Shown in pieces: positions 1 to 29,690 of a DNA stretch of 29,690 bases. The stretch is from a virus. A program made the position numbers and the translations under genes. Within the stretch, counting starts at the first letter, position 1. Each line of letters begins with the position of its first letter. The notes below the pieces were generated by a model, which made no database searches, was not told the origin of the DNA, and worked only from the letters and a program-made list of their open reading frames with translations. The DNA is taken from the IMG/VR virus record IMGVR_UViG_3300020160_002298, positions 1-29,690 of that record; one strand, given 5' to 3'.

Positions 1-1
1 C

Positions 2-475
2 TTTGAGAATTATGGACAACATCCAAGAAAAGATAAAACAGTTAATGATAAAATAATTAAAACTAATATGGAAAAGTATGGAAAGGAATTTTATTTTCAG
101 ACCAATGATTTTATAAATAATAATGAAATAAAACAAAAAGTACTAGATACAAAGATAAGTAAGGGTTATATAGTAGAAGACTTTAATTTAGAACCTTTTA
201 TAGTATATAAAAGAAATTGCAGAAGGTTAACAAATAAGGTTAAAAAGGAATTATATGATAATTGGAATGGATATGATTATTATGATAATGAATATATTAA
301 AAATAATACTATATTAGATAATACAAACAGGTTATATCCAACAATGGACCATAAAATTAGCATATTACATGGGTTTATAAATGGTATAGATGAAAGTGTT
401 ATATCTAATATAGATAATCTATGTATAACCAAGAGATGTATAAACTCTTCAAAAGGAAGTAAGATAATTAATTAA
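2..475 (+). CDS. Homing endonuclease-like protein, C-terminal part (gene starts before the window)
   Basis: The reading frame is open from base 2 and carries on from outside the window; the first methionine at 68 is internal. The visible part has two KYG-type repeats (ENYGQHPRKDKTVNDKI and EKYGKEFYFQTNDFINNNEI), the tandem unit common in phage homing endonucleases, where it is thought to bind DNA. The C-terminal part (YPTMDHKISILHGFINGID, then NLCITKRCINSSKGSK) resembles an HNH or EDxHD-type nuclease core with one histidine and a late lysine-rich stretch. I infer a free-standing homing endonuclease. It lies 12 bases before the RNA ligase gene. The nuclease class cannot be fixed without the N-terminal half. 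Confidence 0.6.
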   Translation, partial: FENYGQHPRKDKTVNDKIIKTNMEKYGKEFYFQTNDFINNNEIKQKVLDTKISKGYIVEDFNLEPFIVYKRNCRRLTNKVKKELYDNWNGYDYYDNEYIKNNTILDNTNRLYPTMDHKISILHGFINGIDESVISNIDNLCITKRCINSSKGSKIIN

Positions 476-487
476 AAAAGAAAAAAT

Positions 488-1134
488 ATGAAACAATATC
501 CTAAAATATTATACTTTGACCAAGCACCATTAAATGAACAATGTTATGCATTCAACAAAATAGATGGTAGTAATTTTCGTGCAGAGTGGTCTAAGAAAAG
601 AGGTTGGTATAAGTTTGGAACCAGAAATACTATGATTAATTCAATGGACATAATTTTGGTGAGGCTATTCCACTATTCTTAGATAAGTATGGTGATGAAC
701 TACAAAAGGTTTTTAGAGATAAAAAAGAATATAGAAATATAGATAACTTTGTAGTTTTTGCTGAATACTATGGTGAAAATTCTTTTGCAGGGTTTCATGA
801 ACCTGGTGATAAGAAAGATATTGTTTTATTTGATGTCAATCAATTTAAAAGAGGTTTTGTACCACCAAAAGAGTTTATAGATAACTTTGGACACTTACAC
901 ATACCTGAGATTGTATATTCTGGACCATTTACATTTGATTTGGTGAAGGATATCAGAAAAGATGTGTATGAGTTAAAAGAAGGAGTTATTGTCAAAGGAG
1001 TGAGAAAAACTAAAGGGAAAGATGAAGTTTGGATGGCTAAAATAAAAACTAATGATTGGTTACATAAAGTAAAGTCTAAATTAGGAGAGAAAGCTCTTTT
1101 AGAAGAAGTAAATGGTAATAGGTTATTACTATAA
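488..1134 (+). pseudogene. RNA ligase (T4 Rnl2-like adenylyltransferase), -1 frameshift near 649
   Basis: Seals RNA ends using an ATP-derived lysyl-AMP intermediate. All nucleotidyltransferase motifs can be read, but in two frames. Frame one (488 to about 649) gives motif I, KIDGSNFRAEW, with Lys24 as the adenylated residue. The frame then stops at 682. Frame two (about 649 to 1134) gives NFGEAIPLFLDKYGDE, then motif III (FAEYYGENSFAGFH), motif IV (EGVIVKGV) and motif V (VWMAKIKT). Joining them at the GAC/CAT around 647-651 restores MDHNFGEAIPLF and a protein of about 215 residues, the size of a ligase without a C-terminal accessory domain. There is no obvious slippery heptamer, so a one-base deletion or sequencing error is more likely than programmed shifting. 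A terminator follows directly. Confidence 0.8.
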
Positions 1135-1139
1135 AAGTG

Positions 1140-1170
1140 AAAACCCAAGAGTAGCGAATTCTTGGGTTTT
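1140..1170 (+). terminator. Intrinsic terminator after the RNA ligase gene
   Basis: An 11-bp stem, AAAACCCAAGA with TCTTGGGTTTT, closes a nine-base loop (GTAGCGAAT) and is followed by TTTTCTTTTT. It starts six bases after the ligase stop codon. Confidence 0.85.
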
Positions 1171-1228
1171 CTTTTTAGTCTGCCTCAGTTTGCTGCGGTA
1201 ACTATTAGGGTCCTAAGCCCTTTATGAG
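1171..1228. other. GC-richer spacer resembling the 23S rRNA helix 69/I-CeuI region
   Basis: This short non-coding stretch is clearly richer in G and C than its surroundings. Bases 1193-1217 match 21 of 25 positions of the bacterial 23S rRNA segment around E. coli position 1910-1925, as I recall it, including GTAACTAT and GGTCCTAAG. I found no complete tRNA fold here. The match is short and recalled from memory, so it is only a lead. Confidence 0.3.
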
Positions 1229-1753
1229 TTATATATAAAAATCTAATCTATCTTTTTTGTCATATTGATTTACTTTACTACAAAGTGGTTGATAATTTGT
1301 ATAATGATGTAATTTAATTAACTCTTCTTCATTATTTGCACTTGATAGTGGAATTTTATGATCAAACTGCCAAGTTTCATTATAGTTACCTGTATAACTG
1401 CCATGATTTGACCAATTCATCCAATCTTCAAATTGTTCTTCAATATATATCTTAAAATCAGAATATGAACATCCCAATATTTCATAAGTTCTTGATTTTT
1501 TTGAATAGAATTTCTCATTAAGACAATTTCTTAATGATGCACTTATATTACATTGTAATTTGAATAACAAATCATTCTCTCTTCTATTTCTAAAATATTC
1601 TTTCCTACTTTTTCTAGGATTTTTAATTATATATATCCTACGAGATTCATTATAACAATCTTTACAAGATTTCCTTAAACCATCTTTCATCTTTATTTTT
1701 TTATAGAAAAAAGATATTTCCTTTTCTATTTTACACGTACTACAAGTTTTCAT
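1229..1753 (-). CDS. HNH homing endonuclease with N-terminal zinc finger
   Basis: A site-specific DNA nuclease of 174 residues, probably a free-standing homing endonuclease. The N-terminus has a zinc-finger pattern C4-x2-C7 ... C30-x2-C33. A basic stretch follows (KNPRKSRKEYFRNRRE), then the HNH core near the C-terminus: WQFDHKIPLSSANNEEEL, the central NYQPLC, and the final NQYDKKDR. The His of FDH and the Asn of TNYQPL correspond to the usual HNH residues. The start codon lies 14 bases inside the end of the upstream ribbon-helix-helix gene, so the two are probably co-transcribed. The gene opposes the RNA ligase gene. Confidence 0.85.
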   Translation of the reverse strand: MKTCSTCKIEKEISFFYKKIKMKDGLRKSCKDCYNESRRIYIIKNPRKSRKEYFRNRRENDLLFKLQCNISASLRNCLNEKFYSKKSRTYEILGCSYSDFKIYIEEQFEDWMNWSNHGSYTGNYNETWQFDHKIPLSSANNEEELIKLHHYTNYQPLCSKVNQYDKKDRLDFYI

Positions 1754-1880
1754 TATATTTATCTATAAGTAATTTTATTAATTGAGTGTATGATAATTTC
1801 TTACCTACCTTAATTATCTGTTCATCCATTAAATCCTTTAAATCAGATTTAATCATTATTGATTTATATTTTTTATCCAT
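1740..1880 (-). CDS. Tiny ribbon-helix-helix-like protein upstream of the HNH endonuclease
   Basis: A 46-residue protein beginning MDKKYKSIMIKSDLKDLMDE and ending LSYTQLIKLLIDKYNENL. It has the ribbon-helix-helix layout: a short strand (YKSIMIK), helix one (DLKDLMDEQIIKVGK), a turn, then helix two (SYTQLIKLLIDKY). Such proteins bind DNA as dimers and often repress their own operon. The stop codon lies inside the start of the HNH gene (14-base overlap), which suggests translational coupling and a possible role in controlling the endonuclease. The function is inferred from pattern only. Confidence 0.6.
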   Translation of the reverse strand: MDKKYKSIMIKSDLKDLMDEQIIKVGKKLSYTQLIKLLIDKYNENL

Positions 1881-1981
1881 ATTATATATAATTATCTCCC
1901 TTTTATAATTTTTATCAACTTTTATAAAAATGGATATAAAAGATAAGTAAATAATTTATGTCTAATATAAAAAACTAAAAA

Positions 1982-2287
1982 ATGGTAAAACATGAAATTA
2001 AAGTAGAGTTGTCTGATTCTACTTCTATCCAAGAGATTATTGAAAAAGCTTACTTTGAAGAAGGGCAAATGGGTAAAATCTTAGGTAAAAAACATTACTT
2101 AACAATAGATGAAAGTGATGAAATCAACCACACAATTTTTAAAGGGTTAAACAATGCTACAGTTAAAATCACAAATGAAATCATTGATGGTTCAATGAGA
2201 TTTATGATTGATGAAACAGAAGGTGATGTAAGATTATATCCAATCTCTGTTTATTGTGTTAAAGAGCAAAAGTATTCCTTTTACTAA
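1982..2287 (+). CDS. Hypothetical protein (101 aa)
   Basis: I do not recognise this protein. It is acidic and soluble, with an alternating strand pattern (HEIKVELSD, KHYLTIDES, ATVKITNEI, MRFMIDETEGDVRLY) that suggests a small beta-rich fold with one helix (SIQEIIEKAYFEEGQMGKIL). The start is preceded by an A-rich run and no Shine-Dalgarno sequence. It ends 20 bases before the GMP reductase-like gene and is probably co-transcribed with it. Confidence 0.7.
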   Translation: MVKHEIKVELSDSTSIQEIIEKAYFEEGQMGKILGKKHYLTIDESDEINHTIFKGLNNATVKITNEIIDGSMRFMIDETEGDVRLYPISVYCVKEQKYSFY

Positions 2288-2307
2288 TAGAAAAAACAAT
2301 CCTAAAA

Positions 2308-3330
2308 ATGAAAAAATTTGATTGGAATGACATTACAATAATACCAGATACTCTGAGTACTATTGCATCTCGAAGTGAGATAAACCCATTGAAAAATGGA
2401 AAACTACCAATATTTACTGCACCTATGGATATGGTTATTGATGAAAATAATATATCTGAGTTTGAGTTAAACAACATTAATATTTGTTTGCCAAGAAATG
2501 TAAAGTATAATATTAATAAAAGTACTAATCATTTTTATTCTTATGGATTAGATGAAATCATTGAAATTTTTGAACATTCTTATCCACTACCAAGAAGAGT
2601 ACTTATTGATGTTGCAAATGGTCACATGCAAAAGTTATGGGACATTTCTAAAAGAATTAAAGAAAAGTATGGTGAAAACCTGGAATTAATGGTTGGTAAC
2701 ATTGCTAATCCAGAAACTTATAGAAAGTACTGTGAGATTGGTGTTGATTGGATTAGAGTTGGTATTGGTGGAGGATCTGCTTGTACTACATCTGCAAATG
2801 TTTCAATTCACTTTCCTATGGCATCATTGGTAAATGAATGTTATGAAATCTCTAAAGAGTTTGATAAACCTACTAAAATTTTAGCAGATGGTGGATTTAG
2901 AAGTTTCTCTGATATAATTAAAGCTTTAGCACTTGGTGCTGATGCTTGTATGTTAGGTGGGATTTTTAATAAATGTTTAGAAAGTTGTTCTGATACATAC
3001 TTACTAAATGACACTACATCTGAGTATATTAAACTTGAAAAAGAAGAAGCCATTAAGTTATACAAAACTGGTCAAACACTATATAAGTATTATAGAGGAA
3101 TGTCAACTAAAGAAGTTCAGAAAGTTTGGGAGAGAAAAGAACTTAAAACTGGTGAAGGAATAACAAAATACAATAAAGTAGAATATACTTTATCTGGATG
3201 GAGAGAAAACTTTACAGACTATTTAAGATCTGCAATGTCCTACTCAAATAGTAGGAGTTTGGAAGAGTTTATTGGTGAAGCACAATGGGTTAAAATATCA
3301 CAGAATGCTTTTAATAGATTTAACAAGTAA
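2308..3330 (+). CDS. GMP reductase/IMP dehydrogenase-family enzyme
   Basis: A TIM-barrel purine nucleotide enzyme that would interconvert GMP or XMP with IMP using a nicotinamide cofactor. Visible family features are the N-terminal TAPMDMV segment (residues 37-43), LIDVANGH (99-106), the phosphate/catalytic loop GIGGGSACTTS (152-162) with catalytic Cys159, ADGGFRSFSDIIKALALGAD, and the YRGMS flap motif. At 340 residues without CBS domains it matches GMP reductase in size. The catalytic loop departs from the usual GIGPGS-CTTR at two positions (Pro to Gly, Arg to Ser), so the reaction direction cannot be fixed. It would serve phage nucleotide supply. A bidirectional terminator follows. Confidence 0.85.
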   Translation: MKKFDWNDITIIPDTLSTIASRSEINPLKNGKLPIFTAPMDMVIDENNISEFELNNINICLPRNVKYNINKSTNHFYSYGLDEIIEIFEHSYPLPRRVLIDVANGHMQKLWDISKRIKEKYGENLELMVGNIANPETYRKYCEIGVDWIRVGIGGGSACTTSANVSIHFPMASLVNECYEISKEFDKPTKILADGGFRSFSDIIKALALGADACMLGGIFNKCLESCSDTYLLNDTTSEYIKLEKEEAIKLYKTGQTLYKYYRGMSTKEVQKVWERKELKTGEGITKYNKVEYTLSGWRENFTDYLRSAMSYSNSRSLEEFIGEAQWVKISQNAFNRFNK

Positions 3331-3333
3331 AAT

Positions 3334-3357
3334 AAAACCACTCAATAGAGTGGTTTT
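3334..3357. terminator. Bidirectional terminator between convergent genes
   Basis: Stem AAAACCACTC / GAGTGGTTTT with an AATA loop, followed by T-runs on both strands. It separates the rightward GMP reductase-like gene from the leftward leader-protein operon. Nearly the same stem recurs at 29067-29093. Confidence 0.85.
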
Positions 3358-3358
3358 T

Positions 3359-3748
3359 TTATATATTCTTTCTAAATTTTACCCAGACAAATCTTGTTCC
3401 ATGTAGAGGATTATTGAGACCTCCAGTATGATTATCTTGATATAATATAACATCAACATCATGATATTTTATTTTCACTTTCTCTATACAAACTTCTATC
3501 TCTTTATAAAAATCTGTTAGTTCTTCACTAATTTTTATAAACTTGTCTATACTATATTCTTCTAGTATTTCTAAATCAGGACAATTTATACCAAGACCAT
3601 GTTCAATATATTCATTAGTATTATCTGCTTCTTCATATACATCATACTTAGCATCATCATAGAACTCAATAAAACATTCTTTGATATATTCTTCATCAAA
3701 TTCAAACTTTTGATCAACATCTTCATTATATTGTTTTAAATGTTTCAT
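3359..3748 (-). CDS. Leader-bearing small protein, subfamily A
   Basis: A 129-residue acidic protein of unknown function and the last gene of its operon. It begins with the leader MKHLKQYNED, whose Asn8-Glu9 resembles the end of a prohead-protease cleavage site. The mature part has the subfamily A signature: YIKECFIEFYDD near residue 20, and FYKEIEVCIEKVKIKYHDVDV near residue 85, ending in beta strands. It overlaps the preceding gene by four bases. I infer a virion internal (head-packaged) protein from the leader and from co-transcription with a putative structural gene. Confidence 0.7.
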   Translation of the reverse strand: MKHLKQYNEDVDQKFEFDEEYIKECFIEFYDDAKYDVYEEADNTNEYIEHGLGINCPDLEILEEYSIDKFIKISEELTDFYKEIEVCIEKVKIKYHDVDVILYQDNHTGGLNNPLHGTRFVWVKFRKNI

Positions 3749-4191
3749 ATTTTTTCAACTACTATTTCTATTTTTAACATTTCAGTTGGAAATGTAAATT
3801 CTTCACTAATTATATCATTATATTCTATAATATCAGGAAAATGTTTTGAACTGGTTTTATCTTTAGGAGTAAATATTTTAATATTATTAATTTTATATTT
3901 TTCATTTAAAATTTCTAAAAATGGAACAACTTCATCTTTAACACTATCCCAAGTAAACTTTTTATTACGGGTTCCAAAACTTGCATAGCTATTCTTAATT
4001 GAAATTCGGTATTCTGAATCTGACAAGGTTGAATTATATGAAGAAGGATCTGATGGATTATAATGTCTAGTAACTACATTAATCTTAAATCCATCATCTA
4101 ATAAATATGCTAGATAATTTAAACAAAAGTTATTTAAAATCTTACTTTGTTCTGGCTCTTTACTTTCATTGAAATAAAATAAATGTTTCAT
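3745..4191 (-). CDS. Leader-bearing small protein, subfamily B
   Basis: A 148-residue protein beginning MKHLFYFNES, a leader with a predicted cut after Glu9. Its body has the subfamily B signature: CLNYLAYLLDDGFKINVV near residue 25, then KKFTWDSVKDEVVPFLEIL and KYKINNIKIF near residues 88-115. The same signature occurs in the gene at 5717-6109. The function is unknown. It overlaps its upstream neighbour at a shared start/stop base and its downstream neighbour by four bases, which indicates a single operon. Confidence 0.7.
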   Translation of the reverse strand: MKHLFYFNESKEPEQSKILNNFCLNYLAYLLDDGFKINVVTRHYNPSDPSSYNSTLSDSEYRISIKNSYASFGTRNKKFTWDSVKDEVVPFLEILNEKYKINNIKIFTPKDKTSSKHFPDIIEYNDIISEEFTFPTEMLKIEIVVEKI

Positions 4192-4577
4192 TATTCTTCT
4201 TCATCATTTTCATAAGTACCATCAAGTACAAATATAATTGTAATATAACCTTCTGGTGGCCATTGGTATTCAAAATGGGTTTCAATATCATATCTTATTG
4301 CAACTTTCTCTAAACAATTTTCTATCTCTTTATAAAACTCAGCAACTTCATCACCATGTCTTACAAATTCTGCAATACCTTTACTATAATCACCAAGTTC
4401 AGGTTCATCCATTGTTAATCTAAATGTAATTGATTCCCCATCATTAAGTTCCTCTGTAAATACACCATTATCACCTTCTCCAAGTTTATCATAAAACTCA
4501 ATAAAACAAAGTTTGATATACTCTATCATCTCATCTTTTCTCTCTAAACTCTCATTAAATTTTCTTAAATGTTTCAT
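4191..4577 (-). CDS. Leader-bearing small protein, subfamily A
   Basis: I place the start at 4577, giving MKHLRKFNES. An upstream in-frame ATG at 4589 would add four residues and overlap the previous gene, and would spoil the match to the other leaders. The protein has 128 residues. Subfamily A signatures are YIKLCFIEFYDKLGEGD and FYKEIENCLEKVAIRYDIE; the C-terminus is very acidic (YENDEEE). Function unknown; a packaged virion protein is inferred from the leader. Confidence 0.7.
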   Translation of the reverse strand: MKHLRKFNESLERKDEMIEYIKLCFIEFYDKLGEGDNGVFTEELNDGESITFRLTMDEPELGDYSKGIAEFVRHGDEVAEFYKEIENCLEKVAIRYDIETHFEYQWPPEGYITIIFVLDGTYENDEEE

Positions 4578-4578
4578 A

Positions 4579-4977
4579 TTATTCATCATATAAATATTTT
4601 CTAAATATTACTGAAATCTCAAATAGATTATCAGCATAGTATGTTTTTCTATCTGTTACAATTTCATAATTTATTTGATATTTAACTGCAACCTTTTCTA
4701 AACTATATTCTATTTCTTCTAGTATTTCTAACTCTCTTTTAGAACTTTCAATCAGTTCATTAATTTTAACTTTATCAGTCTTAAAACTACTTGAATAATT
4801 TTTTGGCATAGGTATTTTTATTTTTACAATAAACTCTTCCCAAGTAATTCTATGTTTTTCTTCTTCACCATAGTCAATAGTAGCACCTTTATCAATTAAG
4901 TCAACAAAACAACTAGTCAGATATTCTACATCCATTAACTCATCCTTGTTCTCATTAAATTTTATTAAATATTTCAT
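4579..4977 (-). CDS. Leader-bearing small protein, subfamily A
   Basis: A 132-residue protein starting MKYLIKFNENKDE, a variant leader with Asn after the predicted cut. Subfamily A signatures are YLTSCFVDLIDKGATIDYG and LEEIEYSLEKVAVKYQINYEI. The stretch between them is longer than in the paralogues and basic (KIKIPMPKNYSSSFKTDKVK). It is one base away from the downstream gene and shares a base with the upstream one. Function unknown. Confidence 0.7.
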   Translation of the reverse strand: MKYLIKFNENKDELMDVEYLTSCFVDLIDKGATIDYGEEEKHRITWEEFIVKIKIPMPKNYSSSFKTDKVKINELIESSKRELEILEEIEYSLEKVAVKYQINYEIVTDRKTYYADNLFEISVIFRKYLYDE

Positions 4978-5306
4978 TAGTTAACTATTTTTATTTGTAC
5001 TTCTCTCACATGTCCATCTTGGTTAGTTGCATAAATACATTCCAAATCTGGATATTTTATCATAACTTTCTCTATACAATTTTCCACATCTAAAAAGAAC
5101 TCATGAAGTTCTTTAGCAGATTTTATATTATCATCAAGTGAATAACCTGGTTCAAACCAACACTTAGGAACTTTTATATAAATATCATAAGCTTCTTCTG
5201 TAGAGTATGTTTTTGCACCATCATCTATGAATTCAATAAAACACTCATTAAAATAATTACAATCTAATTCTTCTTTACTTTCATTATACTTTCTTAAATG
5301 TCTCAT
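4977..5306 (-). CDS. Leader-bearing small protein, subfamily A (shortest copy)
   Basis: A 109-residue protein starting MRHLRKYNES, with the predicted cut after Glu9. Subfamily A signatures are YFNECFIEFIDDGAKTYS and FFLDVENCIEKVMIKYPDLECIY. The ECFIEFIDDGAK segment also resembles the YLAYLLDDGFK of subfamily B, which suggests that A and B are distant homologues. It overlaps the upstream gene by four bases. Function unknown. Confidence 0.7.
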   Translation of the reverse strand: MRHLRKYNESKEELDCNYFNECFIEFIDDGAKTYSTEEAYDIYIKVPKCWFEPGYSLDDNIKSAKELHEFFLDVENCIEKVMIKYPDLECIYATNQDGHVREVQIKIVN

Positions 5307-5710
5307 AAATCACTAACTAATTTTACATCATTATATGCAAGTTCTAAACATATTAATGAGTTTGAAACAGCATTAAATTGAATAATATCTACATTATAAA
5401 TCTCACTAATCTTTTCAATACCCTCTTCTATCTCATTCATTATCTCAATGAACTTTTTAAACTCTTCAATATTACATTGATCATAAAGACCTATATTAAA
5501 ATCTATGTTATATCCTTCAATATAAGAAGTCTGCATACCAATATTTGCAAAGAAATCATATAATCCATCTTTTTCAGTTTCTACTTCTGAATATATTTCA
5601 TAAATTCTATTAGACTTTATTAAATCAAAAGCATGTGCAAAACATTCATTAATAATGTCTTCTGTTAATATTCTTGTTTTGCTTTCATTATACCTTCTTA
5701 AATGTTTCAT
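5303..5710 (-). CDS. Leader-bearing small protein, divergent subfamily A
   Basis: A 135-residue protein starting MKHLRRYNES. The subfamily A pattern is still visible (IINECFAHAFDLIKSNRIYEI near residue 20, then IMNEIEEGIEKISEIYNVDII), although the body has diverged from its neighbours. It lies six bases after the upstream gene. Function unknown; head packaging is inferred from the leader. Confidence 0.7.
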   Translation of the reverse strand: MKHLRRYNESKTRILTEDIINECFAHAFDLIKSNRIYEIYSEVETEKDGLYDFFANIGMQTSYIEGYNIDFNIGLYDQCNIEEFKKFIEIMNEIEEGIEKISEIYNVDIIQFNAVSNSLICLELAYNDVKLVSDL

Positions 5711-5716
5711 AATTAA

Positions 5717-6109
5717 CTAATTTTTATCTATTACTACAATAATCTCTCTAAGATTATTTTCTATTGATACATCATCATTTAATATATCTTCTACATTACT
5801 ATATGAATATGTCCAACCAATACCAATAAAGGATTTTTTGTTGAAGACAATATGTTTTATTTTATAACTATTATTTAAAAGTTCTAAAAAGGGTATAAAG
5901 TCATCCTTTATCTGGTCCCATTTAAACTTACTCTTTTTAATACTAATTTTAATATAATGCTTTTTTATTCTACCATCATGACCATATTCTTCCACTTTAT
6001 CTTTAACATCTACTTCATAATCATCTAAAACATAAGCCAAATTGTTATTTATAAATAACTCAATCTCTTTTATCTCATTATAATTTTCAAATATCTTAAT
6101 ATATTTCAT
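5717..6109 (-). CDS. Leader-bearing small protein, subfamily B
   Basis: A 130-residue paralogue of the gene at 3745-4191. Its start, MKYIKIFENYNE, is a weaker form of the leader. Shared segments are NNNLAYVLDDYEVDV and SKFKWDQIKDDFIPFLELL followed by YKIKHIVF. The start codon shares a base with the stop codon of the putative virion gene upstream, so the two are transcribed together. Function unknown. Confidence 0.7.
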   Translation of the reverse strand: MKYIKIFENYNEIKEIELFINNNLAYVLDDYEVDVKDKVEEYGHDGRIKKHYIKISIKKSKFKWDQIKDDFIPFLELLNNSYKIKHIVFNKKSFIGIGWTYSYSNVEDILNDDVSIENNLREIIVVIDKN

Positions 6110-6897
6110 TACCTCTTAACCATCACAAACCAAGAAGAGTTTGATTGTCCTTTTATTTCTTCTTCAACTTCTTTAATCTCTGCTTGACCCTGTGTAATCA
6201 AGTTTGCATGATTAATTTTTACATTTCCAGGCAAAACGAAATCATACATACCCATCATATTCCCTAATTGAACTTTGGCCCAACCAACACAAAACTTAAA
6301 GAATAAGTCATCTTTGAATAGATTTTCTTGTGGTATATTAGCATAAGCTTCAATAATAACATCATGTTTAACTTTAGTTAAAATATGTAATCTATGGTTT
6401 AACTGATTAAAAGAGTGTCTAAGTGTATATTTATTCAACTGGTTTAACATATCAGACATATTATCTAATAATGTTTTATAAACTCCTAACTCTCCAATTG
6501 TTGTCACATAAGAAGATAAGTAAGGTTGATTAGTAACCCCTAAGTTTACAGATAAGTTTGGTGAATTAATACCTAATTGAAAAAGTGATGCACTTCTTAC
6601 TTCATATAAATAAACAACAGATTGAATTTCACAAGGAACATTAACATAATTATACTTAGTAAACTCTTCTGTAAAGAAAGCTTCTTTTTTAATTAGATAA
6701 TATATCTTCTGAACAGCATACTGATAATTTCTATAAAACCAAGGCAATGCTCTTGTTTCAATTATCTGGCGTAAGTTAGCATCAGGTAATGTTTTAGGCA
6801 AAGCACAAGATACACTAATCTCTGTTTGTACTAAATCAATAAACTCATCTATTGTCCAACCACCTTGAAATGGAATATAATCTGCACTATCTGCCAT
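6109..6897 (-). CDS. Putative virion structural (neck/connector-type) protein
   Basis: The first gene of the leftward operon, 262 residues, without the MKHL leader. The C-terminal half contains LPGNVKINHANLITQGQ followed by EIKEVEEEIKGQSNSSW. I associate this ending and the middle segment (FQLGINSPNLSVNLGV) with virion proteins of large tailed phages, but from memory and without a named family. The N-terminus is helical (TIDEFIDLVQTEISVSCALP). The upstream bases on this strand (TATAAAATATATAAAAAT) are AT-rich enough for a late-type promoter, which is unproven. It heads a series of leader-bearing proteins, which fits late expression. Confidence 0.45.
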   Translation of the reverse strand: MADSADYIPFQGGWTIDEFIDLVQTEISVSCALPKTLPDANLRQIIETRALPWFYRNYQYAVQKIYYLIKKEAFFTEEFTKYNYVNVPCEIQSVVYLYEVRSASLFQLGINSPNLSVNLGVTNQPYLSSYVTTIGELGVYKTLLDNMSDMLNQLNKYTLRHSFNQLNHRLHILTKVKHDVIIEAYANIPQENLFKDDLFFKFCVGWAKVQLGNMMGMYDFVLPGNVKINHANLITQGQAEIKEVEEEIKGQSNSSWFVMVKR

Positions 6898-6939
6898 AAA
6901 TTTTTATATATTTTATAGTATATATTAAAAATAAAATGC

Positions 6940-6947
6940 TATCTTTG
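6940..6947 (+). promoter_or_regulatory. Bacteroidota-type -7 box (TATCTTTG)
   Basis: TATCTTTG matches the Bacteroidota -7 consensus TAnnTTTG, 36 bases before the start of the small basic protein gene. No clear TTTG lies 19 bases upstream, so this is a half-site call. Confidence 0.5.
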
Positions 6948-6983
6948 TACTCACGATAACAAACAAACAAAATCTCTCACACT

Positions 6984-7157
6984 ATGGCAACTATTGGAAA
7001 AATTACTAAAGAACAAATTATAAAGTCAAGAAAAAAAGCTTCTAGAGATATGGAAGTTCAAAATTCTATTGGATGGACTGCAACTCACAAAGTTCACAAA
7101 ACTCTTAAAGATTATACAAGAAAACCTAAATACAAAAAAGACTATTCAATTGAATAG
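6984..7157 (+). CDS. Small basic protein (57 aa)
   Basis: A 57-residue lysine-rich protein beginning MATIGKITKEQIIKSRKKAS. Its centre (NSIGWTATHKVHKTLKDYTRK) resembles the GWxxTHKVHKxxKxYxRK pattern that I have seen in small Bacteroidota and phage proteins of unknown function. It has its own TATCTTTG promoter element and a long A-rich leader. Its last residues, KDYSIE, are encoded within the palindromic terminator at 7136-7163, and the gene overlaps the end of the convergent small gene by 16 bases. Confidence 0.7.
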   Translation: MATIGKITKEQIIKSRKKASRDMEVQNSIGWTATHKVHKTLKDYTRKPKYKKDYSIE

Positions 7158-7163
7158 TCTTTT
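7136..7163. terminator. Perfect 28-bp palindrome, shared terminator overlapping two gene ends
   Basis: The sequence is a perfect dyad centred between 7149 and 7150 (core GACTATTCAATTGAATAGTC), flanked by A-runs and T-runs that suit termination on both strands. Both converging genes end inside it, and because it is symmetric they encode the same last residues, KDYSIE-stop. Confidence 0.8.
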
Positions 7164-7294
7164 AAAATTCTCTCTATCTTTTTCTTACGAGAGATATTTT
7201 TATCAAGTTTAACTTCAACCCAATCATATACAAAAGTGTACATGATTGGATCTTCTGTTACTGGATCACAACTAACTACATACTTCTTAGACAT
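7142..7294 (-). CDS. Small protein with RxKKIxxIL-type C-terminus (50 aa)
   Basis: A 50-residue protein beginning [20 protein letters not shown] and ending in [16 protein letters not shown]. The IERIL segment fits the C-terminal tail motif found on many other proteins in this window. Its start codon overlaps the end of dnaJ (ATGTCTAA), so it is the last gene of the grpE-dnaJ operon and may be translationally coupled to dnaJ. Function unknown. Confidence 0.65.
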
Positions 7295-8336
7295 TAAAAT
7301 TACTTGAGTTTTTCAACTTTTCTAATACATATCTTTCATCCATTGATACATTAGTTGGTACTTTAACTTTCAAGTTGATAATTAAATCACCTAATCCATA
7401 ATTAATATCTGGAATACCTTTACCATGCATTCTTGTTATTGTACCTGGTTGAGTTCCTGGTTGAATTGTAACAACAATTTCTCCATGTGGTGTATTAACT
7501 TTTACATTAGCACCCATAATGGCATCAAGAACAGATATTTCTTTTTCAATTATAAGATTACCACCTTCTCTTTTGAAAGTATAATCTCTAATTTCATCTA
7601 TAATAATTTGTAAGTCACCATTAATACCATCACGAATTGCATTACCAAAACCATGCATAGTTAATTGAATACCATTTGATACTCCTTTAGGTATTTCTAC
7701 ATCAACTGTTTGTTCAGTTAAAGTAGTACCATCACCATTACAAGAATTACATTTGTTATGAACAATCTTACCAGTCATATTACAATCAGGACATCCTGTT
7801 TCAGTTCTCATTTGTCCAAATGGTGTATTTTGAGTAACTATTCTTCTACCTCTACCACCACAAGGAATACAATCTCTTACATCAGATCCACCTTTACCAG
7901 AACAAGGTTTACAAGTTTCCTGTCTTTTATATTTTAGTTTCTTTGTACAACCATCAATGATTTCATTAATAGTTAAGGAAACCTTAATTCTTAGATCTCC
8001 ACCCTTTGATTGTCTTCTTTGATGTGGATTACCTCTTGAACCAAATATATCTCCAAATTGACTGAAAATATCATCCATATTGAATCCACCAAAACCCCCA
8101 CCAAAACCTCCTTGTTGTGGTTCTGTAGTTCCAAATCTATCATAATTAGATTTTTTATCTGGTGTAGAAAGAACATCATATGCTTCAGCTACTTCCTTAA
8201 ACTTTGCTTCAGCACTTTCATCACCAGGATTTTTATCAGGATGATATTTCATAGCCATTTTTCTATATGCTTTCTTAATATCATCTTCTGATGCCCCTCG
8301 ATCAACACCTAATACATTGTATAAATCTTTTGCCAT
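7287..8336 (-). CDS. dnaJ: DnaJ co-chaperone (Hsp40, type I)
   Basis: Stimulates the DnaK ATPase and delivers unfolded clients. The protein is a complete type I DnaJ of 349 residues: a J-domain with HPD at residues 32-34, a Gly/Phe region with [10 protein letters not shown], four zinc motifs ([32 protein letters not shown]), then two C-terminal beta domains with [16 protein letters not shown]. All key residues are present, so it should be active. It is transcribed leftward after grpE and an unknown gene. Its partner DnaK is about 3 kb away on the opposite strand. Confidence 0.97.
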
Positions 8337-8340
8337 ATTT

Positions 8341-8844
8341 TTATTTAATTAATTTTTTTAATTTTACTTCTCTAATTTCTTCTAAAATATTCTTACAATC
8401 ATAAGCATATTTGAATTGACCTGCAATATAATTATCTACCACAAGTGATAATGTTTCTGCAGTTCTATCTAAGTATTCCATACAACTCAATGAGTTTTTA
8501 ACCTTAGGTATAATATCCACAAAGTAATCTATGAAATGGTCTATATCAAATGATAATTGATATAAATCCAATCTATCAGATTTTAATATAGTTGGTGGTG
8601 TAACAAAATATTTACCATACAATCTTGTAATTGCTGGTAAAATTAAATCTAACATATCATCCTCACCTTCATAAAAAGGACCTTCAAATTCTTTGAATAA
8701 GTCTAATTTATTATCTAATACATATATAATAATATCTCTAAAATCAGAACTATGTGATTTTAACATACTTTCCAATGTATCAAGTAATTCTTCTCTCAAC
8801 ATTGGATCATCTCTTAAATCAAATATAGTTCTATCATCATTCAT
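8341..8844 (-). CDS. Hypothetical protein between grpE and dnaJ (167 aa)
   Basis: I do not recognise this protein. It is acidic and predicted to be largely helical ([43 protein letters not shown]), with no signal peptide or membrane segment. It sits two bases after grpE and four bases before dnaJ, so co-expression with the chaperones is very likely. A chaperone accessory or client role is possible but only guessed from context. Confidence 0.75.
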
Positions 8845-8846
8845 TA

Positions 8847-9284
8847 TTATCTACTTAGAACTATTTTAGGATATCTGAATGGTTTACCATTCAATGAGTA
8901 ACCTTTAGTTACAACATCAACTATTTTATTTTCACCTGTTTCTAATACAGATATTACTTCATGCAAGTCTTCATCATAGGTATCAGTTTGAATTGTTTGA
9001 ATACCTTGATTTTTCAAGAATGTTTCTAACTTTTGAGCAATAAGTAGTAAACCTTTATCTACTTTATCCATTGATTTAATTGCAATAGTTATATCACTAT
9101 CCATATCTAATACTGCTGATAACATTTTAGTTTTAGTGTTTAATACCAACTCTTCTTTTTCTTTTTGAACTCTTCTTTTATAGTTCTCAAACTCAGCATA
9201 AAGTCTAAGGTGTTTTTCCTCAGATTCTTTCAATTGGTCTTCAATTGAAATTTCTACTTGTTCTAAATTTTCTTTTTCTTCCAT
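8847..9284 (-). CDS. grpE: GrpE nucleotide-exchange factor
   Basis: Releases ADP from DnaK. The protein has 145 residues, short compared with cellular GrpE (about 170-200) because its N-terminal tail is brief. The signature helix LRLYAEFENYKRRVQKE is at residues 27-43, followed by the long coiled helix. The C-terminal beta domain ends in the typical GYSLNGKPFRYPKIVLSR. It lies one base after the upstream unknown gene and two bases before the next. Confidence 0.95.
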   Translation of the reverse strand: MEEKENLEQVEISIEDQLKESEEKHLRLYAEFENYKRRVQKEKEELVLNTKTKMLSAVLDMDSDITIAIKSMDKVDKGLLLIAQKLETFLKNQGIQTIQTDTYDEDLHEVISVLETGENKIVDVVTKGYSLNGKPFRYPKIVLSR

Positions 9285-9285
9285 A

Positions 9286-9777
9286 TTAATAATTAAATTT
9301 AAGTAATTTTTTTACTGCATTTGAGTTATAGAACTCATATACAACATTTTTATCTTCAATCTGTGTTATTTCTAATTTCTCAACTAATACTTTCATATCA
9401 TCAATGTAAACAACTAAGTCTTTTAATGCACTAACCCAAGCTGAGTTTGGTTCCCAATAATCAGGAAACTTATCTAAGAACTTATCAATTGCTAAGTCTA
9501 AAGTTTTCTTTCTAATTAGTAATCCATCTTTTTTAGGATCTTTTATAGATTTATTAGTTAAGAACTCTGTAACATGAGTATTAAATCTATGTATTAAGTT
9601 TGTAGTCTCCACTATCTTTAATAATCCCATAACTAATGCATCTCTTTCAGATACTTCAATTTCAGCATTTTCTTTCAGCATTCTCTCTGCTTCTTTTTCA
9701 GAACCAACAACATAGTAAACATATGTGTCCCAAAGACAACGTTTTATTATTTCTTCTGGTGTTATTGTAATTTTCAT
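9286..9777 (-). CDS. Hypothetical protein, first gene of the grpE-dnaJ operon (163 aa)
   Basis: I do not recognise this protein. It is helical and charged, with segments such as EKEAERMLKENAEIEVSERD and NLIHRFNTHVTEFLTN, and no membrane segment. It ends one base before grpE and is the promoter-proximal gene of the chaperone operon. The 82-base gap upstream is shared with the divergent gene at 9860. Confidence 0.75.
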   Translation of the reverse strand: MKITITPEEIIKRCLWDTYVYYVVGSEKEAERMLKENAEIEVSERDALVMGLLKIVETTNLIHRFNTHVTEFLTNKSIKDPKKDGLLIRKKTLDLAIDKFLDKFPDYWEPNSAWVSALKDLVVYIDDMKVLVEKLEITQIEDKNVVYEFYNSNAVKKLLKFNY

Positions 9778-9830
9778 ATATACTTATAAATATTTTATTA
9801 TTATATACAAATTGCTAATGAAGTTTTATA

Positions 9831-9838
9831 TATATTTG
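9831..9838 (+). promoter_or_regulatory. Bacteroidota-type -7 box (TATATTTG)
   Basis: TATATTTG matches TAnnTTTG and lies 21 bases before the ATG at 9860. A TTG at 9812-9814 lies only 16 bases upstream, so the -33 element is weak or absent. Confidence 0.5.
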
Positions 9839-9859
9839 CAAACTTAAATTAAATAGCAT

Positions 9860-10048
9860 ATGGAAATAACAGAGAAAGTAGAGTTAAACAAAAAAATTAG
9901 AGCTTATGATGGTCACAATTCATTTGTTCTTTCATTACAGAAACAATTAAAAACTAATACTAAATTACTTAAAGAGGATTTTAATGGTAAAACAACAAAA
10001 GTTCTGAGTGACAGACAATATTCTGTTGCTAAAAGTTTGTTGGATTAA
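9860..10048 (+). CDS. Hypothetical small protein (62 aa)
   Basis: I do not recognise it. It is a lysine-rich soluble protein of 62 residues (MEITEKVELNKKIRAYDGHN at the start, DRQYSVAKSLLD at the end). A TATATTTG promoter element precedes it, and a second, complete promoter begins before its stop codon for the next gene. Confidence 0.65.
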   Translation: MEITEKVELNKKIRAYDGHNSFVLSLQKQLKTNTKLLKEDFNGKTTKVLSDRQYSVAKSLLD

Positions 10049-10066
10049 AAATTAGTTGTATATTTG
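10036..10066 (+). promoter_or_regulatory. Bacteroidota promoter TTTG-N19-TATATTTG
   Basis: The -33 element TTTG (10036-10039) and the -7 element TATATTTG (10059-10066) are separated by exactly 19 bases, the classic Bacteroidota spacing. The -33 box overlaps the end of the preceding gene. It would drive the genes at 10091 and 10303. Confidence 0.75.
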
Positions 10067-10090
10067 TAAAAATATATCAAAATATATCAT

Positions 10091-10285
10091 ATGTCAGAAA
10101 AATTTGCTCCTAAAAAATTAGTTCTTAAATGGTGGAATGGTCTTCCTACCAATATGAAAGATGTATTCATTAAACTAACTTATGGTAATGATGTTGATAC
10201 TATTGATTTAAAAATGAAAAAAGTAATGTATAATAGATATGACTTAGTTACTGAGTCAAATCTTATTGAGAAAAAATTAATATAA
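10091..10285 (+). CDS. Hypothetical small protein (64 aa)
   Basis: I do not recognise it. It has 64 residues, is basic, and has an aromatic-rich centre (LKWWNGLPTNMKDVFIKLTYG). It follows a complete Bacteroidota-type promoter with a leader of about 20 bases and precedes the 139-residue gene by 17 bases. Confidence 0.65.
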   Translation: MSEKFAPKKLVLKWWNGLPTNMKDVFIKLTYGNDVDTIDLKMKKVMYNRYDLVTESNLIEKKLI

Positions 10286-10302
10286 ACAAAACTGAGATAC
10301 TT

Positions 10303-10722
10303 ATGATAACAGAAGCTAAGATTAAAAAAATTCAAGCCAAATTAAATAAAGCAATTGCTGAAATTTCTAAGGAAGAAAATGTAAGTATTGTATTTGGTGG
10401 TATTAGATACAATAGTGCTGAATACTCAACAACTATGAAAGTTAAAACTTTAGAAAAGAGTGAAAAAGTAACTAACTTAAATACATCAGTTTGTAAAAGA
10501 TATGGATTTACTCAAAATATTCTTGGTATGACATTTGAAGGTAAAAATGGCACAATGAAAATCATTGACATCAAAACAAGAAATAGAAGTTATCCTATTA
10601 TTGCAGAGTGTTTACAAAATGGTAAATCTTATAAATATAGTGCAACAGACATTAAACAAAGATTAGGTGGTGATAAAATCATCAACAGAAATGCTAATTT
10701 AGATAAATTAGTAAGTGAATAA
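10303..10722 (+). CDS. Hypothetical phage protein (139 aa)
   Basis: Function unknown. The order of elements, an N-terminal helix (AKIKKIQAKLNKAIAEISKE), then IVFGGIRYNSAEYSTTMKVK, then short strands, resembles a family of small proteins often seen in phage genomes that I cannot name. The C-terminal half is basic. A hairpin and then a bidirectional terminator follow. Confidence 0.75.
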   Translation: MITEAKIKKIQAKLNKAIAEISKEENVSIVFGGIRYNSAEYSTTMKVKTLEKSEKVTNLNTSVCKRYGFTQNILGMTFEGKNGTMKIIDIKTRNRSYPIIAECLQNGKSYKYSATDIKQRLGGDKIINRNANLDKLVSE

Positions 10723-10757
10723 TTGTAATTAGATAGTTACTGGGAAGGGAATTACAA
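10723..10757. repeat. Inverted repeat with 19-base G-rich loop
   Basis: TTGTAATT (10723-10730) is the exact reverse complement of AATTACAA (10750-10757). The loop includes ACTGGGAAGGG, unusually G-rich for this genome. It starts right after the stop codon and ends just before the terminator. Confidence 0.45.
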
Positions 10758-10759
10758 AT

Positions 10760-10786
10760 AAAACCCCATCAATTTGATGGGGTTTT
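10760..10786. terminator. Bidirectional terminator
   Basis: Stem AAAACCCCATC / GATGGGGTTTT (up to 13 bp if the AA/TT at the loop pair). It lies between the convergent genes ending at 10722 and 10785 and overlaps the stop codon of the latter. Confidence 0.85.
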
Positions 10787-11162
10787 ATGTTTTAAAAACT
10801 GAAAACTTATCTATTCTATTTTTTTTATGAATTTCTAAATATAAACTTAAAGAATTTTTCCAAAAAAAACCTTTTTTAGACATATTTAATAATTCATCTA
10901 TACTTAAATTCATATATTCTTTACCAGATTTTTTAGTGTTATATATTACTTTAATATCTAAATAATTTTCCTTACAATAATCATCTAACATAATAAAAAT
11001 ATCCTGTATATACTCTTTTATCTGGTCTCTTACTATAAAAAGACTACTACTATTTTGAAAGTCTATAGTTATATTCACTCCAGTAGATCTAATATTAAAA
11101 AGTATATTATTATCTGTTAACTCAACTAAAATATTCTCTATATCATTTATAATTTTATTCAT
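10785..11162 (-). CDS. Hypothetical protein, possible leaderless relative of subfamily B
   Basis: A 125-residue protein of unknown function. The order ENILVELTDNNILFNIR, ITIDFQN, VRDQIKEYIQDIFIMLDDY, YLDIKVIYN parallels the helix-strand-helix-strand order of the subfamily B proteins (LAYLLDDGFKINVV, ISIKN, WDSVKDEVVPFLEIL, INNIKIF). It lacks the MKHL leader. The relation is inferred from pattern and could be chance. It is a single-gene unit that ends inside a bidirectional terminator. Confidence 0.65.
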   Translation of the reverse strand: MNKIINDIENILVELTDNNILFNIRSTGVNITIDFQNSSSLFIVRDQIKEYIQDIFIMLDDYCKENYLDIKVIYNTKKSGKEYMNLSIDELLNMSKKGFFWKNSLSLYLEIHKKNRIDKFSVFKT

Positions 11163-11227
11163 TAACTATATATAAAAAATTCTAAACTTTTTATACCTTT
11201 AATCATATATATTTTAGTGTTAAAAAC

Positions 11228-11246
11228 ATATGACAATTTGTCATAT
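11228..11246. promoter_or_regulatory. Operator-like palindrome upstream of dnaK
   Basis: ATATGACAA-T-TTGTCATAT is a perfect inverted repeat with a one-base centre, about 80 bases before the dnaK start. A TTGACA-like element (11259-11264) follows. It could be a repressor site or a heat-shock-type control element. No T-run follows, so it is not a terminator. Confidence 0.5.
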
Positions 11247-11326
11247 TTTTATGTAATCTTGACATAAAAAAGTATTTGGCACATTATTTGTTAATTATTA
11301 ATCACAAAAAATAAATTAAATAAGTT

Positions 11327-13219
11327 ATGAACAAAAATGATGTAATCGTAGGAATTGATCTTGGAACTACCAACTCAGCTATTGCTATTGTACAAGGTGG
11401 TGAGCCAATTGTAATTTCAAACTCAGAAGGTAAAAGAACAACACCTTCAATTGTAGGATTCACTAAAGAAGATAGAAAAGTAGGTGATCCTGCAAAGAGA
11501 CAAGCAGTTACTAATCCTGAAAAAACTGTTTTCTCAATAAAAAGATTTATAGGTAAAGATTATTCTTCATTGAAAGATGAAGCAAAAAGAGTACCTTATA
11601 AAGTAGAAAAAACTGGTAAGAATGTACCAGGTGTAAGAATTGATGATAGAGTTTATACTCCACAAGAAATTTCTGCAATGATTCTACAGAAAATGAAAAA
11701 AACTGCTGAGGACTATTTAGGTCATGAAGTAACAAGAGCAGTTATTACAGTTCCTGCTTACTTTGGTGATGCAGAAAGAACTGCTACTATTGAAGCTGGT
11801 GAAATTGCTGGTTTAAAAGTAGAAAGAATTATCAATGAACCTACAGCAGCAGCATTGGCTTATGGTTTAGATAAAAAACAAACAGAATCTAAAATCTTAG
11901 TATTTGACTGTGGTGGGGGAACTCATGATGTGTCTGTATTAGAAATTGGTGATGGTGTATTTGAAGTTAAATCTACTGATGGTGATACTCACTTAGGTGG
12001 TGATGATTTTGATAATGCTATTATCAACTGGATGATTGAAGATTTCAAATCAGAAAGTGGTGTTGATTTATCTCAAGATATGATGGCATTACAAAGATTA
12101 AAAGAAGCTGCAGAAAAAGCTAAGATTGAATTATCTTCTTCTTCTCAAACTGATATTAATCTTCCTTATATCACTTCAAGAGACAATCAACCTTTACACT
12201 TTGTTAAACAATTAACTAAAGCTAAGTTTGACCAAATGACAAGTTCATTAGTTGAAAGAGCTATTAATTGTGCAAAATCTGCTCTTAAAAATGCTAAATT
12301 AAATACAGGTGATATTGATGAAGTTATCTTGGTTGGTGGTTCTACAAGAATCCCAGCAGTTCAAGAAGCTATTGAAAAATTCATTGGTAAGAAAGCAAAC
12401 AAATCTGTTAATCCAGATGAAGTTGTTGCATTAGGAGCAGCTATTCAAGGTGCAGTATTAAATGGTGGTATTAGTGATGTTCTTTTATTAGATGTTACTC
12501 CATTATCATTAGGTATTGAAACAATGGGTGGTGTATTCACTAAATTAATTGAGGCAAACACAACTATTCCTACAAGAAAAAGTGAAACATTTTCAACTGC
12601 TTCTGATAACCAATCTTCTGTAGAAATTCATTGTCTTCAAGGTGAAAGACCTATGGCAAAAGACAATCGTTCTTTAGGTAGATTCCACTTAGATGGTATT
12701 CCACCTGCACCAAGAGGTATTCCACAAGTTGAAGTAACATTAGATATTGATGCTAATGGTATCTTATCTGTAACTGCAAAAGATAAAGCTACTGGAAAAG
12801 AAAACAAAATTAGAATTGAAGGTGGTTCTCAATTATCTAAAGAAGAAATTGAGCAAATGAAAGCAGATGCAGAAGCTAATGCAGAAGCTGACAGAATTGA
12901 AAGAGAATTAGTTGACAAACTTAATGGTGCAGACAACTTAATTTTTCAAACTGAGAAACAAATGAAAGAGTTTGATGAAAAATTAACTGATGAAGACAGA
13001 GAAGCTCTAAAAGCTGATTTAGAAACATTAAAAGAAGCACATTCTCAAAAAGATGTGACTAAAGTTGATGAAGCATCAAATAAATTAAATGAAACTTGGG
13101 GAGGTATTAGTACAAGACTTTACCAACAAACAGAAACAGAATCACAACCTGAGCAACCTGTAAATGAAGGAGACAACATTGAGGATGTTAGTTATGAAGA
13201 TGTAACAGAAGAGAAGTAA
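11327..13219 (+). CDS. dnaK: DnaK chaperone (Hsp70)
   Basis: An ATP-driven chaperone, complete at 630 residues. The nucleotide-binding domain starts with [15 protein letters not shown] and includes [12 protein letters not shown] and the phosphate-2 motif. That motif reads [15 protein letters not shown] where most DnaK proteins have LGGGTFDVS: Phe is replaced by His while the catalytic Thr and Asp are kept. The linker is [16 protein letters not shown]. The substrate domain includes [14 protein letters not shown] and [12 protein letters not shown]. The lid ends in an acidic [12 protein letters not shown]. The substrate domain reads like Bacteroidota DnaK, which suggests acquisition from the host. 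It stands alone between an operator-like palindrome and a strong terminator. Confidence 0.98.
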
Positions 13220-13237
13220 TAATTTTCTTATTATTTT

Positions 13238-13268
13238 AAAAAACCCAGTAATTATTACTGGGTTTTTT
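13238..13268 (+). terminator. Intrinsic terminator after dnaK
   Basis: Stem AAAAAACCCAGTAA / TTACTGGGTTTTTT with a three-base loop and a terminal T-run. It ends only 12 bases before the next rightward start codon. Confidence 0.85.
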
Positions 13269-13280
13269 TATATATACTTT

Positions 13281-13535
13281 ATGAAAGAAATATTTAATTC
13301 TGTTATAAGAAAAAAGGTTAAAATATTAATAAAAACTTTAGGTGATGGTACATCTGAGTTAGTAATTAACTTACCATTAAGTATGGCTGAATTTGATAGT
13401 ATCGAATGGAATCAAGACAATAAGAGAATATACCTAAATATATTTGATGGTGATCTAGAATATTCACAAAATTTTGATGATTTATCAGATGATGACAAAA
13501 TAGAGATTTATAAGATTTTATATAATTTTCTATGA
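13281..13535 (+). CDS. Hypothetical protein (84 aa)
   Basis: I do not recognise it. It is an acidic protein with strands (KVKILIKTLGDGTSELVINL, KRIYLNIFDGDLEY) and a C-terminal helix (DKIEIYKILYNFL). The start lies 12 bases after the dnaK terminator, so it depends either on read-through or on a promoter overlapping the terminator (TATACTTTATG just at the start). It overlaps the convergent gene by six bases, with no terminator between them. Confidence 0.6.
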   Translation: MKEIFNSVIRKKVKILIKTLGDGTSELVINLPLSMAEFDSIEWNQDNKRIYLNIFDGDLEYSQNFDDLSDDDKIEIYKILYNFL

Positions 13536-14027
13536 GTATCTTTCTTTATTTTTATTTTTAAGATATTCTTTCAAGTCTTCATAATTTACATTACCTGGAT
13601 TACTGAAAATAGTTTCTGCATTACCTTTAGGTTTTTCTTCTACTTTTCTCAATGCATTTGTATTAACTCTTTCATCATATTGCTCCTCAGTAGTTTTTAT
13701 TATAAAACCTAAGTATTTATCAATACCTTTTTCTCTTAACATATTTTTATCAAAGTCAAATATAAACTCTTCAAAGTCCATTGTATAAACTACAAAGATT
13801 GGATCTGTGATATAATGGTCTGTATATAATTTTATAGTACCTATGTTACCTTGACCATAAATTGTAGTATTATATGCATTATTATAACTAAATGCAAATT
13901 GGTCATTGTCATTAAACTTTCTAGTTCCATTTTTCTCAACAGTTGGAATTAATCCAAGATTAACTTTAAAGTATTGAGATTTTTTGAACTCTTGTAATAT
14001 TTGATAATTGGTTACTATATTTAACAT
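13530..14027 (-). CDS. Hypothetical protein, possibly virion-associated (165 aa)
   Basis: I do not recognise this protein. The N-terminal two thirds are rich in beta strands and aromatic residues (YFKVNLGLIPTVEKNG, TTIYGQGNIGTIKLY, PIFVVYTMDFEEFIFDF). The C-terminus is polar and ends in a helix (NYEDLKEYLKNKNKER). It lies 10 bases after a leader-bearing gene and is probably co-transcribed with it, which suggests a late, structural context. It lacks the leader itself. Confidence 0.65.
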   Translation of the reverse strand: MLNIVTNYQILQEFKKSQYFKVNLGLIPTVEKNGTRKFNDNDQFAFSYNNAYNTTIYGQGNIGTIKLYTDHYITDPIFVVYTMDFEEFIFDFDKNMLREKGIDKYLGFIIKTTEEQYDERVNTNALRKVEEKPKGNAETIFSNPGNVNYEDLKEYLKNKNKERYS

Positions 14028-14037
14028 AACTTATTTA

Positions 14038-14655
14038 TTAAATGTTACATGTTCCCTCACTTGCAGGTAAGTTAGATTCAATTCTAGTTTCAGGATATTC
14101 AATTCTAAGTTGCATTGAATATTTACCACCTTTATCAAGTATTACATTACATTCACACATCTCTTCAAAGGTTTCTTTTACCATCTCAAGATATTCATAA
14201 ACTTTTTCATTATCAAAAGGAGTTTTAGGTGTTTTTTGAATAATTATTGAATGTGCAGGTCTAATAGTTTCACCAATGAAATTATTATACCATCTTTTCA
14301 TAGCTATTAAACCTCTTACATCATCTCTTACTTCATTTCTATAATTAAAGTCTGTACTAGTTACATTTTTACCATCAACAACCCTAATTAATATATCTGT
14401 TATTTCAAAAGATAAGTTATCAATTAAATCTAAATCAAGTAATACCTCATTAATTTGCTGATGAGTTAATAAAAATTTAGATTCAAATCTTTCACAATAC
14501 TCATCAAGAAGTTCTTTTTCTTTATCTGTTAAAGGTCTTGAATTATAATCAAAACTAACTTGATGATTATTTAATATTTCATCTAACTCATCAAAAGAAT
14601 TTAACTCAGGTAAATCTTTATTCTCATTAATAAATTGAATATACTTCTTAATCAT
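14038..14655 (-). CDS. Leader-bearing protein (205 aa)
   Basis: It begins MIKKYIQFINENK. FINE (residues 8-11) ends in the hydrophobic-x-Glu pattern that prohead proteases cut. The body is unlike subfamilies A and B: an acidic helical N-terminal half (DELDEILNNHQ, TDKEKELLDEYCERF) and a C-terminal half with a helix (EKVYEYLEMVKETFEEMCE) and strands (YSMQLRIEYPETRIE). The start codon shares a base with the stop of the upstream leader gene. Function unknown; a packaged virion protein is inferred. Confidence 0.7.
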   Translation of the reverse strand: MIKKYIQFINENKDLPELNSFDELDEILNNHQVSFDYNSRPLTDKEKELLDEYCERFESKFLLTHQQINEVLLDLDLIDNLSFEITDILIRVVDGKNVTSTDFNYRNEVRDDVRGLIAMKRWYNNFIGETIRPAHSIIIQKTPKTPFDNEKVYEYLEMVKETFEEMCECNVILDKGGKYSMQLRIEYPETRIESNLPASEGTCNI

Positions 14656-15293
14656 TATGTTTCTATTTCAAATTCTTCTTCTTCACCAAATTGGTCATCT
14701 AACTCAATTTTAAGATTAACAATAAACTCTTCATCTATTGTATTTGGATCAGTATTTCTTGTTATTTGTCCAATAACTTCTTGAGTTTCATTATCATACT
14801 TTTTAAATTTAATGAAACATTGTTTAATATCTTTTGTAGAAAAGTCTTTAGTTTTATCTTTAGGAATTGCATCTTTCATATTAATAGATATTAAAAGATT
14901 ATACCAGTTTTCATCATCAGAAAACTTAACCGTTAATGTATCATTAAGTAATGAACGTGTTGCTACTTCACAACTCTCAAGTCTTAAATTAAACTCTTTA
15001 AAAGTTGGACTATTACCATTTCTTTTCTTATTTAATTTAGCTTTCTTGATGTCATTTTCTTCCTCAGCTTGTTCATCATCACCACTTTCTTCAAACATTT
15101 TCTCTATTTTCTTTTTCATAGAAATTAAAAGAGAATCAACATATGATGCAGGAGTATCATTTCTTACTTCTGTAAATTCACCTGGTTCTTCCATAGGTGT
15201 TTGTTCTGTTTGACCTTCTGTAGGTGCCTGAGCTTGTACTTGAGCATCATCTTGTGCTTCAAGGATAAATTGGTTAAATCTTTGTATTTTCAT
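14655..15293 (-). CDS. Acidic, Gln-rich leader-bearing protein (212 aa)
   Basis: It begins MKIQRFNQFILEAQ. FILE/A (residues 9-13) fits the T4 gp21 prohead-protease site (hydrophobic-x-Glu followed by a small residue) better than any other leader here. A low-complexity Gln/Ala/Glu linker follows (QVQAQAPTEGQTEQTPMEEP), then an acidic stretch with a lysine patch (KKAKLNKKRNGN), and a folded C-terminal part (FNLRLESCEVATRSLL to EEFIVNLKIELDDQ). This resembles scaffold-like or internal head proteins in composition, but the function is unknown. Confidence 0.7.
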   Translation of the reverse strand: MKIQRFNQFILEAQDDAQVQAQAPTEGQTEQTPMEEPGEFTEVRNDTPASYVDSLLISMKKKIEKMFEESGDDEQAEEENDIKKAKLNKKRNGNSPTFKEFNLRLESCEVATRSLLNDTLTVKFSDDENWYNLLISINMKDAIPKDKTKDFSTKDIKQCFIKFKKYDNETQEVIGQITRNTDPNTIDEEFIVNLKIELDDQFGEEEEFEIET

Positions 15294-15331
15294 AATGTAT
15301 ATATTAAAATTAATTATCTATAATTGGTTTG

Positions 15332-16051
15332 TTAAATCTCTGTTGATTTTCTGATTTTTTGCCAATAATTTTTACCAGGAGATTCTAAATTATTCTTCTT
15401 AATACACCAATTTATCTTTCTAATTGTAGTGTCTAATTTTTTTGCAATATTAGGTATTGACATTTTCCATATTAATGGTTTTATAAGTTCTAATAATTCA
15501 CTATCATCTTTGAAATAACCATCTTTTCTTTTAGTTTTTTCTTTCAAGAAGACATTACTATAAAACCATTCTAAATCAGATTCAAGATATTCTTTTCTTT
15601 TTTCCTCAAAGTTTATATAACAAAATTTACCAAATAAATAAAGTGAAACTTTATCATACATCTCTGCTGCTTCCAATTCACTATCAACATATTTATCTTT
15701 TTTAATAATAGTATTATAGAATCTACATAACCATGACTTTTTAGATTCTTTCCAATAAACTCCTTTATATCTAGTTTTTTTGTTAGTTGGTGAATAATTT
15801 GTACCCAATCTAAATGTTGATAAATGTTTTTTAAGCTCATCATCAACAAATTTATTATCACCACAACCTCTTATATTATAACCATTTGGTCTATATGAAT
15901 TAAATTTTTCTGCATATAAAACTTCTAATTTATTTAATTCATTTATATCTTTTACATTATCTTCAATTATTTCAAAATCAAAATTATCTAAACCATATTT
16001 ATCTATAGAATTTTTTAGTATTAAATTATGTGTATATTTCCACTGCTGCAT
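15332..16051 (-). CDS. GIY-YIG/AP2 homing endonuclease, 5'-truncated
   Basis: The 239 residues start inside a GIY-YIG nuclease domain: NSIDKYGLDNFDFEIIEDN, NELNKLEVLYAEKFNSYRP and NGYNIRGCG are its second half. The N-terminal strand with the GIY and YIG residues and the catalytic Arg is missing. An AP2/ERF DNA-binding domain follows (KTRYKGVYWKESKKSWLCRF to AAEMYDKVSLYLFG), then a helix-turn-helix-like C-terminus (SIPNIAKKLDTTIRKINWCIKK). Upstream of the ATG in the same frame there is no GIY-YIG sequence, only the antisense of another gene's remnant. It is therefore probably inactive as a nuclease. Confidence 0.8.
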   Translation of the reverse strand: MQQWKYTHNLILKNSIDKYGLDNFDFEIIEDNVKDINELNKLEVLYAEKFNSYRPNGYNIRGCGDNKFVDDELKKHLSTFRLGTNYSPTNKKTRYKGVYWKESKKSWLCRFYNTIIKKDKYVDSELEAAEMYDKVSLYLFGKFCYINFEEKRKEYLESDLEWFYSNVFLKEKTKRKDGYFKDDSELLELIKPLIWKMSIPNIAKKLDTTIRKINWCIKKNNLESPGKNYWQKIRKSTEI

Positions 16052-16173
16052 CAGACAGAACAGAATATGAGACTTTAGATGAAGCTAAATCAGTTGCTAA
16101 AAAGAAAGTTGAAGATTTTGTATTTGGTTTAATTGATATGAGAGATTATAAATTAAATGAATTATTAAAATGA
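16042..16173 (+). pseudogene. 3' remnant of an interrupted small gene
   Basis: An open frame without a start codon reads TAASDRTEYETLDEAKSVAK and continues KKVEDFVFGLIDMRDYKLNE to a TGA that overlaps the next ATG (ATGA). Its composition and the ATGA coupling suggest real coding sequence whose 5' part is gone. The endonuclease 5' end is lost at the same point, so the two truncations share a junction near 16045-16052. Confidence 0.5.
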
Positions 16174-16514
16174 CAAAAGAATTAATAAAATTGTATATTG
16201 ATGAAAAATATCAAGACAAATATTTAATTAAGAGAATTAATTCTTTTAGATTAATTGATAAAACATATCTTGCTAACCAATTTACAATAGAAAGTGATTC
16301 TTATGAGGAAGCTCAAATTAAAGGCTCTTTAACATTAAGAATGATTGAATTATGTTGGGATGGTAAAAGAATATTAAAAGGTAAGAATGGTCCAATAATT
16401 AAAAAAAGAATAAATAATACTAATTTGTTTGGTTATAGTAGTTTTTTAATTTGGCAAAGAAATCGAATAATTAATTTGGTGATGTCAAAAAATGACCATA
16501 TATTTGTAGAATAA
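16170..16514 (+). CDS. Hypothetical protein (114 aa)
   Basis: I do not recognise it. It is basic, with a strand-helix core (NQFTIESDSYEEAQIKGSLT, then LRMIELCWDGKRILK) and a Lys-rich middle (KGKNGPIIKKRINN). Its ATG overlaps the stop of the upstream gene remnant, so it was probably translationally coupled to the intact gene. Confidence 0.65.
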   Translation: MTKELIKLYIDEKYQDKYLIKRINSFRLIDKTYLANQFTIESDSYEEAQIKGSLTLRMIELCWDGKRILKGKNGPIIKKRINNTNLFGYSSFLIWQRNRIINLVMSKNDHIFVE

Positions 16515-16524
16515 ATCAAAAACT

Positions 16525-16809
16525 ATGAAATATAACTTCTTTTCTACTTTATGTAATGATGCAGATAAACACATTGATAATACTTTATCTCAATTAGAAT
16601 CTGGTCAGATTACTATTAAACAAGCATTTGAAAATCTATTAAAAGTTGAAGATTGTGATGAAAATAAAAAACCTTATTTTCCAGATGCAGATATGACAAA
16701 AGAAACAAAATATGAATTTGTAGAAAATGTTTCAAAGATTACAAATACTGATGAAGATAGTGTTTGGGAAGTCTATGATGATGTTTACACTACATTTTAT
16801 GAACTATAA
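16525..16809 (+). CDS. Hypothetical acidic protein (94 aa)
   Basis: I do not recognise it. It is acidic and helical, beginning MKYNFFSTLCNDADKHIDNT, with DEDSVWEVYDDVYTTFYEL at the end. It is the last gene before a bidirectional terminator and lies 10 bases after its neighbour. Confidence 0.65.
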   Translation: MKYNFFSTLCNDADKHIDNTLSQLESGQITIKQAFENLLKVEDCDENKKPYFPDADMTKETKYEFVENVSKITNTDEDSVWEVYDDVYTTFYEL

Positions 16810-16842
16810 AAAGAAAGAGGACTATTTGTCCTCTTTCTTTTT
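16808..16842. terminator. Bidirectional terminator
   Basis: A 15-bp stem, AAAAAGAAAGAGGAC / GTCCTCTTTCTTTTT, with loop TATTT, lies between convergent genes and overlaps the end of the thioesterase coding sequence. The GAGGAC/GTCCTC core recurs in the terminator at 27595-27622. Confidence 0.85.
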
Positions 16843-17286
16843 ACTTCTTTCTATAATCATTTCCTCTGGTGTTAGTAAACCTCTACCAAATAATTTAACT
16901 CTATCATCATATCTTTTCTTAACTCTCTCTGAAATTGGCACTGGTGCTCCTTCATCATCAATTCTAACAAATACCATTTTGGTTGAACAAACTAAATCCT
17001 GAGCCCCTGTATAAACATTATGTTTTCTAGCTTCAAGATTGATTGTAATAGATGTAGTACCTATCTTTTCAACACCACCATATATCTTAATTAGATTTCC
17101 TGTTTTAACAGGTCTTTGAAAAATTACTTCTTCAATCTTCTTTGTAACCATTCTTGGTGTATCACAAATCTGACAACAGTAAACTGCAGCAGACTCGTCG
17201 AGGATACTCATCATTTCACCGCCAAATAAATTTCCATGTACTCCTATCTGTGAGGCCATACATACTCTTGTTGTAATTAGTTCCAT
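16822..17286 (-). CDS. Acyl-CoA thioesterase (hotdog fold, YciA/BACH-like)
   Basis: Hydrolyses acyl-CoA to free fatty acid and CoA. The 154-residue hotdog domain has the family signature HGNLFGGEMMSILDESAAVYC, with His17, Gly22-Gly23 and the catalytic-site Asp30-Glu31. The later strands (VIFQRPVKTGNLIKIYG, TSITINLEARKHNVYTG) are also typical. It is the last gene of the long leftward run and shares a base with the gene upstream. The 5' third is visibly richer in G and C than the flanking genes (for example GACTCGTCGAGGATAC on the + strand), which suggests recent acquisition from a cell. Such an enzyme is unusual in a phage. Confidence 0.9.
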   Translation of the reverse strand: MELITTRVCMASQIGVHGNLFGGEMMSILDESAAVYCCQICDTPRMVTKKIEEVIFQRPVKTGNLIKIYGGVEKIGTTSITINLEARKHNVYTGAQDLVCSTKMVFVRIDDEGAPVPISERVKKRYDDRVKLFGRGLLTPEEMIIERSKKKEDK

Positions 17287-17750
17287 TATTGCAATATTTT
17301 ATTTATTTTCATTTCTCTTTCTTCATGCTTCTCAGTTATATCAGCATATCTCATTCTATAAAATACTTTAAGTGTTTTTAAATCAATGTATTTACCTATA
17401 ACATATATAACTAATGTTCTACCATCTTTACCATCAAAGAACTCTTGTAATTCATCATCACTATTAAACTGAATAGGTTCACAATCTATAATTTTTGAGT
17501 GTGGTTTGTCATTTATAATATATTCTAATGTGAATCTAGGTAGTGCAGTTACATACTTTATCTTTGAATAATTATTAACTAAGAAATCATTTAACCATAA
17601 TGATACATCAAATGTAGCATATTGTATTCCTATACCTAAATCTTTACAATTATTTATAAGCTGCATAACTGCATCTAAACTATGATTATTAACAGGAATC
17701 AAATGAGATTTGCTTATTTGTACTGGATTATTTATTAAACTTGTAAACAT
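17286..17750 (-). CDS. Hypothetical protein with C-terminal KINKIL tail (154 aa)
   Basis: I do not recognise the body, a mixed alpha/beta protein (SLDAVMQLINNCKDLGIGIQ, RTLVIYVIGKYIDLKTLKVF). The C-terminus ends EEREMKINKILQ, a clear copy of the tail motif shared by other proteins in this run. It lies two bases from the dCMP deaminase gene. Confidence 0.7.
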   Translation of the reverse strand: MFTSLINNPVQISKSHLIPVNNHSLDAVMQLINNCKDLGIGIQYATFDVSLWLNDFLVNNYSKIKYVTALPRFTLEYIINDKPHSKIIDCEPIQFNSDDELQEFFDGKDGRTLVIYVIGKYIDLKTLKVFYRMRYADITEKHEEREMKINKILQ

Positions 17751-17752
17751 AA

Positions 17753-18163
17753 TTATATTTTTACTATTTCTACTCCTGCTTCTCTTAAAAACTCTACACC
17801 TGTAATGTCTTTATAATCTTCATGATAAACTAATCTCTTAATTCCTGATTGAAGAACTAATTTAGAACAGTCTTTACAAGGTGAATGTGTTTGGTATAAT
17901 GTTGCACCATCACAAGACTGACCATGTTTAGCACACTTTAATATAGCATTTGCTTCTGCATGAATAACAAACCAATTGGTATCATTATCAACTGTCTCAC
18001 AAGTGTTATCAAATCCAGTTGGTGTTCCATTGTAACCATCTGATACAATCATACCATTCTTAACTATTATAGCACCTACTTGTTTTCTTGTGCAATGTGA
18101 AAGAGTTGCCCATTCAGTTGCCATATTGAGATATACTCTATCATATCTATCTTGTTTATTCAT
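17753..18163 (-). CDS. cd: dCMP deaminase
   Basis: Converts dCMP to dUMP for thymidylate synthesis. The 136-residue protein has the full zinc site: His68 and Glu70 in HAEANA, and Cys96 and Cys99 in PCKDC. It also has the ComE-type N-terminal region with ATEWATLSHCTRKQVGAIIV and GYNGTPTGF. All catalytic residues are intact. It overlaps the tiny gene upstream by eight bases. Confidence 0.95.
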   Translation of the reverse strand: MNKQDRYDRVYLNMATEWATLSHCTRKQVGAIIVKNGMIVSDGYNGTPTGFDNTCETVDNDTNWFVIHAEANAILKCAKHGQSCDGATLYQTHSPCKDCSKLVLQSGIKRLVYHEDYKDITGVEFLREAGVEIVKI

Positions 18164-18329
18164 CTTTTAATATTCTTTTAATTTTAATCTTTCTATCTTT
18201 TGCTTTATCTTTTATTCCCAATATATTCTCCTGAACCCAATTAATAGAAAAGTGTTTACTATCCTCATATGATAATAGAAACTGTTTCATTAAAATAGCT
18301 TTCTTTTCTAGTTCATTAATCTTTTTCAT
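18156..18329 (-). CDS. Tiny basic protein with IKRIL tail (57 aa)
   Basis: A 57-residue protein beginning MKKINELEKKAILMKQFLLS and ending DRKIKIKRILKDE. It overlaps both neighbours (14 bases with the gene upstream, eight with dCMP deaminase), as expected for a real gene in a packed operon. The C-terminus carries the R-x-x-K-I-x-x-I-L tail. Function unknown. Confidence 0.65.
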   Translation of the reverse strand: MKKINELEKKAILMKQFLLSYEDSKHFSINWVQENILGIKDKAKDRKIKIKRILKDE

Positions 18330-18498
18330 TCAATATTCTATTAATTTTTTCCATCCTCATTTCTGATTTTGTATTATTAAAATAATTATACCATTGTTTT
18401 GATACTGTTATATAATTGGCTGAACCTCTAACACTACCTCTTGCAATTGTATTTGCTGCTTCATTTAGTTTAGATATTAATTCAGATTGTGTCATCAT
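18316..18498 (-). CDS. Small protein with KINRIL tail (60 aa)
   Basis: A 60-residue protein: SELISKLNEAANTIARGSVR, then GSANYITVSKQWYNYF, then the tail RMEKINRILNEKD. The start is ATGATG; the first ATG shares a base with the nusG stop (TAATG) and either codon could serve. Function unknown. Confidence 0.65.
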   Translation of the reverse strand: MMTQSELISKLNEAANTIARGSVRGSANYITVSKQWYNYFNNTKSEMRMEKINRILNEKD

Positions 18499-19052
18499 TA
18501 TGAATGTTTCTTATCAATTTGGTGCATTTCTAAAGTAAGTGGTGTCTTTCTACCAAAGATAGATACTGCCAATATTACTTTTTGATCTTCAATTTTTTCA
18601 ATAGTAGCTTTCATTGTTGCAAATGGACCTTCATTGATTGTAACTTCTTCACCAACTGTAAAAATATTATCAATTTTCTTGTTCATTGATTCAGTTTGTT
18701 TACCAATCATTTTGTTTACTTCTGCTTCTGTTAATGATTGAATATCACCATTTCTTTCTGCTAAGAATCCTGTTGCACCTTTAACACCTTTAAGAAAGTA
18801 TTTTAACTCACCAAGTGAATTGGTTTCCATAAAGATATATCCAGGAAACATAATAGTTTCTTTCTCTACTTTCTTATTGTTTTTTAAGAAAACTGATTTT
18901 TCAAGTGGTACAAGAACTTGTCCTATTTTACCTGTAAGATCTCCTGTTTCAGCTTCTTTATTTATTTTTTCTGCAACTGATTTTTCACGATTTCCTTGTG
19001 TTCTAACCACATACCATTTCATGTCTGTTTTGTTTATAACTTCTGTACTCAT
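18498..19052 (-). CDS. nusG: NusG-like transcription elongation factor
   Basis: Binds RNA polymerase and modulates pausing and termination. It is full length (184 residues) with an NGN domain (MKWYVVRTQGNREKSVAEKI at 11-30; FPGYIFMET at 69-77; GATGFLAER at 92-100) and a C-terminal KOW domain (VGEEVTINEGPFATMKATIE near 133-152, ending GRKTPLTLEMHQI). It could act as a phage antiterminator on the long operons here or replace host NusG. It lies among replication genes in the leftward run. Confidence 0.95.
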   Translation of the reverse strand: MSTEVINKTDMKWYVVRTQGNREKSVAEKINKEAETGDLTGKIGQVLVPLEKSVFLKNNKKVEKETIMFPGYIFMETNSLGELKYFLKGVKGATGFLAERNGDIQSLTEAEVNKMIGKQTESMNKKIDNIFTVGEEVTINEGPFATMKATIEKIEDQKVILAVSIFGRKTPLTLEMHQIDKKHS

Positions 19053-19055
19053 AAT

Positions 19056-19451
19056 TTATATTTGTTTTTCTAGTTTTTTGTAATAATCAAGTTCATCTTT
19101 AATGAACTCTGGATGTTTATCTATTAGATAGTTAATATCATCTGGCTTAACTTTTAGTTTGATAGTTAACATCTTAAATTCTTTTTCTGTAATTTTGGGT
19201 TTATCTACTTTTTCACTTTTAGACCAGAACCATTTTGGGAATGGTTGTGTAAGCATAAAGTTGTACCACAAATCCATAACAAGTACTTTATCAATTCCTT
19301 TTATGTTCATAAGTGCTGCTTGTTCAATATATTTCTTAGAAAAATAACGATTGAATATAAAGGAAAACTTCTCTTTATCATCACTCGTTATCTTAACCCA
19401 CTCTCTTTTATTCTTTAACATTGCATTAAAGACATCAATTAGTTCTGCCAT
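19056..19451 (-). CDS. Possible sliding-clamp loader small subunit (T4 gp62-like)
   Basis: The segment FNRYFSKKYIEQAALMNIKG, then the D-L-W-Y-N-F-M-L stretch and PFPKWFWSK, follows the order seen in T4 gp62-type subunits (a phenylalanine-rich start, a MN helix, a helix ending before a K-W-W/A-K motif). The C-terminal half is helical and charged. The assignment rests on this order alone and on its place among replication genes, three bases from nusG and one base from the next gene. Confidence 0.4.
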   Translation of the reverse strand: MAELIDVFNAMLKNKREWVKITSDDKEKFSFIFNRYFSKKYIEQAALMNIKGIDKVLVMDLWYNFMLTQPFPKWFWSKSEKVDKPKITEKEFKMLTIKLKVKPDDINYLIDKHPEFIKDELDYYKKLEKQI

Positions 19452-19856
19452 TTATAGTATAATTTTATCTATTTGTTTATCTCTAAATTCTATTGGATCA
19501 TAAAACCTCATGTATTCTAATCCTAATACTTCTATTAATTCATCACAAGAAAGTTCATAATAAAATAAAGAATTAACAGGTACATATTTACCATTATCTA
19601 GTTCATATTCTTCAATACCAGTAAATACATTGAAAACTTTTCTGATAATACCAACTCTTTTTGAATTATCAATTTTATGTTTTATTTCATTTAATTTGTC
19701 AGTCAAATCATTAGCATTTTCACTATTATAATATGATAATGAATGCCATTCACAATAGTTACATATGTGTTCTGTCAACAGCTTATTTTTATAATTAAAA
19801 AAACTTTCAATTACAGGTTCCCATTTTTTAATAATAATCCTATCAATATTATTCAT
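19452..19856 (-). CDS. Hypothetical protein with KQIDKIIL tail (134 aa)
   Basis: I do not recognise the body. It has an N-terminal Cys pair with a nearby His (HICNYCEWH), possibly metal-binding, then a helix and a beta segment (GIEEYELDNGKYVPVNSLFY). The protein ends FRDKQIDKIIL, a copy of the shared tail motif at its extreme C-terminus. It shares a base with its upstream neighbour. Confidence 0.7.
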   Translation of the reverse strand: MNNIDRIIIKKWEPVIESFFNYKNKLLTEHICNYCEWHSLSYYNSENANDLTDKLNEIKHKIDNSKRVGIIRKVFNVFTGIEEYELDNGKYVPVNSLFYYELSCDELIEVLGLEYMRFYDPIEFRDKQIDKIIL

Positions 19857-20380
19857 TACTCATTTATATTTTTCAATAACTCATCTATATTGTTATCTCT
19901 CATCAATCCTGATTCCTTCATCACATCATTCCAAATATCATTGAAGTTTTCATTATTAATCTCCTTTAATTTATTAGTGGCAAGTGGTAATATTTCATCA
20001 AACATTTTATTATCTAAATATTGAGTTCTGATATTATAACCTTTATTTATTGTAAATCCTGTTCCTTTGATAATTTCTACTGAAAAGTAATCATCATCAC
20101 TAATTTTAACTAAACCTGATGCTTTTTGACTATTACTTCTTGTTTTTTTAATACCTGATAAATTATCAGTACTTATTGATAAAGAGTTATCATTTATATT
20201 TATACTAATATTGTTTCTATAATTTAATAGATTTATTAACATTGTTTTTAATTTATTACTAACCTCTTCATTATATTCGGCCCAATCTCCAGTGTACATT
20301 TGAGATTTGATAGGTCTATCCATCTCTCTCATTTCTTCAACTACTAACTTCACTATCTTTTTTAATTTCTTTTCTTTCAT
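19856..20380 (-). CDS. Hypothetical protein with RDNNIDELL tail (174 aa)
   Basis: I do not recognise it. A basic N-terminal helix (MKEKKLKKIVKLVVEEMREM) leads to a polar, Asn/Ser-rich centre with strands (ISININDNSLSISTDN). The C-terminus reads LMRDNNIDELLKNINE, a variant of the shared tail motif followed by a few more residues. It overlaps the RNase H gene by four bases. Confidence 0.65.
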   Translation of the reverse strand: MKEKKLKKIVKLVVEEMREMDRPIKSQMYTGDWAEYNEEVSNKLKTMLINLLNYRNNISININDNSLSISTDNLSGIKKTRSNSQKASGLVKISDDDYFSVEIIKGTGFTINKGYNIRTQYLDNKMFDEILPLATNKLKEINNENFNDIWNDVMKESGLMRDNNIDELLKNINE

Positions 20381-21348
20381 ATTGCTTCAAATACTTTTGT
20401 CATTCTACTTACAACTTCTTGAGGTAGATTACTCATTCTTAAATCAATCAATCTAACATTCATTTCTATATTACCAACAATAGGTGATATTTGACTTTTA
20501 CCTAACTTCTTTTTCTCACAAATCAAATCTGCAATGTTTTCATGTAAATCTGGATCCAATAAATTAACTTCACCAAACTCTAATAAGTATTCATCATAGA
20601 TTGTTTTGGCACCTGCTGCACCAATTCCTCTTTTCTTACCATTCTTTGTAACACTCCAAACTGAATTAATGTTATCACTTGAATCACCTGATATAATCTT
20701 AATAATTAAAGATTCCATAGGGTCAATCTCATGAACTTCATATTTGTTTATGAAGTTATCTAATAAACCAATAAACTCAACATTATCATTTAGATTAAAA
20801 ATGTCATCATTTGGTAACCTTGATAGTTTGTTTAGAAAAACTTGATAGTTCTTTGGTAAGAACAATTTCTCTTTGTTATACATTTCATTAGTCATCAAAT
20901 TGATTGTAAGTGGATCTAATGAATAGTTAACCATTTGCTTAATATCATAGTCATTTGAAACTATAATTACTGACCTTCCTTCACTATTAGCTTTTTCAGT
21001 TAAATATGAAATCCAGTCATCACCTTCAATATGTGGTGCTTCTAATACTTTCATTGTTGATTTTACTTCTTCTTTGAACTCACCATAAGCAGTGTAAACA
21101 AAGTTCCAATCAATGTCAGTATCTTTTTTTCTTGTTCCTTTGTATTCTTCAATTAGTTTCTTTCTCCAAGATTTCTCTTTTGAATCAGATACTAAATAAA
21201 CATTTGCAAAAGGATACCATTTTCTATATCCTGTTATGTTATTCTCAAGTGCTTTATGTAATCCACCAAATAACAGGTTGTGCTTGTGTAGTGTGAACAC
21301 TAACTTAGATAGTATATAGTTACCATCAATTATTAAATCTACTCCCAT
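20377..21348 (-). CDS. rnh: RNase H/5'-3' exonuclease (T4 Rnh-like, FEN family)
   Basis: Removes RNA primers and flaps during lagging-strand synthesis. The 323-residue protein shows the FEN/PIN metal residues: Asp8 (LIIDGN), Asp55 (VSDSKEKSWRKK), Glu108 with Asp110-Asp111 (EGDD), Asp133 with Asp135 (SNDYD), and Asp222 with Asp225 (SGDSSDN). The helical-arch residues W61-R-K-K and YKGTRK, and the H3TH loop GIGAAGAKT (241-249), are also present. A stem-loop and a TATAAATA sequence lie just upstream. Confidence 0.93.
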   Translation of the reverse strand: MGVDLIIDGNYILSKLVFTLHKHNLLFGGLHKALENNITGYRKWYPFANVYLVSDSKEKSWRKKLIEEYKGTRKKDTDIDWNFVYTAYGEFKEEVKSTMKVLEAPHIEGDDWISYLTEKANSEGRSVIIVSNDYDIKQMVNYSLDPLTINLMTNEMYNKEKLFLPKNYQVFLNKLSRLPNDDIFNLNDNVEFIGLLDNFINKYEVHEIDPMESLIIKIISGDSSDNINSVWSVTKNGKKRGIGAAGAKTIYDEYLLEFGEVNLLDPDLHENIADLICEKKKLGKSQISPIVGNIEMNVRLIDLRMSNLPQEVVSRMTKVFEAI

Positions 21349-21355
21349 GTAGTTT

Positions 21356-21387
21356 TATCTTATTTTTTATTTATACTCAATAAGATA
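21356..21387. repeat. Inverted repeat enclosing a TATAAATA element upstream of rnh
   Basis: TATCTTATT (21356-21364) and AATAAGATA (21379-21387) form a 9-bp stem with a 14-base loop. On the minus strand the loop-side sequence contains TATAAATA (21368-21375), identical to the T4 late promoter box, 20 bases before the rnh start. No T-run follows in the leftward direction, so it is not an evident terminator. Confidence 0.4.
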
Positions 21388-21397
21388 AGATTTGTTG

Positions 21398-21799
21398 TTA
21401 TTTTAGTATGTCATTAATCTTTTTATCTCTATCTAATACTATTATTCTTTCTTCAATGAAAGCATCAATATCATAACCAAATGAGAATTGTTGTTTCTTT
21501 AATTCTAACCAGTAAGGTTTTCCTAATACATTTAATGTTGCAATAATTGATGCAGTTGATGCATCCATAAATGAACCACTTTCTACTTCATATTCTTCAC
21601 CAAGAATTACATAAGTTACTTTAGGTGTTTGTATAGTTGCTCCAGATCCCCAAGAACCATGACCATTACCATAAATTGCATTTACATTATTTCCTAATGT
21701 TATTGTACTATTTACCCAGTTTCCTGTTACATTTGATGTTCCTGTTGTAATATTTGTTCCTGTTAGTGAACCTAAACCTGACTTTGTTTTTTTTGCCAT
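21398..21799 (-). CDS. Hypothetical protein with KKINDIL tail (133 aa)
   Basis: I do not recognise it. The N-terminal third is Gly/Ser/Thr/Asn-rich low complexity (SGLGSLTGTNITTGTSNVTG and GNGHGSWGSG). A compact beta-helix part follows (VTYVILGEEYEVESGSFMDA), and it ends VLDRDKKINDILK, one of the clearest copies of the shared tail. It sits between rnh and an unknown gene. Confidence 0.7.
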   Translation of the reverse strand: MAKKTKSGLGSLTGTNITTGTSNVTGNWVNSTITLGNNVNAIYGNGHGSWGSGATIQTPKVTYVILGEEYEVESGSFMDASTASIIATLNVLGKPYWLELKKQQFSFGYDIDAFIEERIIVLDRDKKINDILK

Positions 21800-21814
21800 T
21801 TTAATCTTCTTTTT

Positions 21815-22333
21815 TTATATGATTCTGTTAATTTGTATATCTCTATACATTACAGAAAATTCTTCTCTTATATCTAACTCACAATCATATATATGTGTGT
21901 TACTGTAGTAATCATACCAATTTCTATTAACAACCTTTTTCAATATACTATCATAGTTTTCTTTAAGTAAGTGAAAACACTTTTCTTTTTCCATCCAATG
22001 TGTGAAGTTTCTTATTAAATCAAATCCAATTTTATCAAACCCATAAAAGAACTGAGGTCTTGAATAAGCAAATAAATATTGTGATATTACTAAATTATGA
22101 TCTAATTCTGTTTTAGGATTTGAATACTCAGGTGTAGTAAAATAAAACTCAACATTCATTTTCATCAATTCTTTAGTTAGTTTTAATACTTGTTTAGTTA
22201 ATTTAACATCTAAAAATACATAATAAATATCATCTTCAATAAAACACATAGGTATATTGACATACTTTTTATACATTAAAAAGTTGCCTTTAACTAACCA
22301 ATTACTATCAAGTATTAAATTATTTAATCCCAT
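21815..22333 (-). CDS. Hypothetical protein with RDIQINRII tail (172 aa)
   Basis: I do not recognise the body. It is rich in aromatic residues, and its N-terminal part (LILDSNWLVKGNFLMY) superficially recalls the start of the RNase H in this run (DLIIDGNYILSKLVF). That might indicate a PIN-like first strand, but no further metal-binding Asp pattern is clear. It ends MYRDIQINRII, the shared tail at the extreme C-terminus. It overlaps the upstream gene by 14 bases. Confidence 0.7.
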   Translation of the reverse strand: MGLNNLILDSNWLVKGNFLMYKKYVNIPMCFIEDDIYYVFLDVKLTKQVLKLTKELMKMNVEFYFTTPEYSNPKTELDHNLVISQYLFAYSRPQFFYGFDKIGFDLIRNFTHWMEKEKCFHLLKENYDSILKKVVNRNWYDYYSNTHIYDCELDIREEFSVMYRDIQINRII

Positions 22334-22634
22334 ATTCTTTTAGTATTTTAAGAAATACAACTCTTTGTTTTTCTCGATTATCACCATCTCTATAATAGTT
22401 ACTGTTTTTATTTGGAGAGTATTTGCATTTATACTTAGTATCTGACCTCTTAGATGTATAAGTCTTATACATAAAGTTAAGAGAAGTGCCAATGAAGTCT
22501 TGGACCATTGGTTCTTGTCTAAGAATGTTATTAGCATCCCTATGTCTTCTCCACCAACCACCTCTAGACATCATAGTCAATCTCTTTATAACCTTTTGAT
22601 CTTCTTTATATTTTCTCCAAGCACGATTTCTCAT
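22320..22634 (-). CDS. Small, highly basic protein (104 aa)
   Basis: A strongly basic 104-residue protein starting MRNRAWRKYKEDQKVIKRLT with a Trp/Arg cluster (GGWWRRHRDANN). Small RxRAxRRY-type proteins occur in Bacteroidota and their phages, but I know of no function; nucleic-acid binding is plausible from charge. It sits between the topoisomerase gene and a tail-motif gene in the leftward run. Confidence 0.65.
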   Translation of the reverse strand: MRNRAWRKYKEDQKVIKRLTMMSRGGWWRRHRDANNILRQEPMVQDFIGTSLNFMYKTYTSKRSDTKYKCKYSPNKNSNYYRDGDNREKQRVVFLKILKEYGIK

Positions 22635-22666
22635 ACTGGATTATATAACTTATTGGAGTAATTGTT

Positions 22667-24511
22667 TTACTTTAATAATTCTACTTTTCTTAAATCTGAG
22701 TTTTTACCAAACCAAGTTTCTAATGCACCACTTGATACATCATTTTTACTTATTAGAGTAAGTCTAGGACTATTAATAATATCTTGGTACTCATCATCAA
22801 CTAATGCAGCCAAACCTTTCTTGTATTTAATCTCAAAGGTTTTTAAGTCATTCTTGTCAGCCCATTCATTGTATTCAGTTTGTGAATAAAAAAGTATTTT
22901 CTTTTTACCTTTTGCTCTTGGTACAGCAACCACAATAGGTGTCTCAACTTTGTATATCATTTTCCTTTCAAATATCTCTGGCCAATACTTAAAGAAGAAG
23001 TTAATTAGTAAAGCAGAAATTGCATTACCATCAACATCAGCATCAGTATAAAAGAAAATTTTACCATATCTTAAATGTTTTAATTCTATTGGTTGTCCTA
23101 ATTTTAATCCAATTGCAGCCATGAGATTAACTGCTTCTGTATTTTGAACTAACTTTTGATTTGTAATCTCAGATACATTTATAAACTTACCTCTCAATGA
23201 GAAAGCTCCCATTGTGTCTGCAGTTCTATATTTTCTAAATGCACCTGCTGCAGAATCTCCCTCAAACAATCCCAAAGAACATTTCCATCTGTCTTTACCT
23301 TTTGCATCAATAAGTTTCTCTACTTTAATTTTAGATAACTTCTTATTTAATTCTCTTTGTAATTTATTATCATCAGCATTTTTCTTTTGCTCTATCCAAT
23401 CTAATATAGAATTAACTATCTCTGATTTAAGAATAGATTGTACTAACTTAGCACTTACTTCAAATGTAGTTCCAAACTCTTTAACCTCTGTAATTAATTT
23501 CTCTTTTGTTTGTGATGAAAATGATGGGTTGATTATAGTAGAATCTAAAAACAAAGTCATATGATTCTTTAATTCAGTTGGTTTAATATCAACTTTATGT
23601 TTCTTTAAGAAGAACTCTCTTAATTGTGCAACTATTTGTGACATAACATAATCAACATGAGTTCCACCATCATATGTTTCAGTTGAGTTAGCAAAGCTTA
23701 TCTGTTGAAATCCATTTTCTGAAATAGCAATGGCAATTGACCAGCTTTTATTTTTATTACATTCAAAGAAGTAATCATCTGTATAAAGTTTAATGTAATC
23801 TTCAAATGAGTTTAGATTAATTAAAGTACCATTGAAATATATTTTAAGACTTGGATTACAAGCAGCTAAGTCATATATTCTTTTTTCAATCATTTTGTAA
23901 TGATCTTCATCAATGTTTTCTAAACCAAACTTTTCAAAGTCAGTAGCAAAAGTTATTTCAGTATGTTTCTTTGTCCCTTTAACTACTTTAGCTTCTGTTC
24001 TATCTCTCATATTATTTGTGAATGTTTGGTCAAATTGATTTTTACCATCACAAGTTGATATAGTGAATTTTTTAGAATAGATATTTACTAATACAGACCC
24101 AACACCATTTGTTCCTGCCCAGGTTCTACTATCATCATCATCAAAGTTAGAACCAGCTTTAAGATTTGAGAATATCATTTCAGGAATCCATTCATTATGT
24201 TCTTGGTGTTTAATTACTGGTATACCTCCATTATCCCATACAGAGATAACATCATTTTTTATAGTAACTTTGATTGTGTTTAATTTTGATCCTTCTCTTT
24301 TACTTTCATCAACTGAGTTAGTAATAATTTCATCAAATATTTTAAGAAATCCAGGGTTGTAAGTAAGTTCCCTTTGTGTCATTTTCTCTTCTCCTAACAC
24401 CCATTTAGTTGCAGTGTGAGGTTTAATTGAACCAATATACATACCAGGTCTTAGTATAACATGCTCAATATCAGTTAATTTCTTATACTTATCTTCTATT
24501 TTCTTAGACAT
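22667..24511 (-). CDS. 39: DNA topoisomerase II large subunit (GyrB/T4 gp39-like)
   Basis: The ATPase and TOPRIM subunit of a type II topoisomerase. The 614-residue protein has a GHKL ATPase domain (Glu61 and Asn65 in DEIITNSVDES; DNGGIPV at 93-99; GTNGVGS at 133-139), a transducer domain, and a TOPRIM domain (FEGDSAAGA at 416-424, TDADVDG at 489-495). The breakage-reunion subunit (gp52-like) is not in this window and must lie elsewhere, as in T4, where the subunits are separate genes. It is the first gene of the leftward run. Confidence 0.95.
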   Translation of the reverse strand: MSKKIEDKYKKLTDIEHVILRPGMYIGSIKPHTATKWVLGEEKMTQRELTYNPGFLKIFDEIITNSVDESKREGSKLNTIKVTIKNDVISVWDNGGIPVIKHQEHNEWIPEMIFSNLKAGSNFDDDDSRTWAGTNGVGSVLVNIYSKKFTISTCDGKNQFDQTFTNNMRDRTEAKVVKGTKKHTEITFATDFEKFGLENIDEDHYKMIEKRIYDLAACNPSLKIYFNGTLINLNSFEDYIKLYTDDYFFECNKNKSWSIAIAISENGFQQISFANSTETYDGGTHVDYVMSQIVAQLREFFLKKHKVDIKPTELKNHMTLFLDSTIINPSFSSQTKEKLITEVKEFGTTFEVSAKLVQSILKSEIVNSILDWIEQKKNADDNKLQRELNKKLSKIKVEKLIDAKGKDRWKCSLGLFEGDSAAGAFRKYRTADTMGAFSLRGKFINVSEITNQKLVQNTEAVNLMAAIGLKLGQPIELKHLRYGKIFFYTDADVDGNAISALLINFFFKYWPEIFERKMIYKVETPIVVAVPRAKGKKKILFYSQTEYNEWADKNDLKTFEIKYKKGLAALVDDEYQDIINSPRLTLISKNDVSSGALETWFGKNSDLRKVELLK

Positions 24512-24615
24512 TTATATAATTAATTTTTATTTGTATATAGTAAAAACTCATGTTTGTTTTTTATCCAAGTATTTAAAAATATTGTATATTGTTTATTTAT
24601 TACAAATATTCTCCT

Positions 24616-24623
24616 TATCTTTG
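24616..24623 (+). promoter_or_regulatory. Bacteroidota-type -7 box (TATCTTTG)
   Basis: TATCTTTG lies 17 bases before the ATG at 24641, in the divergent gap with the topoisomerase gene. No good TTTG lies at the 19-base distance, so this is a half-site call. It supports the start at 24641. Confidence 0.55.
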
Positions 24624-24640
24624 TACTTAAAATAAATAGT

Positions 24641-24781
24641 ATGTTAGATAAATATGCTCCTGTAGGAACTAAAGATTGTGAATCACAATGTGAACGTAAG
24701 GTTGTAATGACACCGGATGGCCCTGTTATTGTTTGTGATGGTTGTGATAGAATTGTAATGGATAATAGAAAAGATAAGTAA
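24641..24781 (+). CDS. Zinc-ribbon-like microprotein (46 aa)
   Basis: I choose the ATG at 24641 because a TATCTTTG promoter box ends 17 bases upstream; the longer frame from 24554 would run through that promoter and encode a spurious hydrophobic segment. The 46 residues contain two Cys pairs, C-x3-C (CESQC) and C-x2-C (CDGC), separated by 18 residues, like a small zinc ribbon. The stop shares a base with the next start (TAATG). Confidence 0.65.
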   Translation: MLDKYAPVGTKDCESQCERKVVMTPDGPVIVCDGCDRIVMDNRKDK

Positions 24782-25161
24782 TGAAGTACATTAAAGGATG
24801 GGTTCATGACTCATTTGCAAAAACTCACTATTATGAATTTAATATGGATTTTACAATGGTTGTTTGTAAAGATGTTAGATATTATGGTATAGATGATTAT
24901 GATAAAGAATGTTATGGTATAGATTTTGAGAAAGATTACATTATGTGTGTTAAATTCTTCAAAACTAAACAAGAATCCAGTGCATATGTTTACTTAGAAG
25001 GGTTTTATGATTCAAATGGAATTTATAATGAAGTTAACCAAGAAACTATAATGAGTAGAGAATTTATTTCAGCAAACTCAGAAGAAGTTGGTGGTAAATT
25101 ATTAGTTGATATAACAAAGAAGTTTAATAGAGATAAAAAAATAGATTTAATTTTAGAATGA
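24781..25161 (+). CDS. Hypothetical protein with KKIDLIL tail (126 aa)
   Basis: I do not recognise the body, a mainly beta protein rich in Tyr and Asp (KDVRYYGIDDYDKECYGIDF). It ends FNRDKKIDLILE, a clear copy of the shared C-terminal tail. It is coupled by base-sharing overlaps to both neighbours in the rightward operon. Confidence 0.7.
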   Translation: MKYIKGWVHDSFAKTHYYEFNMDFTMVVCKDVRYYGIDDYDKECYGIDFEKDYIMCVKFFKTKQESSAYVYLEGFYDSNGIYNEVNQETIMSREFISANSEEVGGKLLVDITKKFNRDKKIDLILE

Positions 25162-25787
25162 TGATTTGTAGATGTATAAAAGTAATAGAAGACGCTAAAT
25201 TTATACTTGGTAATTATTATACATATGAGTTTTATAATGAAACTTATTGTGTAGTAAAACCTGGTAAACCAGAATATAAAATACCTAATTATAATCAGGT
25301 TATGAATGAAAAGGAATTTAATGAATACTTTGTTGATATGTCTAAGGCAAAGACAGAGGAAAAACCTAAAGAGGTAAAAGGCCCAAGTAAACTAAGTGTA
25401 ACAAGTATAGTTGATCGAAGTTTAACAGATTTACTTAAACAAGGTTTAGGCTTTTTAGAAACTAAAGAAAATCTTAGATTAAGAACTGTTAAACTTAGAG
25501 TAAGTCTTGAAAGAGATATGAAAACTTGTGAGTTACTTAAAAATATTGATCCTGATGTTCTGTTATATACACCAGATTATTGGACTAAAGTTGAATCTTC
25601 AAGAGTTAAATATCATCTTTATTATATTTCACATTGTCTTAAAAGAATTGAAGATATTAATTGGTGTTTAACAAATAGATTAAAGTTCTATCAGTATAGT
25701 TCTTTACAATTATTTAACTTAATTAAGTTAAAAGAAAAGTTATCATTAGAAAATGCAGAACCTATAACAGAATTTCATACTATATAA
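25158..25787 (+). CDS. Hypothetical protein, small beta domain plus helical region (209 aa)
   Basis: It starts at one of two adjacent ATGs (ATGATG) that overlap the previous stop. Residues 1-60 form a small beta domain (CIKVIEDAKFILGNYYTYEF, then CVVKPG and KEFNEYFVDM) of a type often seen in phage proteins. A charged linker (KAKTEEKPKEVKG) leads to a helical C-terminal region with many Leu and Lys. I do not know the function. Confidence 0.65.
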   Translation: MMICRCIKVIEDAKFILGNYYTYEFYNETYCVVKPGKPEYKIPNYNQVMNEKEFNEYFVDMSKAKTEEKPKEVKGPSKLSVTSIVDRSLTDLLKQGLGFLETKENLRLRTVKLRVSLERDMKTCELLKNIDPDVLLYTPDYWTKVESSRVKYHLYYISHCLKRIEDINWCLTNRLKFYQYSSLQLFNLIKLKEKLSLENAEPITEFHTI

Positions 25788-25788
25788 T

Positions 25789-26547
25789 ATGACACCACAT
25801 GTAATAAGAATATCAGTTGATGATGATTTTTATAAATCTAATCCTATTTATACATCTAGCTTACACCAACAATATGGTCAAAATCCAATTTTAACAATGC
25901 CAAATGGTATAAAATCTATATCAGGGAGTGAAGCAATAGTGGATGAAAAAATACTAAGAGGTAGAAATTCTTGGACAGTTGTGAGTTCTTTAATGAGTAG
26001 AAACTTTAGTTTAAGAGATTCAACTCAAGAAGAGTTTCAAGAACATATGAAAAGATTTGGTACATTTAGAATTGAAGAAAACTCACGTGATGAATTCACA
26101 TTACATTTTGATAATGATAATGCATATGACTTAAAATTGGCTAGGTTTATAGATAATGATAGTAGAGGTAAAGATTTTAATACTATGGATATTTGGTATC
26201 AAAATAATCCTATAAACTATTTCTTTCTAAAAGATGTTAATGGTTACACTTCAATAGATATAGGAACATTTAGTAAAAGTTACTATGTTTATAGTGAATC
26301 TGATTGGTGGACTTTTATGGATTGTTTACAGAAAGGTCTTAGTATTCAAGAGGTTAGAGAGTTAAAAATTAATCAAATTCTTAATGATAGTCCAAGTGAG
26401 TATGCAAACTTAGTTAGACAGCTTCATTTCAGAAATGAGTATGGTAGAAATTCTAATAGTTTTTTGAGTAGTGTCTATGGTTTTTATGAAAAAAATGGAT
26501 TTATTACAGAGAGACAAGCTAAGGCAGTAATGAGAGAAATATGGTAA
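25789..26547 (+). CDS. Hypothetical protein with internal KINQIL motif (252 aa)
   Basis: I do not recognise the N-terminal 190 residues, which are beta-rich with many Asp and Asn. A copy of the tail motif (VRELKINQILND) occurs near residues 194-205. A C-terminal module follows (EYANLVRQLHFRNEYG, then SSVYGFYEKNGFITERQAKA) that resembles the short helical 'GFLTxKQ' module at the end of many phage enzymes. Here the tail motif acts as a linker rather than the end. Confidence 0.65.
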   Translation: MTPHVIRISVDDDFYKSNPIYTSSLHQQYGQNPILTMPNGIKSISGSEAIVDEKILRGRNSWTVVSSLMSRNFSLRDSTQEEFQEHMKRFGTFRIEENSRDEFTLHFDNDNAYDLKLARFIDNDSRGKDFNTMDIWYQNNPINYFFLKDVNGYTSIDIGTFSKSYYVYSESDWWTFMDCLQKGLSIQEVRELKINQILNDSPSEYANLVRQLHFRNEYGRNSNSFLSSVYGFYEKNGFITERQAKAVMREIW

Positions 26548-26583
26548 AGCATGTAACATCATGATATATATAATAAATATAAT

Positions 26584-26614
26584 TTTGAAAAATTTAAAAT
26601 AATTAATATCTTTG
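26584..26614 (+). promoter_or_regulatory. Bacteroidota promoter TTTG-N19-TATCTTTG, leaderless type
   Basis: TTTG (26584-26587), 19 bases, then TATCTTTG (26607-26614) is an exact consensus. Only four bases (TAAA) separate the -7 box from the ATG at 26619, so the transcript would start at or next to the start codon. Confidence 0.8.
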
Positions 26615-26618
26615 TAAA

Positions 26619-26969
26619 ATGAAAAGAAGTAAAATTTTATATAAAGTAGATCTTAAAGATTGTCAAGAATATGGCTTTGATGTCAAACTTGCAACAGTTG
26701 GGGTTTTTGAAACAGATAAAGTTAGCTGGAAGTATTATGTTGTATCATACTATAAAAATAATGACAATGTGGTAAAAACCTCTACTGATATATGTGGTAG
26801 ACCTGGAGAGGAACTAACAAATTCAACAGTTGAGAGATATGGCAAAGAGTTTAAAACCACCGATGAATGTAAAGAATTTATTGATACTTATAAAATTAAA
26901 TGGGAAACAGGTTCAAACTCTACCTTAGAAGAAAAAAGAGATAAAAAATTAAATGATTTAGGGATATGA
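26619..26969 (+). CDS. Hypothetical protein with RDKKLNDLGI tail (116 aa)
   Basis: I do not recognise the body, a mixed alpha/beta protein (VGVFETDKVSWKYYVVSYYK). It ends LEEKRDKKLNDLGI, a variant of the shared tail in which the final I-L is replaced by L-G-I. The promoter leaves almost no 5' leader, so translation may be leaderless. It overlaps the next gene by four bases. Confidence 0.7.
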   Translation: MKRSKILYKVDLKDCQEYGFDVKLATVGVFETDKVSWKYYVVSYYKNNDNVVKTSTDICGRPGEELTNSTVERYGKEFKTTDECKEFIDTYKIKWETGSNSTLEEKRDKKLNDLGI

Positions 26970-27595
26970 GTAAAATTACAACTGAGTTAATTCCAGTAAT
27001 ACATATGATTAATGAAAATCAAGTTTTAACAAATGTTGAGACTTGTTTATCTTGTGGTATACAAAAGGTTTTTATAATAAACCACCAAACTACATCGGAA
27101 GAACTAATTAAATGTGCTAAAAGGGTTAAAGATACCTATCCTAATTTGTGGGTTGGTATTAATATGTTAGATAAATATGTAGAAGATGCTATACTATATG
27201 AATTTGAATTTGATGGACTATGGTGTGACCAATCCATCAAATTAGAAGATTATAAGTACAGAAAATTCAAAGGTATGTTATTTACTGGTTTGGCATTTAA
27301 GTATCAACCACAACCAAAAGATATAGAATTGGCTTGTAAAGAATCTATATTGACATCTGATGTTTCTACTACAAGTGGGCCAGGTACAGGAAAAGCAGCT
27401 GCTATAAACAAAATATTAGAGTTAAGAAGTCATTTAGGTGAACATCCAATGGCAATTGCATCAGGAGTTAGTGTAGATAATATTGAAAATTATAAAGGGA
27501 TTGTTGATTACTTATTAGTAGCATCATCAATTACAAGTGCAAGTGAGATTATCTATAAAGATAAGTTACTTGAATTACTTGAGCATTTAATGTAA
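26966..27595 (+). CDS. TIM-barrel protein, BtpA/SgcQ-like
   Basis: A 209-residue barrel-like protein. The segments LIPVIHM, NVETCLSCGIQKVFIINH, LWVGINML, LLFTGLAFKY-like strand 5, SDVSTTSGPGTGKAA and AIASGVSVDNIENYKGIVDY follow the strand order of a phosphate-binding TIM barrel. The T-S-G-P-G-T-G-K motif recalls the TGxxTG of BtpA/SgcQ proteins, whose biochemical activity is poorly defined. I infer a metabolic role, perhaps on a nucleotide or sugar phosphate, but the substrate cannot be named. A bidirectional terminator follows. Confidence 0.55.
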   Translation: MSKITTELIPVIHMINENQVLTNVETCLSCGIQKVFIINHQTTSEELIKCAKRVKDTYPNLWVGINMLDKYVEDAILYEFEFDGLWCDQSIKLEDYKYRKFKGMLFTGLAFKYQPQPKDIELACKESILTSDVSTTSGPGTGKAAAINKILELRSHLGEHPMAIASGVSVDNIENYKGIVDYLLVASSITSASEIIYKDKLLELLEHLM

Positions 27596-27622
27596 AAAAA
27601 GAGGACAAATGTCCTCTTTTTT
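27595..27622. terminator. Bidirectional terminator
   Basis: Stem AAAAAAGAGGAC / GTCCTCTTTTTT with loop AAAT, between convergent genes. It has the same GAGGAC/GTCCTC core as the terminator at 16808-16842. Confidence 0.85.
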
Positions 27623-28505
27623 AAATACAAGATGGTGGTTTAGTATTTCTTTGAAATTTCCAGTGTAATGACTCCCAATTATTAATTTCTTCACTTAATT
27701 TATGTAACTCAGCTTCCCATTCTTTGGTTTCTTGTAGTCTTATTTCAAAATCTCTTATTTCATCACTAATATCTGACTCTTTTTGATTTAATAATATCTC
27801 TAAATTAGACAACTCTTTTTCTTTCTTAGAAAGAAGTGCTTCTTTTTTATCTAAAGCAAGAAGATCAGTATCTATTTTTTCTTTTAATTCTTTATACTTA
27901 CCTTCAATATCTTGACTTGAGTTTAGAATTTCATTCTCAAGATTTCTTTCTCTCTCATTAATTTCTCTTAATGTATCTTCTAAATTCAGTTCTCTTTCAG
28001 TAATTTTAGATATTCTTAATAATAAATCATTTTCTTTTTCATCTAATTTTTTAATATTTTCTTTGTAAATATCTTCTCTATTCTGGATTCTCTTTAACTT
28101 TTCAGTATTATCATCTTCATTCTCTATAACTCTTTTCTCTCTTCTTTGTATATCTAACTCTCTTTTACTAAGTAAATCTTCATTGATTACAATAGTACTC
28201 TCAATTTTTGATGAATTTGTTTCATTGTTTAATATAAACTCTTCCATAAAAGGATAAAGTTTTTTACTCAATATTGCTGGTTGAGGTATTTTATTAGATT
28301 TTAGATAAGACAATAATTCTGCCTTCCATTCAACTATTTCAAAGAAATCAGGATTACTATCAACAATATCTTTATCTATTGGTATAAGCTCTGATTTTAA
28401 CTTATAGATATATTCTTCAAGTATAGTTCCTACTTTAAGTACAATGATTTTCTTATCATCACCTAAGTATTGAAACTCTTTAATTAATTTATGTTTTAAT
28501 TTCAT
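27621..28505 (-). CDS. Long coiled-coil protein (294 aa)
   Basis: The N-terminal part (residues 1-95) looks folded, with DDKKIIVLKVGTILEEYIYK and DSNPDFFEIVEWKAELLSYL. Residues of about 110-270 form a long, almost uninterrupted coiled coil of charged heptads with recurring RExxLxxRE units (SKRELDIQRREKRVIENEDD, TERELNLEDTLREINERERN). The end is distinct: NNWESLHWKFQRNTKPPSCI. I infer a structural or scaffold role because of the shape; there is no signal or membrane segment. Confidence 0.75.
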   Translation of the reverse strand: MKLKHKLIKEFQYLGDDKKIIVLKVGTILEEYIYKLKSELIPIDKDIVDSNPDFFEIVEWKAELLSYLKSNKIPQPAILSKKLYPFMEEFILNNETNSSKIESTIVINEDLLSKRELDIQRREKRVIENEDDNTEKLKRIQNREDIYKENIKKLDEKENDLLLRISKITERELNLEDTLREINERERNLENEILNSSQDIEGKYKELKEKIDTDLLALDKKEALLSKKEKELSNLEILLNQKESDISDEIRDFEIRLQETKEWEAELHKLSEEINNWESLHWKFQRNTKPPSCI

Positions 28506-28515
28506 TAAATACTTT

Positions 28516-28546
28516 TTTGTTTTTATATATTAAATCCTTACTTTTG
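28516..28546 (+). promoter_or_regulatory. Bacteroidota promoter TTTG-N19-TACTTTTG, leaderless type
   Basis: TTTG (28516-28519), 19 bases, then TACTTTTG (28539-28546). Four bases (TTGT) separate it from the ATG at 28551, the same geometry as at 26584-26619. Confidence 0.8.
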
Positions 28547-28550
28547 TTGT

Positions 28551-29063
28551 ATGATTAAGACACAAGCAAAAAATTTAGTAAACTTTTCCATTCTGATGCA
28601 CAACTGTTTAATTAATGGTAGTGTTAAAGAATATAATTTCTTAGGAAATGATCCAGATTATATAATGGAGAAATGGAACAAATATATTGGTGTAAAACCA
28701 AGTTCTGATATTACATTTAATAAAGAAGGTGTCATAGACCAATGGATTAAAAGATGGAGAGTTAGTGATGAACAAGTAGATAAAATGAAAAATATACTTG
28801 CATTTATTGTTAGAGTTAATCATAAGCATTTCTTTATAAGAGGATTTGAAGCAGATGAAAATGATCCAAGTAATCATATTAAACCTAACTCTGTTTGGTT
28901 CTTATCTGATTTAATTGAATTATTTGAAGAAGTAGTTGGACCTGCAGAAGATATTAATAAAGAGTTTTATAATCATTTACATCCAATTGTTGCAAAAGTA
29001 ATTACAGAATGGGAAGATTCAAAATTAGTTAGAAGAGATAACAATTTAACTTTACTATTATAA
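28551..29063 (+). CDS. Hypothetical protein (170 aa)
   Basis: I do not recognise it. It is a helical protein with Trp-rich segments (VIDQWIKRWRVSDEQVDKMK) and a His/Phe patch (VNHKHFFIRGFEADENDPSN). It stands alone between a consensus promoter and a terminator, and the promoter leaves almost no leader. Confidence 0.7.
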   Translation: MIKTQAKNLVNFSILMHNCLINGSVKEYNFLGNDPDYIMEKWNKYIGVKPSSDITFNKEGVIDQWIKRWRVSDEQVDKMKNILAFIVRVNHKHFFIRGFEADENDPSNHIKPNSVWFLSDLIELFEEVVGPAEDINKEFYNHLHPIVAKVITEWEDSKLVRRDNNLTLLL

Positions 29064-29066
29064 ACT

Positions 29067-29093
29067 AAAAAACCACTCATTGAGTGGTTTTTT
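29067..29093. terminator. Bidirectional terminator
   Basis: Stem AAAAAACCACTC / GAGTGGTTTTTT with a three-base loop, between convergent genes. Its core matches the terminator at 3334-3357, which likewise precedes a leader-protein operon. Confidence 0.85.
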
Positions 29094-29446
29094 TATTCTT
29101 CTATATCAAGTTCTTTCTGAACTACATAAATTGCAAAGTCTTTTAAATTTCCATTTTTACAATATGAATCAAATCTATCTTCATCTATATTAATTACAAA
29201 GAACTCTTCCATTTCAGTATATTTAGTAGTAATTTCATCTTTACTATCAATTATTTCATAGAATTCTTTTTGTAATTCAGAATCATCTGGTAACATCTTA
29301 TCAATCTTATCATATGCCATTGCATAACAATCTTCTAAGTTAGTATCTACTTCTTCTTCATTATCATCTTCTATATTATTATCAAAATGTGGGTGCCACC
29401 ACTTACCTAATTCCTCAGACTCATTAAATCTTTTTAAGTATTTCAT
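29093..29446 (-). CDS. Leader-bearing acidic protein (117 aa)
   Basis: It begins MKYLKRFNESEE, with a predicted cut after Glu9. The body is very acidic (NNIEDDNEEEVDTNLEDCYA) with a helical core (DSELQKEFYEIIDSKDEI) and unlike subfamilies A and B except for a Cys in a similar early helix. It lies one base after its upstream neighbour and ends at the terminator. Function unknown. Confidence 0.7.
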   Translation of the reverse strand: MKYLKRFNESEELGKWWHPHFDNNIEDDNEEEVDTNLEDCYAMAYDKIDKMLPDDSELQKEFYEIIDSKDEITTKYTEMEEFFVINIDEDRFDSYCKNGNLKDFAIYVVQKELDIEE

Positions 29447-29447
29447 A

Positions 29448-29678
29448 TTATATACAAGTTATTTTTACACTATTGGTTTCCCAAGTATCTCCCATTTCAG
29501 CTTCATCAAGAAACTCTGCAAGAGTTTGTTCTGTATTATCATCTTCCTCACTAAGGTCCCAAGTTCTTTCAATATCACTTTTACCAAGTCTTGCTTTAGC
29601 ACCTCTACCAGATAAATCTTTTACCATGAACTCTTTTTCCTGAGATTCTGATTCATTAAATTTTCTTAAATGTTTCAT
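29448..29678 (-). CDS. Leader-bearing small protein (76 aa)
   Basis: It begins MKHLRKFNESES, the exact consensus leader. The 76-residue protein then has a basic segment (VKDLSGRGAKARLGKSDIER) and an acidic C-terminal half (DLSEEDDNTEQTLAEFLDEA). It is the first visible gene of a leader-protein operon that probably continues beyond the window. Function unknown. Confidence 0.7.
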   Translation of the reverse strand: MKHLRKFNESESQEKEFMVKDLSGRGAKARLGKSDIERTWDLSEEDDNTEQTLAEFLDEAEMGDTWETNSVKITCI

Positions 29679-29690
29679 AAATTAATTTTA

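Follow-up and report, generated by a model that had tools for sequence, protein, structure and literature searches.

We propose that a short leader at the N-termini of many small proteins from a lineage of giant phages is very likely a capsid-targeting sequence of the kind used by phage T4, with the presence of these proteins in virions, their cutting and their injection being inferred. The leader was predicted in the 29,690-base viral record IMGVR_UViG_3300020160_002298 (the window, meaning this whole stretch of DNA), and all features by which this reading can be tested on sequence, namely a genome-wide leader, a protease in relatives, a common cut motif, promoters of the head-gene type, chimeras, and leaders in cultured relatives, spoke in its favor. 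The window is related to two complete genomes of uncultured phages, LR745206.1 (634,780 bp; W01) and LR756502.1 (642,428 bp; W02). The study that described them assigned its five genomes of more than 634 kb to the Mahaphage clade and predicted Bacteroidetes hosts for them (PMC7162821). Both W01 and W02 were taken whole, and their genes were called with a simple caller based on codon usage; the leader counts given for them are approximate on account of this caller, which overlooked at least one leader owing to a wrong start.

The leader and the proteins behind it

All eleven leaders claimed for the window were found, with every start on the minus strand, and in 11/11 a hydrophobic-x-Glu motif closes the leader. 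They occur in two flavors, of which one (MK[HY]L[KR]x[FY]NE/S-like) is present in nine genes and the other in two. Seven of the genes form a block that constitutes a single operon, with gene ends that overlap or nearly touch, behind a first gene coding for an Ad2-like head-tail adaptor (6109-6897, minus strand; phrog_211, E 1.3e-11), and a predicted late promoter, TTTTAATATATA (6919-6930, minus strand), lies 21 nt before the adaptor ATG. Proceeding from the adaptor, the leaders of this block are MKYIKIFENYNE/I (gene 5717-6109, leader 6074-6109), MKHLRRYNE/S (5303-5710, leader 5684-5710), MRHLRKYNE/S (4977-5306, leader 5280-5306), MKYLIKFNE/N (4579-4977, leader 4951-4977), MKHLRKFNE/S (4191-4577, leader 4551-4577; an internal start in an ORF that opens with MMNN at 4589), MKHLFYFNE/S (3745-4191, leader 4165-4191) and MKHLKQYNE/D (3359-3748, leader 3722-3748). 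The same flavor recurs as MKYLKRFNE/S (29093-29446, leader 29420-29446) and MKHLRKFNE/S (29448-29678, leader 29652-29678), and the second flavor is represented by MIKKYIQFINE/N (14038-14655, leader 14623-14655) and MKIQRFNQFILE/A (14655-15293, leader 15258-15293). Several of the bodies had been described as unrelated, which does not hold for the block 3359-5710: five or six of its genes, that at 3359-3748 among them, belong to a single, fast-evolving paralogous family. W01 has 27 copies of it and W02 has 43, most of which bear the leader. Elsewhere in the window, at 7287-9284 and 11327-13219, lie genes that read as the phage's own DnaJ, GrpE-like and DnaK chaperones.

A search of full genomes with a leader profile had been suggested as a check; run on W01 and W02, it finds about 140 genes in each (16%), far above chance. 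Detection relied on a mixture PSSM over residues 2-12 at LLR>3, with a stricter set at LLR>6. At LLR>3 it recovers 120/871 genes of W01, 134/878 of W02 and 8/53 of the window, a total of 262 matches, where column-permuted controls average 21.5, and only 3/6525 windows placed at internal Met residues pass; 115 genes of W01 and 126 of W02 remain at LLR>6. Beyond this stricter set the second flavor, MIKKYxxFINES, adds 24 genes in W01, 17 in W02 and 2 in the window, with about 1.2, about 1.2 and 0 expected, respectively. Furthermore, the triplet [FY]NE at residue 7 is observed 57 times in W01 and W02, against 0.9 expected.

The 249 bodies fall into 184 BLAST groups and are small, acidic (median pI of the leader proteins 5.2) and mostly of unknown function, the majority being without a Pfam or PHROG match; annotated exceptions include NUDIX, nucleotidyl cyclase, lysozyme, SET, GNAT, HNH and RNA ligase 1. 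The sequence of one leader protein resembles the TOPRIM portion of a primase family, which hints that some leader proteins may work in replication. A leader-bearing RNA ligase 1-like protein was seen in both genomes (W01 470485, W02 491690). T4 RNA ligase 1 mends tRNA cut by the host, and early delivery of a body like this would make sense for that reason. Comparison of the fold of the paralogous body family with PDB and BFVD yielded nothing at E<=0.001, and relatives of the bodies of 4579-4977 and 14655-15293 were not found when these were scanned against viral contigs. Orthology between W01 and W02 extends to 36/115 (31%) and 34/126 (27%) of the leader genes, against 383/771 and 385/767 (50%) of the others. 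Leader flavors are swapped between orthologs with conserved bodies, as in W01_363366 and W02_385200 (83.5% identical).

Cut site, protease and capsid protein

Constraint on the leader is strongest at residues 3, 4 and 7, with relative entropies of 2.3 bits at residue 4 and 2.6 bits at residue 7. Packaging of T4 IPIII requires no more than its ten N-terminal residues; according to mutagenesis, residues 4 and 7 serve in targeting, whereas residues 8 and 10 serve in processing (PMC9026906). A hydrophobic-x-E motif lies within residues 6-20 of 194/249 leaders; the 55/249 without a clean instance there count against a leader that is cut. Over residues 5-32 the motif is found in 239/262 leader genes as against 851/1527 other genes, and in the 78-row alignment of the body family E9 is the sole nearly invariant column apart from M1. 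A single AF2 model of the 4977-5306 protein predicts a disordered leader (pLDDT <50 at residues 1-3 and 5-9; 82-97, as ten-residue means, for the rest) followed by a confident alpha-beta-beta-alpha-beta-beta domain. A membrane signal peptide was excluded as the leader has no hydrophobic core.

The original prediction also looked to a gp21-like protease, and this was borne out in the relatives but not in the window, a 29.7 kb fragment that does not include such a gene, a gap that counts against the reading. Peptidases of the S77 type were recovered from 6/8 large relatives, all below the cut-off, and from 7/8 further phages, six of them over it; the scores of the nearest relatives fall under the Pfam cut-off, and the Pfam S78 protease gave no matches. 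In the Mahaphage clade the protease is fused to the scaffold: all 60 unique fusion proteins keep the His/Ser motifs GEFDHP and VSSR, and each has 9-14 repeated Y-[ILV]-A-E sites and 50-61 hydrophobic-x-E sites, compared to about 30 after shuffling. The BLASTP alignment of T4 gp21 with the fusion protease spans both catalytic motifs.

The gene after this fusion codes for a gp23-like major capsid protein (MCP), in which S-I-N-E/N is invariant in 78 relatives and occupies the same position as the T4 gp23 cut F-L-T-E/A. The MCP of Sphingomonas phage PAU retains 520 mature residues of 585, as determined by N-terminal sequencing (PMC5646251); the reported cut falls within one residue of L-M-E64/N65, and its position one residue past the Glu counts against an exact match. 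In two short chimeric proteins, W01 93266 and W02 80294, the leader is followed by a duplicate of the mature MCP N-arm, with the junction at E/N or E/D. We also observed that the hypothetical T4 protein gp61.1 (AF158101.6, 18966-19130) reads as a capsid-targeting leader that precedes a duplicate of the mature N-arm of gp23, like the megaphage chimeras.

Promoters, operons and a C-terminal tag

Operon-first leader genes are preceded by a box, TTAATATATA. We found AATATATA at 85% of 94 leader operon heads and at 84% of 19 second-flavor heads, which had been left out when the box was derived; elsewhere it is present at 15% of 13 replication genes, 4% of 51 genes with the C-terminal tag discussed below and 26% of others. 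The late box also precedes the portal, sheath, protease and adaptor genes, with structural operon heads having the exact 8-mer in 4/9 and a relaxed core in 9/9 cases; as a caveat, the motif is AT-rich within an AT-rich genome. Its end lies 4-7 nt before the ATG in 64/90 operon-first leader genes (71%) and 14/18 of the second flavor, which predicts leaderless late mRNAs, and at least 16 nt upstream in the few structural genes identified. Late expression together with the head genes rests on this common promoter motif and on the adaptor operon, that is, on sequence only and without transcript data; phmmer did not find the T4 gp55 late sigma factor in W01 or W02. At the site behind the adaptor W01 has six leader genes, and other relatives have from none to six within 4.5 kb of it; given this variation in number, we interpret the site as a variable cassette.

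Synonymous codon choice at residues 8-12 shows the variation usual for the genome, with some bias in codons 2-6; furthermore, operon-internal genes that have no promoter retain the leader, which is missing from several genes that do have a close promoter. Because the codons vary and the leader and promoter occur apart, we infer that selection acts on the leader peptide. An element at the DNA level was rejected on the codon variation at residues 8-12 and the leaders of operon-internal genes.

We also observed a second shared tag, of unknown function, at the C-terminus (R-[DEN]-x-K-[IL]-[ND]-x-[IL]-L). It was counted in 77/880 genes of W01, 59/888 of W02 and 5/56 of the window, with <0.6 expected in each; in the window it is seen at 17286-17750, 18156-18329, 18316-18498, 21398-21799, 24781-25161 and 26619-26969, among others. 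It occurs zero times or once in T4, PTm1, pT24, PAU, MA9V-2 and MaF61, and likewise in the sampled parts of Lak-B5, LR756501 and LR756500. No gene has both this tag and the leader, against 18.5 expected (P 9e-10). In W01 and W02, TAnnTTTG, the host promoter box of Bacteroidota, stands upstream of 37% of these C-tail genes as against 7% of leader genes. Based on this enrichment and the rarity of the late box (4%), the C-tail genes may constitute an early class.

Known systems and competing explanations

The leader is comparable to that of T4 IPI, IPII and IPIII in comprising about ten N-terminal residues with the pattern MK-x-hydrophobic-x-x-aromatic, then hydrophobic-x-Glu/small residue; the T4 leader MKTYQEFIAEA, given in the original prediction, was verified in ipII and ipIII. 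Varied bodies, a gp21-type protease and a gp23-type capsid protein are likewise common to both systems. The megaphages differ in having about 140 such genes per genome versus a handful in T4, a leader mostly of 9-12 residues with H/Y3 and L4, a protease fused to a repeat scaffold, and acidic rather than basic leader proteins, the last of which counts against the reading. In the giant phages phiKZ and SPN3US head proteins are similarly cut after Glu and then ejected (PMC5694885; PMC9026906), but with A-x-E or S/A-x-E as the motif; propeptides in SPN3US often exceed 100 residues, and a common N-terminus occurs only in single paralog pairs. Phage PAU has a homologous MCP, an S77 protease and a leader on many small proteins, including gp154, annotated as 'internal capsid protein'; it differs in the leader sequence, in having about 20 such genes (about sevenfold fewer) and in its protease and scaffold being annotated as separate genes. 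Leaders of their own on the same plan are present in PAU (MKT[LI]xxLYEA), MA9V-2 (MKNFFxFINES) and LR756500 (MKYIxxYxDFLxE). A rule combining positions 4 and 7 with hydrophobic-x-E selects 5/241 genes in T4 (ipII, ipIII, gp61.1 and two others), 20 in PAU, 59 in W01 and 73 in W02, with near zero expected. The Mahaphage PSSM does not transfer to T4 or PAU, whereas this rule does, which we attribute to residue 3 being lineage-specific. An earlier description of the leader system was not found in the literature searched, and a 2026 jumbo-phage review is silent on capsid targeting. The principle is already known; what is new is the scale, a scaffold fused to the protease that would shred it, and the connection with a class of late promoters.

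We posit that leader residues 1-7 (M-[KR]-[HY]-[LI]-[KR]-x-[FY]) would attach proteins made late to the scaffold of the prohead. Once the shell closes, the gp21-like protease would cut behind the terminal hydrophobic-x-Glu of the leader, releasing the folded body into the interior of the head, and would also shred its own fused repeat-rich scaffold. The freed proteins would remain with the DNA, and many of them would probably enter the Bacteroidota host when it is infected. Docking, cutting and packaging are inferred with high confidence; the injection of many leader proteins is a weaker inference, which we favor only slightly over its absence. The clade has no proteomics, which counts against the reading; packaging and cutting, well supported as they are, stand as inferences.

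The leader proteins could instead be targeted to the capsid and cut without being injected, serving as fillers or shape factors of the prohead core that stay structural or are degraded. We regard this as unlikely but a serious possibility, as T4 IPIII influences head morphogenesis (PMC9026906) and the bodies are small and mostly without known function. However, their high turnover, seen in the lower ortholog fractions, their variable cassettes and the presence of NUDIX, lysozyme, RNA ligase 1, nucleotidyl cyclase and SET bodies are together easier to reconcile with an arms race than with a structural role. A tag for localization or stability at another cell site, such as the membrane, the pole or a replication compartment, would be compatible with a short, basic-aromatic leader common to unrelated bodies and with its presence on a TOPRIM-domain protein; we consider this improbable given that the leader ends at the MCP cut motif, precedes the MCP N-arm directly in the chimeras and belongs to genes with the promoter type of head genes.

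Two further explanations both appear very improbable. In one, it would be a DNA or RNA element without protein function, either a promoter and start that move as one cassette or a signal for the translation of leaderless late mRNAs, as might be read from the close spacing of the late box and ATG and from the bias in codons 2-6. Such an element would explain neither the same leader in operon-internal genes, including the window block, nor its absence from several genes with an equally close promoter, nor the ordinary codon variation at residues 8-12. The other, which we credit least of all, invokes plain common descent of paralogs that diverged except at the N-terminus; the one large, mostly leader-bearing body family agrees with this, whereas the number of BLAST groups among the bodies, the exchange of flavors over conserved bodies and the leaders on known enzyme families do not.

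Returning to the capsid-targeting leader, about one gene in six is labeled, and the particle may carry more than 100 different cargo proteins. A fuller picture, in which more than 100 proteins are packed per head by one label and injected as a mixed arsenal, with the C-terminal label marking an opposite, early class, is tentative and in our estimate falls a little short of even. The leader provides a sequence rule by which the proteins that the largest known phages package, for the most part without known function, can be named. Well over 100 anonymous genes in each genome thereby become candidates that can be tested for roles in host takeover and counter-defense. For Bacteroidota phages, the leader also suggests an address that is ready for use with cargo.
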